A DNA stretch of 64,000 bases from Halodesulfovibrio sp. (lineage in GTDB: Bacteria > Desulfobacterota > Desulfovibrionia > Desulfovibrionales > Desulfovibrionaceae). Numbering within the stretch: position 1 is the stretch's first letter; every line of letters starts with the position of its first letter. A program made the translations under genes and the position numbers. The notes below the pieces were generated by a model that did no database searches, was not told where the DNA came from, and was given only the letters and a program-made list of their open reading frames with translations. Positions 1-64,000 of the stretch are shown in pieces. The DNA is taken from assembly GCF_015482765.1 (NCBI RefSeq), contig NZ_JADMLB010000066.1, positions 1 through 64,000 on the forward strand, read 5' to 3'.

Positions 1-14
1 TGTACCGCCCACCA
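1..14 (+). tRNA. 3' end of a tRNA, probably tRNA-Val (cut by window edge)
   Basis: Bases 4-10 read ACCGCCC, followed by an A discriminator and an encoded CCA at 12-14, exactly as a tRNA 3' acceptor strand should look. A partner strand GGGCGGT is typical of bacterial tRNA-Val, and Val-Asp tRNA pairs are common. It lies 7 nt before a complete tRNA-Asp. The anticodon is outside the window, so the identity is inference. Confidence 0.6.
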
Positions 15-21
15 TTTATGC

Positions 22-98
<77 letters not shown>

Positions 99-107
99 CG
101 TAAATTT

Positions 108-138
108 AGTCCTCATACATTGTATGGGGACTTTTTTT
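108..138 (+). terminator. Rho-independent terminator of the tRNA unit
   Basis: The stem AGTCCTCATAC / GTATGGGGACT with a three-base loop is followed by seven T residues. It lies ten bases after the CCA end of tRNA-Asp. Confidence 0.85.
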
Positions 139-354
139 ATGCCCAAAATATCTTATGGCTGTTTAAACAGTTTTATATCAGGTCTTCTTCTCTTAAAAAT
201 ATCAATAAGGCTTTAACAAGTAATAGTATTTGTTATTTGTAAGCTTTTGATGTAGCCATCCAATATCTTTTTTTGACTATCTTTCTGTATTTCTAAACCA
301 TTATCAATGCCACGAAAAAACAGCGTTTTTTCATGAGATCATCAGGGCAATCGT

Positions 355-1737
355 ATGAAAGAGTGCAGTACTACCACTGTGATTGGAACGGCGATTCTTT
401 GTATCTGTATGACACTGCTCACAATAAGTTTTGTTGAGTTGCTAATTCGTCGTGACGCCGAGCATGAAGCTGCGCTTATGCGAGATACGCTGTTGAATAC
501 AGGTGCATTGATCGCACAGGAGATTCAACGGAACCTGTCATATGGGGTGGTTGTTACAGAAACGCTTCATGCTTTGCTTGAATCCAATGATTATGATGTG
601 CACGAGTTTGATAAATGGGGGGAACAGCTGACGTCGATTGGCTCTGGTGTCGGTTCAGTTCAGCTTGCTCCAGATGGAATTGTTTCTCATATTTATCCGC
701 TTAAGGGGAATGAAGGCGCAATAGGGCATAATTTGCTTAAAGATAAACATCGTGATGACGGTGCGCTACTTGCGATTCAAAGTCGGGAACTGACTTTTTT
801 AGGCCCGCTTAAGCTTATTCAAAATGGAAAATACGCTGTGATCGCTAGAAAGCCAGTGTTCAGAATTGAACATGGTGAAGAGAAGTTCTGGGGTTTTACT
901 ATCGCGTTGTTGCTTGTGGATGATGTTCTTCCTGCCAGAGTGTGCCAGTTAGATCAGCAAGGTTTGTATATTAAGCTTGAAGGGTACAACCCGGACTCTG
1001 AAACTGCTTCGGTGCTGTTTACTTCTGAGAAATGGCACGGGGGCAACGATGTTGCAATGCGCATTGAGGTGCCGAACGGAGAGTGGGTTCTGCATCTGGC
1101 GCACGATCCCATCGATAACAAATATTATATGCTGAGTCGTATTGTGACGATTTTCTTTTCAGTCTTTTTTTCAGCATATGTATTTGTGCAGCAATGTCTT
1201 ATGAGCGCGAAGCAGGACGAAATCTCTTACCTGAATAAGCGCCTTACCACGCTTTCGCTTAAGGATGAACTGACAGGTGTGGGGAATCGCAGGGCAGGGA
1301 TGATGGCTCTGGAGAAGAGAGTTCAAGAGTCACAAGCTGCAAATAAATCGCTTTCGGTTTTGATGCTCGATCTTGATTTGTTCAAGCAGGTGAATGACAA
1401 CTATGGACACCCTGCTGGAGACAGTCTTTTAAGGCATTCTGCATTATGTCTAAAAAAAGCGGTTCCACTTTGTGATACTGTTTTCAGGATTGGCGGAGAC
1501 GAATTTATTATGCATTTCCCCGAAATGACCTTAACGCAATGTACCGATGTTGCAGAACGTATTGTCGATTTCGTAAAGAATATGCCTTGCGAGTATGATG
1601 GGAAGGAGCTTCCAATGAGTTTTTCAATTGGGATTGCAGAGTATCGCTCAGATGAATCAATAGAGTCACTATTGCGACGAGTAGATGATAAGCTTTATGA
1701 GGCTAAGAAGGCAGGAAGAAATACCGTTAAATTTTAA
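355..1737 (+). CDS. Membrane-anchored CHASE-like/GGDEF diguanylate cyclase
   Basis: A 460-residue membrane protein predicted to make cyclic di-GMP from two GTP. An N-terminal membrane helix (about 9-31) and a second one (about 260-282) bracket a roughly 230-residue periplasmic sensor region that resembles a CHASE-type domain. The cytoplasmic GGDEF domain follows, with the intact motif FRIGGDEF (GGDEF at 380-384) and the typical ending KLYEAKKAGRN. The allosteric inhibitory RxxD site, normally just before the GGDEF loop, reads PLCD, so product inhibition may be absent. There is no EAL domain. The gene is monocistronic, ending in a shared hairpin. The ligand sensed is unknown. Confidence 0.9.
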   Translation: MKECSTTTVIGTAILCICMTLLTISFVELLIRRDAEHEAALMRDTLLNTGALIAQEIQRNLSYGVVVTETLHALLESNDYDVHEFDKWGEQLTSIGSGVGSVQLAPDGIVSHIYPLKGNEGAIGHNLLKDKHRDDGALLAIQSRELTFLGPLKLIQNGKYAVIARKPVFRIEHGEEKFWGFTIALLLVDDVLPARVCQLDQQGLYIKLEGYNPDSETASVLFTSEKWHGGNDVAMRIEVPNGEWVLHLAHDPIDNKYYMLSRIVTIFFSVFFSAYVFVQQCLMSAKQDEISYLNKRLTTLSLKDELTGVGNRRAGMMALEKRVQESQAANKSLSVLMLDLDLFKQVNDNYGHPAGDSLLRHSALCLKKAVPLCDTVFRIGGDEFIMHFPEMTLTQCTDVAERIVDFVKNMPCEYDGKELPMSFSIGIAEYRSDESIESLLRRVDDKLYEAKKAGRNTVKF

Positions 1738-1824
1738 TAACTGGGAACAGTTTATTCTTAGTGAAGAAAGAGAGTGATAATTCAAAAGAAGCGTTGCTAA
1801 CGTGTTTTATACAAGAAGTAACAA

Positions 1825-1858
1825 TCGGGTGTTCCATCAAGGAACACCCGATTTTTTT
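1825..1858. terminator. Terminator between convergent genes
   Basis: An 11-bp perfect stem TCGGGTGTTCC / GGAACACCCGA with loop ATCAA is followed by a T run on the + strand. It serves the cyclase gene and abuts the stop codon of the convergent transporter gene. Confidence 0.9.
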
Positions 1859-1859
1859 A

Positions 1860-2768
1860 TTAAGAGTGTTGAATAAGCTGTGATTGATTCATTTTCCATT
1901 TTACCGCACCGTGAAGAAGGAGTGTTGTAACAACAACAGTACCGCCTTCGACAGCTCTTTGGCTTGGTATTTCATTGAGGCAGAGCCAAATCCAGAGAGG
2001 GCCGGTTGCCGTTTCCAATAACATAAGCATCCCGACTTCTGCCGCGGGGATACGCATTGGCCCTAATGTAATAAGAATAAAGGAAACCGGTATAATAACA
2101 ACGCAGTGAAGAAGCATCCAACCCCAGCCGGTGCTGAAAATATCTAAGGGGTGTCCAGCTGCGCCGCTGATTGCGGCAGTGATAGCCCCTGCAACGATAA
2201 GGGCAGGTGTCATATTTCTGGAGCCGGCTTCTCGGTCGCTTACAAATTTTCCGGCAAGCGCAACACTGCATCCTAAGGCCGTCAGGTCACCCCATATATT
2301 GGCACTGTGCCATGAGTCTGAAAGAACCCACATAATGCCCATCATAGAAACAACAATAGCAGCCCATGTTATCGGCGGAGAGCTTTCTTTCAAAAAGATA
2401 CGTGAAAGAATGGCGGCAAAAAGAGGCTGCGTGCTGATCATAACCAATACGTTTGCGACCGACGTCATATAAACAGAAGATACAAAGCAAATAGTGCTGG
2501 CAACAAAAAGCAAGGCTGAACGCAATATTTTTTTGTCCAAAGAAAGGATGCGCTGTTTCGGCATGGAAAAACGGCACCAAAAATAGACCATAAGGCTTAG
2601 TAGCAGCCCGCGCCAAAAGAGCAGGTCGAAGGATTGGGCATTGATGAGCCGTATCATAAGGGAATCGAAACTTAGAACAAGCACGCCCAGTGCTGTTAGA
2701 AGTAGCCCTTTAACATATTCAGAATGCATAAGTGTCTCACAACTTGGTAAAAGGTCTTTCTGTGCCAT
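1860..2768 (-). CDS. EamA/DMT-family membrane transporter
   Basis: A 302-residue, very hydrophobic protein with about ten predicted membrane segments in two homologous halves, the usual EamA (drug/metabolite transporter) architecture and length. Members export or import amino acids, nucleotides or other small metabolites across the inner membrane, and the substrate cannot be read from sequence. Typical pieces are WRGLLLSLMVYF early and a late segment rich in Leu, Thr and Gly. A second possible start is the Met at residue 14 (2729). Neither start has a strong ribosome binding site. The gene stands alone, divergent from the DUF134 regulator gene. Confidence 0.85.
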   Translation of the reverse strand: MAQKDLLPSCETLMHSEYVKGLLLTALGVLVLSFDSLMIRLINAQSFDLLFWRGLLLSLMVYFWCRFSMPKQRILSLDKKILRSALLFVASTICFVSSVYMTSVANVLVMISTQPLFAAILSRIFLKESSPPITWAAIVVSMMGIMWVLSDSWHSANIWGDLTALGCSVALAGKFVSDREAGSRNMTPALIVAGAITAAISGAAGHPLDIFSTGWGWMLLHCVVIIPVSFILITLGPMRIPAAEVGMLMLLETATGPLWIWLCLNEIPSQRAVEGGTVVVTTLLLHGAVKWKMNQSQLIQHS

Positions 2769-2989
2769 GAAAAAGGCTGATGCGGCGAAATACTATGTTT
2801 GGAATATTAAGTCACCAGATATTCAGATAATACGGTGCGTAGAGCTGGTTTGTGATTACAAAGTAACTCTGTAAAAGCAGCATGAAAATTTTACGCTGTA
2901 ACGAGTGTCCACTAATGTGAAAAGAGGCAATGCGATTATAAAGGATATTTGCTTACGAGTATTCATGTTTGGAACGAGAAAAAAATTTC

Positions 2990-3043
2990 GAGCATATGTT
3001 CATAATAAATCAAATAGTTATGATTTTTTTTGAACATATGCTC
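2990..3043. promoter_or_regulatory. Perfect 13-bp inverted repeat, probable operator
   Basis: GAGCATATGTTCA at 2990-3002 is repeated as its exact reverse complement TGAACATATGCTC at 3031-3043. Each arm is itself a near-palindrome around CATATG, as expected for two sites of a dimeric regulator. The inner arm ends 10 bp before a TTGACT -35 box, so binding should affect the promoter of the DUF134/MinD cluster. It may be autoregulation by the DUF134 protein, which is inference. Confidence 0.65.
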
Positions 3044-3053
3044 ATTTTTTCTG

Positions 3054-3081
3054 TTGACTTTGAGAAGCGGATACATAAAGT
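3054..3081 (+). promoter_or_regulatory. Sigma70-type promoter for the DUF134/MinD cluster
   Basis: TTGACT (3054-3059) and TAAAGT (3076-3081) are separated by 16 bp. They sit 30-60 bp upstream of the GTG start at 3113 and just downstream of the inverted repeat. The -10 box is only a fair match. Confidence 0.45.
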
Positions 3082-3112
3082 GTGAGTACTTACTAACCGA
3101 ACAGGAGAATTT

Positions 3113-3472
3113 GTGGGCAGACGAAAAATAACCCGTGTTGTCAGGCGGATGCCGCATGTTGTGTTTTACAAACCGCAGGGCATACCAATGATGGACTTAA
3201 CAACAGTTGAATTATCTGTAGATGAGTTTGAAGCATTACAGTTGATTGATGCTGAAGGGTTTTTACAAGAAGAAGCTGCCACACAAATGGGGGTTTCCCG
3301 TCCTACACTTGGACGCATTTTAGCAGGTGCACGAAAAACAGTGGCAACTGCACTTTCAAATGGATGCGCGATTCGAGTTGAAGGTGGAGACTATAAATTT
3401 GAAGCAGAGTTACAGGCTAAGAACGAAGCAGGACAGCCTTGTTGTTCTGGTGGTAAGCAAACAGAGAGGTAG
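3113..3472 (+). CDS. DUF134 family DNA-binding protein
   Basis: A 119-residue protein of the DUF134 family, which has a sigma-70 region 4-like helix-turn-helix. The N-terminus GRRKITRVVRRMP is characteristic, followed by an acidic ELSVDEFEALQLIDAEG segment and the HTH QEEAATQMGVSRPTLGRIL. The start is GTG, six bases after AGGAG. The C-terminus carries a CC pair. Such genes commonly sit next to NifX/dinitrogenase-cofactor family and MinD genes, as here. It is the first gene of the cluster and a likely regulator of it. The inverted repeat just upstream is its most likely target, but this is inference. Confidence 0.85.
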   Translation: MGRRKITRVVRRMPHVVFYKPQGIPMMDLTTVELSVDEFEALQLIDAEGFLQEEAATQMGVSRPTLGRILAGARKTVATALSNGCAIRVEGGDYKFEAELQAKNEAGQPCCSGGKQTER

Positions 3473-3478
3473 CCTTAT

Positions 3479-3497
3479 TGTGGTGTAGCGCACCACA
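3479..3497 (+). other. Hairpin between the first two cluster genes
   Basis: A 7-bp perfect stem TGTGGTG / CACCACA with a five-base loop, directly after the DUF134 stop codon. There is no T run, so it is more likely an mRNA processing or stability element than a terminator. Confidence 0.4.
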
Positions 3498-3551
3498 GAG
3501 GCGGTAGAGACGACCCATTTCTGATGCAATGACATCACCAAGGAGTAACAC

Positions 3552-4103
3552 ATGGAATCAGTTAAAATAGCAATCAGCACTAACGGCCCTACACTTGAAG
3601 ATACTGTAAACCCACGTTTTGGGCGGGCACCAGGTTTTTTGATTGTTGATTCTCAGAGTCTTGAATTTTCGTATCTTGATAACGGTCTTTCCCAGACTAT
3701 GTCTCAGGGAGCCGGTATTCAAGCTGCTCAAAATGTAGCTGGCAGCGGTGCACAAGTGGTGCTGACAGGCTACGTAGGTCCAAAAGCATTTACTGCTCTG
3801 GAAGCAGCACATGTTCAGATTGGACAGGACGTTGAAAATATGACGGTTCGTCAGGCCGTTGAAGAATTTAATAAAGGCAATATCACAATTGCTTCTTCAC
3901 CTAATTCCCAAGGTAAAAGCGGAATGAGCGCAACAGCTCAAGCTCCGCAACAGCCTCAGGGAGCCGGCGCTGGTGCTGGCCGTGGTGCAGGTGCCGGAAT
4001 GGGCGCTGGACGCGGCATGGGCGGCGGACGCGGTCAAGGTGGACAAGGCGGCGGACGTTGTGGCGGTCAAGGTGGCGGTCGCAGAGGCGGAGGTCGTTTC
4101 TAG
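3552..4103 (+). CDS. NifX/dinitrogenase iron-molybdenum cofactor family protein with Gly-Arg tail
   Basis: A 183-residue cytoplasmic protein. Residues about 5-110 form the NifX/NifB C-terminal type fold that in relatives binds metal-sulfur clusters (IAISTNGPTLEDTVNPRFGRA, then the GPKAFTALEAA segment). The remaining 60 residues are low-complexity Gln/Pro, then Gly-Ala and Gly-Arg repeats ending in RRGGGRF. A strong ribosome binding site (AGGAG) precedes the ATG. The gene context matches the orange-protein (ORP) complex of Desulfovibrio, whose ORP protein carries a Mo-Cu-S cluster, but I cannot say whether this protein binds that cluster. The tail may be a flexible or nucleic-acid/partner-binding segment. 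Confidence 0.8.
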   Translation: MESVKIAISTNGPTLEDTVNPRFGRAPGFLIVDSQSLEFSYLDNGLSQTMSQGAGIQAAQNVAGSGAQVVLTGYVGPKAFTALEAAHVQIGQDVENMTVRQAVEEFNKGNITIASSPNSQGKSGMSATAQAPQQPQGAGAGAGRGAGAGMGAGRGMGGGRGQGGQGGGRCGGQGGGRRGGGRF

Positions 4104-4957
4104 TGATTATTGCAGTGGCTAGCGGCAAGGGTGGTACTGGTAAAACAACAGTTACCGCTGCGTTGGCAGCTAACTGGAAAACCCCCGTTGCTGCGGTTGA
4201 TCTGGATGTTGAAGAGCCTAATCTTCATTTATTTTTACATCCTGCAATCACCGGAACAGAGAAAGGATATATAGAGATACCCCAAGCAGACGAGAGGATG
4301 TGCACCTCTTGTGGTGCCTGCGCTGAGTTGTGCCAGTTTAAGGCCATTGCATTAATTGGGGATACTTTGTTGACCTTTCCTGAAATGTGTCATGGTTGTG
4401 GCGGTTGTATTGCTGTGTGTCCAACCGGTGCATTAACAGAGAGTTCTCGCGAGCTGGGCGAGCTGTGCCATGGCACTTCCGGTGATATTGCGTTCCATAT
4501 GGGTAGACTTCGCATCGGTGAGGCGATGTGTCCTCCACTAATGAAGTTGGTTAAGAACGAGGTCTTTTCATCGTATGAAAATGATACTCGCGACGTTATT
4601 CTAGATTCTCCTCCCGGTGCGAGTTGCCCTGCAGTTTGTGCAGTAGCAGATGCGGACTGTGTGGTGCTGGTGACAGAGCCTACCCCGTTTGGATTTTATG
4701 ATTTTAAAATTGCGTATGAAGCTTTTTCTGTTTTCAACAAGCCAATGGGTGTTGTTGTGAACAAGGCTGGTATCGGAGACCGGCAGGTGTATGACTTCTG
4801 CAATGAACACAATATTCCAATCTGGGCGGAGATTCCGTTTGAGAGGGGGATAGCAGAAGCATATTCAACGGGATCAGTAATTACTGAGGCAGTTCCGACG
4901 CTAAAGCCTGTTTTTGAAGAGCTGACCCGCTCTATTCAGGAGTCCGTCCATGCATGA
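4103..4957 (+). CDS. MinD-type ATPase with two [4Fe-4S] ferredoxin motifs
   Basis: A P-loop ATPase of the MinD/Mrp family with an inserted 2x[4Fe-4S] ferredoxin module. The deviant Walker A is SGKGGTGKTT at the N-terminus. Cluster motifs CTSCGACAELC and CHGCGGCIAVC follow at about residues 60-105. I place the start at the GTG that overlaps the previous stop (TAGTG), with GGAGG about nine bases upstream. An upstream in-frame TTG would add a basic extension read from the Gly-Arg repeats. The gene overlaps the next one. By analogy with ORP clusters it probably assembles or transfers a metal cluster to the NifX-like partners. Confidence 0.88.
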   Translation: MIIAVASGKGGTGKTTVTAALAANWKTPVAAVDLDVEEPNLHLFLHPAITGTEKGYIEIPQADERMCTSCGACAELCQFKAIALIGDTLLTFPEMCHGCGGCIAVCPTGALTESSRELGELCHGTSGDIAFHMGRLRIGEAMCPPLMKLVKNEVFSSYENDTRDVILDSPPGASCPAVCAVADADCVVLVTEPTPFGFYDFKIAYEAFSVFNKPMGVVVNKAGIGDRQVYDFCNEHNIPIWAEIPFERGIAEAYSTGSVITEAVPTLKPVFEELTRSIQESVHA

Positions 4958-5813
4958 GATTCTCGTAATCAGCGGTAAGGGCGGAGCCGGTAAAACAACT
5001 GTTACCGGTGCGTTTGCCCACCTTTCAGATAATGCAATTCTTTGTGATCTTGATGTGGATGCGCCGGACTTTCATTTGATAAGTCAGCCGGATAAGTATC
5101 AGAATCATGAGTTTTGGTCTGGATACGAAGCTTCGATTCGGCAGGAAGACTGTATGCATTGTGGGGACTGCCTTGAGCGTTGCCGATTTGATGCGATTAC
5201 TGTCAATGATGGTGAATATACTGTTGACCCGATGAAATGCGAAGGCTGTAAAGTTTGTGTTGCATTGTGTCCGGGCGAAGCAATTGATTTTACCTTAAAA
5301 AAATGTGGTGAATGGTACAGATCTAAAACTCGCTTCGGACAGCTTGTGCATGCACAACTGTATCCGGGCGAAGAGAACTCCGGCAGACTCGTTGCCCTGC
5401 TTAAAGATGAGGCCCGTAAAACGGCTAAAGAAAACGGGTACGATATTTTGCTGGCAGACGGTGCACCGGGCATTGGGTGTCCTGTCATCAGTTCTTTATC
5501 CGGAACCGATTTGGCTGTGTTTGTAACAGAGCCTACTCCTTCCGGCCTGCATGATCTGGAACGTGTTGCTGCATTATGTGACCACTTCCGCGTAAAAGGT
5601 TGTGTTGTCATCAATAAATACGATTTGAATACCGACATGACAGGCAAAATCGAATCGTTCTGTAAACAGCAGGGCTATCCTGTTGCGGGAAGAATTCCGC
5701 ATTCCGATGCTGTCACAGCAGCAATGGTAGACCGCAAGGCTGTTACAGAGTTTGATTCTGCAATGTACTCTGATTTTGCCGGTATTTGGAACAATGTACT
5801 CTCACAGCTGTAA
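4950..5813 (+). CDS. Second MinD-type ATPase with two [4Fe-4S] motifs
   Basis: A paralogue of the preceding gene, 287 residues, overlapping it by 8 nt, which implies translational coupling. Walker A is SGKGGAGKTT near residue 10. Ferredoxin motifs CMHCGDCLERC and CEGCKVCVALC lie at about residues 67-110. ADGAPGIGCP is the Walker B/switch II region. Paired paralogues of this kind are known in the Desulfovibrio ORP operons and next to DUF134/NifX genes elsewhere. They probably act as a heterodimer on the NifX-like proteins on either side. The precise cluster handled is not readable from sequence. Confidence 0.88.
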   Translation: MHEILVISGKGGAGKTTVTGAFAHLSDNAILCDLDVDAPDFHLISQPDKYQNHEFWSGYEASIRQEDCMHCGDCLERCRFDAITVNDGEYTVDPMKCEGCKVCVALCPGEAIDFTLKKCGEWYRSKTRFGQLVHAQLYPGEENSGRLVALLKDEARKTAKENGYDILLADGAPGIGCPVISSLSGTDLAVFVTEPTPSGLHDLERVAALCDHFRVKGCVVINKYDLNTDMTGKIESFCKQQGYPVAGRIPHSDAVTAAMVDRKAVTEFDSAMYSDFAGIWNNVLSQL

Positions 5814-5859
5814 TTAACCCTTGCAGCACTGAAATTTTGACATGTTACAAGGAGAAAAT

Positions 5860-6270
5860 ATGTCTTCAACTCTCGTAGCAGTTCCATCTGCAGCACCAGG
5901 TGGATTGGAAGCAGGCGTAGATGCACACTTCGGCCATTGCCAGATGTACACTCTTATTTCCGTAGAAGACGGAAAAATCGCCAATGTAGAAGTTATTCCG
6001 AACATCCCTCATGAGCAGGGTGGTTGCATGGCTCCTGTAAATTACCTTGCAGGTCACAAAGTGCAGACCCTTATCTCTGGCGGTATGGGCATGCGTCCTC
6101 TGATGGGTTTCCATCAGGTTGGTATTGATGTTCTTCACGGCAACGGCGCAGCAAGCGTTCAGGATGCTGTAAGTGCATTTATCGCAGGCTCTCTGCCTCG
6201 TTTTTCTCAGGAATTCACTTGTGGTGGCGGCGTTGATCACAGCGCTGAAGGCTGTGGCAGTCATCACTAG
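5860..6270 (+). CDS. NifX/dinitrogenase iron-molybdenum cofactor family protein
   Basis: A 136-residue single-domain member of the NifX-like cofactor-binding family. Features seen are the N-terminal GLEAGVDAHFGHCQMYTLI, a central GGCMAPVNYL, the GGMGMRPLMGF loop, and a C-terminal Cys/His-rich tail (FTCGGGVDHSAEGCGSHH) that could ligand metal. The start at 5860 has AAGGAGA eight bases upstream. An upstream ATG at 5842 lacks one. It closes the cluster of DUF134, NifX-like, MinD, MinD and NifX-like genes and is a good candidate for the cluster-carrying protein of the complex. Confidence 0.85.
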   Translation: MSSTLVAVPSAAPGGLEAGVDAHFGHCQMYTLISVEDGKIANVEVIPNIPHEQGGCMAPVNYLAGHKVQTLISGGMGMRPLMGFHQVGIDVLHGNGAASVQDAVSAFIAGSLPRFSQEFTCGGGVDHSAEGCGSHH

Positions 6271-6556
6271 AAAAAAATTGCATAGGTATAAGGAAGACGA
6301 AACACGCGACATGAAAACAGCGCTGCAAATTTGGACTCCTGAGTTTGCATTTCTTGATCGCAAACGTGTCTTGTCTACGCTCCTGACCTATTAGCAACCC
6401 TGCGATGGCAACATCGCGCAACTATCGGAGCGGTCGTACGATACATCGATATTCTTTGCTGAAGGTATGAGCTGCACGGCACCGCGCCAAAGCAAACTTT
6501 CGCTAACAGCAGAGGCTCTTTTCTGGATATACTGATATAATCCGGTAGTTATGCAA
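6271..6556 (+). other. Non-coding stretch after the MinD/NifX cluster
   Basis: No convincing gene. A possible 27-codon reading frame (6311-6394, starting MKTALQIWTPEF) has only a weak purine stretch before it. A small hairpin CGATG-GCAA-CATCG (6402-6415) has a GNRA-type loop. I would treat this as a 3' untranslated region. Confidence 0.4.
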
Positions 6557-6597
6557 CAGAAAAACGAGGTGTGTTATCACCTCGTTTTTCTGCGTTT
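6557..6597 (+). terminator. Strong rho-independent terminator
   Basis: A 15-bp perfect stem (6557-6571 with 6578-6592) around loop TGTTAT, followed by CGTTTTA. It marks the end of the transcript that begins with the DUF134 gene. Confidence 0.85.
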
Positions 6598-6756
6598 TAC
6601 GACCCCGTTTTTATTGATAGCTAGCGCAGGCTATTAGTCAAAAAATCTTCTCTTGCCCTCTCCTGTCTATCTTTCCTTGCTGTTCTTGGCTTCAGTAACT
6701 ATATACCTTGCGGTGCAGGGCGCAGTTCCTGCCATTTTGAGCCCAAGGAGACGCCC

Positions 6757-7578
6757 GTGTTTATCCCATTGGATACATGTACTGATGAATTTTCTGAAGA
6801 AGCTGCGGCATTCGGTTTTTGTACTGCCTGTGGCAAACAGCATTCTTTGCCTTATGGAGCGGCAAAATTTTATGCTCGCCAGTTGCGTCAGCAACTTGAG
6901 GATAAGGGCGATATGTTGTTGCCGATTCCAGACGGTGTAGAAAATCAGCAGGATATTCAAAAACAGATTGATGCACTGGAGGGGAATCCTCGGTACAGCA
7001 TGGAATATCTTTGGGGCAAAGCACTTGGACAAATGCTTGGTGTCATGGTTTGTAAAAAGAATGATGGTACCATAGGTATTGTTCGTGCTTTCTCCGGTCA
7101 GTATGATCGACTGTACCAAATACCCGGCTGGGTACCGCCCGTGATGGATTTGGCGCGATATAATGCAGTGAACTCCGCTGGGAATAAAATAGTAAATGAC
7201 TATTCAGACCGGATAGAGGCGCTTGCCCCCTCAGAGCAGGCGATGCTGCAACAATTGAAGCGGGAACGTAAAGCTTGTTCCCGTTCATTAATGGATGAAT
7301 TATACGGGCTGTATATTTTGGGGAACTTTAAGGGTGAACAGAAGCCGTTAAAGAATGTTTTTTACAGTCAGCAGGGGATGCGAACTGGTACAGCTGATTG
7401 TTGTGCTCCTAAATTGATTCATTATGCACAGCAGAATCAATTGACGCCACTAGGGATTGCGGAATTTTTTTACGGGGCAGAAAATAAATCGCAGACAAGG
7501 CAGCACGGTAAATTTTACGAGGCGTGCGAAGAAAAATGCCAGCCGATTCTCGGCTTTATGCTCTGCGGATTACCATAA
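6757..7578 (+). CDS. Stand-alone N-terminal domain of a long RluA-type pseudouridine synthase
   Basis: A 273-residue protein starting at GTG with AAGGAG six bases upstream. It resembles the N-terminal half of the long (about 550-residue) RluA-family synthases of gammaproteobacteria. Matching features are MFIPLD at the start, GKALGQMLGVMVC, GIVRAFSGQYDRLYQIPGW, GTADCCAPKLIHYA and a Cys-containing end (GKFYEACEEKCQPILG). In those proteins the synthase domain follows in the same chain. Here two in-frame stop codons separate the two halves and the next gene supplies the synthase. Its own role is unknown. Conserved Cys residues suggest metal binding, and a substrate-recognition role is inference. 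Confidence 0.75.
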   Translation: MFIPLDTCTDEFSEEAAAFGFCTACGKQHSLPYGAAKFYARQLRQQLEDKGDMLLPIPDGVENQQDIQKQIDALEGNPRYSMEYLWGKALGQMLGVMVCKKNDGTIGIVRAFSGQYDRLYQIPGWVPPVMDLARYNAVNSAGNKIVNDYSDRIEALAPSEQAMLQQLKRERKACSRSLMDELYGLYILGNFKGEQKPLKNVFYSQQGMRTGTADCCAPKLIHYAQQNQLTPLGIAEFFYGAENKSQTRQHGKFYEACEEKCQPILGFMLCGLP

Positions 7579-7593
7579 TTTTTGGAATGATAT

Positions 7594-8253
7594 ATGTTTG
7601 ATAAGTATGATGCATCACATCTGACTATGGATGTCCTGTATTCCGATGACCATTGTGTCGTGGTTTATAAGCCGTCAGGTCTGCTTTCAGTTCCCGGTAA
7701 GGGGCCGGAGAAAGCTGACTGTGTCGTCAGTCGTGTTCGGGAAATGTTTCCCGGGTGCATAGAACATCCTGAAGCACACCGACTTGATATGTCGACTTCG
7801 GGGATCTTGATCTTAGGGCTGACGTTGGAAGCAAAGAGAAATCTTTCTACAGAGTTTCGTGAACGGCGTGTTGGGAAGAAGTATGAGGCTATTCTTGATG
7901 GTGAAGTTCGTGGAGATAGTGGGGAAATTGATTTACCGCTGCGTCTGGACTGGTTCAACAGCCCGATTCGTATTTACGATCCGCTTCAGGGGAAAAAGTG
8001 TATAACACTTTGGCAAAAGCTTGATTATTTTGATGGAAAAACTCGTATTGCGTTTGATTTGATTACTGGCCGTACGCACCAGTTGCGAGTGCACTCATCA
8101 CACAAATTTGGTCTTGGGTGTCCTATTGTAGGGGATAACCTTTATGGTACACGAAACCCCGGTGAGCGTTTGATGCTTCATTCTCGTTATCTGAAGGTAG
8201 CCCACCCTGTTACTGGGGAAATGCTGGAGTTTGACAGGGCACCTGATTTTTAA
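7594..8253 (+). CDS. RluA-family RNA pseudouridine synthase
   Basis: A 219-residue synthase that isomerises uridine to pseudouridine in rRNA or tRNA. The catalytic motif HRLDMSTSGIL carries the essential Asp. Other family blocks are VVVYKPSGLLSVPGKG at the start and GRTHQLRVHSSHKFGLGCPIVGDNLYG near the end. It lacks an S4 domain, as RluA proper does. It begins 15 nt after the stop of the N-domain gene, in the same frame, so the two are almost surely co-translated parts of one enzyme system. The target base cannot be assigned from sequence. Confidence 0.92.
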   Translation: MFDKYDASHLTMDVLYSDDHCVVVYKPSGLLSVPGKGPEKADCVVSRVREMFPGCIEHPEAHRLDMSTSGILILGLTLEAKRNLSTEFRERRVGKKYEAILDGEVRGDSGEIDLPLRLDWFNSPIRIYDPLQGKKCITLWQKLDYFDGKTRIAFDLITGRTHQLRVHSSHKFGLGCPIVGDNLYGTRNPGERLMLHSRYLKVAHPVTGEMLEFDRAPDF

Positions 8254-8316
8254 CGTAGTAAAAAATGGTATATTTCAGATAGCGATATACTTTGGTGATA
8301 CTTCGGGAGAATCGAA

Positions 8317-8553
8317 ATGCTGACATTCAAATGTGCTGCCTGCCGCAGAAAGCTGTGGAAGTATTTTAAGATAGGCAAGGGCGAGGTTGTCCGGTGCCAT
8401 AAAGACCGAATTAAAAAAGTTTTTGAAATCGACGAGCGCGATGGAAAAGTCTTTTGCGTATGCGGGCGTCCTATCGGAGTGGATAAAGAAGGGCACTACA
8501 GAATGATTCGTAATGCTTGCACGTACTCTGGGACAAAAGATCCGAAGAAATAA
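8317..8553 (+). CDS. Small Cys-rich (zinc-ribbon-like) protein
   Basis: A 78-residue basic protein with CAACRRKLWKYFKIGKGEVVRC and a second half containing CVCGRPIG and a later Cys. The paired CxxC/CxC arrangement fits a zinc ribbon. The ATG has GGGAG seven bases upstream. It follows the pseudouridine synthase by 63 bp and is ended by a strong terminator. I do not recognise a named family. Nucleic-acid binding is a guess from the charge and Cys pattern. Confidence 0.7.
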   Translation: MLTFKCAACRRKLWKYFKIGKGEVVRCHKDRIKKVFEIDERDGKVFCVCGRPIGVDKEGHYRMIRNACTYSGTKDPKK

Positions 8554-8587
8554 AAAAGGAAAGGGAGAATCCCTTTCCTTTTTTTGT
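8553..8587. terminator. Terminator after the small Cys-rich gene
   Basis: AAAGGAAAGGG / CCCTTTCCTTT with loop AGAAT, then a T run. The A-rich upstream arm makes it usable on the opposite strand too, where the next gene converges. Confidence 0.9.
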
Positions 8588-8602
8588 TTTTACTTACGTA
8601 GA

Positions 8603-8821
8603 TTACGCTTCTTCTTCGAGTGCTTTTTTCATAATTTCAATGACAGTCCCGCGTTCCTGTGCAAGGCGTTTCCATTTTTTCTTTTCTTTCTTGGTTGCTT
8701 CAATGGTGTGGAGCAAATCGCGTATTGTCTGTGCAGGATATCCGTAGCTTTGCTTGTCTTTACGCAGTTCTTCGTCGTTGCGTTGGCGCAGTGCCTTCAG
8801 TTGGTTCGCATTCAAAATCAT
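8603..8821 (-). CDS. Small charged helical protein of unknown function
   Basis: A 72-residue protein rich in Lys, Arg and Glu (LKALRQRNDEELRKDKQSYG, then KKEKKKWKRLAQERG), predicted as an almost continuous helix or coiled coil. The ATG at 8821 has GAGAGG eight bases upstream. An in-frame GTG two codons earlier is less well placed. It converges on the Cys-rich gene and lies downstream of NDH-2 with a structured spacer between. No family recognised. Confidence 0.6.
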   Translation of the reverse strand: MILNANQLKALRQRNDEELRKDKQSYGYPAQTIRDLLHTIEATKKEKKKWKRLAQERGTVIEIMKKALEEEA

Positions 8822-9152
8822 AAGCACATCCTCTCAGGTTGATGACAAACGTGCGTGCCTCCCAATGAGGGAGCCCGCTGCTGGAAAGCGCACGGCATAT
8901 GTCGTGAGCCTGTCGTTGTCCGGCTGCGAATGCTCTGTTGCATACCGGCATGCGTCTCAGAATCTGACGAATAGTACCAATGCGATTGTCATTGCGTAGT
9001 GTTGTCTCAATCTGCCTAAAAAACTCATCGGTAACCCGGGAAATCTGCGGCTACCTCGGGGCAGTAATCTTCCGGTATCTTGGATAGAACCGGAGTTGTG
9101 ATTCTATACTGCCTGTACTTTGATGAGTTATCAACCTTGTAGACAACTGAAC
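8822..9152. other. Structured spacer between NDH-2 and a small gene
   Basis: No gene seen. 9022-9129 is closed by an 8-bp perfect stem AACTCATC / GATGAGTT and holds GGTA/TACC (9030-9033/9052-9055), GCAGTA/TACTGC (9061-9066/9107-9112) and TCCGGT/ACCGGA (9071-9076/9089-9094), all nested consistently. On the - strand the closing stem is followed by a T run, as for an RNA 3' end. The strand and function are not certain. The remainder (8830-9000) also has inverted repeats, for example CTCCC/GGGAG. Confidence 0.5.
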
Positions 9153-9174
9153 CTAAGGTTCTTTTTTGTCTACA
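9138..9174. other. Long hairpin across the ndh stop codon
   Basis: TGTAGACAA (9138-9146) pairs with TTGTCTACA (9166-9174), with an inner GAACC-TAA-GGTTC. The inner hairpin followed by TTTTTT could end transcripts arriving on the + strand. On the - strand it spans the last codons and stop of ndh. Confidence 0.5.
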
Positions 9175-10514
9175 GAACGTTTATTTAATGCTTTTCCTTC
9201 TGTACCTTCCGGCTCATATTCATCTGCTTTACCGTGTGGGATGGTATCCTTTGCTTTTGGCATAATAAGCCGCACACCTCGCTCAAAGAGCAGGTATTCA
9301 AATGCCCAGTTAATGAATACGATAACACGGTTACGGAAGCCGATAAGGTACAGCAGGTGGATAATAAGCCAAGTTACCCATGCAAAGAATCCGGTAATCT
9401 TAAGCTTTCCTAAGTGAACAACCGCACTCGAACGTCCAATTGTAGCTAGAGAGCCTTTGTCAAAGTAGGAAAACGGTGTCAGTTTTTTCCCTTCAAAAAG
9501 GCTCATGAGATTTTTTGCTGCCAGAACACCTTGCTGAATGGCGTTTGGCGCTACTGTAGGGCCGGAGAGCATTTTTTCTTCATCCATAGGTAGAGCAATA
9601 TCTCCGGCTACAAAGACTTCGGGGTGTTCTGCAAGGTTTAGCTCAGGTTTTGTAATAATTCGATTTGCCCGTCCAAGAGGTAAGCCCATTTCTTCAGCAA
9701 CTTTGTTTCCTCTGATGCCTGCTGTCCAGAGAACGGTGCGTGTTGATATGGTTTCACCGGACTTCAGGGTAACTTTATCTGCTTCTACCTGGACTACATG
9801 CTGTTTGTAGCAACCATGGACACCCAGCTTTTCCAGCTTGTTTTTTGCGTAATACCTTAGCTTGTCAGGGTATCCGTTTAACGGGCCATCTTCGCCTTCA
9901 ATAAGTTTTATTTTTACATCTTCTTTATTGAGGCCTCTAAAGTCTCTGCGTAGAGAAGTATGGACAAGCTCCGCCAGTGCTCCTGCGTATTCGACACCGG
10001 TTGGGCCGCCGCCAACTACAGTAAAGGTGAGCAGTTGTTCTCGAATGGCAGGGTCCGGCTCGTACTGGGCATATTCAAAGCAAGAGAGAATATGGTTTCG
10101 AATATCAATCGCTTCTTCTGCATTTTTTAGCGAAAAAGCAAACTCTTCAGCCCCCGGCACACCGAAGTAGCTGGTGACGCTTCCCAAAGCAATAATGAGT
10201 CCATCGTAATGAATAGGGCCGACATCGCTGAGGAGTACTTTCTTTTCCAGATCCAGTCCGGTTACTTCTGCCATGCGGAATTCGACATTGAGCATTTTGC
10301 GGAACGTGCCGCGGAGCGGGTATGAAATCTGTTCTGGCTCCAGTCCGGCGGATGCAACTTGATATAGTAGCGGTTGGAAAAGGTGATAGTTGTTACGGTC
10401 TATGACTGTAACTTGGTATCCATCTTTTTTCCCGAACTCTTTAGCAGCCCAAAGTCCGGCAAATCCACCGCCTAAAATGATGATGTGCTTAGTATTGCTG
10501 TTCTTTTCTGACAT
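9153..10514 (-). CDS. ndh: Type II NADH:quinone oxidoreductase (NDH-2)
   Basis: A 453-residue flavoprotein that oxidises NADH and reduces quinone at the cytoplasmic membrane face without pumping protons. FAD-binding GGGFAGLWAAKEF is at the N-terminus, the NADH-binding Rossmann motif GGGPTGVEYAGAL is near residue 165, and VFVAGDIA precedes the FAD-contacting end. The hydrophobic C-terminal stretch (about 370-415) fits the amphipathic membrane anchor. In a sulfate reducer it would recycle NADH to menaquinone, possibly as an oxygen-stress or redox-balance outlet. It is divergent from the HDOD gene, and a CATATGTTCA string overlaps its start codon. Confidence 0.9.
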   Translation of the reverse strand: MSEKNSNTKHIIILGGGFAGLWAAKEFGKKDGYQVTVIDRNNYHLFQPLLYQVASAGLEPEQISYPLRGTFRKMLNVEFRMAEVTGLDLEKKVLLSDVGPIHYDGLIIALGSVTSYFGVPGAEEFAFSLKNAEEAIDIRNHILSCFEYAQYEPDPAIREQLLTFTVVGGGPTGVEYAGALAELVHTSLRRDFRGLNKEDVKIKLIEGEDGPLNGYPDKLRYYAKNKLEKLGVHGCYKQHVVQVEADKVTLKSGETISTRTVLWTAGIRGNKVAEEMGLPLGRANRIITKPELNLAEHPEVFVAGDIALPMDEEKMLSGPTVAPNAIQQGVLAAKNLMSLFEGKKLTPFSYFDKGSLATIGRSSAVVHLGKLKITGFFAWVTWLIIHLLYLIGFRNRVIVFINWAFEYLLFERGVRLIMPKAKDTIPHGKADEYEPEGTEGKALNKRSVDKKEP

Positions 10515-10718
10515 ATGTTCACCATTGTACGAGATAGTTTACTATAGTTATAGAACATGAATTGTAGCATAAAAATGAAAAGGTGGTACTTTCTATACCT
10601 ATGTATGATTTTACAACAAGTGTATAGAGTTTTTTCAGATAATGAGGACTATGAATTATATGATATTTTAGATAGATTAGGTATGTTGCATTGTGATTAT
10701 ATATAGCAGGAGATGTTT

Positions 10719-11981
10719 GTGGGAAAACTCAGTATTGACCTGCTTCAATCCGGTATGGTGCTTCAGGACGAAGTTCGGGGGATGAAGGGGAAACGTCTGT
10801 TTCCTGCCGGTGTAGAGCTGGATGAACAAAAGATTACAATTCTTAAAGCATGGGGAGTGGTAGAGGCTGATATAATAGGGGGTACACGTGTAAGTTCCCG
10901 ACGGGCTCAGCAGGAAAAGGAGTCTGTGGCGGATGAAGCGCAGTTGCTTGCAAAGCGGTATGTTACTCAGGCATTTCGCGGGCAGGAAGCCGGTTCAAGC
11001 TTTATGCGGCAGTTTCGGGTTCAGTGCGTAAAGCGCACAACAAAGGCAATACGCAGCCATAAATTTTCCGTCATGTCGTCAGAGACAATGCGTCAGCTTC
11101 ATAGCCGCGCATTACAAAGTACTCTGCGTCCCGGAGAAATTACACCTCATGATGTTGTAGAAAAACAGCTTGAGCTCGTGTCTTTTCCGGATATTTATTA
11201 CGAGATAGTGCGTGAATTGGATTTTCCGTTTACGACCTCGCGCAGGCTTGCAGCGATTGTTTCCAAAGATACGGGACTGGCAGCTCGTATTCTGAAATTG
11301 GTGAACAGTCCCTTCTACGGGTTTCCGTCCCGTATTGAGAGTATAGAGCGTGCGTTGACCATTCTTGGGTCTAACGAGCTGACAACACTTACTCTCGGGT
11401 TAAGCGTTGTGCACATTTTCTCCGGTGTTCCGGATACAGTTTTTAATGTTCAGGATTTTTGGGAATATGCGATTTCCTGCGGGATTTTATCTCGCCTTCT
11501 CGGTGCCCACTGCACTGAGATTATGGAAGAACGTTTATTTGTGGGTGGCTTGTTGCAACCGGTAGGTATGCTGCTCATGATTAGTTATGACCCTGCTTCC
11601 ATGTGCAAAGCTGTTTTGTTAAGCCGTACAAAAGGTGTTTCAATGCCTGCGGCGGAGCGTGCAGTTTTTGGATTCAACCATGCGGAAGTTGGTGCTGCGT
11701 TATTGGAATCGTGGAATATTCCATCAACACTGACAAATATTGTGCGGCATTGTTACACGCCGCTTTCTTCGCCTTTGCCGACTGATTCAAGTATCGTGCA
11801 TCTGGCGACCGTTATGGCAACAGGATTGCGCAGAAAAGATTTTTGCACGTATTATTTGCCGGACTTTTTTCCTGCTACACTGGATGAGACAAAGATTTCT
11901 CCTTCTGCATTGGTGCCAATTCTTACACAATATGATAAGCAATTTGCAGATACACATGAAATTTTGACCGATGGCATGTAG
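10719..11981 (+). CDS. HDOD-domain signalling protein
   Basis: A protein of about 420 residues whose centre (roughly 140-340) is an HDOD domain, a divergent HD-type helical domain found in bacterial signalling proteins. Matching segments are LVSFPDIYYEIVREL, AARILKLVNSPFYGFPSRIES and RALTILGSNELTTLTLGLS. I prefer the GTG start at 10719, which has AGGAG six bases upstream. The ATG at 10713 touches the ribosome binding site. HDOD proteins often act with two-component, chemotaxis or c-di-GMP systems. It precedes the enhancer-binding protein gene by about 157 bp and may be functionally linked to it. Its ligand or partner is unknown. Confidence 0.85.
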   Translation: MGKLSIDLLQSGMVLQDEVRGMKGKRLFPAGVELDEQKITILKAWGVVEADIIGGTRVSSRRAQQEKESVADEAQLLAKRYVTQAFRGQEAGSSFMRQFRVQCVKRTTKAIRSHKFSVMSSETMRQLHSRALQSTLRPGEITPHDVVEKQLELVSFPDIYYEIVRELDFPFTTSRRLAAIVSKDTGLAARILKLVNSPFYGFPSRIESIERALTILGSNELTTLTLGLSVVHIFSGVPDTVFNVQDFWEYAISCGILSRLLGAHCTEIMEERLFVGGLLQPVGMLLMISYDPASMCKAVLLSRTKGVSMPAAERAVFGFNHAEVGAALLESWNIPSTLTNIVRHCYTPLSSPLPTDSSIVHLATVMATGLRRKDFCTYYLPDFFPATLDETKISPSALVPILTQYDKQFADTHEILTDGM

Positions 11982-12138
11982 CCATGCAGGTATTGCAGCC
12001 TTAGTGTAGCTGGTGTAATTCAAGTAGGGAAAGACAACGGACTGCATGTATGCAGTTTTCGAGTTGTTCTGGGAATAGAGCCGGAGAGTGCGTGCTTTTC
12101 GGCTGATGAAGTCGTACTTATAAGCAAAGTTGGGTGAG

Positions 12139-14193
12139 ATGGTAGAGCATGAACCATTTGTTTCTCCAGACAAAAACAATACACCGGAAAACCGGCAGGC
12201 GTTGTTGAAAATTCTGGAGGCAGCAACAGGGATGGGGCATTTTGGGTATCGGTTAAGTGAAGTTGCCGATGTTTCGAGCATGCTGTCTGAAATTGCTGCC
12301 AATGTTGAGGCTATCCACCCCTTTAAGACGATGGCATTTTTGCTTGTAGATGAAGCGTCGCATGATTTTGTAATGTCATGGTGCTCTTCCGATGCAGCAA
12401 AACAGAGTATTACCGATGCCTGTCGTCAGCTTATGGAAGATCATACCTTTTCATGGGCTCTCCGTCGTAATCATCCTACTAATGTTACTTCTGAAGAACT
12501 TGGTGAAGTGTTATTGCATCCTTTGCAGACTTCATCTGGTCCTGTCGGCATGTTTGTGGGCGTGCTACCGGATGATAAGCCGGCGGAAGACGTTTCATAT
12601 TACCTGCTTTCCATGACGCTTGTTGCAGCAAGCATTGCTATTGAAAACTTTTTTCTTCTATCGCAGCTCTCAGAAAGTAATAGTGCGCTTGAAGAGAAAG
12701 TTACCAGCCGTACCGAAGAGTTGAGTGCTTCAAATAGGCAGCTCAGAAGGACTCTTCAAGAAAAAGAAAGATACAAGCAGCATTTGGAACTTCTGTTTTC
12801 GTCCATGCAGGACGTAATGATCTCAGTAGATCCGGAATTGACTGTGCAGAGTATTAACCGTGCAGGAGAAGAACTGTTCGGTGTTGTACAGGATGATGTG
12901 GTCGGCAAGTTGCTTCCGCAGGTTATGCCTGACCTTGCATTGCGTTGTGATGAATTTTTCCACGATGTCTTATCCTATGGTGAACGAATTGTAGAAGAGC
13001 GTGTAGAGCTGCTGCTTGATTCAGATGCACGCCACATTTTTATGATTAACTGTTCACCGTTCGCCTCTGGTGTTGAAGGGCAGCGAGGCGCAATGCTGAT
13101 GCTTCGTGATATTACCCGCCTTGTTTCTCTTGAAGAACAATTGCAGGAACGTCGTTCCTTTAAAAATATAATCGGAACCAGCAAGAGTATGCTGAATTTG
13201 TACTCTATGTTGGAAAACCTTGTTGATCTGGACACAACAGTGCTTGTCACTGGTGAGTCTGGAACAGGTAAAGAGCTTGTTGCAGAAGCTCTGCACCACA
13301 ACGGTGCCCGTGCTAACGGGCCGCTTGTTCGCGTGAACTGTTCTGCCTTGTCTGAAAACCTACTCGAAAGTGAACTTTTCGGACATGTTCGAGGTGCCTT
13401 TACCGGCGCTACAAAGGACAAAGTCGGTCGTTTTGAAGCGGCTGAGGGTGGTACAATTTTCCTTGATGAAATCGGGGACATTTCATTGCGTATTCAGGTG
13501 TTGTTACTCAGGTTCCTTGAATCACATGAATTTGAGCGCGTTGGCGATACTGTCACACGTAAAGCGAACGTTCGGATTGTAGCCGCTACAAATGCTGATT
13601 TGCAGCAGCGGGTAGCACAAGGCGTTTTCCGTTCTGACCTTTTCTACCGATTGAATGTTATGAATGTTCACCTTCCGCCGTTGCGTGAGCGTCTTGATGA
13701 CATGGCTTTGTTGGTACAGTTCTTCATTGATATGTTTAACGATACACTGGGGGTTTCTATTTCCGGTGTTTCAGAACAAGTCATGCAGATATTTATGAAC
13801 CATCCATGGCCGGGGAATATTCGTGAGTTGAAGCATACTATTGAACATGCTTCGATTCTTGCCCGTACCGGACGGATTACGCCGGAGCACCTGCCAGTTC
13901 AGATTTTGGGAGCCGATCCACTGTCTAGTTCTGATGTGGTTCGTCATCCTCCATATGGTGGCGGATACGGGGGAGGCTACGGTTCTCAATATTCTCCACA
14001 GCCTTTGATCAGCCCAAATGCATATATGCCGGCTTCACTTCAGCAAGCACGTGTGCCTTGTCACACGGTTACAGCTGAAGAGGTACAAGCGGCTATTGCT
14101 TCTGCAAATGGTAATAAAACTGCCGCTGCGAAATTATTGGGAATGGGTAGAGCTACCTTATATAGAAAGTTAAAGGAACTTGGATTAGGATAA
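12139..14193 (+). CDS. Sigma54-dependent enhancer-binding protein (GAF-like/PAS/AAA+/Fis)
   Basis: A transcriptional activator of about 684 residues. From the N-terminus it has a GAF-like sensory region (about 20-185), a coiled coil with TSRTEELSASNRQLRR, a PAS domain (about 220-330), the AAA+ domain with Walker A GESGTGKE and the sigma54-contact loop GAFTGA, then a Gly/Tyr-rich linker and a Fis-type HTH (NKTAAAKLLGMGRATLYRKL). It has no receiver domain, so it likely senses a small molecule or redox state directly. The start is ATG 12139. An in-frame TTG lies nine bases upstream, and neither has a clear ribosome binding site. Phased GTCTCA repeats and a sigma54 promoter follow the gene immediately and may be its target. 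Confidence 0.93.
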   Translation: MVEHEPFVSPDKNNTPENRQALLKILEAATGMGHFGYRLSEVADVSSMLSEIAANVEAIHPFKTMAFLLVDEASHDFVMSWCSSDAAKQSITDACRQLMEDHTFSWALRRNHPTNVTSEELGEVLLHPLQTSSGPVGMFVGVLPDDKPAEDVSYYLLSMTLVAASIAIENFFLLSQLSESNSALEEKVTSRTEELSASNRQLRRTLQEKERYKQHLELLFSSMQDVMISVDPELTVQSINRAGEELFGVVQDDVVGKLLPQVMPDLALRCDEFFHDVLSYGERIVEERVELLLDSDARHIFMINCSPFASGVEGQRGAMLMLRDITRLVSLEEQLQERRSFKNIIGTSKSMLNLYSMLENLVDLDTTVLVTGESGTGKELVAEALHHNGARANGPLVRVNCSALSENLLESELFGHVRGAFTGATKDKVGRFEAAEGGTIFLDEIGDISLRIQVLLLRFLESHEFERVGDTVTRKANVRIVAATNADLQQRVAQGVFRSDLFYRLNVMNVHLPPLRERLDDMALLVQFFIDMFNDTLGVSISGVSEQVMQIFMNHPWPGNIRELKHTIEHASILARTGRITPEHLPVQILGADPLSSSDVVRHPPYGGGYGGGYGSQYSPQPLISPNAYMPASLQQARVPCHTVTAEEVQAAIASANGNKTAAAKLLGMGRATLYRKLKELGLG

Positions 14194-14210
14194 ACACTGT
14201 ACTGTATCAA

Positions 14211-14257
14211 CTGTCTCAAGTTGTCTCAAAACGTCTCATGATACGTCTCATGAGACG
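14211..14257. promoter_or_regulatory. Four phased GTCTCA repeats, probable activator binding sites
   Basis: GTCTCA occurs at 14213, 14223, 14233 and 14245, that is at 10, 10 and 12 bp steps, close to one helical turn. The last is completed to the perfect palindrome CGTCTCATGAGACG (14244-14257). They start 20 bp after the stop codon of the sigma54 activator and about 80-120 bp upstream of a sigma54 promoter, the usual distance for enhancer sites. Confidence 0.6.
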
Positions 14258-14265
14258 TTTTTTTA
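14231..14265 (+). terminator. Terminator of the activator gene
   Basis: ACGTCTCATG (14231-14240) pairs with CATGAGACGT (14249-14258), followed by seven T. The same DNA carries the GTCTCA repeats, so it may have two roles. Confidence 0.75.
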
Positions 14266-14331
14266 TTTTCTCTTAAGAAAGGCTTTTTGTTTATTCCTAA
14301 TAAAAACAGACTGTTGTAAGTTTTTATAAAG

Positions 14332-14348
14332 TTGGCATTCTGTTTGCT
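14332..14348 (+). promoter_or_regulatory. Sigma54 promoter
   Basis: TTGGCATTCTGTTTGCT matches the sigma54 consensus TGGCAY-N5-TTGCW in nearly every conserved position. The invariant GG (14334-14335) and GC (14346-14347) are exactly 10 bp apart. The expected start is about 14358. No protein gene follows on this strand for more than 3 kb. A structured RNA with terminator does. Confidence 0.75.
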
Positions 14349-14358
14349 ATATAAAAGC

Positions 14359-14816
14359 AAGACCTGCTTGTCACAATGCAACACGAGGCAACAGGGCAAA
14401 AATTTCGGTCAGCAGTATCCTATACGATGCTGTACTACGCCTGAAGGTGCAGAGCCTTCCGACAGTCTTGGGGAAAAGATTGTTGGAACCCCGCTGGGGA
14501 ATAGTAAGGTTCCTGGAAGGTTTTGCACATATTGTCTGCACTTTCGAGTGCAGATCGGGGGATAGCCGGGTGAGGATTTTTCCTCATCGGGGCACGGGGG
14601 GGTATAGTACTCAAACTATACGCAATAGAGAGCAGGTTATGTCCCGCTCTGTTTCGCAGACAAAACGTTAGTTTTTGTGAATGCGGGGGAAAGCTGATGG
14701 ACGGCATGACCTGCCACGGTGGACGCAATTTACTGCGAGAATAATTATTCGGCTGAAGTTGCCGTATGAGTGCTATAGAAGAAAGCTGAGTATCTGTCTC
14801 GATACTCGGCTTTTTT
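14359..14816 (+). ncRNA. Candidate structured non-coding RNA under sigma54 control
   Basis: About 460 nt between a sigma54 promoter and a strong terminator. Stems seen are CAGCA/TGCTG (14410/14428), a three-way junction closed by CCTTCC/GGAAGG (14455/14515) that holds CAGTCTT/AAGATTG and GGAACC/GGTTCC, TCTGCACT-TTCG-AGTGCAGA (14535-14554), TGAGGA-TTTT-TCCTCA (14571-14586), and GTATAGT/ACTATAC (14602/14615). A 10-bp stem GCAGGTTATG/CATGACCTGC (14632/14705) encloses CCCGC/GCGGG with two hairpins, and the palindrome GAATAATTATTC (14739-14750) follows. GAAGG (14443) can compete for CCTTC, so a switch is possible. It lacks RNase P, tmRNA, SRP and cobalamin-riboswitch signatures known to me. Function unknown. 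Confidence 0.6.
14783..14816 (+). terminator. Terminator of the structured RNA
   Basis: A 12-bp stem AAGCTGAGTATC / GATACTCGGCTT (one G-T pair) with loop TGTCTC is followed by TTTTTT. Confidence 0.9.
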
Positions 14817-14842
14817 CTGCGATCAGTCGAAGAGAAATAACA

Positions 14843-14959
14843 AATTTCATCACTCTTCGCTGGTGAAATTGAGCACTGCCGCGCGTTACGCCCGCCGGCG
14901 TGCTCCTCGATTGGTAACATGGCTGCACATGAGGTTGTCTCCCTCAAATGCAGCCATGT
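14843..14959. repeat. Three successive long inverted repeats
   Basis: AATTTCATCA/TGGTGAAATT (14843/14861), GAGCAC+GCCG / CGGC+GTGCTC (14871-14905) and ACATGGCTGCA/TGCAGCCATGT (14917/14949, with an inner TGAGG/CCTCA) follow each other with few spare bases. No gene lies here. They sit between two terminators that point at each other. Confidence 0.55.
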
Positions 14960-14964
14960 TGTCG

Positions 14965-15002
14965 AAAAAAAACAGTGAACATGCTGTCAGCATGTTCACT
15001 GT
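14965..15002 (-). terminator. Terminator of the acs transcript
   Basis: ACAGTGAACATGCTG (14972-14986) is the exact complement of CAGCATGTTCACTGT (14988-15002). On the - strand it is followed by a run of eight T (14965-14972). It lies 165 nt past the acs stop codon. Confidence 0.85.
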
Positions 15003-15014
15003 CTTAAAATCGGC

Positions 15015-15136
15015 CAAGGGGTTGGAATACATGGATATTTTCATGCATCCCTTGAGTACAAAGGTGCGCAATCTGGGCACGACAACATGTGTGGATAAGC
15101 TGTTACACTATTGAATTTGCAGATTGCGTCCCTTTG
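15015..15136 (-). other. Structured 3' untranslated region of acs, possible small RNA
   Basis: CAAAGGTGCGCAATCTG (15059-15075) pairs over 17 positions with CAGATTGCGTCCCTTTG (15120-15136), with one mismatch and one G-T pair. A second hairpin CAAGGG/CCCTTG (15015/15049) has an inner ATACATG/CATGCAT. With the terminator they form a three-hairpin 3' end of about 170 nt, more than needed for termination. Confidence 0.45.
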
Positions 15137-15166
15137 TCTCCGGGAAGAGCAAAAGAAGGTTGAAGG

Positions 15167-17164
15167 TTAACTCCCTGTCAGTTCGGTGCGACCCTCTACG
15201 AGTTCTGTGATGACACTTGGGTCGGCCAACGTGGACGTGTCACCAAAGTCACCGGTACTTCCAGATGCAATTTTGCGCAGAATTCTTCGCATGATTTTAC
15301 CACTACGGGTTTTCGGCAGTTCTTCCGCAAACTGCAAGACCTCTGGCGTAGCAATCGGGCCGATTTCTTTTCTAACCCACGTGCGAAGCTGCGCGCGTAA
15401 CTCTTCAGTTTCTTCTTCATCTGCCTTTAATGTAACGTAGGCATAAATACTTTCACCTTTGATAGCATGTGGCATTCCTACCACTGCCGCCTCGGCAACT
15501 GTTGGATGTGCAACAAGCGCTGATTCAATTTCTGCGGTACCCATGCGGTGTCCTGATACGTTGATAACATCATCGAGTCGTCCCATAATCCAGAAATATC
15601 CATCACTGTCTACCCGTGCGCCGTCGCCGGACTCATACATCCCGGGGAAGCGCTCAAAGTAGGTGCTTTTGTAGCGTTCAGGATCTCCAAAAACGCCGCG
15701 GAGCATACCGGGCCACGGTTTTCGGATAACAAGATGACCGCCTTCATTAGGTTCGGCATCTGTTCCGTCGGGGCGAACAATGCGGGCATCAATGCCCGGA
15801 AGTGGCAAGGTCGCAGACCCCGGCTTGAGCGGAGTCGCAAATGGAAGCGCCGCAATCATAATGCCGCCTGTTTCCGTTTGCCACCATGTATCAACAATAG
15901 GCTTTTCACCGTTTCCGATATTCTCGTGATACCACATCCATGCTTCAGGGTTGATAGGCTCTCCAACTGTTCCCAGTACCCGCAGTGAAGAAAGGTCATG
16001 GCGTTGGGTCCATTCCAATCCTTCGCGCATAAGGGCGCGGATAACGGTAGGTGCAGTGTAGAAGATAGTAACGCCGAATTTCTCTACAATGTTCCAGAAT
16101 CGATCCGGGCTAGGGTAGCTTGGAACACCTTCAAACATAACTGTAGTGGCACCGAGGGACAGCGGGCCGTAAACTATGTATGAATGGCCGGTAATCCAGC
16201 CGATGTCAGCTGTGCACCAATACACATCAGATTCCTGAATATCAAAAACCCACTGTGAGGTGTGCGCTGCATAGGTGAGATACCCGCCAGTAGTGTGAAC
16301 AACGCCTTTAGGTTTACCTGTAGAGCCGCTTGTATACAGAATAAACAGCGGATCTTCAGATTCCATTGGTTCGCATTCACAGAACGGTTTGATGTCAGGC
16401 TGTTGCATTGCCTTATGCCACCAGATATCCCGCTCTTCCTGCCATTCGAGCTTTCCTTGATCACCAAGACCGGCACGATCAACAACAATTACGTGCTCAA
16501 CGCTCGGGCAGGACTTGAGTGCTTCATCAGCATTTGCTTTAAGGGGAATTACACGACCGGAGCGTAATACTGCATCTGCTGTTACAACCACTTTTGCTTC
16601 ACAGTCCATTACGCGGCTTTGCAGGCTGAGGGCAGAGAAGCCCGCAAAAACAATGGAATGTACAGCGCCGATGCGAACACAGGCAAGCATTGCAATGGTT
16701 AATTCAGGAATCATAGGCATGTATAAAGATACCCGGTCTCCTTTGCCTACGCCGTATTGTTTTAAAACGTTCGCGAATTTACATACCGCTTCGTAGAGTT
16801 CTTCATACGTGTATGTAATCACATCTCCTTCCGGCTCCCCTTGCCAGATGAGAGCTGCTTTATCCTTTCTGCCAAGTTCCAGATGTCGGTCGAGACAGTT
16901 ATGGGCTACGTTGAGAGTGCCGCCGGTAAACCAGCGGATGTCCGGTGTATCCATGTCTGCTTCCAACACTGTGGTAAACGGGGAGAACCAGTCGAGTAAC
17001 TCATTCGTACGTTCTGCCCAGAACCCCTCATTGTCTTCCATAGATCGCGTGTACTGTCGCTCATATTCTTTCAGGGACTGGATATGAGTTCCTGCGCTTT
17101 CAGGAGTGGAAGGGGTGAACAGACGCTGCTCATCTTGCATAGAAATGATGTTATGTTGGCTCAT
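15167..17164 (-). CDS. acs: Acetyl-CoA synthetase (AMP-forming)
   Basis: A 665-residue cytoplasmic enzyme that activates acetate with ATP and CoA through acetyl-AMP. The AMP-binding loop [20 protein letters not shown], the motif WWQTETGG and the C-terminal [15 protein letters not shown] are all present. Lys623 of SGK is the residue whose acetylation inactivates Acs enzymes. I start at 17164, where GAGGAGA precedes the ATG by six bases. An upstream reading would add 50 residues without family support. It is divergent from a Pat-like acetyltransferase fusion, which suggests post-translational control of this protein. The transcript ends in a long structured 3' region. Confidence 0.96.
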
Positions 17165-17632
17165 AGTGTTCTCCTCGAAAGTAGTAGCGGCAGCATACGA
17201 CACAGTCTTCCAGACGCGCCTGCATCGTACGCTGACCGTAAATTTGTATGTTCCGGTTGTGGCGGGCACTGGTGCTGCAAGGATTAGTGCTCGCCACAAC
17301 CGCAAACAAACCATAAGGGAAAGGTGGAAACATTTCGCATGAATCCTGCTGAGAGCAGTTTCGGTTTGTTAATGAACAACTGCACTATGCAACTGCCTGC
17401 GCGAAAAAGGATACTCATATTCGGTGAACGGTAGGAATCACGGGGTGAATTGCAACCCGACCGGTAAACGGTAGTGCTGGGCAGGGTGAACGGTAGAGGG
17501 AAAAGTCTTTTTTTGCGTGCTTTGTTGGATCAGAAAACGAATACAACTGTTTGAACTTACCTTCAGTTTCAACTACAGTGTTTCATACTTGCTGAAAGAT
17601 ACTACCAACCGGAACCAACTGTAGGAGTCTGT
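17165..17632. other. Divergent control region between acs and the acyl-CoA synthetase/GNAT gene
   Basis: A 468-bp non-coding region serving two divergent genes. Its middle carries three copies of GGTRAACGGTAG. I see no clear sigma54 box, and the sigma70 boxes are too degenerate to call. Confidence 0.6.
17423..17496. repeat. Three direct copies of GGTGAACGGTAG
   Basis: Copies lie at 17423-17434, 17463-17474 (GGTAAACGGTAG) and 17485-17496. They are 40 and 22 bp apart, all in the same orientation, within the divergent promoter region. Such spacing suggests regulator binding sites. The regulator is unknown. Confidence 0.6.
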
Positions 17633-20350
17633 GTGAGCCGATCGACGCTAAAACAGATGTTTCGCCCGACCTCTGTGGTAATTATTGGTGCTTCTGAGGA
17701 GGCTGGAACCCCCGCCTGCGATTGTATGCAGAACTTGCTTGGCGGCACGTTTCTTGGGCCGGTTCTGCCGGTTGTGACTCAGCCGGATTCTCCGGAAACG
17801 ATCTTTGGTCAGCCAGTTTATACAGCTATTGATACACTTCCTATTACGCCGGATTTAGCCATTATTTGTGTGGATGCAGAGCTGGTTCCTTTTTATATAG
17901 AAGAACTGGGTAAGCGCGGAACGCAAAACGCAATTCTTTTTTCTCAAGGCTATTCTCGATTCAACACGAAAGAAGCAGCTCGCAAACGCGAACGGCTGCT
18001 GGCGCTAGCCCACAAATTTTCTGTCCGCCTTTTAGGCCCGAATGGTCTTGGTTTTATTAACCCCTCACTCGGCATTAATGCCAGTCTTGTGTCCTCGCCG
18101 TTCTCAACAGGGAAGGTGGCGTTTCTTACGCAGTCTGATTCTCTTTTCACGTCTGTATTGGACTGGGCAGTGTCAAAGTCTCTCGGTTTTTCACACGTGA
18201 TTTCGTTGGGGGATATGCTTGATGTGGGCTTCAGTGAAGTCTTGGATTACCTGCACAGGGATATGAATACCCGTGCTGTACTGTTGTATCTGGAGTCTGT
18301 TGCGAACGCTCGTGAGTTTATGTCAGCAGCCCGTGCCCTTTCCCGTTCAAAACCTGTGATTGTTGTAAAAGCTGGTAAATCCCACGCGGCAGAGCAGGCT
18401 GTGGCTGCACATACAGGTATGATTCTCGGTGCTGATGAAGTGTACGAGGCAGCATTTAAACGTGCGGGTATGCTTCGTATGGATTCGATTGATTCTGTTT
18501 TTGATACAATCCAAGCGCTTGCATGGTCAAAGCCGTTGAAAGGAAAACGGTTGGCAATTGTTGCTAACGGCGGAGCCCCTGCTTTTATTGCAACAGACTT
18601 GTTGTTGAAAGGGGGCGGAGAGTTAGCTGAGCTTACTGATGAAGCGTGTCAGCTTGTCGATGATGCTTTGGGAAGTGCCTGGTCATACTGGAACCCTTTA
18701 GTAATGGACGCTAAAGCTGATCCTGATATGTACGCGAATGCTATCAGACCGCTTTTGAGGGACAGTTCTGTTGATGGCATTTTGATTATGCATATTCCAA
18801 CTGCGGGAGTGGATAGCGCAGCCATTGCTGAGAAAGTTGTGAAGACATGCAAGCGCAGTAAGAAAGTAATACTTACAAGCTGGCTTGGTGCGGGTGATGG
18901 CGATATTGCGCGTAATATTTTCTTCAAAGCGAAAATTCCTTCTTATTTTACTCCCGACAGTGCAGTGCGCACGTTTCTGTATCTCGTGCAATACAGGCGT
19001 AACCAGATTAAACTTGCTGAAGCGCCGGAATCAAGACCTGACAGCAAGACAGATGTGTTAAAAAGTCGTGCGATTGTGTTGCAGGCTCTGGAAGAGAAGC
19101 GTCAAATGTTGACGGTTCAAGAGACCGAGGCGTTGCTTGCTGCCTACGATATTAAGTGTATTACAACGCGTAGTGCGGATTCAGTTGAAGAAGTTGCAGC
19201 GATTGCTGATGAAGTAGGCTACCCGCTCGCCATAAAAGTTATCTCATCAGACATTTATCGAAAGTCACAGGTGGGCGGTGTTGTTCTGGATATTGAAAGT
19301 AGTGTTGAGGCTACAGCTGCCGCAGAATCCATTCTGATGAATGTTGCACAGTATCAGCCGGCAGCACGTATACATGGGTTTGCCGTCCAGAAGATGACTC
19401 AGCGTATGCGTGGTGTGGAGTTGGCTGTGGAAATAGATACAGACCCACAGTTTGGCCCTGTTATTCGTTTTGGTCAGGGCGGCTCTCTGGCACATATTAT
19501 TCAAGACCAGCAAACTGAATTATTGCCGCTTAATATGAGTTTGGCAAAAGAATTGGTAGCATCAACACATGTGAGTAAGCAGTTTGTCGGAAATGACGCG
19601 CTTGCAGGGGTGAATACACAGGCGGTGTATGAACTGCTGGTGTCTATTTCACAAATGCTCATTGATATACCGGAAATTTTTGAACTGGAGATTAATCCTG
19701 TTCAGGCAGATGCGAATGGTGCGTTTGCTGTGGATGCAGCCATACGTGTTGCGTGGACGGATGTGGGTGGTGCTGACCAGCTTGCTATTTGTCCGTATCC
19801 TGCTGAGCTGGAAGAGCTGGTCACCGTAGGCGATGATTTGACAGTTCGTTTGCGACCTATTCGGCCTGAGGATGAGAAAGCTCATTGGGACTTTATTGAG
19901 AATTTAAGCCCGCAGGACAGACGATTCCGTTTCTTTGGGAATGTGGGAGAGCTTCCGCGTTCTGAGATGGTGAAGCTTACTCAGATTGACTACGACAGGG
20001 AGATGGCATTCATTGCTCAGACGATTCCTGAGGGGGAAGAAGAGCCTTTGACTGTGGGAGCTGCCCGAGCCATGATCTCACCGGACAATGAAACCTCAGA
20101 GTTTGCAGTGGTTGTGCGTAGCGACTGGAAACGAAAGGGACTCGGGCGTATGCTTATGGCGCATCTCGTGGAATATTTACGAGGTCGTAATACAAAGCAG
20201 ATTACCGGCGAGGCGTTGGGAGATAATAAAAATATGGTCGAGCTTGCCCGATCTCTCGGCTTTATTGTTTCTAAAGACTTTAATGATGATACCTATCATT
20301 TTACGCTTGATTTACGGGAAGAAGATCCGAGTTCAGATGATGTGCTTTAA
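17633..20350 (+). CDS. NDP-forming acyl-CoA synthetase fused to GNAT acetyltransferase (Pat-like)
   Basis: A 905-residue protein. A CoA-binding Rossmann domain (VVIIGASEEAGTPA) comes first, then succinyl-CoA-ligase-like domains, an ATP-grasp domain (about 485-700, with YPLAIKVISSDIYRKSQVGGV), and a C-terminal GNAT domain (about 745-905) with acetyl-CoA motif RKGLGRML. This is the order of PatZ/YfiQ lysine acetyltransferases. His260 in AHTG matches the phosphohistidine loop of ADP-forming acetyl-CoA synthetases, so synthetase activity may also be kept. The start is GTG with TAGGAG upstream. Being divergent from acs, it most likely acetylates Acs Lys623. That partner assignment is inference. 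Confidence 0.9.
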   Translation: MSRSTLKQMFRPTSVVIIGASEEAGTPACDCMQNLLGGTFLGPVLPVVTQPDSPETIFGQPVYTAIDTLPITPDLAIICVDAELVPFYIEELGKRGTQNAILFSQGYSRFNTKEAARKRERLLALAHKFSVRLLGPNGLGFINPSLGINASLVSSPFSTGKVAFLTQSDSLFTSVLDWAVSKSLGFSHVISLGDMLDVGFSEVLDYLHRDMNTRAVLLYLESVANAREFMSAARALSRSKPVIVVKAGKSHAAEQAVAAHTGMILGADEVYEAAFKRAGMLRMDSIDSVFDTIQALAWSKPLKGKRLAIVANGGAPAFIATDLLLKGGGELAELTDEACQLVDDALGSAWSYWNPLVMDAKADPDMYANAIRPLLRDSSVDGILIMHIPTAGVDSAAIAEKVVKTCKRSKKVILTSWLGAGDGDIARNIFFKAKIPSYFTPDSAVRTFLYLVQYRRNQIKLAEAPESRPDSKTDVLKSRAIVLQALEEKRQMLTVQETEALLAAYDIKCITTRSADSVEEVAAIADEVGYPLAIKVISSDIYRKSQVGGVVLDIESSVEATAAAESILMNVAQYQPAARIHGFAVQKMTQRMRGVELAVEIDTDPQFGPVIRFGQGGSLAHIIQDQQTELLPLNMSLAKELVASTHVSKQFVGNDALAGVNTQAVYELLVSISQMLIDIPEIFELEINPVQADANGAFAVDAAIRVAWTDVGGADQLAICPYPAELEELVTVGDDLTVRLRPIRPEDEKAHWDFIENLSPQDRRFRFFGNVGELPRSEMVKLTQIDYDREMAFIAQTIPEGEEEPLTVGAARAMISPDNETSEFAVVVRSDWKRKGLGRMLMAHLVEYLRGRNTKQITGEALGDNKNMVELARSLGFIVSKDFNDDTYHFTLDLREEDPSSDDVL

Positions 20351-20410
20351 CCTAATGTGAATATAGAACTGTTCGTTATGTAGAGATTCAGGACGGGGTT
20401 GAGACAAATA

Positions 20411-20448
20411 AAAAGAGTGGGGCATGTGCTCCACTCTTTCTTTTTTTG
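20411..20448 (+). terminator. Terminator after the Pat-like gene
   Basis: AAAGAGTGG / CCACTCTTT stem around GGCATGTGCT, followed by CTTTTTTTG. Confidence 0.85.
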
Positions 20449-20621
20449 CTTTGCATCGTATACTTGCGAATTCCACAGGAAGGCGAACGCTCATACGAAT
20501 TGAGATAATGTCCGGCAGCATCGCTGGTAACCGCACCTTCGTGCATTTATGCACGGCGCAATAGAGCCGGAACGTGTGTCTCAGATTGCAAAGAACTTGG
20601 ATGTACAGGTGTAAAGAACGT

Positions 20622-20897
20622 CTATTTGTTCACCATTTCTTTCAGTTCTTTCCCTGCACGGAATACAGGAAGCTTTTTCGGAGATACCGTTACGCTTTCA
20701 CCAGTTTTAGGGTTACGGCCTTTGTATCCCTTGTACTCTTTCACTTTAAAGGAACCGAATCCTCTGATTTCAACTCTTCCTTCTTCAACAAGAGCTTCGC
20801 GGATACTGTCAAAAAAGACATTTACAAGCATAACTGCTTCATCTTTAGACAGGTTATGATCCTCAGCCATTACTTTTACAAGTTCGCTTTTATTCAC
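20622..20897 (-). CDS. hup: HU-family DNA-binding protein
   Basis: A 91-residue histone-like protein. MNKSELVKVMAED begins the dimerisation helices, GFGSFKVKEYKGYKGRNPKTG contains the beta-arm with the conserved RNPKTG, and PVFRAGKELKEMVN closes the fold. It bends and compacts DNA as a dimer. The start is GTG with GGGGG seven bases upstream. It is monocistronic, with an AT-rich 300-bp upstream region (20898-21195) that should hold its promoter. HU and IHF-alpha are hard to separate by length alone, so the symbol is provisional. Confidence 0.93.
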   Translation of the reverse strand: MNKSELVKVMAEDHNLSKDEAVMLVNVFFDSIREALVEEGRVEIRGFGSFKVKEYKGYKGRNPKTGESVTVSPKKLPVFRAGKELKEMVNK

Positions 20898-21195
20898 AAG
20901 AACCCCCTATGGAATATCAATTCGTAATTTAGTCCACGATATTAGAGTAGTACCCATTCACCGCTTTTGTGACAAGAGGGTGATGGTTATTTCTTCTGTT
21001 ATTCAAAGGGCTTTTGATTATAAAACTATAAAGAACACGAGCAATGAAGTGTAATTCCTGCACTTTCTGGCTTATGTGACAATAGTTCAATTTATAGTGC
21101 TAGTTGCAATATATCATGGAACGTACCGTTAGAACCAGACAAAAATGTGCCTTTTACACTTTACGACTCTGTATACTAACGCGACGCAGTTGTAT

Positions 21196-22176
21196 TTAAA
21201 CATGGTTTCGCAGTTTCAGCTCCACAGGGTGCGGGTTCAAGTACCATTGTGATGCCAGATACTCTTCACCATATTTTCGTACATAATGGTTACAAAGTGT
21301 TAAAGGAACGATTAACGGTACCAGTCTGGCATGATATCGTTCGATAATTTCTTGAAGTTCTTGTTTTTCATCGGCTGAAAGTTTCTTTTTAAAGTACCCC
21401 GCAATGTGCTGCAGTACATTTGTGTGCTTTTTAACAGTTGCGCGGATTTTTAAAGCAGTGAGCAGCTCAGTCTGATACTGTTCAATAAGTTCTTCCGGGG
21501 CTACTTGTTTGCCCTGAGCAACGAGTTTTCCCATGGCGCGATAGTGTACAACGCTGTGTGACATAATAAGAAGCTTGTGACGTGTATGAAATTCAACAAG
21601 TTTTCCCAGCGTGAACGGCTGTTCAAGGAGGTCACGCCACCGTTGCATAACGAAAATTCGTTCAATGAAATTTTCCCTCAAATTAGGATCACCTAACCGT
21701 CCTTCCTCTTCAACGGGTAGAAGAGGAAAGTACTCCATAAAGGCTCTTGCAAAAACTCCCACTCCTTTAAGGCTCGGTGCACCGGCATTTTTAGCTTCTT
21801 TTGGATCAACATCCTTGTAGACTTTTACGCGCTCCATACCACTGGAAGGAGATGCCCGCTTGAAGACAAAGCCACAGAGGTGCTCATGTTCAAGTTCAGC
21901 AATGCGCCGAGCAGAGAATTCTTTCATTTGAGTTGTGTGATCCTGGTATGTCTTTGTTGTTACCAGCCTCGGATCTTCAGGGTTCCCGACGAGTCGGAGT
22001 GTTTCACGGGGAATGGGGAGTCCCATTTCAACTTCAGGACATACAGGTATATATTCTACATACTCACCAAGAGTATTAACAAGCCATTGGTCTTTTTTAT
22101 GCCCGCCATCAAAACGGACAGGGTTACCTAAAAGACATGAAGATATTCCTAATCGAATTTTTTTTGTATCCTGCAT
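21196..22176 (-). CDS. DUF523-DUF1722 two-domain protein
   Basis: A 326-residue protein. Residues 1-150 are DUF523, with GISSCLLGNPVRFDGGHK and IPVCPEVEMGLPIPRE. The conserved Cys residues are those that hold a [4Fe-4S] cluster in the DUF523 thiouracil desulfidase TudS. Residues about 190-310 are DUF1722 (YbgA-like; KLVEFHTRHKLLIMSHS). This fusion is widespread and its physiological role is not settled. Desulfuration of thiolated bases is a reasonable hypothesis from the TudS precedent. It is a single gene, divergent from the HAD gene. Confidence 0.88.
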   Translation of the reverse strand: MQDTKKIRLGISSCLLGNPVRFDGGHKKDQWLVNTLGEYVEYIPVCPEVEMGLPIPRETLRLVGNPEDPRLVTTKTYQDHTTQMKEFSARRIAELEHEHLCGFVFKRASPSSGMERVKVYKDVDPKEAKNAGAPSLKGVGVFARAFMEYFPLLPVEEEGRLGDPNLRENFIERIFVMQRWRDLLEQPFTLGKLVEFHTRHKLLIMSHSVVHYRAMGKLVAQGKQVAPEELIEQYQTELLTALKIRATVKKHTNVLQHIAGYFKKKLSADEKQELQEIIERYHARLVPLIVPLTLCNHYVRKYGEEYLASQWYLNPHPVELKLRNHV

Positions 22177-22300
22177 GTTGCTCTTTCCTCTCTGAGGTAT
22201 AATATTATCTTTACGTAGTTACATTCAGATTGGCTCAGTTGCGTTGTTGTTGCAAATATAAAATGATGAAATGCTTCCCTTGTACATACGGAGTATGCTT

Positions 22301-22939
22301 ATGCCTAATGAACAGTCTCATCCTATTGATGTTGTCTTTTTTGACTTCAGTGGTGTTCTTGCTGATGAAGGTTTTGTTGACGGTTTACGTAAAATCGCCG
22401 TTCGTAATGGCTTTGATCCAGACGAATTTCAGTCTGTTGTGACAGAGATTTGTTTTGAAGGCGGGTATGTTTCCGGTAAAGTCAGCGAAGCAGAGTTTTG
22501 GGAAGAAGTGCGAAGAAAGACTGGGCTTGTAGAGCAGAGCGAGCTGCTCCATCTTGAAATTTTAACAGGGTTTGCAGTCCGTTTGTGGATGCTTGAGGTC
22601 GTGGACGTGATCCGTGCAAGCGGTGTTAAAACAGCTATTTTAAGCGATCATACAAACTGGTTGGAAGATCTTGATTTTGAGCATTCTATCTATTCTCATT
22701 TTGACAGAGTCTTCAATTCTTACAGAGAAGGTCTTTCAAAGCGGTCGCATGATTATTTCCACCATGCCCTGCGTGCAATGGATGTGAAACCGGAGCGCTC
22801 ATTATTTGTTGATGATAACCCTTCTAATTTATTACGTGCGGGTGAAGTTGGTATGCAGACCTTGTTGTATGACGAGCATGACAGAGTTCTTCAAAAGCTT
22901 CAGGACTTATTCCCTGATTTGATTTTTCCGACGGCATAA
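22301..22939 (+). CDS. HAD-superfamily hydrolase
   Basis: A 212-residue HAD protein. Motif I reads FFDFSGVLAD: the nucleophilic Asp is present but the usual second acidic residue two positions later is Ser, as in dehalogenase and epoxide-hydrolase type branches rather than classical phosphatases. Later motifs are TAILSDHTNW, then a Lys in GLSKRSHDYF, and FVDDNPSNLLRAGEVGM. The start 22301 has GGAG seven bases upstream. In-frame ATGs 6 and 30 bp earlier are less likely. Substrate unknown. The closest pattern is the YihX/epoxide-hydrolase N-domain group. Confidence 0.85.
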   Translation: MPNEQSHPIDVVFFDFSGVLADEGFVDGLRKIAVRNGFDPDEFQSVVTEICFEGGYVSGKVSEAEFWEEVRRKTGLVEQSELLHLEILTGFAVRLWMLEVVDVIRASGVKTAILSDHTNWLEDLDFEHSIYSHFDRVFNSYREGLSKRSHDYFHHALRAMDVKPERSLFVDDNPSNLLRAGEVGMQTLLYDEHDRVLQKLQDLFPDLIFPTA

Positions 22940-23070
22940 GAGGTGTACTGAGCAGCGGATGAGAGTGACACACTCTGTAAACGTTGCGTTATAGATAAAA
23001 ATTGCATAACGTACCCGCTGATTTTTAACAAACAAGCAAGACCGAAGTCGAGTACTCCGGCATTTATAGT

Positions 23071-23715
23071 ATGAGAAAAGCATCAAGCGGCCTTACTCCT
23101 GAAGGCGTTCCTTCGCTTCTGTTAACAGGTCTCGGTACTCTGGCATTTGCCATTATGGGGTGCTGGGTTCTTTCTACTGTTTTCTTTATTCTTTTCTGGT
23201 TTTCTTTACACTTCTTCCGTGATCCGGAACGTGTAACCCCAACTGGAAAAGGACTTGCTGTAAGTCCTGCAGACGGCAAAGTAATTAAGATTACACCTAT
23301 GGAAGATCCGTTTACCGGTGAACGTCGTATGTGCATCTGCATTTTTATGAATGTGTTCAGTGTACATGTTAACCGTTCCCCGATTGAAAGCACTGTCCGT
23401 GGTATTAAGTACTTCTCCGGTAAGTACCTGAACGCTGCATGGGACAAGGCTTCTACGGATAACGAACGCTGTGCATACGACCTTGAACATGCCGACGGCA
23501 GCCGTTGGACAATGGTTCAAATTGCAGGTCTTATTGCTCGTAGAATTGTATGTCGAGTAGACGAAGGTGATGCCTTAACCCGCGGAGAACGTTACGGAAT
23601 GATCAAGTTCGGTTCTCGGGTTGACCTTTACTTGCCAGAGGGCTATGCTCCTTCTGTTACCGTCGGTGAACAGGTATTTGCAGGTGAGTCTGTAATTGCT
23701 GAAAAGAACGACTAG
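23071..23715 (+). CDS. psd: Phosphatidylserine decarboxylase (short form)
   Basis: A 214-residue pyruvoyl enzyme that converts phosphatidylserine to phosphatidylethanolamine. N-terminal hydrophobic segments (about 12-48) anchor it in the membrane. [25 protein letters not shown] and [12 protein letters not shown] are typical of the short Psd type. Self-cleavage should occur in [11 protein letters not shown] at Gly-Ser, giving a small pyruvoyl alpha chain. It precedes pssA by 58 bp, so consecutive steps of one pathway are co-transcribed. Confidence 0.95.
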
Positions 23716-23773
23716 AATCAAGCTGAGCTGATTTGTCACCGACTTTTTGATTTTAATAAGGAAGCACACAATC

Positions 23774-24523
23774 ATGGATCAATCAAAAGCCCGTAAGGGA
23801 ATCTACATTTTGCCTAACCTCTTTACCACCGCGAGCCTTTTTGCAGGTTTCATGGGGTTGGTGTGGGCATCTGCTGGAAAATTTGAGCTGTGTGCTACCG
23901 CTATTTTATTCTCCGCCCTCATGGACGGCTTAGATGGTAAGGTTGCGCGCCTTACCGGTACTGCCAGCGAATTCGGTGTTCAGTACGACTCATTGTGTGA
24001 CCTCGTAGCGTTTGGTGTAGTGCCATCCTTTATGATGTACTCAATGTACTTGCACCAGTTCAACCGTCTCGGCATTGCCGTAGCCTTCTTGTTTGCAGCA
24101 TGTGCTGCACTCAGATTGGCGCGTTTTAACGTATCCACCGCTGTTGTTCCTAAGAAATTTTTCATAGGACTTCCTTCACCTGCTGGTGGTTGCGCTCTTG
24201 CTGCCTTCGTATTCTTTACTCAGTACATTCCTGCTGAACTCTCCGGTATTATCCCTGCTATCGCTTTGGGTCTTACCTTTGTTGCAGCATTTTCAATGGT
24301 TAGCCGTGTACGTTACTTCTCTTTCAAAGAGTACGGTTTCGTTAAGGCTCGTCCATTTAGCACTCTCGTGTCTGCTATCCTTATCTTTACGCTAATCGTG
24401 AGCGAGCCGAAGCTACTAGGCTTCATTATTATTGGCGGCTACATTATTAGCGGACCTGTGTATACATTCCTATTTCTATCACGCAGGTCCACAAAGTTAC
24501 TGGGTGACCTTTCCGAGAGCTAA
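23774..24523 (+). CDS. pssA: CDP-diacylglycerol-serine O-phosphatidyltransferase
   Basis: A 249-residue membrane protein that makes phosphatidylserine from CDP-diacylglycerol and serine, the substrate for psd just upstream. The CDP-alcohol phosphatidyltransferase signature is complete: DGLDGKVARLTG, followed by SEFGVQYDSLCD with the two catalytic Asp residues. There are about seven hydrophobic helices. I take the ATG at 23774 because AAGGAAG lies nine bases before it. An earlier ATG at 23747 has none. The order psd-pssA is common in bacteria with this pathway. Confidence 0.95.
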   Translation: MDQSKARKGIYILPNLFTTASLFAGFMGLVWASAGKFELCATAILFSALMDGLDGKVARLTGTASEFGVQYDSLCDLVAFGVVPSFMMYSMYLHQFNRLGIAVAFLFAACAALRLARFNVSTAVVPKKFFIGLPSPAGGCALAAFVFFTQYIPAELSGIIPAIALGLTFVAAFSMVSRVRYFSFKEYGFVKARPFSTLVSAILIFTLIVSEPKLLGFIIIGGYIISGPVYTFLFLSRRSTKLLGDLSES

Positions 24524-24590
24524 GAAAAAGGGAAGGCACGGCGAGTAACACACCGCCCACAGCCTTACCTAAAAGTACAAGCAAACCAAA

Positions 24591-24631
24591 GCTCCGGTTT
24601 CTTCTACGCAGAAGGAACCGGAGTTTTTTTA
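24591..24631 (+). terminator. Terminator after psd-pssA
   Basis: CTCCGGTTTCTTCT / AGAAGGAACCGGAG (one mismatch) with loop ACGC, then seven T. It separates phospholipid genes from the leu operon leader. Confidence 0.9.
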
Positions 24632-24679
24632 TATCCAGAACAAAAGTTAACAAATATGTTATAAAAAGGAGTGAAAATC

Positions 24680-24772
24680 ATGCAGTTAGCATACGTCACC
24701 AAGCAAAAAGACCCCTCGAGCACAGAATACCGTCCGTATGGTCCACTACTATGCAACCTATTTGAGAACTAA
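24680..24772 (+). CDS. Putative leucine leader peptide of the leu operon
   Basis: A 30-codon reading frame with an excellent ribosome binding site (AAAAGGAG, eight bases before ATG), ending 63 bp before leuA. Near its end it reads CTA-CTA-TGC-AAC-CTA, three leucine codons in five, all the CTA codon, in peptide context GPLLCNLFEN. A further TTA is codon 3. This is what a ribosome-stalling leucine sensor should look like. A hairpin GTAGA/TCTAC just before the leuA Shine-Dalgarno could act downstream. I see no terminator between it and leuA, so translational rather than transcriptional attenuation seems likelier. Confidence 0.65.
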   Translation: MQLAYVTKQKDPSSTEYRPYGPLLCNLFEN

Positions 24773-24835
24773 GAGAGGTTTTGGTGAAAAAAGTTTATGA
24801 AATAACGTAGAAAAAGAACTCTACAGGAGAATACA

Positions 24836-26356
24836 ATGTCCGATCGCTTATACATTTTCGATACCACTTTGAGAGATGGAGAACAGTCTCCAGGCGCAAC
24901 CATGAACCAGAACGAGAAGATCCGTCTGGCTCGTGAACTTGAGAATTTGGGTGTCGATATTATGGAAGCAGGTTTTCCTGCTGCAAGCCAAGGGGATTTT
25001 GAGGCAGTGCGCAAGATCGCACAAACCGTAAAAAATGCACAGGTAGCCGGTTTGTGTCGCGCAATGGCGGCGGATATTGACAGGTGCTGGGATGCTATCA
25101 AAGACGCAAAGCATCCACGAATTCATACTTTCCTTGCAACCAGTCCGGTTCATATGGAGTACAAGCTTCGTAAGACTCCGGAACAGGTTTTGGAAATGAC
25201 AGAAGCGGCTGTAAAACATGCAGCAAAATACACATCTAACATTGAATTTTCTGCAGAAGATGCTTCCCGATCTGATTGGGATTTTTTGGCAAAAGTTGCA
25301 GAAACAGCAATTAACGCGGGCGCAACCACCATCAACATTCCTGATACTGTGGGGTATGCACAGCCAGAGGAATTCGGAAACATGGTTCGCCACGTAATTG
25401 AAAATACCAGCAACAGCCACAAGGCTGTGTTTAGCGTGCATTGTCACAACGATTTGGGTTTAGGTGTGGCAAACACTCTTGCAGCAATTAACGCTGGTGC
25501 TAGACAGGCAGAAGTGACCATCTCCGGTATCGGGGAACGCGCCGGTAACGCAGCGCTTGAAGAACTCATTATGGCGTTACGTACTCGCGGTGATTACTAC
25601 GGCATTGAAACAAACGTAAAATCTGAACAGTTATTCCCGACCTGCCGTTTGCTTTCAATGATCATTGGTCAGCCTATCCCGGCGAATAAAGCCATTGTCG
25701 GTGCGAATGCTTTTGCACACGAATCCGGAATCCATCAGGATGGCATGCTTAAGAATCGTGAAACCTACGAGATCATGACCCCTGAGTCTGTAGGACGCGA
25801 AAAAACAGACATCATCCTCGGAAAACATTCCGGTCGTAACGCAATTAAAGGCAAAACTACCGAACTCGGCTACCCGTTGGAAGATGACGAATTACAGATT
25901 GTTTTTGAGGCGGTAAAACGTCTCGCGGATAAAAAAGAGAAGGTTTACGACGCAGATATCGAGGCAATTATCCTTGAAGAAGTCTACCGTATTCCGGACA
26001 AATACAGACTGGTACATCTCTCCGTTCAGTCAAGTGATGTGGGAGTGCCACCGAACGCTGCCGTTGTAATGGAAATTAACGGCATCCGCAGGGAGCACAC
26101 AACATTCGGCACAGGTCCGATTGATGCAGTATTCAAAACCATTTCCCAGATCGTTGGACGCTCACCAAAGCTCAAACGATACAGTGTAAATGCCATCACC
26201 AGTGGCGGGGATGCACAGGGCGAGGTAACCGTACGCCTCGAGGAAAATGGATGCAGCACAGTTGGGCGTGGATCCGATCCTGACATCATTGCAGCTAGCG
26301 CAAGAGCATTCCTGAACGCTTTAAACAGACTCGATAAAATGAACTCGGAGGGTTAA
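24836..26356 (+). CDS. leuA: 2-Isopropylmalate synthase
   Basis: A 506-residue enzyme for the first committed step of leucine synthesis, condensing acetyl-CoA with 2-oxoisovalerate. The TIM-barrel opens with FDTTLRDGEQSPGA, has the metal-binding VHCHNDLGLGVANT, and HESGIHQDGMLKN. The C-terminal third (about 390-500) is the LeuA dimer regulatory domain that binds leucine, containing the GDAQGEV region. AGGAG precedes the ATG. It is first gene of leuACDB, 5 bp before leuC, behind a leucine-codon leader peptide. Confidence 0.96.
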   Translation: MSDRLYIFDTTLRDGEQSPGATMNQNEKIRLARELENLGVDIMEAGFPAASQGDFEAVRKIAQTVKNAQVAGLCRAMAADIDRCWDAIKDAKHPRIHTFLATSPVHMEYKLRKTPEQVLEMTEAAVKHAAKYTSNIEFSAEDASRSDWDFLAKVAETAINAGATTINIPDTVGYAQPEEFGNMVRHVIENTSNSHKAVFSVHCHNDLGLGVANTLAAINAGARQAEVTISGIGERAGNAALEELIMALRTRGDYYGIETNVKSEQLFPTCRLLSMIIGQPIPANKAIVGANAFAHESGIHQDGMLKNRETYEIMTPESVGREKTDIILGKHSGRNAIKGKTTELGYPLEDDELQIVFEAVKRLADKKEKVYDADIEAIILEEVYRIPDKYRLVHLSVQSSDVGVPPNAAVVMEINGIRREHTTFGTGPIDAVFKTISQIVGRSPKLKRYSVNAITSGGDAQGEVTVRLEENGCSTVGRGSDPDIIAASARAFLNALNRLDKMNSEG

Positions 26357-26361
26357 CAGTC

Positions 26362-27618
26362 ATGGCGCACACACTCGCACAAAAAATCTTACAGAGACAT
26401 ACAGATCAAAAAATCGAAGGAACCGGCCAGATCGTTCAATGCGACGTATCGCTGGTTCTTGCAAACGATATTACAGCTCCGCTTGCTATTAAATCCTTTA
26501 AGGCAATGGGCGCAAAGTCTGTGTTTGATAAAGATAAAGTGGCACTGGTGATGGACCACTTTACCCCGCAGAAAGATATTGCATCCGCAATTCAGGTAAA
26601 AAATACTCGTGAATTTGCACAGGAACAGAACATTACTCACTACTACGAAGGTGGTGATTGTGGCGTAGAACATGCTCTCTTGCCGGAGCTTGGTCTTGTC
26701 GGTCCTGGTGATATCGTTATCGGTGCAGACTCTCATACCTGCACCTATGGCGGTCTCGGCGCATTTGCTACCGGCCTTGGTTCTACCGACGTAGCCGGCG
26801 GTATGGCTCTTGGTTCCACATGGTTCAAAGTACCGCCAACAATCCGCGCAATTTTTAATGGCGAACTCCCTGAGTTTGTAGGTGCAAAGGATTTGATCCT
26901 TCGTCTCATCGGCGAAATCGGTGTATCCGGTGCATTGTACAAAGCGCTTGAATTCGGCGGCTCCACAATTGATTCCCTCGATGTGGAAGGTCGAATGACT
27001 ATCGCAAACATGGCTATTGAAGCTGGCGGTAAGTGCGGTCTCTTCCCAGTAGATGCTAAGACCCTCGAATACACCGCGGCACGCGGTCGTAACGATGAAG
27101 CTCTTACTCCGGATGAAGGTGCAGAATACGAACGTGTTCTCACATTTGATGTATCAAATATGTCTCCTATGGTTGCGTGCCCGCATTTGCCGGATAACGT
27201 GCACCCAGTGGAGAATGTCGAACCTAAAAAGGTCGATCAGGTCGTTATCGGCTCCTGCACAAACGGTCGCATCAGCGACTTACGCGAAGCAGCAGCTGTG
27301 TTGAAAGGACGTAAAGTTGCGTCTCACACTCGTGCTATCGTGCTTCCTGCAACTCCGAATATCTGGAAGCAGGCATTACGCGAAGGGTTAATTGAAACCT
27401 TTATGGATTCCGGCTGCATTGTTGGCCCTGCAACCTGTGGTCCTTGTCTTGGTGGTCACATGGGCATCCTCGCAGACGGTGAAGTGGCAGTAGCTACTAC
27501 TAACCGTAACTTTAAAGGACGCATGGGCAGCCTTGAATCAGAAGTATACCTCTCAAGCCCTGCCGTTGCTGCGGCTAGCGCTCTTGCAGGTGAAATTGCT
27601 GATCCACGTAAAGTGTAG
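26362..27618 (+). CDS. leuC: 3-Isopropylmalate dehydratase large subunit
   Basis: A 418-residue aconitase-type subunit. The three Cys ligands of the [4Fe-4S] cluster lie in VIGSCTNGR and in VGPATCGPCLGGHMG. GADSHTCTYGGLGAFATGLG is the substrate loop. With LeuD it isomerises 2-isopropylmalate to 3-isopropylmalate. The length is that of the short LeuC/HacA branch of archaea and anaerobes rather than the 465-residue proteobacterial form. It begins 5 bp after leuA. Confidence 0.96.
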   Translation: MAHTLAQKILQRHTDQKIEGTGQIVQCDVSLVLANDITAPLAIKSFKAMGAKSVFDKDKVALVMDHFTPQKDIASAIQVKNTREFAQEQNITHYYEGGDCGVEHALLPELGLVGPGDIVIGADSHTCTYGGLGAFATGLGSTDVAGGMALGSTWFKVPPTIRAIFNGELPEFVGAKDLILRLIGEIGVSGALYKALEFGGSTIDSLDVEGRMTIANMAIEAGGKCGLFPVDAKTLEYTAARGRNDEALTPDEGAEYERVLTFDVSNMSPMVACPHLPDNVHPVENVEPKKVDQVVIGSCTNGRISDLREAAAVLKGRKVASHTRAIVLPATPNIWKQALREGLIETFMDSGCIVGPATCGPCLGGHMGILADGEVAVATTNRNFKGRMGSLESEVYLSSPAVAAASALAGEIADPRKV

Positions 27619-27740
27619 CGGAAGCCCTCAGCGGACGGATGCTTAGGCTTTCGTTGTCTGAGTCGGTGAGTCGTGGCTGCATTGGCAACATACTCTAATG
27701 CCAGTCACAAACGATTTGATACTTTTTGGGAGAAATGACC

Positions 27741-28238
27741 ATGACCTTACAGGGTAAAGCTCACAAAGTGGGCGATCACATAGATACAGATGCCATCATT
27801 CCGGCACGTTTTTTGGTAACGACTGATGAAAAAGAGCTTGGTGCAAACTGCATGGAAGGGCTCGAAGCCGGTTGGGTAGAACGTGTAACAGAAGGCGACA
27901 TTATGGTTGCTGGTGAGAACTTCGGCTGTGGTTCTTCACGTGAGCACGCTCCAATCTCAATCCTCGGTGCTGGTATGAAGGTTGTTGTTGCGCATTCCTT
28001 TGCTCGTATTTTTTACCGTAACAGTTTTAATATGGGATTGTTACTTATCGAGATCGGTGAAGAAATTGTTCATTTCGAAGACGGTCACGAAGTGGCTGTA
28101 GACATCGAAGCAGGCACTGTTGTTAACGTGACAACTGGAAAAACCATCGAGTTTCCACCGCTTCCACAGTTTATGCGTGATTTCGTCGATAATGGCGGAC
28201 TCATTCCATACGTTAGTGAAAAGTTGGGAAACCAGTAA
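27741..28238 (+). CDS. leuD: 3-Isopropylmalate dehydratase small subunit
   Basis: A 165-residue swivel-domain partner of Leu[13 protein letters not shown] and [11 protein letters not shown] are the family signatures. It lies 122 bp after leuC. The start chosen (27741) has GGGAGA seven bases upstream. An ATG six bases earlier would add two residues. The short length fits the LeuCD type seen here. A stable hairpin follows before leuB. Confidence 0.95.
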
Positions 28239-28244
28239 CAGGTA

Positions 28245-28278
28245 TTTGCCCCCCAACACTGCAAGGTCGTGGGGCAAA
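28245..28278 (+). other. Hairpin between leuD and leuB
   Basis: TTTGCCCC (28245-28252) pairs with GGGGCAAA (28271-28278). There is no T run, so it is probably an mRNA stability or processing element within the operon. Confidence 0.5.
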
Positions 28279-28408
28279 ACGCTCGTACATATAACGCATA
28301 ACATGGTACGATCAGAACTGTGTTTAGACTAAGCATCGCTTTGTCAGACCGTATCTGTGAATTTGCCAGATCAGGTATGCATACATAATTTTCATCGAGG
28401 GAAAGACA

Positions 28409-29482
28409 ATGGATATGAATATAGTTTTATTGCCGGGTGACGGCATCGGGCCTGAGATCACCACTCAGGCAGTAGAAGTCATGAAGAAAGTCGCAGATAA
28501 GTTCGGTCATAACGTTACATTTACCGAAGAACTTATCGGCGGTTGCGCAATCGACGCAACAGGCAAGCCGTTGCCTAAAGAGACCTTAGAAGCGTGTAAG
28601 AACGCAGACGCTGTTTTTCTTGGCGCTGTAGGCGGCCCAAAGTGGGATAACCTTGATGGTGCTACCCGCCCTGAAGCCGGCTTGCTCGGTATCCGTAAGG
28701 AGCTTGGTCTCTTTGCGAACCTGCGTCCTGCAAAATTATTCCCTGAGCTTTCCAGCGCGTGTTTCCTTCGCCCTGACATCGTTGAAGACGGCATTGACGT
28801 TATGGTTGTGCGTGAGCTTACAGGTGGCATTTACTTTGGTCAGCCGCAGGGGCAGGAAGAGCGTGACGGTGTTCGCTACGGTTACAACACAATGGTCTAC
28901 AATGAAGACGAAGTTCGCCGTATTGCCCGTATCGCTTTTGAAGCAGCAATGAAGCGCGATAAGCGTGTATGCTCTGTAGACAAAGCAAACGTGCTTGAAG
29001 TTTCCCGTTTGTGGAGATCTGTAGTTGAAGAAGTGGCAAAAGAGTATCCAGAAGTTGAACTCTCCCACATGTATGTTGATAACGCAGCAATGCAGCTCGT
29101 TCGTGACCCGAACCAGTTTGATGTTATCGTAACAGGCAACCTCTTCGGCGATATTCTTTCTGATGAAGCAGCAGTTATCACCGGATCAATCGGTATGCTT
29201 CCGTCTGCGTCATTGAACAAGTCCGGCACTGGTCTTTTTGAGCCTATTCACGGTTCCGCTCCGGACATTGCAGGACAGAACAAAGCAAACCCGCTTGCAT
29301 CAATCCTTTCTATGGCAATGATGTTGCGTCATTCCTTCAACCTTATTAAGGAAGCCAACGCCATTGAAGCAGCAGTACAGAAAGTTCTGCGCGAGGGGTA
29401 CAGAACCGGTGACATCATGTCCAACGGTGAAACCCTTGTAGGCTGTAACACAATGGGTAACCTTGTTGTAGAACGTTTATAG
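28409..29482 (+). CDS. leuB: 3-Isopropylmalate dehydrogenase
   Basis: A 357-residue NAD-dependent enzyme that oxidises and decarboxylates 3-isopropylmalate to 2-oxoisocaproate. [11 protein letters not shown] is at the N-terminus, [10 protein letters not shown] and [12 protein letters not shown] form the substrate site, and [24 protein letters not shown] and [13 protein letters not shown] complete the signature. GAGGGA precedes the ATG. It is the last gene of leuACDB. Confidence 0.96.
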
Positions 29483-29486
29483 AAGC

Positions 29487-29527
29487 AAAATATCCTCCTT
29501 TCGAGTCTTCGGAAGGAGGATATTTTA
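29487..29527 (+). terminator. leu operon terminator
   Basis: AAAATATCCTCCTTTCG / CGGAAGGAGGATATTTT with a short loop, a very stable 16-17 bp stem ending in TTTTA. Confidence 0.9.
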
Positions 29528-29540
29528 TGTAAGACATAAA

Positions 29541-29591
29541 AAGCGAAGCTATGGCTGTTGACGTATTCAGCAGTACAGCTTCGCTTTTTTT
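29541..29591. terminator. Second, bidirectional terminator
   Basis: AAGCGAAGCT (29541-29550) pairs with AGCTTCGCTT (29577-29586). T runs flank it on both strands, so it backs up the leu terminator and ends the convergent phosphoesterase gene. Confidence 0.75.
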
Positions 29592-29599
29592 ATTGGTAG

Positions 29600-30349
29600 C
29601 TAGCGGTCGTCACCTCTGCCTGTCGCGAGGTAGCGTGCCCAGTCGAAACGTTCCTGTCGTGTTGCGGCAGCAACGGCATCTTCAACGGCATAGGGAATGT
29701 TCATTTGCTGAACGTTCCACCCGTCAGAGTTTTGTTCCAGCATAGTGTATGACGCATGGGATGAATACGTCTGCATGGAGTGTACAACCGGAAGGTCGTC
29801 CGTATAGGCAGGAAGCCCGACGCTGCCTGCGTTAATGACAATCTGTCCGGAAGACAGCTCGACCACTCGCGGAAGGTGTGTGTGTCCGCAAAGAATAACT
29901 TCTGAATCTTCTCCATCGAGCATGCGGATAATTTCATCATCTGGTCGAACCAGAGGGCTTCCGCTTGAGACATCTTCCAGCAGATAGGTCAGGTCATTTG
30001 TGGGAGAACCATGACATGCATAGATTTCTCTGGTGATCTGACAATCAAAAGGAAGGTCATCAAGCCAAGCAAGCGGAGCATCACCAAGGTCATTCAGGAC
30101 AAATTGCAGCGTCGGATTTGTAACGATATCTTCGGGAGTTGCCTCATAAAGTAAACGATCCTGATTGCCGCAAATTGAAGTAATATTATACGCTGAGATC
30201 AGCTTGTATGTCGCTTTGGGTGCAAGCGGGCCGTACAGTGTATCTCCAAGGTTAACGATATGATCAGCACCGCGGGTGAGGATGTCTTCAAGCACAGCTT
30301 CCAGAGCATATGCATTGCTGTGGATGTCGGAAATAATAGCGAACTTCAT
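29600..30349 (-). CDS. Calcineurin-like metallophosphoesterase
   Basis: A 249-residue cytoplasmic phosphoesterase. The two-metal site is visible as ISDIHSN, LGDTLYG, GNQD (where most relatives have GNHD) and CGHTHLP, followed by INAGSVGLPAY. This pattern fits the YfcE/MJ0936-like phosphodiesterase group. Substrate unknown. It lies 41 bp downstream of speB on the same strand and may be read through from the polyamine genes. Confidence 0.88.
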   Translation of the reverse strand: MKFAIISDIHSNAYALEAVLEDILTRGADHIVNLGDTLYGPLAPKATYKLISAYNITSICGNQDRLLYEATPEDIVTNPTLQFVLNDLGDAPLAWLDDLPFDCQITREIYACHGSPTNDLTYLLEDVSSGSPLVRPDDEIIRMLDGEDSEVILCGHTHLPRVVELSSGQIVINAGSVGLPAYTDDLPVVHSMQTYSSHASYTMLEQNSDGWNVQQMNIPYAVEDAVAAATRQERFDWARYLATGRGDDR

Positions 30350-30390
30350 ACATGCACCTCCAAATCAGATCGTTAATGTGTTTTGTAGTC

Positions 30391-31242
30391 TTACCTTGTG
30401 GAGCGTTGAATGATTCCCATCATAGAATACACGAGTTGTGCAGCAGCAAAATCTGATGCGTGGTCGCCAACCTGCGGAGCAAGTTCAACAACGTCACATC
30501 CGATAACAGACCTTCCTTTAACAGCTTTTTCAAGTAGCGTAAGAGCCTGCCACCACTGGATGCCTCCCGGTACGGGAGTTCCGGTTGCACGGATAACAGA
30601 AGGATCAAGTCCATCTACATCAAAAGTGATATAGATTGTTTCAGGAAAGTCCTCTGGTAACAATGTTTCCGGTAAAGGGTTCAGAGCCAGTTCTTTGGCA
30701 TCTATGTGCGGAATGTTATGTTTTTTCCGAACTTCAACTTCTTCAGTACAGAATGCGCGGACACCGAGCTGGAAAACAGGAATTTCCAATTCAAGGGCAC
30801 GATGCATAACTGATGCATGGCTATATGGATCTCCCTCGTATGCCTTGCGTAAATCTGCATGGGCATCAAACTGGACAATTCCGAATTTGCCATGTTTCTT
30901 TTTGAGCGCTCTCAGTGCTCCAAGAGTCACTGAGTGTTCTCCGCCGAGCATCACAGGCAGTCCATACTCGGCTGCATGGGTAACAGCTGCTTCAATACGG
31001 GCTAAAACCTGCTCTGTAGGGCCAGTGCAATCTACTGGTTCATGTGTGTAGATTCCGTGGTCTGCGGGAATAGACTCCCCGTCCCAGAGTTCAAGTTGAT
31101 CGGATGCTTCAAGGATTGCACTTGGGCCGTCGGCAGTACCGCCGCCGTATGAAACTGTTGCCTCAAATGGAACCGGAACAATTTGAAAATGACATTGATC
31201 CGCTGTTGTTTCTTTAAGTTCAGATGCTAAAAATCTATTCAT
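30391..31242 (-). CDS. speB: Agmatinase
   Basis: A 283-residue ureohydrolase that splits agmatine to putrescine and urea. Binuclear manganese ligands lie in GGEHSVTLG, FDAHADLR and TFDVDGLDPS. The N-terminus FLASELKETTAD..VPVPFEATVSYGGGTADGP is typical of agmatinases. I start at 31242. A longer reading adds 79 residues of unrelated, mostly hydrophobic sequence. No good ribosome binding site is visible, and a palindrome AAAGTATACTTT lies just upstream. A hairpin separates it from the decarboxylase gene, yet it completes the pathway begun by speA. Confidence 0.92.
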   Translation of the reverse strand: MNRFLASELKETTADQCHFQIVPVPFEATVSYGGGTADGPSAILEASDQLELWDGESIPADHGIYTHEPVDCTGPTEQVLARIEAAVTHAAEYGLPVMLGGEHSVTLGALRALKKKHGKFGIVQFDAHADLRKAYEGDPYSHASVMHRALELEIPVFQLGVRAFCTEEVEVRKKHNIPHIDAKELALNPLPETLLPEDFPETIYITFDVDGLDPSVIRATGTPVPGGIQWWQALTLLEKAVKGRSVIGCDVVELAPQVGDHASDFAAAQLVYSMMGIIQRSTR

Positions 31243-31341
31243 TATAAAAGTATACTTTGTGATGAAAGCGTTGGCAACTCTGCCATTGTCGATGAAAAAT
31301 GTAATCAGGGAGAGAGGGGGAGAAGGCAGCGTTGCTGAAAG

Positions 31342-31383
31342 AAAAAGCGTTTCAGCGTTACTATAGAAGAGCTGAAACGCTTT
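31342..31383 (-). terminator. Hairpin/terminator between nspC and speB
   Basis: AAAGCGTTTCAGC (31344-31356) pairs with GCTGAAACGCTTT (31371-31383). On the - strand a T run follows. It probably reduces or ends the upstream transcript before speB. Confidence 0.75.
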
Positions 31384-31396
31384 AGAATTTATTATC

Positions 31397-32554
31397 TTAC
31401 GAGAGACGGCATTTAAAGTCTTCGTAACCGAATTCGCGGACAAGCTGGAGTTCCCCTGAATTCGGGTTGTAACGGGCAATCGCAGGGAGCTGAAGCCCGT
31501 TAAATGTGTTCGTTTTTACCATGGAGTAGATGGCCATATCTGTAAAAGCGACACGATCTCCTTCGGTAAGAGGAGCATCAAAGGAATATTCTCCTATGAC
31601 ATCACCTGCCAGACAGGATTTGCCGGCAAAGCGGTAGGAGTATGCCTTTTTCCCTTTTTCTTCAGAGTCGATAACAAACGGTCGGTACGGCATCTCAAGC
31701 ACATCCGGCATATGACATGCTGCGGAAGCGTCAAGAATGGCTATGTCCATGTCTGCTTTGATGACATCAAGTACCGTTGCGACAAGAATTCCTGCGTCTA
31801 ACGCAACAGCTTCACCCGGTTCGAGATACACTTGAAGACCATAACGGCTCTGTGCGCGTTCGATGCAGGCGCAAAGGCGTTCAATGTCATATCCCTCGCG
31901 TGTAATGTGGTGCCCGCCGCCAAAGTTAAGCCATTCCATGTCATGCAGAAGATGTCCGAATTGCTTTTCAACAGCTTCTAATGTGCGATCAAGAGCATCA
32001 GCATCTTGTTCACACAGGGTATGGAAATGAAGACCGGAAACACCTTCCAGATCATTTTCGTCAAAGTTTTCAAGCCGGACACCGAGGCGTGACCCCGGGG
32101 AACATGGATCATAAATAGGTGTTGTGCCCTCAGAATGCTGAGGATTCACACGTACCCCGATCTTAATAACTCGGTCTGCCGCCTGAATGAGAGGACGGTA
32201 TTTACGCAGCTGCGTAAAAGAATTGAACACGATATGGTCAGAGTATTTGATGATCTCTTTCATATCGTCATCGGAGTAAGCAGCGGCGAAGCTGTGCACT
32301 TCGCCGCCGAATTCTTCACGTCCCAGTCTCGCCTCGTGCGGAGAACTGGCGCAGGTTCCGTGCAGGATGCTGTTCAGTACAGGGAATGTGCTGTACGTCG
32401 CAAATCCTTTCAACGCGAGGAGGATTTTGGCTCCTGTACGTTTTTGAACGGAATCCAGTATTGCCGCGTTATCCGCAAGCTTTGCCTCGTCCACAACAAA
32501 ACATGGAGAGGGCAGGCGTTCCAGTTCTAGTTTTTGAAGGTAATTTCTGTCCAT
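31397..32554 (-). CDS. nspC: Carboxynorspermidine/carboxyspermidine decarboxylase
   Basis: A 385-residue PLP enzyme of the alanine-racemase-fold decarboxylases. LPSPCFVVDEAKLADN opens it, the PLP Lys is in LLALKGFATYS, and GLHFHTLCEQ and NFGGGHHITREGYD are NspC signatures. It removes CO2 from carboxyspermidine to give spermidine (or from carboxynorspermidine). It overlaps the dehydrogenase gene by 28 nt, so the two are translationally coupled. With putrescine made by SpeA and SpeB, spermidine is the likely product. Confidence 0.94.
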   Translation of the reverse strand: MDRNYLQKLELERLPSPCFVVDEAKLADNAAILDSVQKRTGAKILLALKGFATYSTFPVLNSILHGTCASSPHEARLGREEFGGEVHSFAAAYSDDDMKEIIKYSDHIVFNSFTQLRKYRPLIQAADRVIKIGVRVNPQHSEGTTPIYDPCSPGSRLGVRLENFDENDLEGVSGLHFHTLCEQDADALDRTLEAVEKQFGHLLHDMEWLNFGGGHHITREGYDIERLCACIERAQSRYGLQVYLEPGEAVALDAGILVATVLDVIKADMDIAILDASAACHMPDVLEMPYRPFVIDSEEKGKKAYSYRFAGKSCLAGDVIGEYSFDAPLTEGDRVAFTDMAIYSMVKTNTFNGLQLPAIARYNPNSGELQLVREFGYEDFKCRLS

Positions 32555-33723
32555 GGGAGACCGTGAATGTTGAGTTTTTCCATAAATGGATCAGGATCAA
32601 GTTCTTCCATGTTGAACACGCCTTCGCCTGTCCATTTTCCGGTAAGCATAAGCATTGCGCCAATCATAGCCGGAACACCGGTGGTGTAGGACACAGCCTG
32701 AGAAGCAACTTCTTTGAATGCTTCTTCATGGTCGCAAATGTTGTAGATGTAGTAATCCTTAGGCTCACCGTCTTTGATGCCTTTAATGCGGCAACCAATG
32801 CAGGTACGGCCTTTTGTGCGCTCGCCGAGTCCGGCAGGTTCAGGGAGAACTTCCTTGAGGAACTTGAGTGGTACAATGTCCTGACCGTTGTATTTAACGG
32901 TGTCGATACGGGTCATACCAACATTCTCAAGCACCTTGAGGTGGTTCAGGTACTGATCGGAGAATGTCATCCAGAAACGGGCGCGCTTAAGACCTTTTAA
33001 GTGCTTTACAAGAGATTCGAGTTCTTCATGGTACATGAGGAAACACTTTTTAGGACCGATGCCTTCAGGGAAATCGTAATTCATGGAGAAGCTGAGAGGA
33101 TCAGTTTCAATCCATTCGCCGTGTTCCCAGTAGCGACCGTTTGCTGTAACTTCGCGGATATTAATTTCCGGGTTGAAGTTGGTTGCAAAAGGATGACCGT
33201 GATCGCCTGCGTTGCAGTCGATGATGTCCAGCTGGTGGATTTCATCAAACTGATGCTTCATTGCATGAGCGCAGAAAACGTTTGTTACGCCCGGATCAAA
33301 ACCGGAGCCGAGAAGAGCCATAAGACCTTTCTCTTTGAAACGTTCCTGATATTCCCACTGCCATTTGTATTCGAACTTGGCTTCATCGATAGGCTCATAG
33401 TTCGCTGTATCGAGGTAATGCACACCGGTTTCCAGACAAGCGTCCATGATGGTGAGATCCTGATACGGCAGTGCGAGGTTGATAACGAGAACCGGCTTAT
33501 GTTTGTTAATAAGTTCAACAAGCTCAGGCACGTTGTCCGCGTCTACTGTGTCGGTAACGATATCGCGACCGGTGCGTTCTTTAACGGAGGTGGCAATTGC
33601 ATCGCATTTTTCAATGGTTCTGGATGCAAGAACGATTTCGGAAAAAACTTCAGGAACCTGTGCACACTTGTGTACGCACACGCCGCCGACGCCGCCAGCG
33701 CCGATAATCAACACTTTAGACAT
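32527..33723 (-). CDS. Carboxyspermidine/carboxynorspermidine dehydrogenase (saccharopine dehydrogenase fold)
   Basis: A 398-residue NADPH-type reductase. VLIIGAGGVGGVCVHKCAQ is the nucleotide-binding Rossmann motif. GVHYLDTANYEP, ALLGSGFDPGVTNVFCAHA and TGVPAMIGAMLML are typical of the Lys1/CANSDH family. It condenses aspartate semialdehyde with putrescine and reduces the imine, giving carboxyspermidine for NspC. AAGGAG lies eight bases before the ATG. The gene pair is the known alternative to the S-adenosylmethionine route of spermidine synthesis. Confidence 0.93.
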   Translation of the reverse strand: MSKVLIIGAGGVGGVCVHKCAQVPEVFSEIVLASRTIEKCDAIATSVKERTGRDIVTDTVDADNVPELVELINKHKPVLVINLALPYQDLTIMDACLETGVHYLDTANYEPIDEAKFEYKWQWEYQERFKEKGLMALLGSGFDPGVTNVFCAHAMKHQFDEIHQLDIIDCNAGDHGHPFATNFNPEINIREVTANGRYWEHGEWIETDPLSFSMNYDFPEGIGPKKCFLMYHEELESLVKHLKGLKRARFWMTFSDQYLNHLKVLENVGMTRIDTVKYNGQDIVPLKFLKEVLPEPAGLGERTKGRTCIGCRIKGIKDGEPKDYYIYNICDHEEAFKEVASQAVSYTTGVPAMIGAMLMLTGKWTGEGVFNMEELDPDPFMEKLNIHGLPWTEITFKN

Positions 33724-33876
33724 AGTTGTACTCCTTGCATGGTGCGAAACGGAATCTGATCTGTTGCTGTGGAAAGCTTGTTATAGCCTGTTGGCATATG
33801 GGGATGGAAATAAGCAGACCATCCTCACTGTTGTGCACTTCACAGCTATACTGAGCAGGATTCTGTCGCAGAAAAA

Positions 33877-35814
33877 TTATCTTTCAAAATAAGTGTAGCC
33901 GCGCAGACCGGCATAGAAAGCCTGAAGAAGGTCATATCGCTCTGCAGCGGTGATTCGACCTTCACGCACGGATTGTTCTGCCATAGAGCGCAGATCTTCC
34001 ATAATCCTGCGCTGGTCGTACTCAACGTATTCGAGCAGTTCGCCTACTGTATCCCCCTCAATCTCACGCACAAATTCATAGCTTCCATCTTCGTACATGC
34101 GGACACTGACAACGTTGGTGTCACCGAAGAGGTTGTGCAGATCGCCGAGGGTTTCCTGATATGCGCCCACTAGAAATGCGCCGAGGTAGTACTCGTCGCC
34201 GTTTTGCATAGGGTGCAGGTCAAGCAGCGGCTTTTCGCCTTTAGGGTCAATAAACGTGTCCAGTTTGCCGTCAGAGTCACAGGTGATATCTGAGATGATG
34301 GCGTGGCGGGACGGCTCTTCTTTCAAACGATGCAACGGCATCACAGGGAAGAGCTGGTCAATTGCCCATGCGTCCGGAAGGGACTGGAATACGCTGAAGT
34401 TCGCGTAATATATATCTGCAAGAGCTGTATCAATTTCTTCAAGCTCTTTAGGGACTATTTTTAACTTGTCTTTCAGCTTGGCAACCGCTTTGGTAATTGC
34501 CCAGAAGATGTTGTCTGCCAGTGTTCGCTGGCGGAGCGTAACTCTTCCGTCAAGGAACATACGACGAATTTCATCACGATAGAATAAGGCATCGTTGTAT
34601 GCTTCCTGAAGGTTGCGAAGGTTGAGAGACTTGTATGCCTCGTACATATTGACAACTGCTTCGGGAGTACCTTCCGGCAATTCTGCCGGAACTTTTCCGT
34701 CTTCAATTTTACTTACGTCGAGGATGTTGAAAAGCAGTACAGAGTAATATGCAACCACAGCACGACCGGATTCGGTGATGATGTGCGGGTGCGGGATATC
34801 CTGCTTATCAAGGGTAGTCATAACCGCTTCCACAACGTCCATGGCATATTCGTTGACGCTGTAGTTTCGGCTGGAGACATAGTTTGTGTGTGAACCGTCG
34901 TAATCCACAGCCAGACCGCCGCCGAGGTCAATGTACCCCATTGGTGCGCCTTCCTGCACCAGTTCAGCATACACTCGGGATGCTTCCTGAACTGCTGAAC
35001 GGATGCTGCGGATGTTCGGAATCTGAGAGCCGAGATGGTAGTGCAGCAGCTTTAAGCAGTGCAGTTTATTCTGTGCTTTCAGGGTGTCAACAATATCAGT
35101 AATCTGCGACATGGAAAGCCCGAACGAAGAACGTTCACCGCCGGACGCAGTCCAGTGACCGCCACCTTTGGCAGAGAGCTTCACGCGTACGCCTATCTGT
35201 GGCTCTACACCGAGCAGTTCCGCACGTTCTAGAAGCGTTGCCAGCTCCCAGCCCATTTCCATAACAAAGATACAATTGAAGCCCATGCGCATAGCATGAA
35301 GACCAAGGTCGATGAACTCTTCGTCCTTGTATCCGTTACAGACAAGGCATGCTTTATGGTCGCGCATTTGAGAGATTGCAGCAATAAGTTCGGCCTTGCT
35401 GCCAACCTCAAATCCGTGATGAAAAGATGAGCCGAAATTGGCTATCTCTTCAAGAACCTGCTGTTGCTGATTAACTTTAATGGGGAAAACGCCACGATAT
35501 TCAGCCTTGTAGCCAAGAGTGCTGATGGCGTCTCTGAAAGAATTGTGCAGTGAGGATATCTGTGAATCAAGAATGTTCTCAATACGCAAGAGAACAGGCA
35601 GCTCAAGGCCGCGTTCTTTCAGTTCTCTGATAACCTCGGGAATACTGACAGCTACGTTGCTGCCACGTCCGAAGGGGTGGATGGCAACGTCGCCATTTTC
35701 AGTAATGTCAAAGTAACCGGCACCCCAATTGCGGATGCCATACAGTTCAGCAGAGTCATCAATACTCCACTGCTGGAGGGCGTTCTTGTTTGCCAACTGT
35801 CGTACCTCATACAT
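33877..35814 (-). CDS. speA: Biosynthetic arginine decarboxylase
   Basis: A 645-residue PLP enzyme that turns arginine into agmatine. The PLP Lys is in VFPIKVNQQQQVLEEI, the phosphate-binding block is YIDLGGGLAVDYDGSHT, and the C-terminal domain includes CDSDGKLDTFID, where the active-site Cys of the partner subunit lies. Length and insertions match the SpeA (about 630-660 residue) group. GGAG is very close to the first ATG. A TTG further in also has GAGG upstream, so the start is uncertain by a few residues. First gene of the polyamine cluster, 153 bp before the dehydrogenase. Confidence 0.95.
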   Translation of the reverse strand: MYEVRQLANKNALQQWSIDDSAELYGIRNWGAGYFDITENGDVAIHPFGRGSNVAVSIPEVIRELKERGLELPVLLRIENILDSQISSLHNSFRDAISTLGYKAEYRGVFPIKVNQQQQVLEEIANFGSSFHHGFEVGSKAELIAAISQMRDHKACLVCNGYKDEEFIDLGLHAMRMGFNCIFVMEMGWELATLLERAELLGVEPQIGVRVKLSAKGGGHWTASGGERSSFGLSMSQITDIVDTLKAQNKLHCLKLLHYHLGSQIPNIRSIRSAVQEASRVYAELVQEGAPMGYIDLGGGLAVDYDGSHTNYVSSRNYSVNEYAMDVVEAVMTTLDKQDIPHPHIITESGRAVVAYYSVLLFNILDVSKIEDGKVPAELPEGTPEAVVNMYEAYKSLNLRNLQEAYNDALFYRDEIRRMFLDGRVTLRQRTLADNIFWAITKAVAKLKDKLKIVPKELEEIDTALADIYYANFSVFQSLPDAWAIDQLFPVMPLHRLKEEPSRHAIISDITCDSDGKLDTFIDPKGEKPLLDLHPMQNGDEYYLGAFLVGAYQETLGDLHNLFGDTNVVSVRMYEDGSYEFVREIEGDTVGELLEYVEYDQRRIMEDLRSMAEQSVREGRITAAERYDLLQAFYAGLRGYTYFER

Positions 35815-36013
35815 ACTCCATTAATGGTGTGACCCACCGGCGACATCGGAAAATAAGGGTGTCGCCGTATCCGCTACAAGTGCATGCCTTATAACCGGAT
35901 GGCAGGCACACGAAAACGCGCATTTTACAATAAACGCGTGCGAATTTTTAGAGGGCATCCGGCAGTCATGTCAATATAAAAAATGGGCAAGGAAATCAGG
36001 AAAACGGTTTTTC

Positions 36014-36421
36014 CTATTCTTTGTCGTATGTTTTTAATTCGATAGTAAATCCTTCGGGGTCAACAACAAAAATTGATGTGCCGGTTCCACGTGCACCACT
36101 TAAAATGAAAGGCCCTTTAATTTGCACATCATGGTCTGCCAGACGTTTGAGCAGAGGGTTCCATTCTTTTTCACCATAGGCAAGGCAGACGTGATTGGCT
36201 TTACCCGGTGCACAAATAAGATCACCTAGTTCTTCCCACATGTTAGGCGGGAAAAAATGAATAATATTATGTGAATTGACACGTACTGAAGGGAATTTTG
36301 CGTTGCCTTCTTTCCATGCATCATAATTTTCCGGTGTGAGTCCAAGTACTTCGCTGTAAAACTTTACGCATGTATCCGGACTTTCGACGTTAAGTGTCAG
36401 GTGGTCAATTTCAACTTTCAT
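36014..36421 (-). CDS. VOC-family (glyoxalase/dioxygenase fold) protein
   Basis: A 135-residue protein with two beta-alpha-beta-beta-beta modules. VEIDHLTLNVESPDTCVKFYSEVLGL begins the first and SIFVVDPEGFTIELKTYD ends the second, giving the usual His/Glu metal ligands. The start at 36421 has AAAGGA eight bases upstream. Family members include glyoxalase I and fosfomycin- or antibiotic-modifying enzymes, and the substrate here cannot be told. It sits alone downstream of the pepA terminator. Confidence 0.82.
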   Translation of the reverse strand: MKVEIDHLTLNVESPDTCVKFYSEVLGLTPENYDAWKEGNAKFPSVRVNSHNIIHFFPPNMWEELGDLICAPGKANHVCLAYGEKEWNPLLKRLADHDVQIKGPFILSGARGTGTSIFVVDPEGFTIELKTYDKE

Positions 36422-36510
36422 GTTCTGCATCCTTTGGTTTGTGGTGGCTTTCTTTACGCTACCATACCAGTCTGCAGTAAGGCAGTATAGTTGAGCAGAA
36501 ATGAAATGAC

Positions 36511-36546
36511 AAAAAAAACGGCTGCCCCTGAAAAGGACAGCCGTTG
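36511..36546 (-). terminator. pepA terminator
   Basis: ACGGCTG / CAGCCGT stem (36518-36524/36538-36544) with eight T on the - strand (36511-36518). Confidence 0.85.
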
Positions 36547-36593
36547 TATAGGCAATGTGTACGAATCCTGAAGATTCGTTGTGACTGTAAAGG

Positions 36594-38090
36594 TTAAACG
36601 CCCTTGCGAACAAGTTCGAGCAGGGTACGAACGCCAAAGCCGGTTGCGCCGCCTTTAGTGTTGTACGCAGGGCCTGCGATGTCGAGATGTGCCCAGCGAA
36701 CGTCTTCTTTAACAAACTGTTTAAGGAACAGAGCAGCGTGAATCGCGCCGCCTTCGCGGGAGCCGACGTTTTTCATGTCAGCAACGTCGGATTTGAGGGT
36801 TTCGAAGTAGGAATCCCACAATGGCATTGGCCAGTATCTGTCACCTACACGTGTACCTGTTTCTGTGATGGCTTTGGAAAGATCGTCATCTGTTGAGAAC
36901 ACTGCTGCTGCATGAGCACCGAGCGCAACAACGCAAGCACCGGTAAGGGTAGCAAGATTAACAAGTGCAGCCGGTTTGTATTCACGCTGTGCGTAAGTAA
37001 GTGCGTCAACAAGAATAAGGCGTCCTTCTGCATCTGTGTTGATAACTTCGATGGTTTTGCCGTCGAGAGATTTCACAACATCACCAGGATGGGTTGCAGT
37101 AGAGCTTGGCATGTTGTCAGTGCAAGGGGTGATACCGATAACGCGACGTTCGATATCTGAATTACCGAGTGCTTCAAACAGACCGAAGATTGCACCGGCG
37201 CCGCCCATGTCGCATTTCATTTCATGCATGCCGAGGGACGGTTTTAAGGAAATTCCGCCAGTATCAAAGGTAACACCTTTACCGACAAAAACGATAGGAT
37301 CGTCGTTTTCGGTGCCCTTAGGCGCGTGTTCAAGCACAATAAATTTTGGTTCAGCATCAGAGCCTGCTGCTACAGAAAGGAATGCACCCATGCCGGCTTC
37401 AACAATTTCTTCACGACCAAGGATGGTGCGTTTGAAGTGGTATTTTTTACCCAGTTCTTCAGCTTTTTCAGCGAGTGCGGCAGGAGTAATAGCGTTTGCA
37501 GGAGCATTGACGAGGTCGCGGGTGTAGTTCACACCGCAAGCTGCTGCTTCACCACGACGTGCGGCAGCGTGAATGTCGTCAGGGAAGTATTCTTCGGTAG
37601 AAAGCAATGCCATCCAGCGAGGAGTGTATGCAGGCTCTTTCTGTGTTGTTTTAAATTCGTCGTATGTGTGGAGAGCAATCAGTACAGAAGAAACAGCTTC
37701 TTCTACGAGAACAGTATTCTCTTCATCGATGGTGTCGAGTGTTTCAACCGGAATTGCACAGGTATCAACTTTGAGTTCTCTGCATTTGAGGGCTGCTGTT
37801 TTAACAGCTTCGCGGAGCACTTCGAGTGTGAATTTTTTGCGATCACCGAGACCTACAATGATAGCGCGCGGCAAAGGAATTGATGGGTGACCGTATGCAA
37901 CGGTAACCTGATTCTTTTCGCCTTTTGCATCCTGAATAGCAGGTGTAATGGTAATCCAAGGGATTGTTTCGCTTAGATTAGGAATACTTTCAGTCACTTC
38001 TTCATCTTTAAAGTTGAAAAGAAGAACAGTGTTTGCCTGCCAGTCAGAAGCTGGTGCCTGTTGGAATCGAAGATCCATGTTTGTCTCCAC
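36594..38090 (-). CDS. pepA: Leucyl aminopeptidase (M17)
   Basis: A 498-residue cytosolic metallo-aminopeptidase. The C-terminal catalytic domain has VGKGVTFDTGGISLKP and the signature NTDAEGRLIL, which supply the two-zinc ligands, and a late GGAIHAALFLKQF. The N-terminal macro-like domain (about 1-165) is as in other PepA proteins, which can also bind DNA. Role: peptide turnover. It is flanked by its own terminator and by malic enzyme upstream, with no evident operon. Confidence 0.95.
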   Translation of the reverse strand: METNMDLRFQQAPASDWQANTVLLFNFKDEEVTESIPNLSETIPWITITPAIQDAKGEKNQVTVAYGHPSIPLPRAIIVGLGDRKKFTLEVLREAVKTAALKCRELKVDTCAIPVETLDTIDEENTVLVEEAVSSVLIALHTYDEFKTTQKEPAYTPRWMALLSTEEYFPDDIHAAARRGEAAACGVNYTRDLVNAPANAITPAALAEKAEELGKKYHFKRTILGREEIVEAGMGAFLSVAAGSDAEPKFIVLEHAPKGTENDDPIVFVGKGVTFDTGGISLKPSLGMHEMKCDMGGAGAIFGLFEALGNSDIERRVIGITPCTDNMPSSTATHPGDVVKSLDGKTIEVINTDAEGRLILVDALTYAQREYKPAALVNLATLTGACVVALGAHAAAVFSTDDDLSKAITETGTRVGDRYWPMPLWDSYFETLKSDVADMKNVGSREGGAIHAALFLKQFVKEDVRWAHLDIAGPAYNTKGGATGFGVRTLLELVRKGV

Positions 38091-38139
38091 AGCAGATTGT
38101 CCGGAACGACCGGTAGTTGATGAAGTTATATGTACGATA

Positions 38140-38174
38140 GCGGCGCGTTATGCAGGGCACGACGCGCCGCTTTT
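38140..38174 (-). other. GC-rich hairpin after malic enzyme
   Basis: GCGGCGCGT / ACGCGCCGC, a 9-bp perfect stem, lies just past the stop of the malic enzyme gene. The T run is on the + strand side only, so termination on the - strand is not assured. Confidence 0.5.
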
Positions 38175-38232
38175 GTTATCCATCCGGCAGTATAAGACCG
38201 GAATGACCTATAGTCCAGATGCTAACGCAATC

Positions 38233-39552
38233 TTACTTGGAATTATAGCTTGCCACAAAGTTCTCAATACGTGCATGAGAAGCTTCTAAGCGTTCTGTAA
38301 GTGCATTTTTGTAAGCATCAAGGTCTTCAATGGCGATGCGGGCAACGCCGGTATCCATTGCAGCTTTAGCAACTTCCGGTACTACCCATTCAAGAATGCG
38401 TGGGTCGAGTGGTTTTGGAATTACGTAGTCTGTGCCGTACTCTAAAGACTCTACGCCGTACGCGTCACAAATATCTTGCGGCACTGGTTCCTTGGCAAGC
38501 TTGGCCAAGGCGTGTGCTGCTGCAATTTTCATTGCCTCGTTAATTTCTGTTGCGCAGGTATCCAGTGCTCCTCGGAAAATGTACGGGAAGCCGGATACAT
38601 TGTTGATCTGGTTCGGGAAGTCAGAACGACCTGTACCCATGATGCAGTTCGGAGAAGCCTCTTTCGCGTCAGGGTATGGAATTTCCGGATCAGGGTTTGC
38701 CATTGCGAAGATGATTGGATTTTCAGCCATGGAAGCAACCATCTCTTTTGAGAGCAAATCTTTTGCAGAAAGACCGAGGAAGCAGTCTGCGCCTTTGAGA
38801 ACTTCAGCAAGTGTGCCGTGATCTTTTTCCTGCGCAAATTCAGCTTTGTATTTGTTGAGACCTTCACGGCCGGTGTGGATGAGCCCACGGGAGTCAAACA
38901 TGAAGATGTTTTCGCGTTTTACACCAAGCTCTACATAAAACTTGGAACACGCAATACCTGCTGCGCCTGCGCCTACAACAACGACTTTGAGTTTTTCAAT
39001 GTCGCGGTTGGTAATTTCGCATGCGTTGATGATGGCTGCGCCGGAAATAACGGCAGTACCATGCTGGTCATCATGGAAAACAGGAATGTCCATCTCACGT
39101 TTAAGCGTTTCTTCAATGTAAAAACACTCAGGAGCTTTGATATCTTCGAGGTTGATGCCGCCAAAGGTCGGTTCCATTGCTTTTACAGCAGCAATGAACT
39201 GGTCTGCATCTTTGATGTCGAGGTTGATGTCAAATACATCAATGTCGGCAAATGTTTTGAAGAGTACGCCTTTCCCTTCCATTACAGGCTTTGCTGCTAA
39301 CGGACCGATATTACCGAGTCCGAGCACGGCGGTGCCGTCTGTGATTACGCCTACAAGGTTCGAGCGGTTTGTGTACAGGGCTGCTGTTTCCGGTGTTGCA
39401 TGAATTTCTTTACATGCTTCTGCAACACCCGGTGAGTACGCCATGGAGAGGTCTTTCTGGGAACCGCATGGTTTAACGGGAACAACTTCAACTTTACCGC
39501 AGCGAGGAGCTTTGTGGTACTCCAGCGCTTCTTCTTTTGTGAATAACGCCAT
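38233..39552 (-). CDS. Malic enzyme (oxidative decarboxylating malate dehydrogenase)
   Basis: A 439-residue enzyme converting malate to pyruvate, CO2 and NAD(P)[39 protein letters not shown] (ligand region), [15 protein letters not shown] and the nucleotide-binding [12 protein letters not shown] are all present. It is the short form without the phosphotransacetylase-like tail of MaeB. The start at 39552 has AAAGG upstream. A longer frame would add 52 unsupported residues. It could feed pyruvate and reductant from C4 acids. Confidence 0.92.
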
Positions 39553-39817
39553 TTTTTTGAACCTTTGTTTACGTTGGGCAGGTAATGCACACAGTAAGCT
39601 GTGTTCGGAGGCGGTACTGATTTTCAGCAGGGGAAATGCTCCCCTAATTTGTTCGTTCAATACCGGAGCCGTACACTGCTTAAAGAATGCGATGAAAATT
39701 GCTTTCAAATGGCTTTAAGCATCTTGTCTAGTGAATGCAAGTAAATCTCACTAGAAAAGTAGTAACGACTCTACATAGATACTTGTTATAAGATACCGTG
39801 CAGGGTATTTTTTACGT

Positions 39818-41149
39818 ATGGTCAAAAAAAGCTATCTTCCGTTCGCTCTACCCATTGTGGCATTTTTAGGCACAATTCTCACGGGGGCTCTGTTGTTGCA
39901 CCACACGTCAGCAACCGGAGAGCTTTCAAGCATAGACGCATTGTTTATGTCGACATCGGCATTGTGCGTTACCGGTCTGGGAGTTGTCTCATGGGACACG
40001 GGATTCACCAGAGAGGGGCACTGGGTCATTCTTTGTCTGATCCAATTGGGCGGTCTGGGGGTTATGACCTACTCAACTCTTGCCTTTTATCTGTGGCGTC
40101 AGCGTGTGTCTCTGACAGATCGGCTCGCTGTCGGGACTGCTTTGTTGCACGATAATACCTTCCATTTGGGACTGTTTTTAAAACGGCTTGTCGTTATTGT
40201 TGCCTGTATTGAGCTGATCGGTGCGGTAATGCTGTATCTTATCGGGAGCGGAACATTTTCACCTTTCGAAGCGTTGTTTCATTCTGTGTCAGCTTTTTGT
40301 AATGCCGGAATTTCTCTTTTCCCAGATAACTTGCTGCAGTTTAAAAGCAATGTTGGCGTAATGTCTGTTGTGATGTTGCTTGTCGTGGCAGGTTCTCTGG
40401 GGTTCTCCGTACTCGATTCAGCGTATCTAAGAGTGAGGGGCTATAGTAACAAGCGGCGAAATTATTCAGTACGAATTATCTTGGTGACATCTCTCTGGTT
40501 GGTTGCAGGCGGTACTGCTGCCCTGTTTATCGTAAATGTACGAAGTATGGATTCGGGCGAAGAAGCTTTTGCAGCATTTTTCAGCGCGCTTTTTCATTCT
40601 GTGTCTGCTAGAACCGCTGGCTTTAATACAGTGCATGTTGAAGAAATGACAAACATGTCTTTATTGATACTATTGTTTCTTATGTTTGTGGGTGGTGCTC
40701 CGGGATCGTGTGCAGGTGGCGTGAAGGTTACAACAATGCGAGGTTTTTTTGCATTTCTGCGTGCTCAATTCCTCGGACGTAAACAAGTGATTATTGATGG
40801 AAGAGCGTTGGGGCAAAGCACAATTCATAAGATTTTGACGTTGGTTACCGGAGCGGTTTTGTTAATTTTTATTGGAACAGTTGCACTGACCTTAACTGAA
40901 GGAAAGAATTTATCGGAATTTGAAGTGCGTGGTCAGATGGTTGAGATTTTCTTTGAAGTTATTTCTGCCTTCACAACAGTGGGGATGAGTATCGGCTTTA
41001 CTGCGAAACTCACAAGCGTGGGGAAGTGCATCATAATGTTTATAATGATTGTTGGAAGAATCGGGCCTATCTGGATGCTTACTGCTTTACACAATGTTCG
41101 ACCCGACATTCGTTACGAAGTGCCGGAAATAGACCTGCCAGTAGGGTAA
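39818..41149 (+). CDS. ktrB: K+ uptake membrane subunit (TrkH/KtrB family)
   Basis: A 443-residue channel-like transporter with four membrane-pore-membrane repeats. The selectivity loops are visible as SALCVTGLGV, SAFCNAGISLFP, SARTAGFNTV and SAFTTVGMSIG. Length fits KtrB rather than the longer TrkH. It works with the nucleotide-binding KtrA encoded 11 bp downstream to import K+ (often with Na+). It is divergent from malic enzyme. Role: osmotic and pH homeostasis, fitting a marine organism. Confidence 0.94.
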   Translation: MVKKSYLPFALPIVAFLGTILTGALLLHHTSATGELSSIDALFMSTSALCVTGLGVVSWDTGFTREGHWVILCLIQLGGLGVMTYSTLAFYLWRQRVSLTDRLAVGTALLHDNTFHLGLFLKRLVVIVACIELIGAVMLYLIGSGTFSPFEALFHSVSAFCNAGISLFPDNLLQFKSNVGVMSVVMLLVVAGSLGFSVLDSAYLRVRGYSNKRRNYSVRIILVTSLWLVAGGTAALFIVNVRSMDSGEEAFAAFFSALFHSVSARTAGFNTVHVEEMTNMSLLILLFLMFVGGAPGSCAGGVKVTTMRGFFAFLRAQFLGRKQVIIDGRALGQSTIHKILTLVTGAVLLIFIGTVALTLTEGKNLSEFEVRGQMVEIFFEVISAFTTVGMSIGFTAKLTSVGKCIIMFIMIVGRIGPIWMLTALHNVRPDIRYEVPEIDLPVG

Positions 41150-41160
41150 AAGGGCATGCT

Positions 41161-41811
41161 ATGAGAAAGTTGGAAGTGGGTGTAATCGGACTTGGAAAAT
41201 TCGGCAGTGCAGTTGCTGAGGCGGTATCTGACAAAGGACATGTTGTTGTCGGCATAGATAATTCTGGAAACAGCATTAAGAGAAACAAAGAGTTGTTACG
41301 ACATGTTTACCAAGCAGATGCAACTGACATTGAAGCATTAAAACAGCTCCGTCTTATAGATTTGGATAAGATTGTAGTAAGTGTTGGGAAATCCATGGAG
41401 GATGCAATTCTGATTGTGTTGAATCTTCAAGAGCTTGGGATTCATAATATGGCAGTAAAAGCATGTACTGCTGAACATGCAGCTGTGTTACGACGGCTTG
41501 GAGTAAAACATGTTATCAGACCGGAGTTAGATGCTGCAGATAGATTTGCCCACAGAATTGCAAATCCCGGTTTGCTAGATCTTGTCCCCATTGGTGGAGA
41601 CGTGTTGTTGCAGGAGCTTGAAGTTGATATGTGGGATGGGCGATCTTTAGGTGATTTGGGACTTTTTGAGCGCGGAGTAATGGTTGTAGCTATTAAAGAA
41701 AGGGGGGCAGGGAAGTATGATGTTGTTCCTGATGCTGAACGTATTCTTGCTACTGGTGACATTTTAATTGCTGTAGGGAGAGAGAAGGACGTTTTGGCAT
41801 TAATTCCCTAA
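41161..41811 (+). CDS. ktrA: K+ uptake regulatory subunit (KtrA, RCK domains)
   Basis: A 216-residue peripheral protein. The RCK-N Rossmann domain starts VGVIGLGKFGSAVAEA, and the RCK-C (TrkA-C) domain covers about 135-216 (LQELEVDMWDGRSLGDLGL). It gates KtrB in response to bound ATP/ADP or NAD(H). The start is ATG 41161 with GGG ten bases before it. It ends at a terminator. Confidence 0.94.
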   Translation: MRKLEVGVIGLGKFGSAVAEAVSDKGHVVVGIDNSGNSIKRNKELLRHVYQADATDIEALKQLRLIDLDKIVVSVGKSMEDAILIVLNLQELGIHNMAVKACTAEHAAVLRRLGVKHVIRPELDAADRFAHRIANPGLLDLVPIGGDVLLQELEVDMWDGRSLGDLGLFERGVMVVAIKERGAGKYDVVPDAERILATGDILIAVGREKDVLALIP

Positions 41812-41830
41812 TAAGATAATTACTAAGGAG

Positions 41831-41863
41831 TGCAGAACCGCTAGTCGGTTTCTGCATTTTTTT
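41831..41863 (+). terminator. ktrBA terminator
   Basis: TGCAGAACCG / CGGTTTCTGCA with loop CTAGT and one bulge, followed by a seven-T run. Confidence 0.85.
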
Positions 41864-42155
41864 ATGTCAAAACACTATCAGAGCTCACGTCAGTTACTTG
41901 ACGAGAATATATTTTGTGAATTTTTGATGCTGTAGAAGGAAGTTTTTAAAAAGGAGTTTTGTATGTTTGAGATAAAAAGTTATATGGAATTTGTCGTTTA
42001 AATATAGATTGTTAGAGGGGGAGTGTTCTGTGTTGTGTAAAAGATTTAGCGGTTGTGTTCGTGGATAAGAAGTATGTTTTATATCAGTGGCATAGAAATT
42101 GTATTGTCAGCAATGACGGAAAATTTCGCCATATAAGGCATCAGGAGGCTCAATA
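41864..42155 (+). promoter_or_regulatory. Upstream region of the 42156 gene pair with sigma54-like promoter
   Basis: No gene seen. TGGCATAGAAATTGTA at 42088-42103 resembles the sigma54 consensus: GG is followed after exactly 10 bp by G, but the invariant GC of the -12 box reads GT. It lies about 55 bp before the ATG at 42156, which has AGGAGG upstream. The rest is AT-rich. Confidence 0.45.
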
Positions 42156-42758
42156 ATGATTGTTATTGACGGTAATGCAGCAGAATACAATGTGAACGCT
42201 TTTTCTAACCTTGAGGAGTTGCTCGTTAAGGTTATGGAAGACAAACTTGAAGACAGGGTCGTGACTGATGTTCTCGTAGACGAGGCTCAGTTTCAGGAAG
42301 AATTCCCTAACCAGGCAGGTCAGGTAGAGACAAGCTCAATTGAGCGTGTTGAAATTAAAAGTGTTCCTGTAAACGAGTTTGCACTCGGTATTGTTGCAGA
42401 ACTTGATAAAGTTGTTGCACTTATGGAAAACAGCTCACATCACATTGCCGGTATGTTCCGCAATGGTCAGGAAGCTGAAGCACTTGTATTGTTTACAGAG
42501 CTTTTGAATGTTCTGCACGATTTTATGGGCATGCTGGCCGTACTGCGTGACGAATATGTGCATGAGAAAGAAGAGCTGTTTGAAAAAACAGTAGAAGAAG
42601 TTTCAGCACAGTTTGAAAGTATGGGAGAATCTACCGGTAAAGAAGATTGGGCATCTCTGGCCACAATTCTTGACGGTGACTTTGCAACCGCTGTTTCTCG
42701 CTGGAAAGGTGTTGTCGCTGTTATGCGCGAGAAACTGGAGAATGTCTGCGAGGAATAA
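42156..42758 (+). CDS. Hypothetical protein, acidic and helical
   Basis: A 200-residue protein of unknown function. The N-terminus MIVIDGNAAEYNVNAFSNLEELL is beta-like. Residues about 75-200 are strongly acidic and predicted helical, with a His pair (SSHHIAGMF) and two amphipathic stretches. It has no signal peptide, membrane segment or recognised motif. A very good Shine-Dalgarno (AGGAGG) precedes the ATG. It is 5 bp before the next gene, with which it forms an operon. A flagellar or secretion role is possible from the partner gene and the sigma54-like promoter, but this is weak inference. Confidence 0.7.
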   Translation: MIVIDGNAAEYNVNAFSNLEELLVKVMEDKLEDRVVTDVLVDEAQFQEEFPNQAGQVETSSIERVEIKSVPVNEFALGIVAELDKVVALMENSSHHIAGMFRNGQEAEALVLFTELLNVLHDFMGMLAVLRDEYVHEKEELFEKTVEEVSAQFESMGESTGKEDWASLATILDGDFATAVSRWKGVVAVMREKLENVCEE

Positions 42759-42763
42759 TTGGT

Positions 42764-43117
42764 ATGGCAAACAGCCTTACATTGCTTGATGAAGCACTCC
42801 GGATTGGAGAGCGAGAACTGAAAGCCTTGAAGAATGGTGACATGGATGTTGCTGATGAGGCCGCTGTGGAGCGTGAGCGTCTTATTTCAGAGGCGTGGGC
42901 AATCCGAACAGGTGATATAGAAGGTGAGTTGCGTAAAAAGCTTTTGAAAATGCAAAGTGTTCAACTTTTGCTGACAGATGAGCTGAAAAAACTGCATGCA
43001 TCTTTAAAGTCTCAACTTATAGCAAGCAAAAAGAAGTCATCAGGATACAAAGGATACCAGAGGTCGGTAACAAGACCGGACAGCTCTATTTCCAATTGTT
43101 TGGACAGGCGAGGGTAG
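42764..43117 (+). CDS. Small helical protein, FlgN/FliT-chaperone-like
   Basis: A 117-residue protein, mostly helix: LLDEALRIGERELKALKNGD, then ERERLISEAWAIR, then a long Lys/Leu-rich helix. The layout of two or three antiparallel helices with a DxDVADEAAVERERLI segment is reminiscent of flagellar export chaperones of the FlgN/FliT type. I see no decisive motif. It is the second gene of a two-gene unit, followed after about 90 bp by a terminator. Confidence 0.6.
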   Translation: MANSLTLLDEALRIGERELKALKNGDMDVADEAAVERERLISEAWAIRTGDIEGELRKKLLKMQSVQLLLTDELKKLHASLKSQLIASKKKSSGYKGYQRSVTRPDSSISNCLDRRG

Positions 43118-43745
43118 TGGCTGTGTGTCGTAGCATGCGCACTGCTGTATATTGCTGATGGCCTAAGGTATATATTTTTTGAGCCAACGCGGTTCAGATA
43201 ATACGTTGAAAGCGTAGCATTTCTTCACAAAATGTTGTGGAAGGTTGCTGCGCTTTTTTTGTTTTCAAGATGTATTTTCTCTAGTTGTTTGAAATGTAAG
43301 AAGAAAAGATAAAAAATAGCTCAAAAAATACTGAATTTAACGATGTTATTGTGATCAATAAAACGCTAACTCAATGTATTAGTAGGGAAATTGCAAGAGT
43401 ATGTGATTGTAAAAACTATTTTAGTGTGAAGAATAATAGAGAAAGAGTAAAAATTGCAATGTAGTATGTATTTAATAATAGTATAATCCCATACAGCAAC
43501 AGTAAATATAAAAACAATAACGCATATTGGACGGATAAAAACTGTTCTTTGTTGCGTATGAAAAAATGAACAAGCGAGAAGTGTAGTAACTTATTATAAA
43601 GAATGGCGTTATTTCAAAATATTATGGCAATAGATTCGCTATTCGCTATTGTTGAGATGCTGAAAAGAGCAGAGTCCCTTGGCAAGGAATTATACGCATT
43701 ATTCTTGTTCAACAGTATTTTCACATAACTCTAGTGAGGAATGCT
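43118..43745. other. Long AT-rich non-coding stretch
   Basis: About 630 bp without a gene. It begins with the terminator at 43209. The part 43263-43733 is conspicuously AT-rich, with many A and T tracts and no stable hairpin that I can see. It must hold the promoter of the lipoprotein genes. The composition contrast could reflect DNA bending or a silencer-bound region. Confidence 0.5.
43209..43261 (+). terminator. Terminator of the two-gene unit 42156-43117
   Basis: AAAGCGTAGCA (43209-43219) pairs with TGCTGCGCTTT (43246-43256), then a seven-T run. Confidence 0.8.
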
Positions 43746-44342
43746 ATGAAATTAACACGTTGCTTCTTTATTATTCTAGCACTTATGGTGCTTGCAGGTT
43801 GCGCTCAAACTCAGGCTGGCGAGCCTATGAGAGTGTACGGACAGGCTAAAACTGTAGTGCCAACCGGTTATTCAATGATTGGCTCCACCACTGTGAGCGT
43901 TCTACCTAATACCGTAAATATCCCGGTGGAAGGTATGTACCCGTATCAGAGATGGCATTCAGAAATTTACGGAATGGGTGACAGTTACGTAATCGTACAG
44001 AAAATGGTTTTCACAAACCAGTTCTATCGTTTTAAAGCACTCGTTGGTCCTACACAGGAAATGTGGGGTTCCGGCTGGAGAAAAGGCGATTACACCCTTT
44101 CTGCTGAAACAACTGACGCTGAATATGCAAAATACTTTGCATGCATCCGTGAAAAAGGCGGACAGCTTGCTCCGTTGTATAAAGTGACCATGTTTGATCA
44201 AAAGGTTACTCCTGCTGTTGTAGCACGCGTAATCAGCCTCACTCCTACTCAAGTTGGTGGTGTAGCTGCAATGCCTTCCTTTAACGATCTGTACCAGTAC
44301 TACGAGTACGGAAACGGTTTTGGCGGCAGCGGCAACTCATAG
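43746..44342 (+). CDS. Lipoprotein, tandem paralogue 1
   Basis: A 198-residue predicted lipoprotein. The signal peptide ends in the lipobox LAGC (MVLAGC), so the mature N-terminus is an acylated Cys. The body is beta-rich with VVPTGYSMIGSTTVSVLP, a WHSEIYG/YVIVQKM strand pair, MWGSGWRKGDYTL, and KVTMFD..VVARVISLTP. A Gly/Tyr tail follows (YEYGNGFGGSGNS). The ATG at 43746 has GAGGA six bases upstream. An in-frame GTG four codons earlier overlaps it. It has its own terminator. The two genes that follow are paralogues. No named family recognised. Confidence 0.8.
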   Translation: MKLTRCFFIILALMVLAGCAQTQAGEPMRVYGQAKTVVPTGYSMIGSTTVSVLPNTVNIPVEGMYPYQRWHSEIYGMGDSYVIVQKMVFTNQFYRFKALVGPTQEMWGSGWRKGDYTLSAETTDAEYAKYFACIREKGGQLAPLYKVTMFDQKVTPAVVARVISLTPTQVGGVAAMPSFNDLYQYYEYGNGFGGSGNS

Positions 44343-44360
44343 TTGATGTAATCATATAAG

Positions 44361-44404
44361 AAAAAAATGCCCTCGGAGTATACTTCGAGGGCATTCTTTT
44401 TTTT
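44361..44404 (+). terminator. Terminator between lipoprotein genes 1 and 2
   Basis: AATGCCCTCG / CGAGGGCATT with inner AGTATACT, followed by CTTTTTTTT. The ribosome binding site of the next gene (AGGAGG, 44405-44410) begins immediately after the T run. Confidence 0.9.
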
Positions 44405-44421
44405 AGGAGGCATCGGATATT

Positions 44422-45093
44422 ATGAAGTTCAGAATAATGTTATTGGCACTGTGTTTGTTGTCTTGCGTTGTTATAACAGGGTGTTCCACCATGTTTCCTT
44501 CCATTTTTGGACAGGATGCAGTTTTGGGGGAAAGTTCAGATGAAGAGCGCAAAGAAGTCTATGGACATATTTATATTACGCTGCCTCCAACATATAAAGC
44601 CCTTGGTATAGCAACTATTAAATGGAGTCCTGATGTGCCTATTCCCGACCTGAAAGGGCCTCAGGAGCTTACAACAACAGGATATGAATACAAAGGGACG
44701 TTTTATTTAACCCAGTGGACTCGATTGGAAACAAGTAAATATTATTTTGAGCCACTGGAAAATGAAACCACAGAACGGTGGGGAACCCGTTGGCAGCGTA
44801 CGACATTTACAGTTCCATCGAATACAGATAATCAGGAATATTCGCAGTATATGTTCTATCTGCGTGAAGATGACGGTTCTTTGCCTGAAGCTTATAATGT
44901 TACTGTGTATGCAAAGCGTTTTTCCGGAAGGGTAATTGTGCGAGTACTTGAATTTGTTCCTTCGACAGGAGCAGGCAGTGCATTTATTCCACGGTTTAGC
45001 CAGCTGTATCCGGTAGTTCCGTATCGAACAGTGGAAAATCCGGATACGCAACAAATCATAATGCCACAGAAAACGGATGCGGTTTCAAAATAG
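44422..45093 (+). CDS. Lipoprotein, tandem paralogue 2
   Basis: A 223-residue predicted lipoprotein. The signal peptide ends in ITGC (CVVITGC). The body shares the order of blocks with its neighbours: YGHIYITLPPTYKALGIATI, a region ending RWGTRWQRTTFTV, NTDNQEYSQYMFYLRE, and YNVTVYAKRFSGRVIVRVLEFVP. It is the most divergent of the three, with an extra segment at about 75-95. AGGAGG precedes the ATG. It lies 28 bp before paralogue 3. Function unknown. A cell-envelope location follows from the lipobox. Confidence 0.8.
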   Translation: MKFRIMLLALCLLSCVVITGCSTMFPSIFGQDAVLGESSDEERKEVYGHIYITLPPTYKALGIATIKWSPDVPIPDLKGPQELTTTGYEYKGTFYLTQWTRLETSKYYFEPLENETTERWGTRWQRTTFTVPSNTDNQEYSQYMFYLREDDGSLPEAYNVTVYAKRFSGRVIVRVLEFVPSTGAGSAFIPRFSQLYPVVPYRTVENPDTQQIIMPQKTDAVSK

Positions 45094-45121
45094 TTTTCTG
45101 TTGAAAGAACAAGAGGTTACA

Positions 45122-45703
45122 ATGCGAAGAATATCAAAGTTATGTATTATATTTACAGTGTTACTGGCAGTCGCAGCATGTGGCTCACGATACAACCCCC
45201 AGACTGGGAAATATACCGTTTTCGGTACATCTAAGTTTGAACTTCCTCAGGGGTATAAAGACCTGGGGGGGCTGGGCGTAAGCGTTCTTCCAAAATATTT
45301 TGAAAGCGGTGCATATCCTTACCAGACATTCAACACGACTGTTTTTGGAGAAGGTGAAGCGTATATTTTGTCTCAGGTAATGCAAGTTTCTAATTCTCGC
45401 TACTACTTGCGGCCGTTGCTTGGCACAGGTGTTTCTAAATGGGGAAGCAGCTGGAGGCTAAATACATTCCAAGTCGATCCTAATAACACCAGTGTAGAAT
45501 ATCGGCGTTACTTTGAGTTTATAAAAAGTAAAGGGCATCCTTTGGCGTCAGGGTACAAGATGGAGATGTATGACAGATTGATAGGGCGCAGGACAGTGGC
45601 GCGTGTGCTTGTGCTGACTCCAGATGCTGTCAGTGGAAACCCTCCTGCTCCTGAAGCAAAAGAATTGTATACCTTAGAACGGGATGATTTCCGTAACAGA
45701 TAG
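45122..45703 (+). CDS. Lipoprotein, tandem paralogue 3
   Basis: A 193-residue predicted lipoprotein with lipobox VAAC (LLAVAAC). It is closest to paralogue 1: YTVFGTSKFELPQGYKDLGGLGVSVLP, GAYPYQTFNTTVFGEGEAYI, KWGSSWRLNTFQV, NTSVEYRRYFEFI and RTVARVLVLTP. I start at 45122, where AGAGG lies seven bases upstream. An earlier in-frame start would put a 15-residue polar stretch before the signal peptide. It closes the cluster at a strong terminator. Confidence 0.8.
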   Translation: MRRISKLCIIFTVLLAVAACGSRYNPQTGKYTVFGTSKFELPQGYKDLGGLGVSVLPKYFESGAYPYQTFNTTVFGEGEAYILSQVMQVSNSRYYLRPLLGTGVSKWGSSWRLNTFQVDPNNTSVEYRRYFEFIKSKGHPLASGYKMEMYDRLIGRRTVARVLVLTPDAVSGNPPAPEAKELYTLERDDFRNR

Positions 45704-45734
45704 TTTGAGCAAGTTTATTACCTGCGCATTGAAG

Positions 45735-45765
45735 AGCCTTCCGGCATATACCGGAAGGCTTTTTT
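45735..45765 (+). terminator. Terminator of the lipoprotein cluster
   Basis: AGCCTTCCGG / CCGGAAGGCT with loop CATATA, then TTTTT. Confidence 0.92.
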
Positions 45766-45767
45766 GC

Positions 45768-45793
45768 AAAAAAAAGCCGCCTTGATAGGCGGC
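45768..45793 (-). terminator. Terminator of the convergent small gene
   Basis: GCCGCC / GGCGGC with loop TTGATA, followed on the - strand by an eight-T run. Confidence 0.8.
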
Positions 45794-45931
45794 AGGGGCT
45801 TATAACAAATCTAAAATTTCTTTTACGCAACTAACTAGAATGGAATTTAATAAGGCAACACACTGCGGTGTGAGCGGGAATCTTATTTTATGATCCTAAT
45901 TCTTTTTGTTGCTGTAATTCTATGCGGAAAA

Positions 45932-46162
45932 TTAAAGGAATAACCCTTTAATCTGGGAAAAGAATCCGCCAATGCGAGGCGCTTTGACGTGTGCCGGGGA
46001 AGCACCAGTAAAACTAGTCATGAGCGTCTCATTTAATTCGTTAAAAGCTTCGTCAATCTGGTTTAATTGGAATTGTAACTTACGAGCACTTTTTGCCTGA
46101 TCCTTTGAGAGCTGCTGCATTGTCTCAAGATGCTGCGCCTGAAGGTGGTCCACACTATACAT
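45932..46162 (-). CDS. Small helical protein of unknown function
   Basis: A 76-residue protein, Gln- and Leu-rich at the start (HLQAQHLETMQQLSKDQAKSA), predicted coiled coil over about 1-50, ending in a hydrophobic amphipathic IGGFFSQIKGLFL that may touch membrane. AAGAGAG lies seven bases before the ATG. It has its own terminator, 139 bp downstream of the stop. No family recognised. Confidence 0.6.
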   Translation of the reverse strand: MYSVDHLQAQHLETMQQLSKDQAKSARKLQFQLNQIDEAFNELNETLMTSFTGASPAHVKAPRIGGFFSQIKGLFL

Positions 46163-46449
46163 ATTTTACTCTCTTACCGCTCCCCCCCGGAAACGGCGTG
46201 TTGAATCTGAACTCTGATAGATGCTCTCCCCTCTGAACATCAGGGACGAGGTATGGTATCTATCAGATATGGTTTATGTCAATCTGATTTGCTTTTTCCG
46301 GATACATTTTACTGTGTTAAAAACGGCTGGTTGGCTCTGGGAATTTACAACAGGATCGTATGCCGTGAATCTGTACAGCGAAGTGTGGTACAGACGAATG
46401 CTAAGGGGAAGAAAGGAGCAATGTGAGGTGTGCTCTGGATAAGAATATA
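46163..46449. other. Non-coding interval between a small gene and pnp
   Basis: I see no gene with a ribosome binding site. It should contain the promoter of the small gene at 45932-46162. No repeats of note. Confidence 0.5.
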
Positions 46450-46454
46450 TAAAA

Positions 46455-46484
46455 AAAGAGCGGAAGCATTGCTTCCGCTCTTTT
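46455..46484 (-). terminator. pnp terminator
   Basis: AAAAGAGCGGAAGCA / TGCTTCCGCTCTTTT is a near-perfect palindrome with T runs on both sides. It ends the long rimP-pnp gene series. Confidence 0.88.
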
Positions 46485-46497
46485 AAATATCATGTGA

Positions 46498-48738
46498 CTA
46501 GCGACGGCCGCCACGGCGGTCATCACGACGACCATTGTTGCGACGGTCATCACGACCTCCGCCACGACGATCATCACGTCCACCAGGACGACGCTGAGGA
46601 CGAGCAGTGGATTCCGGAGTCCAAGGAGTGCCCTGAGCTTCGAGGAGAACTGCTTTGCGGGAAGCACGAACGCGGCCATCGTTAATTTCGATAACTTTAA
46701 CTTTCATGTCTTCGCCGAGGGATACGAGATCTTCTACTTTCTCAACGCGAGCAATGTCGAGCTGGGAGATGTGTACAAGAGCTTCAACGTTAGGAAGAAT
46801 CTCTACAATCGCGCCGATTTCGAGAATCTTTTTAACTTTACCCATGTAGTCTTTACCAAGCTCTGCACGCTGGTCGTAGTACTGAACCATTTCACGAGCC
46901 TGCTCGAGGGATTCGAGTGTAGGAGCAAAGATGGTTACTTTACCGCTGTCTTCAATGTCGATGGAAGCATCGGTAGCAGCTGTGATTGCTTTGATGTTTT
47001 TGCCACCAGGGCCGATGATAACGCGGATAACATCAGGGTTAACTTCGAGGGTAGCAATCTGCGGAGCGTATTTGGAGAGCTCTTCACGAGAAGCAGGAAG
47101 CTCTTTTGCCATTTCATCAAGGATGTGGAGGCGAGCATCACGAGCCTGTTCAAGAGCACGAACCATAACGTCAGCAGGGATACCGGAAATTTTGATATCC
47201 ATCTGAACTGCAGTAATGCCTTCAGCAGTACCGGCAATTTTGAAGTCCATATCGCCAAGAGCGTCTTCATCACCGAGAATGTCGGTAAGAACGATGTAAT
47301 CGTCGCCTTCTTTGATAAGACCCATTGCGATACCGGCAACAGGAGCTTTAACAGGTACGCCTGCGTCCATAAGGGACATACAACCGCCAGTTACAGCTGC
47401 CATGGAAGAAGAACCGTTGGATTCCATAGTTTCGGAAACTACGCGAACAGTGAACGGGAAGTCTTCACTTGCAGGAAGGATTGGACGAAGAGCTTTTTCT
47501 GCGAGTGCACCATGACCGATTTCGCGGCGGGATACACGAACCATTTTAACTTCGCCAACGCAGTACGGAGCAAAGTTGTAGTGGAGCATAAAGCGTTTGG
47601 TAACGTCACCCATGAGTGAGTCCATACGCTGCTCGTCAGTGGTGGAACCAAGGGTTGTAACAACCATGGACTTGGTTTCGCCACGTGCAAAGATAGAAGA
47701 ACCGTGTGCACGAGGAAGAACGCCGGTTTCAACGATAATAGGACGTACTGTTTTTACGTCACGACCGTCGATACGCAGGCCTTCTTTGTGGATACGGGTA
47801 CGTACGATGTCTTTTTCAAGAGCGCCGAGAATTTCGCCGACTTCTGCAAGCGGGGAAGGATCTTCTTCGTACTGAGGTTCAGCAGAAAGAGTTTCCATAA
47901 CCTTAACTTTAACAGCTTTACGAGCGTTTTTGCGTTCCATTTTGTCTGCAACCTGAAGCGCTACTTTGAGGTCTTCAGTTGCAAGTTCTTCAACGCGAGC
48001 TTTGAGCTCTTCGTTTGGAACAGGAGCTACGAATTCAAGCTTTTCTTTGCCGCACAGTTCACGGAGCTTGTCCTGAACGTCGAAGAGAGGCTCAATTTCT
48101 TTGTGACCCCAGCTAAGCGCATCAGCGATAACTGCTTCAGGTACAAAGTTCGCTTCACCTTCAACCATAACAACAGCGTCACGGGAAGCTGCGAATACGA
48201 GGTTCAGGTCTGCGCCTTCCTGTTCTTTAACAGTCGGGTTCAGTACGAACTCGCCGTTAACGCGACAAACGCGGGCACCTGCAATCGGGCCGTCGAATGG
48301 TACGGAAGAGATAGTAAGAGCTGCAGAAGCACCGGTAAGTGCGAGAACGTCAGACTCGTTGAGCTGGTCAGAAGAGATAACGTTAGCAAGAATCTGTACT
48401 TCGTCACGGAACCCTTTAGGGAACATTGGACGGATAGGGCGGTCAATTACGCGAGCACAAAGTGTTTCGCGTTCGGATGGACGACCCATTTCACGGCGGA
48501 AGAAGGAGCCAGGGATACGACCGGCTGCGTACATTTTTTCAGTGTACTCAACAGTAAGCGGGAAGAAGCCGAGATCGCGTTCAGTAGGCTGTGTACAAGC
48601 AGTTACGAGAACTACAGTACCACCGCACTGGATCCAGATAGAACCGTCAGCCTGATTAGCAAGGCGACCGGTTTCAAACGTAATTTCTTTGCCACCGACA
48701 GTGGCTGTAAGGCGCTCTGCGCCAAATTTATTTTCCAT
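46498..48738 (-). CDS. pnp: Polynucleotide phosphorylase
   Basis: A 746-residue 3'-5' phosphorolytic exoribonuclease. Two RNase PH-like domains surround a helical domain. Recognisable blocks are FFRREMGRPSERETL, RAHGSSIFARGETKS and MDAGVPVKAPVAGIAMGLI. KH (VIIGPGGKNIKAI) and S1 domains follow. The last 40 residues are an Arg/Gly/Asp tail (GRDDRRGGGRDDRRNNGR). The start 48738 has GAGGA upstream. A longer frame adds 24 unsupported residues. It follows rpsO as in E. coli, where the pair is co-transcribed and processed. Confidence 0.96.
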   Translation of the reverse strand: MENKFGAERLTATVGGKEITFETGRLANQADGSIWIQCGGTVVLVTACTQPTERDLGFFPLTVEYTEKMYAAGRIPGSFFRREMGRPSERETLCARVIDRPIRPMFPKGFRDEVQILANVISSDQLNESDVLALTGASAALTISSVPFDGPIAGARVCRVNGEFVLNPTVKEQEGADLNLVFAASRDAVVMVEGEANFVPEAVIADALSWGHKEIEPLFDVQDKLRELCGKEKLEFVAPVPNEELKARVEELATEDLKVALQVADKMERKNARKAVKVKVMETLSAEPQYEEDPSPLAEVGEILGALEKDIVRTRIHKEGLRIDGRDVKTVRPIIVETGVLPRAHGSSIFARGETKSMVVTTLGSTTDEQRMDSLMGDVTKRFMLHYNFAPYCVGEVKMVRVSRREIGHGALAEKALRPILPASEDFPFTVRVVSETMESNGSSSMAAVTGGCMSLMDAGVPVKAPVAGIAMGLIKEGDDYIVLTDILGDEDALGDMDFKIAGTAEGITAVQMDIKISGIPADVMVRALEQARDARLHILDEMAKELPASREELSKYAPQIATLEVNPDVIRVIIGPGGKNIKAITAATDASIDIEDSGKVTIFAPTLESLEQAREMVQYYDQRAELGKDYMGKVKKILEIGAIVEILPNVEALVHISQLDIARVEKVEDLVSLGEDMKVKVIEINDGRVRASRKAVLLEAQGTPWTPESTARPQRRPGGRDDRRGGGRDDRRNNGRRDDRRGGRR

Positions 48739-48964
48739 TCTAAAATCCTCATCGTTTGGCGAAGGGGATTCCGGGGAGAGTGCTTTTAGCAGGCTGTGTG
48801 AGCCGGTCAACTAGTGTTGATCGGGGAAAAAACCTTCTTCCCGGACCCCCCTTTCGCGATACTGCGTAGGTATCTCGCCGGTATTGAGCAGCTAACTTCT
48901 GCTCCGCAATAAGCTGTTTCTACAAGCTTTTGCTGACCTGACGGATACAAAAAATATATGAGAA

Positions 48965-48989
48965 CAGGGGAATCCATAGGATTCCCCTG
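48965..48989 (-). other. Hairpin between rpsO and pnp
   Basis: CAGGGGAATCC / GGATTCCCCTG, an 11-bp perfect stem with loop ATA, lies ten bases after the rpsO stop. There is no clean T run on the - strand. In E. coli this intergenic region holds a terminator and an RNase III site controlling pnp, and a similar role is plausible. Confidence 0.6.
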
Positions 48990-48998
48990 TAATGTTGC

Positions 48999-49268
48999 CT
49001 ACTTACGGAGGCCAAGTTTCTTGATGAGGTCACGGTAGCGCTGAACGTCCTTGTGAGCAAGGTATTTCAGGAGCTTACGACGCTGACCAACAAGTTTCAA
49101 CAGACCAGTACGGGAATGGTAGTCGTGTTTGTGTTCTTTGAAGTGCTCGGTAAGGTATTTGATACGGGCAGTCAGAAGAGCTACCTGTACTTCTGGAGAA
49201 CCGGTGTCTCCTTCTTTCTGAGCAAATTCATTAATAACTGCCTGTTTAGCTTCAGGTGTCATTACCAC
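48999..49268 (-). CDS. rpsO: 30S ribosomal protein S15
   Basis: From the GTG at 49268 the protein has exactly 89 residues, the standard S15 length, and GGAGG lies eight bases upstream. A frame beginning at 49283 would swallow that ribosome binding site. [37 protein letters not shown] and [12 protein letters not shown] are S15 hallmarks. It binds 16S rRNA early in 30S assembly. It lies between truB and pnp in the usual order. Confidence 0.96.
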
Positions 49269-49298
49269 AGCGATATCCTCCAAGGATAAATGGGTTAA

Positions 49299-50222
49299 TT
49301 AGGATTGCCACAAGCCGCGCAGGATGGACCACACAGGCTGACGTTGCACGATGTTGGTTTCAACAAGAGCCAGAGGCGTTCTGTCTGCATCCAGAAGCAT
49401 TGCGTTAATACCGATCGAAAACGGCATCTGTGCAATTTTATCAGGATCGTACGGAATCGGGTTACCGTTTTTGACCAAAGCAATTTCCTCATCGCTGAGG
49501 ATAATTTTCGGCCATGTCGGTAATGCCTGTTCCAAAGAGATAACTTTGGATTCAAGCAACTCTGGATTTTCAACCAACTCTTCGGGCTCGCAAGCGTTGT
49601 CCAGCGAGAACGGATGGCTGTACTCCCGGATAAGTTCAGTAAGAACTGCCCCGCACTTCAATCGAATCCCCAAGCTGTGGGCCAGGGACCGAATGTACGT
49701 ACCAGTGCTGCATCTTACCCGGAAACGGAGAAACGGCAACTCAACCGATAGAGTTGCTGCTTCAGAAATTTTTACGGTTTTTATCTTAACCGGTGTTTCT
49801 TTACCTTCTCGCGCCAGCTTATACAAGGATTTCCCTTTATGTTTTGCCGCTGAGAAAGCAGGAACTTCCTGTTCTGTAATATCAAGCCAATGGGCAACTT
49901 CAGCACGTACATCATCTTCTGTAATGTGCTGCCATTCTGCCGTGTCAGTTACCTGACCTTCTGCGTCCCATGTATCCGTAGTTTCACCAAGTTTAATGGT
50001 GCCGGAGTACACTTTTTCGCCGCCGGTCATAAGGTAGTTGGACAGTTTAGTGCCCTGTCCAAGTAAAACGACCAGCAGTCCTTGAGCCATTGGATCAAGA
50101 GTGCCTGCATGACCGATTTTTTTTTGCCCGAGACGCTTGATTTTTCCGATGCATCCACCGGAAGAAGGTCCCTTAGGCTTATTGAGAAGCAGAATACCAT
50201 GCTGCTGAGGTACTTGTGCCAT
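49299..50222 (-). CDS. truB: tRNA pseudouridine-55 synthase
   Basis: A 307-residue enzyme making pseudouridine at position 55 of tRNAs. GILLLNKPKGPSS opens it, and the catalytic Asp is in HAGTLDPMAQGLLVVLLGQGTK. VRCSTGTYIRSLAHSLG is the next conserved block. A C-terminal PUA-like domain fits the length. It starts 6 bp after nrnA. Confidence 0.95.
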   Translation of the reverse strand: MAQVPQQHGILLLNKPKGPSSGGCIGKIKRLGQKKIGHAGTLDPMAQGLLVVLLGQGTKLSNYLMTGGEKVYSGTIKLGETTDTWDAEGQVTDTAEWQHITEDDVRAEVAHWLDITEQEVPAFSAAKHKGKSLYKLAREGKETPVKIKTVKISEAATLSVELPFLRFRVRCSTGTYIRSLAHSLGIRLKCGAVLTELIREYSHPFSLDNACEPEELVENPELLESKVISLEQALPTWPKIILSDEEIALVKNGNPIPYDPDKIAQMPFSIGINAMLLDADRTPLALVETNIVQRQPVWSILRGLWQS

Positions 50223-50228
50223 GAAAAC

Positions 50229-51215
50229 TTATGCCTCGTTTAATACCAGATTCTGAGCAATAGTGGCAAGCAGCGCTTCTACAGCTTCTTCTAAAGGAAG
50301 TTCGAGGCTGATTCCGGCTGCGTTTTTGTGTCCGCCACCGCCTAAGCTTGCTGCCATTTTCTGAACATCCACAGCACCGTGGGAACGCAGGCTCGCTTTT
50401 GAGCCGCTTTCTGTTTCACGCACGGTCATTGCCACATCAACATTTTCTATTTTGCGAAGGTAATTGATGATGGATTCAATGTCGGAATATTCTGTTCCGG
50501 TGCGCTCAAACAGTGCTTTAGGAAGTGTGAGATATGCTACTTTTCCGTTAAGTGCAATTTCAATATTTGCGAAGAGCTCAGCCCAGAGTTTTATTTTATT
50601 GATACTCCAGTCGCTGTCGAGCTTTTCATTGAAATCGCCTGGTTTTAATCCGGTGCTGATAACCTGCGCGGCAATCTCATGCGCACGGGCAGTTGTGTTA
50701 TTAAAAGCAAATCGGCCAGTATCCGAGCTGATGGCAAGATAAAGGCTTTCGCCCAAAAAGCCGTCATAGGAAACGTCCAGCTGATCAATGATTCCTGCAA
50801 CCAATTCCCCTGTGGAACTTGCGTTTGTATCAACAAGGTTCAGTTCTCCGAACATTGGATTGTGCAGGTGATGGTCAATATTGATAACAGGTGCGTCGGA
50901 TTGAGCGAGAAATTCAGTCATGATTTCGCCGGAGCGGTGTGAATCACCACAATCCATAACGATAATCCGGTTTGGTTGGCATGCGGCCAACTCGTCTGCC
51001 GTGGTAAGCACTTCGCAAGGAAGTTCTACCCATTCAAGGTAAGAAGGCACACCGGATTCCAAGAAAATAACAGGCTTTTTATCAAGTTTGATAAGCAGCC
51101 ATGCCATAGCAGCAATTGACCCAACTGCATCACCATCAGGACTGATGTGGGCAGTCAGGAGAAACGTTTTATCAGCGGTTATAGCCGCTGCAATTTGAGA
51201 TACTACATTTGGCAT
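50229..51215 (-). CDS. nrnA: DHH/DHHA1 phosphoesterase, NrnA-like (nanoRNase/pAp phosphatase)
   Basis: A 328-residue DHH-family enzyme. Metal-site motifs are HISPDGDAVGS, MDCGD and NIDHHLHN. The DHHA1 domain ends in SLGGGGHKNAAGISLE. NrnA proteins degrade 2-5 nt RNAs and 3'-phosphoadenosine 5'-phosphate. The latter is of interest in sulfur metabolism, although dissimilatory sulfate reduction uses APS rather than PAPS. It lies between the place where rbfA would be expected and truB. Confidence 0.9.
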   Translation of the reverse strand: MPNVVSQIAAAITADKTFLLTAHISPDGDAVGSIAAMAWLLIKLDKKPVIFLESGVPSYLEWVELPCEVLTTADELAACQPNRIIVMDCGDSHRSGEIMTEFLAQSDAPVINIDHHLHNPMFGELNLVDTNASSTGELVAGIIDQLDVSYDGFLGESLYLAISSDTGRFAFNNTTARAHEIAAQVISTGLKPGDFNEKLDSDWSINKIKLWAELFANIEIALNGKVAYLTLPKALFERTGTEYSDIESIINYLRKIENVDVAMTVRETESGSKASLRSHGAVDVQKMAASLGGGGHKNAAGISLELPLEEAVEALLATIAQNLVLNEA

Positions 51216-51372
51216 GTTTTATTTCTTTTGGGTTTGTTACGCTTCGTCAAACCGGACATTGTTGTAAGAACGTATGGCTTACTTAAGCGTAAAGAAAAAT
51301 TTTGTGTCAGCTGTATGGCGCTAACGGTGATGTTCTGGGGTGCTCGTGCGTTGAAACAAATTTCCAACGTGC
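51216..51372 (-). other. Gap where rbfA would be expected
   Basis: Only 157 bp separate DUF503 from nrnA, too short for rbfA (about 115-130 codons). The - strand carries at most an 18-codon frame, not resembling RbfA. I see no remnant of the KH-type RbfA sequence. Confidence 0.6.
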
Positions 51373-51663
51373 CTATTCAACCCCGAAAAACTCCATATCG
51401 CTGTAGACCATTTCTTCGTGGCATACAGCTTCCATCATGCTCAAACACTTTGTAAGCCTGCTCTGCAAGTGCTTTTCGCTGTTGCTGACACTTACAAGGC
51501 TGAGTGCTAATGTTGACATCGAATTCTCTGAGCCGACTTCAGCGATGGATACATTGAATTTGTTACGAACTTTTGACTTCAGGCTGTTTGCTACACGTCG
51601 CTTATCTTTTAACGATTCGTTTCCGTGTAATGCGTATTCAACCTTAAGAACTCCGATGATCAT
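51373..51663 (-). CDS. DUF503 family protein
   Basis: A 96-residue ferredoxin-like-fold protein. MIIGVLKVEYALHGNESLKDKRRVANSLKSKVRNKFNVSIAEV is the diagnostic start of DUF503 (YlxP). The family is normally found between infB and rbfA, as the position here suggests, and a role in ribosome assembly or RNA binding has been proposed by context. The start at 51663 is chosen because the family begins there. No strong ribosome binding site is visible. A terminator lies between infB and this gene. Confidence 0.9.
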   Translation of the reverse strand: MIIGVLKVEYALHGNESLKDKRRVANSLKSKVRNKFNVSIAEVGSENSMSTLALSLVSVSNSEKHLQSRLTKCLSMMEAVCHEEMVYSDMEFFGVE

Positions 51664-51777
51664 AACAGCACCAAAATTACGTTGATTGTTCTTGTTTGCT
51701 TCTGCCTGTGTCAGGAGCAAGGTAACCAGCAAGGGATTTATTACAAATGTAATCTACCCCGTAGTGAGTGCCAGAAG

Positions 51778-51818
51778 AAAAAAAGCGGAACCGGACGAAA
51801 CATCCGGTTCCGCTTTTC
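51778..51818 (-). terminator. Terminator after infB
   Basis: AAAGCGGAACCGGA / TCCGGTTCCGCTTT with loop CGAAACA. On the - strand a T run follows (51778-51784). It splits the gene series so that DUF503-nrnA-truB may need read-through or another promoter. Confidence 0.88.
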
Positions 51819-51827
51819 ATGTATTGC

Positions 51828-54797
51828 TTACAGAGTTGCAGCTTCTTCTACTTCTTCGAATGCTTCAATAGCGTCACCAACTTTGATGTCGTTAAAGCGT
51901 TCGAGTCCGATACCACACTCGTAGCCCTTCATTACTTCTTTTGCGTCGTCTTTGAAGCGTTTGAGGGAAGAGATAGTACCAGTGTAGATAACTACACCGT
52001 CGCGAAGCAGGCGTACACCTGCGTTACGGGTGATTTTACCGTCGTCAACGTGACAACCGGCAATAACACCGACTTTAGGTACGCTGAAGGTGTCACGAAC
52101 AACAGCCTGACCGAGGTACTGTTCCTTAACGATAGGAGCAAGAATACCAGCCATAGCTGCACGAACTTCTTCAACGAGTTTGTAGATGATGTCGTAGAAA
52201 CGAATATCTACGCCTTCCTGCTCAGCAACTTCTTTAACTTTCACGGTTGGGCGAACGTTAAAGCCGATGATAACAGCGTTGGAAGCAGATGCGAGGAGAA
52301 TGTCGGATTCGGTGATGGAACCGGCGCCGGAGTGGATAACGTCCACTTTTACTTTCTCTGTTGCCTGCTTTTTAAGTGCATCAACGATAGCTTCAACAGA
52401 ACCCTGTACGTCAGCTTTGAGCACAACGTTAAGAACCTGAGCTTCTTCAGCATCTGCACGGCTTGCAAGGAAGGTTTCCAGTGTAACTTTAGATTCACGG
52501 GCAAGAGCGCGTTCACGTTCTTTAATAGAACGCTGATCCGCGATGCGGCGTGCTACTTTTTCGTCATCAAGAGCTACAAACTCTTCACCTGCTTCAGGAA
52601 CACCGTCAAAGCCCTGTACTTCTACCGGAGTAGAAGGACCAGCAGCCTGAACTTTTTTGCCCTGATCGTTGAACATAGCACGTACACGACCGGAGAAGGT
52701 GCCACATACGAAGATGTCGCCCTGTTTCAGGGTACCTTCCTGTACGAGTACGGTAGCAACAGGACCACGGCCTTTGTCGAGTTTAGCTTCAACAATGTGA
52801 CCACGAGCCGGTTTGTTCGGGTTAGCTTTCAATTCAAGAACTTCAGCCTGCAGAGCAAGAATTTCGAGGAGTTCGTCGAGACCCATGCCTGTTTTCGCAG
52901 ATACGTTTGCGAAGATGGTGTCACCACCCCATGATTCTGCAACGAGTCCGATTTCGGAGAGTTCGCGCATTACACGGTCAGGGTTGGCACCCTCTTTATC
53001 CATTTTGTTAACTGCTACGATGATAGGTACTTCAGCAGCTTTGGCGTGTGCAACAGCCTCACGGGTCTGTTCCATTACGCCGTCGTCAGCAGCAACAACA
53101 AGAATTACGATATCAGTAACTTCAGCACCACGAGCACGCATAGCGGTAAACGCTTCGTGACCCGGAGTATCGAGGAAGCAGAGATCACCGGTAGGGGTGA
53201 CAACGTGGTACGCACCAATGTGCTGAGTAATACCACCAGCTTCTCGGTCAGTAATGCTGGATTTGCGGACAGCGTCGAGCAAAGAAGTTTTACCGTGGTC
53301 AACGTGACCCATAATGGTAACAACCGGAGGTCTGATTTCCAGATCCTCAGGTTTATCTGCCTCACGCGGGGTGAGGTAGTCTTCTTCAGAGAAGCCGACT
53401 TTTTCGATCTCGTACTGGAATTCACCAGCAACAACAACCGCGGTATCGTAATCGAGGGACTGGTTAATAGTCGCCATTACACCAAGCTGCATGAGCACTT
53501 TGATGATCTCGGAACCTTTAATACCCATCTGGTGAGCAAGGTCTGATACGCGGATGTGATCATCCACTTTAATTTTACGTTTAGCAGCCTTCAGCGGCTG
53601 AGTAGACGGAGCCTGTTCCTGCTTCTTGCGCTTACGCTTGCTGCGCTGCCATTCATCAGAAGCAAAAGCATCCTTACCACCGCGTTTTTTCTTATCGAAA
53701 CCATCACGCTGGTTGAAGTCTACAGTACGTTTGCCCTTACCGCGTTTTTTGTTACGCGCACCGGCTTTATCCGGAGATGGAGCATCGGTAAAGTTTGGAG
53801 CCGGACGACCGCCGCCACCTGCTGGACGCGGAGCACCGCCGCCTGGACGTGGAGCACCGCCGCCTGGACGACCCTGACCACCACCTGGACGACCTTGTCC
53901 ACCGCCATTAGGGCGACCGCCACCTGGGCGACCCTGACCACCATTAGGACGTCCACCGTTCGGACGACCGCCACGGTCATCACGACGCTGCTGTGGGCGT
54001 GCTGCACGCTGTTCGCGTTCTCTGGCTTCTGCCGCAGCTACTGCTGGGTCAGGACGGGAAATAATTCGAACCTGAGGAGTAGCCGGTGCAGCCGGTGCTT
54101 CCTCACGTTTTTTTGCTGGCTTTTTCTTTTTCTTAGCGCCGTCAGCATCTGCAGGAGCTTCAGCTTTTTCCTTAGCAGCCTTTGCAGGGGCAGCTTTTTT
54201 AGGAGCAGCTTCAGTTTTTTCAGCTTTAGCTTTTGGGGCAGCTTCTTTTTTTGCTTCAGGAGCTGGCTTCTGCTCTTTTTTAGGAGCTTCAGCTTTAGCG
54301 GACTGCTGGGGGGTATCAGCGGTCTTTTCGGTCGCTTCCGGTTTAGCAAGTTCTTCAGGTTTCACTACACGCACCTTTGGTGCCTCATCTTTAACAGGTT
54401 TTGCACTTTCCGCAGCTGGTTCAGGTTTGGTTTCCTTTTTAGGAGTAACAACCTTAGCTTTAGGCGCTTCCTTTTTAGCAGGAGCTTCTTTAGCTTTTTC
54501 CTGTACCTTTTCTGCTTCAGCTGCCTGTTTTTTTTCTGCAGGCTTTGCTTCAGCTGGCTTAGCAGCTTTTTTACGGCGGCGAACAATAACGCCTGAATCA
54601 TCATCTTTGCTGATGACTTCTTTCTTAGCCGGACCGTTCTTTATGTGGTCGCGAACCTGCTCTATCATTTCAGTCGGGATAGAGGTTTCACCGCTTTTAG
54701 CGGAGACCCCAAGTTCGCGCAGAGCTGAAAGGATGTCCTTGGTAGGCACGTCCAGCTCTGTTTTTAATTCTTTAACTTTAACTTTCTTATCACTCAT
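51828..54797 (-). CDS. infB: Translation initiation factor IF-2
   Basis: A 989-residue GTPase that positions initiator tRNA on the 30S subunit. The N-terminal IF2-N ([21 protein letters not shown]) is followed by about 150 residues of Lys/Ala/Glu/Pro repeats and about 70 residues of Gly/Arg/Pro/Asn repeats ([18 protein letters not shown]). The G domain has [20 protein letters not shown] and NKMDKEG, and domains II-IV complete the protein. The long low-complexity region is common in deltaproteobacterial IF-2. It is the last gene before a terminator. Confidence 0.96.
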
Positions 54798-54813
54798 GTA
54801 GCAAAAACCCCCT

Positions 54814-55041
54814 TTACTTCCGCCAGCCTTTGAATTTTGCGAAGCGTTTTTCGCATTCAGGGCTGTTGCAGATATAGTAACCTCTACCCGGCATTAGCTG
54901 TTCTTCATCAAGGACAGGAACAGTTTCACCGGATTCTGTCTGTGTGCAAACATATCGTTTCAATTCTCCTTTAGGAAAATTAGTACGGCATATCACACAT
55001 CTGCGGACGGGTGTATGGTGTTTCCGGATGGCTTTGTGCAT
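54814..55041 (-). CDS. ylxR: YlxR-family (DUF448) RNA-binding protein
   Basis: A 75-residue protein. [23 protein letters not shown] and [21 protein letters not shown] are the family's conserved blocks. YlxR is typically encoded between nusA and infB, as here, and has been linked to RNase P or transcriptional modulation in Bacillus. It overlaps neither neighbour, with 6 bp to nusA and 16 bp to infB. Confidence 0.92.
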
Positions 55042-55047
55042 CCGGTA

Positions 55048-56436
55048 TTATTCCGTTTCCTTTTTATCGGTTACGGTTTCCTCAGTTTCGCCTGCTTCTT
55101 CAACTTCTTCTGCCGGTGCTTCTTCAGCCGCTACAGGAGCTTCGGCAGCGTCATCAGCAACAACAGAATCTTCAGCTCCCTCTGTAAGAGTTCCTTCAAT
55201 TGCAGAGGAGAGGAAGTTGATCGCAGTGCGAAGGTCGGTAATTTTAGACTCAGTGAGTCCCTCAACCGTAAGAAGCTCTTCGTCAGTAGCACTCTGGAGC
55301 TTTTCAATGGTCTGGAAACCAGCGTCAACAAAAGCCTGAAGTGGAACTTCAGCAACACTTGCAAGCTGATCGAGACCTTTGCCGATAGCGTGACCTTCGT
55401 TATAGCGGGTTTCAGTAAATATATCGATTTTCCAGCCAAGCAGCTTTGAAGCAAGCTTAACGTTCTGACCTTTACGACCGATAGCGTTAGTCAGCTGGTT
55501 ATCTGGTACGATTACTTCCAGCATGTTTTCTTCTTCATCCACAACAATGCGGGTGATAACAGCAGGAGATAATGCGTTACGTGCATAGGTAGCAATTTCT
55601 GGGCTCCAGACAACGATGTCGATGCGTTCGCCGCGCAGTTCCTGAACAATGTTCTGGATACGGGAACCACGGATACCAACACATGCACCTACTGGATCAA
55701 CATCACGGTCGCGAGTCATAACAGCGGCTTTCGCGCGGCTGCCCGGATCACGAGCAATGTTCATAATAACAACAGTACCGTCGTCAACTTCCGGAACTTC
55801 ACGCTTAAAGAGCATAGCCATGTAGTCCGGATGGGAGCGGGAAACAATAACCTGAGGGCCGCGGCCTTCTTTGCGAACGTCGATAACAAGTGCCTGAACA
55901 CGGTCACCGCGTTTGTAGTGTTCGCGTGGAATTTGTTCGTCTTTAGGCAGCAGAGCTTCAGTGCGACCAAGGTTGATGATCCAACCTGCTTTATCACGGC
56001 GCTGTACGATGCCGCTTAAGATTTCGCCCTGTCTGTCTTTAAATTCTTCGTAAATAATTTCCTGCTCAGCATCACGCATGCGCTGGATAATAACCTGCTT
56101 GGCAGACTGTGCAGCAATACGACCAAGGTCTTCTACTTTAAGACGGAAGCCGATTTCGTCGTCGAGCTGTACTGAAGGGTCGTGTTCACGAGCATCTTCA
56201 ATAGAAATTTGGGTAATGTCGTTTTCGATGTCTTCATCGCGGGTAACGACTTTGAACTGGAACACCTCAATTTCACCGGTGTCTTCGTTAAAGCTAACTT
56301 CAACATCAAGGTCTTCACCGTACTTGCGAATAACTGATGTGCGAACTGCTTCTTCTAAAGTGTCGATCAGCATGCCACGGTCAAGTCCACGGTCTTTACT
56401 GATCTGGTCGATGGCTTTTTTTATATCCATGCTCAT
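55048..56436 (-). CDS. nusA: Transcription termination/antitermination factor NusA
   Basis: A 462-residue RNA polymerase-associated factor. The N-terminal domain (1-125) is followed by S1 (about 130-200) and KH1-KH2 (with GACVGIRGSRIQNIVQEL and TNAIGRKGQNVKLASKLLGW). A helix-hairpin-helix-like segment (LLTVEGLTESKITDLR) and an acidic Ala/Glu tail end it. GGAGG lies seven bases before the ATG. Second gene of the rimP-nusA-ylxR-infB unit. Confidence 0.96.
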   Translation of the reverse strand: MSMDIKKAIDQISKDRGLDRGMLIDTLEEAVRTSVIRKYGEDLDVEVSFNEDTGEIEVFQFKVVTRDEDIENDITQISIEDAREHDPSVQLDDEIGFRLKVEDLGRIAAQSAKQVIIQRMRDAEQEIIYEEFKDRQGEILSGIVQRRDKAGWIINLGRTEALLPKDEQIPREHYKRGDRVQALVIDVRKEGRGPQVIVSRSHPDYMAMLFKREVPEVDDGTVVIMNIARDPGSRAKAAVMTRDRDVDPVGACVGIRGSRIQNIVQELRGERIDIVVWSPEIATYARNALSPAVITRIVVDEEENMLEVIVPDNQLTNAIGRKGQNVKLASKLLGWKIDIFTETRYNEGHAIGKGLDQLASVAEVPLQAFVDAGFQTIEKLQSATDEELLTVEGLTESKITDLRTAINFLSSAIEGTLTEGAEDSVVADDAAEAPVAAEEAPAEEVEEAGETEETVTDKKETE

Positions 56437-56472
56437 TTGAATTCCTCCGACTCGCTCTTGCGCTAAGTCTGC

Positions 56473-56976
56473 CTACTTCTTTTTCTTGCCTTTGCTGGTA
56501 TCAGGAAAAATGTGTACCAAGTGTGCTTTTTTCAGATCATTCCAATCAATAGTCAGGTCGCCCTCATCATCAGGAAGAGAGAGGACAATAGTGTTGTCTG
56601 TTACGGACTTGACTTCGCCTTGGAATTTACGTCGTCCCGGGAACTCGTCATGCGGGTCGCGCAGTACAATTGCAACAGGTTTACCAACGTATTTGGCTAC
56701 CTGTTCTGCGTTAAAAAACGGGCGCTCAAGGCCTGGTGAAGAAACTTCCAGAGTGTATGCATCAGAAAGAACGTCTTCTACTTCGAGCGTCAAGCCAATG
56801 TGTCTGGAAAGCTTGGCACACTGATCGATGGTAACACCGTCAGGGCCTTCTACATAAATTCTAACCACCATACGTTGACCGGAGCCAAGCTCAAAACCCC
56901 AGAGGGTAAGCTCTGCATCTTCAACGAGAGGTGTAATGATATCTTTGATCTGCTGGTACAGTCCGTTTCCGGTCAT
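56473..56976 (-). CDS. rimP: Ribosome maturation factor RimP
   Basis: A 167-residue protein for 30S maturation. VRIYVEGPDGVTIDQCAKLSRHIG and YTLEVSSPGLERPFF are RimP signatures, and the C-terminal Sm-like domain ends in a Lys-rich tail (SKGKKKK). AAGGAAG precedes the ATG. It is the first gene of the operon, 36 bp before nusA. An attenuator-like hairpin lies in its leader. Confidence 0.95.
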   Translation of the reverse strand: MTGNGLYQQIKDIITPLVEDAELTLWGFELGSGQRMVVRIYVEGPDGVTIDQCAKLSRHIGLTLEVEDVLSDAYTLEVSSPGLERPFFNAEQVAKYVGKPVAIVLRDPHDEFPGRRKFQGEVKSVTDNTIVLSLPDDEGDLTIDWNDLKKAHLVHIFPDTSKGKKKK

Positions 56977-57006
56977 TTTTGCTTCCTTATTTCCTGTCGC
57001 TCAAAT

Positions 57007-57039
57007 AAAAAAAAGGAGGCCCTTGAGAAAAAGGCCACC
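57007..57039 (-). terminator. Attenuator-like terminator in the rimP-nusA leader
   Basis: On the - strand GGTGGCC pairs with GGCCTCC (one T-T mismatch) and eight T follow, about 30 nt before the rimP start codon. It lies downstream of where the operon promoter should be, so it can stop transcripts before the first gene. Feedback through NusA is plausible. Confidence 0.7.
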
Positions 57040-57319
57040 CCGTAAACGACGGTCTCACGACCACAGGATGTTTTCAGCAGACAGTGCATGGGGCGAACCC
57101 GTCTTGCCCTGTCTTGGCGCGCAACAATAGCACGACAGCAAGCGCTGAACTTGTATTTACTATGCCCTTACGTACACAAAGTCAAGGGATGGGGCGGAAA
57201 GTTTTGGTGAAGTTGTCAAGATATTTTTTTATAAATGTAAGCGGTTTCTGGCGCTTATGAAAATGTGCCGAACGAAATATTATAACATCGACACATTTAT
57301 AATGATATCTTTTACAGAA

Positions 57320-57769
57320 TTAGATTCTAGGCGGAACTGAGTCTGGCTGGTTTTTGGGGCACAATGATGTGTCACGGATAAGATCGGCAAGAGAAAACTG
57401 GTTGAGCTTTTGATACATGGCTTTGGAAGCTTCTTCCCACATAGTGCGAGTCAGGCAGACGTGAATTCGCGGGCAACATGTGTGGTTTTCATCGCAGCCG
57501 TAGCAGGGTTCTGTTTTCTCCAATGCCTGTACAAGTTCGCCAAGACGTATTCTGGAAGGATTGCGTGCAAGGTGATAGCCGCCCTTGGCACCAAGAGTGC
57601 TTGTCAGGTAGCCTTCCTTCTTTAAATCACGCATAAGTTTTTCTAAATATTTGATGGAGATTTCCTGCCGCATTGCAACGTCTTTTATTGAGACAGGGCC
57701 GTCTTCCTCGTTCATCGCAATGTCGAGGAGCATGCGGGTTGCGTAGCGGCTTCGTGTGGTAAATTTCAT
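57320..57769 (-). CDS. rrf2: Rrf2-family transcriptional regulator (hmc operon repressor)
   Basis: A 149-residue winged-helix regulator. MKFTTRSRYATRMLLDIA and the HTH region SIKDVAMRQEISIKYLEKLMRDLKK are diagnostic, with GYLTSTLGAKGGYHLAR as the wing. A Cys group (CYGCDENHTCC..C) could hold an Fe-S cluster as in IscR and NsrR. This family was named after the gene at the end of the D. vulgaris hmc operon, where it represses hmc. The same position here makes it the orthologue. It lies 20 bp after rrf1. Confidence 0.93.
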   Translation of the reverse strand: MKFTTRSRYATRMLLDIAMNEEDGPVSIKDVAMRQEISIKYLEKLMRDLKKEGYLTSTLGAKGGYHLARNPSRIRLGELVQALEKTEPCYGCDENHTCCPRIHVCLTRTMWEEASKAMYQKLNQFSLADLIRDTSLCPKNQPDSVPPRI

Positions 57770-57789
57770 AATTCGGACCTAGCTGAAAG

Positions 57790-58146
57790 CTATTCGCCGA
57801 GAGTCTGTCGGATGATGGTGAGCATTCTGTCGGGATCAAATGGCTTGTTAACTGTCGCTACTGCGTTGGGAATTGCTTGATGGATGTCTTTAGGCCCACC
57901 CACAAAGATGAACGGAGTTTCCCTGTTGTAATTGCCGGATGCGAGCTGTTTGTACACCACCGCACCAGAGTCGTTCGTCATTTCCATATTCAGAGTGATA
58001 AGGTCGAACGGGGTTCCGGCTGCAATTTTAAGGGCTGTATTGCCGTTCTGTGCTCCTACAGCATCGTAATCACCAGACTGTAGAAAATTGATCATGTACT
58101 CGAGGACATTAGGATCATCCTCAATAACAAGGATACGTTTTCTCAT
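57790..58146 (-). CDS. rrf1: Receiver-domain protein Rrf1 lacking the phospho-acceptor Asp
   Basis: A 118-residue single receiver domain. The acidic pocket (E9, D10, D11 in VIEDDPNVLEYM) and Lys101 (VNKPFD) are kept, but the phosphorylated Asp position reads Asn53 (FDLITLNMEM) and the usual Thr/Ser is Gly (FIFVGG). It is therefore probably a pseudo-receiver that signals by binding, not phosphotransfer. It has no output domain. Encoded between hmcF and rrf2, like D. vulgaris rrf1, and separated from hmcF by a terminator hairpin. Confidence 0.88.
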   Translation of the reverse strand: MRKRILVIEDDPNVLEYMINFLQSGDYDAVGAQNGNTALKIAAGTPFDLITLNMEMTNDSGAVVYKQLASGNYNRETPFIFVGGPKDIHQAIPNAVATVNKPFDPDRMLTIIRQTLGE

Positions 58147-58194
58147 ACCGTACTCTTCGGGATAGATGGTGCAGGACGCAGTGTAGCGTCAGGA

Positions 58195-58234
58195 GAAAAA
58201 AACGGAGCGGAAAGCGGTGTGGCCTTCCGCTCCG
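58195..58234 (-). terminator. Terminator between hmcF and rrf1
   Basis: CGGAGCGGAA / TTCCGCTCCG (58203-58212/58225-58234), with eight T on the - strand at 58195-58202. It should lower rrf1-rrf2 expression relative to hmc. Confidence 0.88.
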
Positions 58235-58304
58235 GTCAGGGCATACTTTACAGGCTGAGAAGTTCCGATTTCGGAATTCTCAATCTATAGTCAATCGTAA
58301 TGAC

Positions 58305-59690
58305 TTATTCTTCAGGAAGCTTAAGGTGATCCGGAACAATAGCCATTTTGATAAGCAGAGGCTTAAGGAATGACCAGCGGATGCCGATTTCGTATTCCTC
58401 TTCAAGATCGCGGATTGCATCCCAGCAGTTATGACAAGGAGCAATTACGAGCTTACAGCCGGTAGCAAGAATCTGATCGCGTTTGGTCTGAAGCGCTTTG
58501 TTACGCTCTTTACGGTATTTACCGATACCGTTAAAGCCGCCACCACCGCCACAGCAGTAGTTGTGTTCGCGGTTAGGACCCATTTCGCGGAAGTCTTCAG
58601 CAATGTAACTCATAATTTCACGGGTAGCTTTTGCTAAGCCGTGGTTACGTACGTAGTTACAGGAATCCTGAAGAGTAACAGGTTCTTTAATCTTTTTCTC
58701 TGGGTCGATTTTAATTTTGCCTGTGCGCAGTGCTTCAGCAACCCATTCAACATAGTGAATGTATGGTGCAGGCGGCAGACCGTCTTCACGACCGGCCCAG
58801 TACGGGCCTTCAATAACGGTTGCACGGTGTGCGTGACCACATTCAGTACCGATAACACGCTTAGGACGAAGTTTTTCGATAGCGTTGTATACGGATTCAA
58901 CCTGCATTTTACATGCAGCCCAGTCACCTGCGAACATGGAAAGGGAAGTCTGTTCCCAACCTGTGCTCGGCACAGTCCAGTTTTCGCCTGCAAGGTGGAA
59001 CAGAATAGCTGCTTCTGCCAGATCTTCAGGGTAGTGCTTAGGCTCACGAGCGTTCAGAGTGTACATGATGTCTGCGTCTTCCTTATCAATAGGAATTTCC
59101 AGACCCGGCCATTCTTCTTCGTACTCTTCAGCCATCCATTCACAGGTATCGATCCAATCTTCGGTGGTAACGTCCATCTGAGCGTTGTACACACGGTGCA
59201 TACCGGAACCGATTTTCATTTCCCAAGGTACAAAACCCTGAGAGTTCAGGATACCGCGCAGGTAGCTGAACATTACACCCATATCGATGCCGTGCGGGCA
59301 GTACATACCGCAACGGTTACAACAGGTGCACTGTGACCAGGCAACGTCCACACAATGACGCATGAATTCGTTGGTCACTTTACCTTTTTTCTTAACCAGC
59401 TCACCAAGGGTAGACTGGATTTTGTATGCAGGAACCTGTTTAGGATCGCGGTCGTTTACGCGGTAAAGGAAACAGGAATCAGCACACATGCCACAGTGGG
59501 CGCAGATTTCAAGCCACGTACGGATACGGGACTGACAGGTATCTTCAAGAAGTTTAGCAATGGCGTCGGAATTAACGTCAAGCTCTTTCATTTCTTCGTA
59601 GTACTGAGCGCCACCTTTGTCGCCAAGCAGAGCTTTAAGCTCTTCTTCGCTACTGATAGGTGTGGTGTTACAAAAAGTACCTTGAGGCAT
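58305..59690 (-). CDS. hmcF: Hmc complex iron-sulfur subunit HmcF (HdrD/DsrK-like)
   Basis: A 461-residue cytoplasmic subunit. Two [4Fe-4S] motifs ([15 protein letters not shown] and [12 protein letters not shown]) are followed by CCG domains of the heterodisulfide reductase type ([10 protein letters not shown] and CHNCWDAI). It is thought to pass electrons between membrane subunits and a cytoplasmic thiol/disulfide or redox partner. Length equals that of D. vulgaris HmcF. Last structural gene of the hmc operon, 23 bp after hmcE. Confidence 0.94.
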
Positions 59691-59713
59691 TGTTATCTCC
59701 TAGCGGCTTACTG

Positions 59714-60394
59714 TTACCACGGGAATGCGGTTTCGCGTTTTGCGCCACCGCGCTTGATGTTGTAATCCATGCCGAGCTGACCACGGGACATGAAGAACAG
59801 TACGATGTGGGACAGCTTGGTAAATGGTGCCAGAATAAGCACAGCTTCGCCGGTAAGGATATGGCAGGTAAGCCAGAAATCGTAGTTACCGAGATGCAGA
59901 CGGGCGATAAAGCCTGTTACGAATGGTGCCACGGAAATGCCGAGAATGAACCAGTCGTATGGAGTTGTAAGGATGCGTACTTCAGGAAGCGCGATACGAC
60001 GGATAGCGAGCATAAAGCCACCGATGATTGCGAGAACTGTAAGTGCATCTGCAACGCCGGACGGTAATGTCGGCAGGCTGAAGCCGAATGCCATTTTAAT
60101 AAGTTCCTGATGCGCGAGCAGGAACAGTGGGAGCAGGATTGCGCCGATATGGAAGAGGAAGAAACCTACTGCCATGAACGGCTGCTGACGCCAACCGTAT
60201 GTGCCGCCCGGAATGAGCCAGCAACGGATGGAGTGAATTGCACCACGCATGCCAAGAGCCATGTGCGGTTTATATGCTACACGGTCAAGCTTCCAGCTGA
60301 GACCGCGTACGTACAATACGGCACGAACTGTAAGGCCGCCAAAGAATACCAGCAGTGATACCCACAGCATCGGTCCGGTAAGAAATGCTATCAT
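59714..60394 (-). CDS. hmcE: Hmc complex membrane subunit HmcE (NarI-like)
   Basis: A 226-residue integral membrane protein with five predicted helices, similar to the cytochrome b subunit of nitrate reductase. Candidate haem-ligand His residues are in WLIPGG..QPFMAVGFFLFHIGAI and CHILTGEAVLI. It links quinone or haem chemistry in the membrane to HmcF. It starts 42 bp after hmcD with a good GGAGATAA ribosome binding site. Confidence 0.93.
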   Translation of the reverse strand: MIAFLTGPMLWVSLLVFFGGLTVRAVLYVRGLSWKLDRVAYKPHMALGMRGAIHSIRCWLIPGGTYGWRQQPFMAVGFFLFHIGAILLPLFLLAHQELIKMAFGFSLPTLPSGVADALTVLAIIGGFMLAIRRIALPEVRILTTPYDWFILGISVAPFVTGFIARLHLGNYDFWLTCHILTGEAVLILAPFTKLSHIVLFFMSRGQLGMDYNIKRGGAKRETAFPW

Positions 60395-60436
60395 TGTTAT
60401 CTCCTTGTCTAGAGGGAGGTTGCCCTCCCTGCATGA

Positions 60437-60580
60437 CTAGTACTTTCTCATTTTCTCTTCTCTGCCGGTCAGGAACGCCCAGTAACCGACAAAGCTGACC
60501 AGAGCCACACCCATCAGCACGTATGTGATGGTTTTGGTGTGGAGCATGAAGTCGTGGAGAGTAAAGATAATGTTTTCCAT
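60437..60580 (-). CDS. hmcD: Hmc complex small membrane subunit HmcD
   Basis: A 47-residue protein. MENIIFTLHDFMLHTKTI leads into one transmembrane helix (YVLMGVALVSFVGYWAFL) and a charged end (TGREEKMRKY). GGAGG lies ten bases upstream of the ATG. Position between hmcC and hmcE and size match HmcD of D. vulgaris. It lies 17 bp after hmcC. Confidence 0.92.
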   Translation of the reverse strand: MENIIFTLHDFMLHTKTITYVLMGVALVSFVGYWAFLTGREEKMRKY

Positions 60581-60597
60581 TGTTATTGACCTCCGGA

Positions 60598-61758
60598 CTA
60601 ATGTGCGTCTTTGTACTCAGGATGCTCGAAAAGAACAGGCATACGAGTAGTGATGAAGCGGTATGTTGTAATAATAAGAGTTACAACAAAGATAGAGATG
60701 CCGATCTCCATGAGGCTCGGGAAGTAACGCTCAGCAGCAGGGAGCTGCCAGTTGTATGCAACCATGCTCACGTTGAAGCGGTTTACAACAATGCCGAGTA
60801 CGCCGAGTACAGAAGCAATGCGTACAATCTTCAGGTTCTTTTCACGTACGCCGATTGCGTAGAGGAAAGAAGGAAGCAGTACAAAACCGAACATTTCAAC
60901 AAGGAAGATAGCACCGTATCCGGTAGCAAGATATTTCCAGTCATTATCCATAGTGATGTCGAACACTTTAATGAAGAAGTAACCGATGAGAATGAAGGAG
61001 GCAGCTTTTGCAAAGCCGAATGCCACACCGTTTGCTTCTTTAAGATGCGTTTCGTCCATCATACGATGCAGACCTTTATGCGCCAGAGTGCCTTCAAAAA
61101 TTACCATGGATGTACCAGCCACCATGGAGGAGATGAAGAAGAACACCGGCATGAAACTGGAGTACCAGAGCGGGTGCACTTTGCCCGGAGCAATAAGGAA
61201 CAGAGCGCCGAGGGAGCTCTGGTGCATTGTGGAAAGTACAACACCCATAATGGTTAACGGCAGAGTGAGCTTTACTACGAAGTTACGTATTTTGCGCATG
61301 CCGAGCCATTCGAATGCTGCAGGAGACCATTCTACGAAAAGAACGGACACATAGAGGGATACACACAAACCAACTTCAAAAAGAAGGGAGGTGGTACCCT
61401 GTGAGTATACCAGCGGGTACGGGAGTCTCCATGGGTGACCCAGATCGTACAGAAGAGCTACAACTACGAAGAAGTAGCCAAGAAAAGCTGTTGTGATAGC
61501 AGGACGCACTGCGGAATGGTAGTGCTTCATGCCGAAGAGGTAGCAGGATGCGGAGGTAACGTACCCACCGGCAGCCAGTGCTACACCACACATAAGGTCG
61601 AAACCGATCCAGATACCCCAAGGGTTGTTGTCATCAAGGTTGGATACAGCGCCGATACCTTTGTAGAAACGCAGGAAAGTGAGCACCAGACCGCCCGCAA
61701 GAATGATGGCGGTGATGATGTTTCCGGCGTGCCAGAATTTTTTCTGCTCATTACTCAT
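60598..61758 (-). CDS. hmcC: Hmc complex membrane subunit HmcC (NrfD/PsrC-like)
   Basis: A 386-residue integral membrane protein with about ten helices of the NrfD/PsrC quinone-interacting type. GIWIGFDLMCGVALAAGGYVTSA and HQSSLGALFLIAPGKVHPLWYSS are characteristic. It should exchange electrons between menaquinone and HmcB. Its ATG overlaps the hmcB stop codon by one base (TAATG), so the two are translationally coupled. Confidence 0.94.
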   Translation of the reverse strand: MSNEQKKFWHAGNIITAIILAGGLVLTFLRFYKGIGAVSNLDDNNPWGIWIGFDLMCGVALAAGGYVTSASCYLFGMKHYHSAVRPAITTAFLGYFFVVVALLYDLGHPWRLPYPLVYSQGTTSLLFEVGLCVSLYVSVLFVEWSPAAFEWLGMRKIRNFVVKLTLPLTIMGVVLSTMHQSSLGALFLIAPGKVHPLWYSSFMPVFFFISSMVAGTSMVIFEGTLAHKGLHRMMDETHLKEANGVAFGFAKAASFILIGYFFIKVFDITMDNDWKYLATGYGAIFLVEMFGFVLLPSFLYAIGVREKNLKIVRIASVLGVLGIVVNRFNVSMVAYNWQLPAAERYFPSLMEIGISIFVVTLIITTYRFITTRMPVLFEHPEYKDAH

Positions 61759-62864
61759 TATGCATCTCCCTCAGGCTTGGAGCTTTCTTCTACTTCTTCG
61801 CTCTCAGGGTTCTGGAGTGCAGCAAGCTTTTCTTCAAACTCTTTTTCTGCTTTAGCGACAGCTTTCTTTGTTTCGCGTTCAATGGAAGCAGCTTTGTCTT
61901 TAGCAGCTTTATCCATTGCAGCTTTAAGCTTGTCATCAGCAGCGGACTGAGTTTCAGTAACAGCCTGTGCAACAGCGGCTTTCTGGTCTTCAGCAGCGAT
62001 TTTTTCTTTACGCTTGCTGATTGCATATGCACCGGTAAGGAGAACAGGCCAGATGCCTACTACCATAGGTACAGCACCAAGAGCGCCGGCTGTGAGCTCC
62101 GGAGCGGACTTTTTACCAACAACAGGCTGACCGAGTTCGGTATGTTTAACCGGAGCAAGGTAGAGCCAGTTGGTTCCGCCAGCTTCTGTTTCGCCGTAAA
62201 TCTTCTTCACGTAGCGATCAGGATGCTTGCGGATACGTTCGCGAGCGATTTCAATAAGGTCAGAACGCTTGCCAAAGGTAAGAGCTTCTTTTGGACATGC
62301 CTGAACACAGCCAGGAAGCTTGCCTTCTTTGATGAGCGGATGACACATAGTACATTTCTGAATGAGTGGATCTAATGGATCTTCGTATTCAAAAGTAGGA
62401 ACAGAGAATGGACATGCGATCATGCAGTAGCGGCAACCAACACAAACGTCGCCGTTGTAAGTAACGGAGCCGTCAGGGTTTTTGGTGAACGCTTTTACAA
62501 AACATGCGGAAGCACATGCCGGTTCCATGCAGTGGTTACACTGCTGTTTACGGAAGATAGGGTGATCCAGACCTGCAACATTGTACTTATTAACTACAGT
62601 GTGCGTGGTGGAGTTGGTTCTGCGTTTGGTGTCCAAAACGGAAAGGTCATCAAATGCCTTTTCCGGTTTTGGGAAGTTATTAACTGTATTACAGCCTTCT
62701 TCACATTTGCGACAACCGATACAACGGCTGCTGTCGTGCAGCACACCCATTGCGTCAGGATATCCGTCAAATGAAGCGTTGCTGGCAGCCTTCGCCTTAG
62801 TAGTTCCCAATGTGGAAGCAATACCGGCGCCGCCAAGCAGGCTTAGGAATTTTCTGCGATGCAT
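61758..62864 (-). CDS. hmcB: Hmc complex ferredoxin subunit HmcB with Tat signal
   Basis: A 368-residue periplasmic iron-sulfur protein. The twin-arginine signal [14 protein letters not shown] is followed by ferredoxin-type Cys groups [24 protein letters not shown] and [16 protein letters not shown] plus CTMC/C, giving up to four [4Fe-4S] clusters. A C-terminal membrane helix (about 268-288) and a long charged Ala/Lys/Glu tail (about 295-368) anchor it. It receives electrons from HmcA and passes them to HmcC. Confidence 0.94.
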
Positions 62865-62880
62865 AATTGCTCCTTGATTC

Positions 62881-64000
62881 CTAGTTAGCGCGTGCGGCGT
62901 GGCAGCCTGCGCACTCAGTGTTCTGTGGCTTCTGAATATTCATTTCGGTGTGACAGGTCATGCACTGCTGATGGTAAGCAGCTTTAAGGCCCGGACGGTC
63001 ACCGTTTTTGAATGCTTCGCTGTGACAGCTCTGACATTTAGGCGGTTTGATGCTCATTGGGCTCTGATGGTGACAGGCCTGACATACTTTGCCTTTTTCA
63101 GCGTGGAAACTGCCAGCAAGTTTGCTGTCCGCAGTTGCGTTGAGCATAGTTTCAACGATTTTGCGGTGCGGCATATTGGAAGCTTCGTATTTATCTGCAA
63201 GAGCGTCGATTTTTACGAATTCAGGGATTTCTTCAGCGGTGTAGGTCACTGTGCCGGATTCGCGTGCAGCAATAACTGAAGCAGCAACAGCGTTACGCTC
63301 TTTCTTGCTCATTTTTGCTGCCTGCTTAACGGTAACGCCGTTGGCGTTGTGGCAGGTTGCACAGGACTGTTCGTTAAAGTTCTGAACTGGAATCATAGAG
63401 TGACAGCCTGCACAGGTAGGATCCTGAGCAACACGCATTGCGTGACAGCCAACACAGCTTGCAGAAGACTTAGCGTCGTGCATATCGCTGTAGAGAGGCT
63501 TGAAGCCGTCTTTTTCGTTACCGATGCCGTTGATGTGGCAAGTGCTGCAATCTTTCACGTTTGCTTCATGCAGTTTGTGGTCAAACGCCACTGGTGCGAT
63601 GTCGCTTTTTGCTGCGGTATCAGGAACGATAAGGAGTGAATCCGGCTGGCCGCGGTCAAGGCGTTCAGCAGGCACTGTTTTCATAGCTTTCTGAGCTACA
63701 GGGCTGTGACAGCCTGCGCAGGTAACAGGACCTGTAGAAGCAGCGTCTTTTTTCGCTTCGCTCATATGACAGCTGATACAGCTGGAGTGAGCTGCGGCTT
63801 TAGGGCATTTGTATTTAACAAATCCTTCGCCGTAGCCGTTATCATTGTCTTCTGTACCCGGTACGTAGGTAGCTGTGCCGGCAACAACATCAACATTCAT
63901 GTGACAAGCGCCACAGTTTTTGTCCTGCTGTGAAACAACGATTTTTTTAGATGAAATATGACGTGCGTGCAGGGATTTATCCATGTCGATTGGTTTACGG
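62881..64000 (-). CDS. hmcA: High-molecular-weight cytochrome c HmcA (C-terminal part; N-terminus beyond window)
   Basis: The frame stays open to the window edge, so about 372 C-terminal residues are visible and the start and signal peptide are missing. I count eleven CxxCH haem motifs (CGACH, CISCH, CAGCH, CSTCH, CVGCH, CAGCH, CATCH, CQACH, CQSCH, CMTCH, CAGCH). HmcA of D. vulgaris carries sixteen, so five would remain upstream. The periplasmic cytochrome takes electrons from hydrogenase via small cytochromes and feeds the HmcB-F membrane complex. The Met at 63984 is internal, preceded in frame by RKPID. Confidence 0.94.

Follow-up and report, generated by a model that had tools for sequence, protein, structure and literature searches.

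The window, the 64,000-nt stretch of Halodesulfovibrio sp. DNA analyzed here, almost certainly carries a gene for a structured noncoding RNA with a conserved fold, as judged by comparison with related genomes. The predicted RNA lies on the plus strand at 14358–14817, its start placed by a sigma54 promoter and its end by an intrinsic terminator, which would give a length of ~455 nt. Six of the ten genomes of the genus share one order of activator gene, GTCTCA boxes, sigma54 promoter, RNA, and terminator, and the same comparison supports the candidate promoter, the operator, and a single target for the activator. Our overall reading, which we hold at somewhat less than even confidence, is that the locus is a one-target regulatory switch making a trans-acting decoy RNA with two alternative states.

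Fold, conservation, and distribution of the RNA

The alignment examined (A1) holds six sequences, from the window's own genome and five others of the genus. Folded as a single sequence the RNA has z = −7.8, with none of 100 shuffled versions as stable, and for the alignment the RNAalifold energy has z = −14.7 against 60 column shuffles, −14.6 when the terminator is left out, and −9.7 when the 3' domain is taken by itself. The consensus fold comprises 155 pairs in 16 helices, with 94.1% of 916 cells paired (89.6% in shuffled alignments), and 37 of the 155 pairs have changed on both sides, against 14.7 in the shuffles. None of the five covariation measures is reached by any of 500 shuffles, which ignore the relatedness of the six sequences, and sliding the partners by 1–3 columns lowers pairing to 39.5–45.2%, a lenient control in that the fold was derived from the tested alignment itself. 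Compensatory base changes within a common fold, the mark of a structured RNA gene, are thus present; the original prediction of a large structured RNA region of ~460 nt is borne out by both the fold z and the six-genome covariation.

The central multi-branch domain (helices 4–9, 14435–14602) has 84.9–96.4% of its cells paired, and both partners have changed in 19 of its 60 pairs; the long helix of the 3' domain (helices 11–13, 14632–14714), which carries a G-rich bulge, has 8 of 32 pairs of this kind. Helix 2, which is G-U rich, helix 10, which is invariant, and helix 14 have none, and the fewest paired cells are found in helix 12 (83.3%) and helix 8 (84.9%). When A1 is folded together with the upstream DNA, 40 of 172 pairs are changed on both sides, but helix 2 is not recovered and part of its 3' strand pairs with the boxes. 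Read on the antisense strand, the alignment still yields a fairly stable fold (−215.6 versus −258.7), as base pairing read backwards would lead one to expect. The intrinsic terminator that had been predicted at the 3' end (14778–14817) is paired in 100% of cells in the six sequences, with 2 of its 17 pairs changed on both sides. Along the predicted transcript, mean pairwise identity in A1 starts at 0.52 for the initial portion, is 0.75 across the core and 0.67 across the 3' domain, and climbs to 0.88 over the last helix strand and terminator, immediately beyond which it drops to 0.25.

Among frames of at least 15 codons we found none with a start and stop conserved across the six sequences, in agreement with the earlier remark that no frame there has a ribosome binding site or family match. 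A small protein was likewise rejected as a candidate: three start positions are common to four of the six sequences, each with any given stop common to at most two.

By blastn, the region 14190–14830 is found in its own genome and in five of the nine other genomes of the genus, at 70–84% identity, with no match in 49 other genomes of the family or order. Covariance models of 14435–14602 (R1) and 14603–14778 (R2) gave one match each in the own genome and found the same six carriers, R1 as its only matches among 288 family genomes and R2 among 348 order genomes; these large searches used stricter Infernal filters, so that some weak matches will have been lost. In 395 genomes of the phylum R1 found its own genome and one more, G487; with an E-value of 0.041 per single genome and that many genomes searched, we take this match as chance. 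The RNA region has no match in phage and plasmid records at E 1e-5, and no exact 16-mer of it occurs in viral contigs. Rfam 15 at gathering score returns only tRNA in the 64 kb, and in E-value mode no match in the RNA region attains the gathering score of a family, which agrees with the prediction that the RNA belongs to no known family. A literature search, whose reach mostly excluded subscription papers, found no description of it. As far as these searches show, the novelty lies in the sequence and fold of the RNA.

Two further features lie between the RNA and the acs gene or close behind the terminator. A block at ~14882–14942 (coordinates approximate, from a gapped alignment) has a mean pairwise identity of 0.65, with 0.48 and 0.38 in the 60-column windows before and after it and 0.56 and 0.58 further on. 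A long near-perfect palindrome at 14970–15002, which may be a minus-strand terminator for acs, gives a sub-threshold microRNA match in Rfam E-value mode.

Promoter, operator, and activator

Upstream of the noncoding region, the sigma54 promoter TTGGCATTCTGTTTGCT (14332–14348) has the −24/−12 form TGGCAY-N5-TTGC. Its GG (14334–14335) and GC (14346–14347) are separated by 10 nt, the spacing originally described, and TTGGCA and TTGCT are unchanged in all six sequences, within a promoter whose mean pairwise identity in A1 is 0.83. The gene that precedes it (12130–14193, plus strand) encodes, from its Pfam matches, a sigma54 activator (enhancer-binding protein) of 687 aa with a weak GAF-like N terminus, a PAS_4 domain, an AAA+ domain with GAFTGA, and a Fis-type helix-turn-helix with GRATLYRK. 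The E-values are 3.1e-67 for Sigma54_activat, 9.2e-12 for PAS_4, and 2.7e-12 for HTH_8; GAF_3 is sub-threshold, at 22.1 bits against a cut-off of 27. The motifs G..G.GK, GAFTGA, and GRATLYRK stand at residues 375, 422, and 673. In a scan of genome contigs with the activator the best protein match, 94% identical, comes from Halodesulfovibrio spirochaetisodalis JC271 (L008), and the runner-up is 45% identical. All ten genomes of the genus have the activator, at 93–100% identity in six and 50–54% in four (G002, G003, G005, and G006), and the recognition helix GRATLYRK is identical in the window and those four.

Four GTCTCA boxes (14213–14256; starts at 14213, 14223, 14233, and 14245) lie between this gene and the promoter, at the predicted steps of 10, 10, and 12 and with the fourth box inside CGTCTCATGAGACG, palindrome GTCTCATGAGAC. 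They are the candidate sites of the activator. Mean pairwise identity in A1 is 0.82 over the boxes and 0.44 over the spacer that follows. The pattern GTCTCA-N3..7-GTCTCA has three matches in the 3.71-Mb genome, all at the activator locus, and since the reversed-pattern control likewise has three, it is the clustering rather than the number that stands out. The perfect 12-mer GTCTCATGAGAC occurs once in the genome, and allowing one mismatch raises this to 6 sites, compared with 10 for the control. Across the genus, 14-mers within one mismatch of TGTCTCATGAGACA are found at the activator locus in four of the ten genomes (G001, G003, G005, and G007) and not there in the remaining six; off the locus there are three, one each in G000, G001, and G008, and the reversed-pattern control also gives three per strand in the ten genomes. 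Within the window a copy of the operator 14-mer with one mismatch, TGTCTCATGGGACA, occurs at 39985–39998, probably by chance, because the reversed-pattern control is as frequent in the own genome.

The boxes also persist beside the 50–54% identical activators carrying GRATLYRK, with one clear box only in G002. A paralogous activator in G001 and G004 has the recognition helix SRTTLYRW or SRPTLYRW, and its upstream repeats, judged by eye, are GTAAC/GTTAC. We assign the GTCTCA boxes to the adjacent activator because they occur in tandem at a single place, persist with GRATLYRK, and give way to other repeats where a paralog has another helix, and we regard this correspondence of helix and box as good evidence for the predicted sites. 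Since the tandem boxes occupy one place in a 3.7-Mb genome, the activator probably has a single target. Putative sites for a specific activator thus stand upstream of the promoter, as in noncoding RNAs controlled by sigma54 and an enhancer-binding protein, and we consider it highly probable from the sequences that sigma54 controls the RNA through the adjacent activator.

In the two stretches with the paralogous activator (L057 and L058; G004:C13 and G001:C2), that gene is followed by the GTAAC/GTTAC repeats, a sigma54-like promoter assigned by eye, a thioredoxin-like gene, and a large ORF that by eye resembles a flavoprotein reductase; the G004 copy of the activator has one in-frame TGA.

The last two boxes overlap a 14-bp hairpin followed by a T-run (14228–14264), with strands at 14228–14241 and 14248–14261, 97.6% of cells paired, and both-side changes in 3 of 14 pairs. 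From its sequence this is likely the terminator of the activator gene. As boxes 3 and 4 themselves form the covarying hairpin ahead of the T residues, the operator would overlap the activator terminator.

RNAs controlled by sigma54 beside an activator gene are a known kind. In Desulfovibrio vulgaris, 36 sigma54 regulons have been described, with 201 coding genes and 4 noncoding RNAs, three of the four assigned to the neighboring activator (PMC4641369); these RNAs lie downstream of DVU0653 and DVU0679 (Dv_sRNA2) and upstream of DVU2357 and DVU3282 (PMC4641369, PMC3333781), and Dv_sRNA2, behind DVU0679, was seen on tiling arrays and is described there as of unknown function (PMC3333781). The likeness to the RNA described here consists of related sulfate-reducing hosts, a sigma54 promoter, and mostly a neighboring activator. 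On the other hand, R1 matches 0 of 282 other family genomes and R2 0 of 342 other order genomes, sets that may or may not include D. vulgaris Hildenborough. A prediction of noncoding RNAs has also been published for Oleidesulfovibrio alaskensis (PMC11124144). The original prediction held that the upstream activator drives a new class of structured RNA; the structure and the lack of an Rfam match stand, and "new class" has to be qualified, because the literature already reports sigma54 RNAs near activator genes (PMC4641369, PMC3333781, PMC4063720).

Repeated elements, alternative pairings, and proposed mode of action

The RNA contains five copies of a GGGG element, which we defined as GGGG[AGT][AT][AT]AG after inspection of the RNAs. 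Elements 1 (GGGGAAAAG, 14470–14478) and 2 (GGGGAATAG, 14496–14504) form the hairpin loops of helices 6 and 7, element 3 (GGGGGATAG, 14557–14565) lies partly within helix 4 of the predicted fold, element 4 (GGGGTATAG, 14599–14607) stands at the start of the alternative helices described below, and element 5 (GGGGGAAAG, 14685–14693) bulges out where helix 11 meets helix 12. In the predicted fold, elements 3 and 4 occupy helix ends and are partly paired. The six RNAs have 5, 4, 3, 4, 4, and 3 copies, the window five, compared with an expected 0.05–0.07, and 0 of 500 shuffles reach the count in any of the six. The laxer form GGGG[AG]?[AT]{2,3}G has 6, 6, 3, 4, 5, and 4 matches, reached by 0, 1, 11, 3, 0, and 4 of 500 shuffles. 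Five G runs of at least 4 are invariant in all six RNAs. We dropped a classical local G-quadruplex as an explanation of these runs, since ViennaRNA, when permitted to form them, put no G-quadruplex into any of the six sequences, by a method blind to the tertiary type.

Two competing pairings had been proposed as a switch, and they fared differently. CCTTCC/GGAAGG is part of helix 5, in which 7 of 14 pairs have changed on both sides, whereas the GAAGG/CCTTC switch is not upheld, with all 5 pairs formed in four sequences but only 3 in G008 and G001, the two most divergent. A different exclusive choice is kept in all six RNAs. The strand UAUAGUACUC (14603–14612) can pair either locally with 14615–14621 or with the distant strand GAGUGCUAUA (14768–14777), and both long-range strands are invariant in all six. 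In the local state (A) the hairpin GUAUAGU/ACUAUAC at 14602–14621, with ACUC in its loop, is paired in 100% of cells; five of its seven pairs never vary and two vary on one side, and the rest of the loop varies in length and sequence. The long-range helix (state B) never varies, so that covariation speaks neither for nor against it. When folding is constrained to one state or the other, the energy gap is 0.9–8.1 kcal/mol, the local state being lower in four of the six, and the local hairpin is strongly favored in four of the six sequences (mean pair probability at least 0.88). Tested jointly, the activator terminator and the local hairpin have three both-side changes, reached by 93 of 500 shuffles, and their number of pair types is reached by 496 of 500; on the three remaining measures no shuffle does as well. 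A built-in strand exchange starting at the ACUC loop is, on these sequences, possible rather than probable. The loop of helix 3 (14412–14433) has CUAUAC in five of the six RNAs, a third possible partner for the GUAUAG at 14602–14607.

In the mechanism we propose, the activator, with its PAS domain and weak GAF match, would sense a signal, bind the four GTCTCA boxes ~100–145 bp upstream of the start, and drive sigma54 RNA polymerase to make one noncoding RNA of ~455 nt. This RNA would fold into its multi-branched core and act in trans, mainly by offering an RNA-binding protein the GGGG-N-W-W-A-G elements exposed in RNA loops and bulges; a burst of RNA would then titrate that protein away from the rest of its targets, much as CrcZ draws off Hfq. 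While the RNA is being made, the 3' strand at 14768–14777 could invade the local hairpin at 14602–14621 from the ACUC loop, giving two states. That the RNA is transcribed, answers a signal, works as a decoy, and switches is what we infer; a trans-acting regulator working as a protein decoy seems to us rather less than an even prospect.

By analogy, the closest working counterpart is CrcZ, itself a protein decoy. CrcZ of Pseudomonas aeruginosa is a 407-nt RNA, dependent on RpoN and CbrB, in which six A-rich stretches titrate Hfq (PMC4063720), and the cbrB-crcZ intergenic region of Azotobacter vinelandii has been described (PMC6292655). Together with CrcY these RNAs of Pseudomonas and Azotobacter share with ours an RpoN-dependent promoter, a length of ~400 nt, and repeated protein-binding motifs, and here too the sigma54 promoter adjoins the gene of its putative activator. 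CbrB is an enhancer-binding response regulator, whereas the activator here is a one-component protein with a PAS domain. The A-rich motif that binds the distal face of Hfq, AAnAAnAA, is found in none of the six RNAs, which have instead the GGGG element and a conserved multi-branch fold.

Well-known sigma54-driven small RNAs (Qrr, GlmY) mostly act by base-pairing or through processing, a precedent for an RNA that pairs with mRNAs, its conserved loops serving as seeds that the structure displays and protects. Invariant, weakly paired stretches such as AAATTTYGGTCA at 14400–14411 would suit this role, but ~455 nt and 155 conserved pairs far exceed the needs of a seed, and the repeated element suggests a repeated ligand. 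We consider this base-pairing RNA rather unlikely. An ornate structural RNA forming a particle, dimer, or scaffold is a still weaker prospect. It would account for the multi-branch architecture, the invariant loops, and the self-complementary CUAUAG of the 3' strand (14773–14778), and the large, highly branched RNAs OLE, ROOL, and GOLLD are reported to homo-oligomerize (PMC12286853); the RNA has, however, no Rfam match to these or other families and no phage or plasmid match, and its coupling to a single activator points to a regulatory role.

A sponge for CsrA resembling CsrB/RsmZ, in which repeated G-rich loop elements also occur, is very unlikely. The genome has one csrA match, each RNA has 5–9 GGA, and 2 of the 5 flagellin leaders examined have GGA-loop hairpins; nevertheless each RNA has only 0–2 copies of ANGGA, the motif preferred by CsrA, none of them placed alike in all six, the conserved GGA is preceded by GG, and Rfam gives no match. 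The many A(N)GGA hairpin loops of CsrB/RsmZ thus have no equivalent here, ANGGA being absent or sporadic, and on their motifs (ANGGA and AAnAAnAA) we set aside both the CsrA sponge and a CrcZ-type Hfq decoy. Flagellin leaders in L083 and L085 carry GCAUGGAUGC or UGCAAGGAUGCA, and AACCUGGAGGUU, which can form GGA-loop hairpins on or close to the ribosome binding site, where CsrA sites would be expected.

Two outputs within the genus

In the four genomes with the 50–54% identical activator (G002, G003, G005, and G006), activator, boxes, and a sigma54-like promoter precede a gene for a protein of 136–138 aa, so that the outputs of one circuit are the RNA in six genomes of the genus and a thioredoxin-like gene in four. 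A scan of two of these four proteins gave only thioredoxin matches below threshold, and the promoter of G002 failed the search pattern and was assigned by eye. An HDOD gene, the activator, and the sigma54 output follow in this order in all four (L071–L074); acs comes next in three (L071, L073, and L074) and is absent within the stretch L072, and it is preceded in the relatives by an extra ORF of 715–763 aa. Searching G000, G007, G008, and G009 with the thioredoxin-like protein returns nothing at E ≤ 1e-5, and G001 and G004 have a distant copy (27–31%) beside the paralogous activator.

Short stretches of apparent similarity, following one another in the same order in the RNA and the thioredoxin-like ORF, prompted a test of homology. 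Neither nhmmer --max, which found no match, nor blastn (best E 0.22) connects the RNA with the thioredoxin-like mRNA. When the four loci of the relatives were searched with R1 unfiltered, the best E-values were 0.035 and 0.073, both opposite to the transcript strand, and 0.91 on the transcript strand within an output region; unfiltered R2 gave 0.31. With no convincing match from any of these searches, we left descent of the RNA from that mRNA unproven. A structured 3' UTR in the relatives was rejected, z being −5.5 with the terminator and −0.33 without the last 55 columns.

That the RNA is a decayed or dual-function mRNA derived from the relatives' thioredoxin-like gene is accordingly the least probable of the alternatives: the place, activator, boxes, and promoter are the same as in the four relatives, the gene is without a match in the four genomes just named, and exact 11–12-nt words around GGGGAAAAG and GCGGGGGAAA are common to the RNA and G005, but these words run in opposite order, nhmmer finds nothing, the blastn, R1, and R2 matches are weak (the best R1 match on the wrong strand), and the relatives' 3' UTR without terminator has z = −0.33 compared with −14.6 for the RNA.

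Behind the thioredoxin-like gene the relatives (L053–L056) have a tail of 250–266 nt with no overall conserved structure besides the terminator, in which there remain isolated hairpins with a GGGG loop, GAGCGC-GGGG-GCGCUC in three and GAGCAU-GGGG-AUGCUC in G003. In G003 and G006 (L055 and L056), by eye, ~290–380 nt separate the activator gene from the boxes, an insert with partly degenerate repeats that resemble GTCTGCCATC and GGTCTG.

The most specific form of the decoy reading is a large switching RNA whose five invariant G runs, kept in loops and bulges, bind a dedicated protein or form a tertiary G-quadruplex, whose ACUC strand exchange opens or closes it as the 3' end forms, and whose circuit in the sister lineage drives a thioredoxin-like protein. 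We think this combination unlikely; if true, it would mean that one control circuit has been rewired between protein and RNA output within a genus. The comparison in any case adds a covariation-supported, multi-branched bacterial RNA that has no Rfam entry. Its apparently single-target activator offers an experimental handle, as deleting one regulator should cost the cell one RNA. Within the genus one activator-operator circuit serves two outputs, a structured RNA (six genomes) and a thioredoxin-like protein (four genomes), which makes the locus well suited to studying whether regulatory RNAs take the place of proteins or emerge alongside them, and how.
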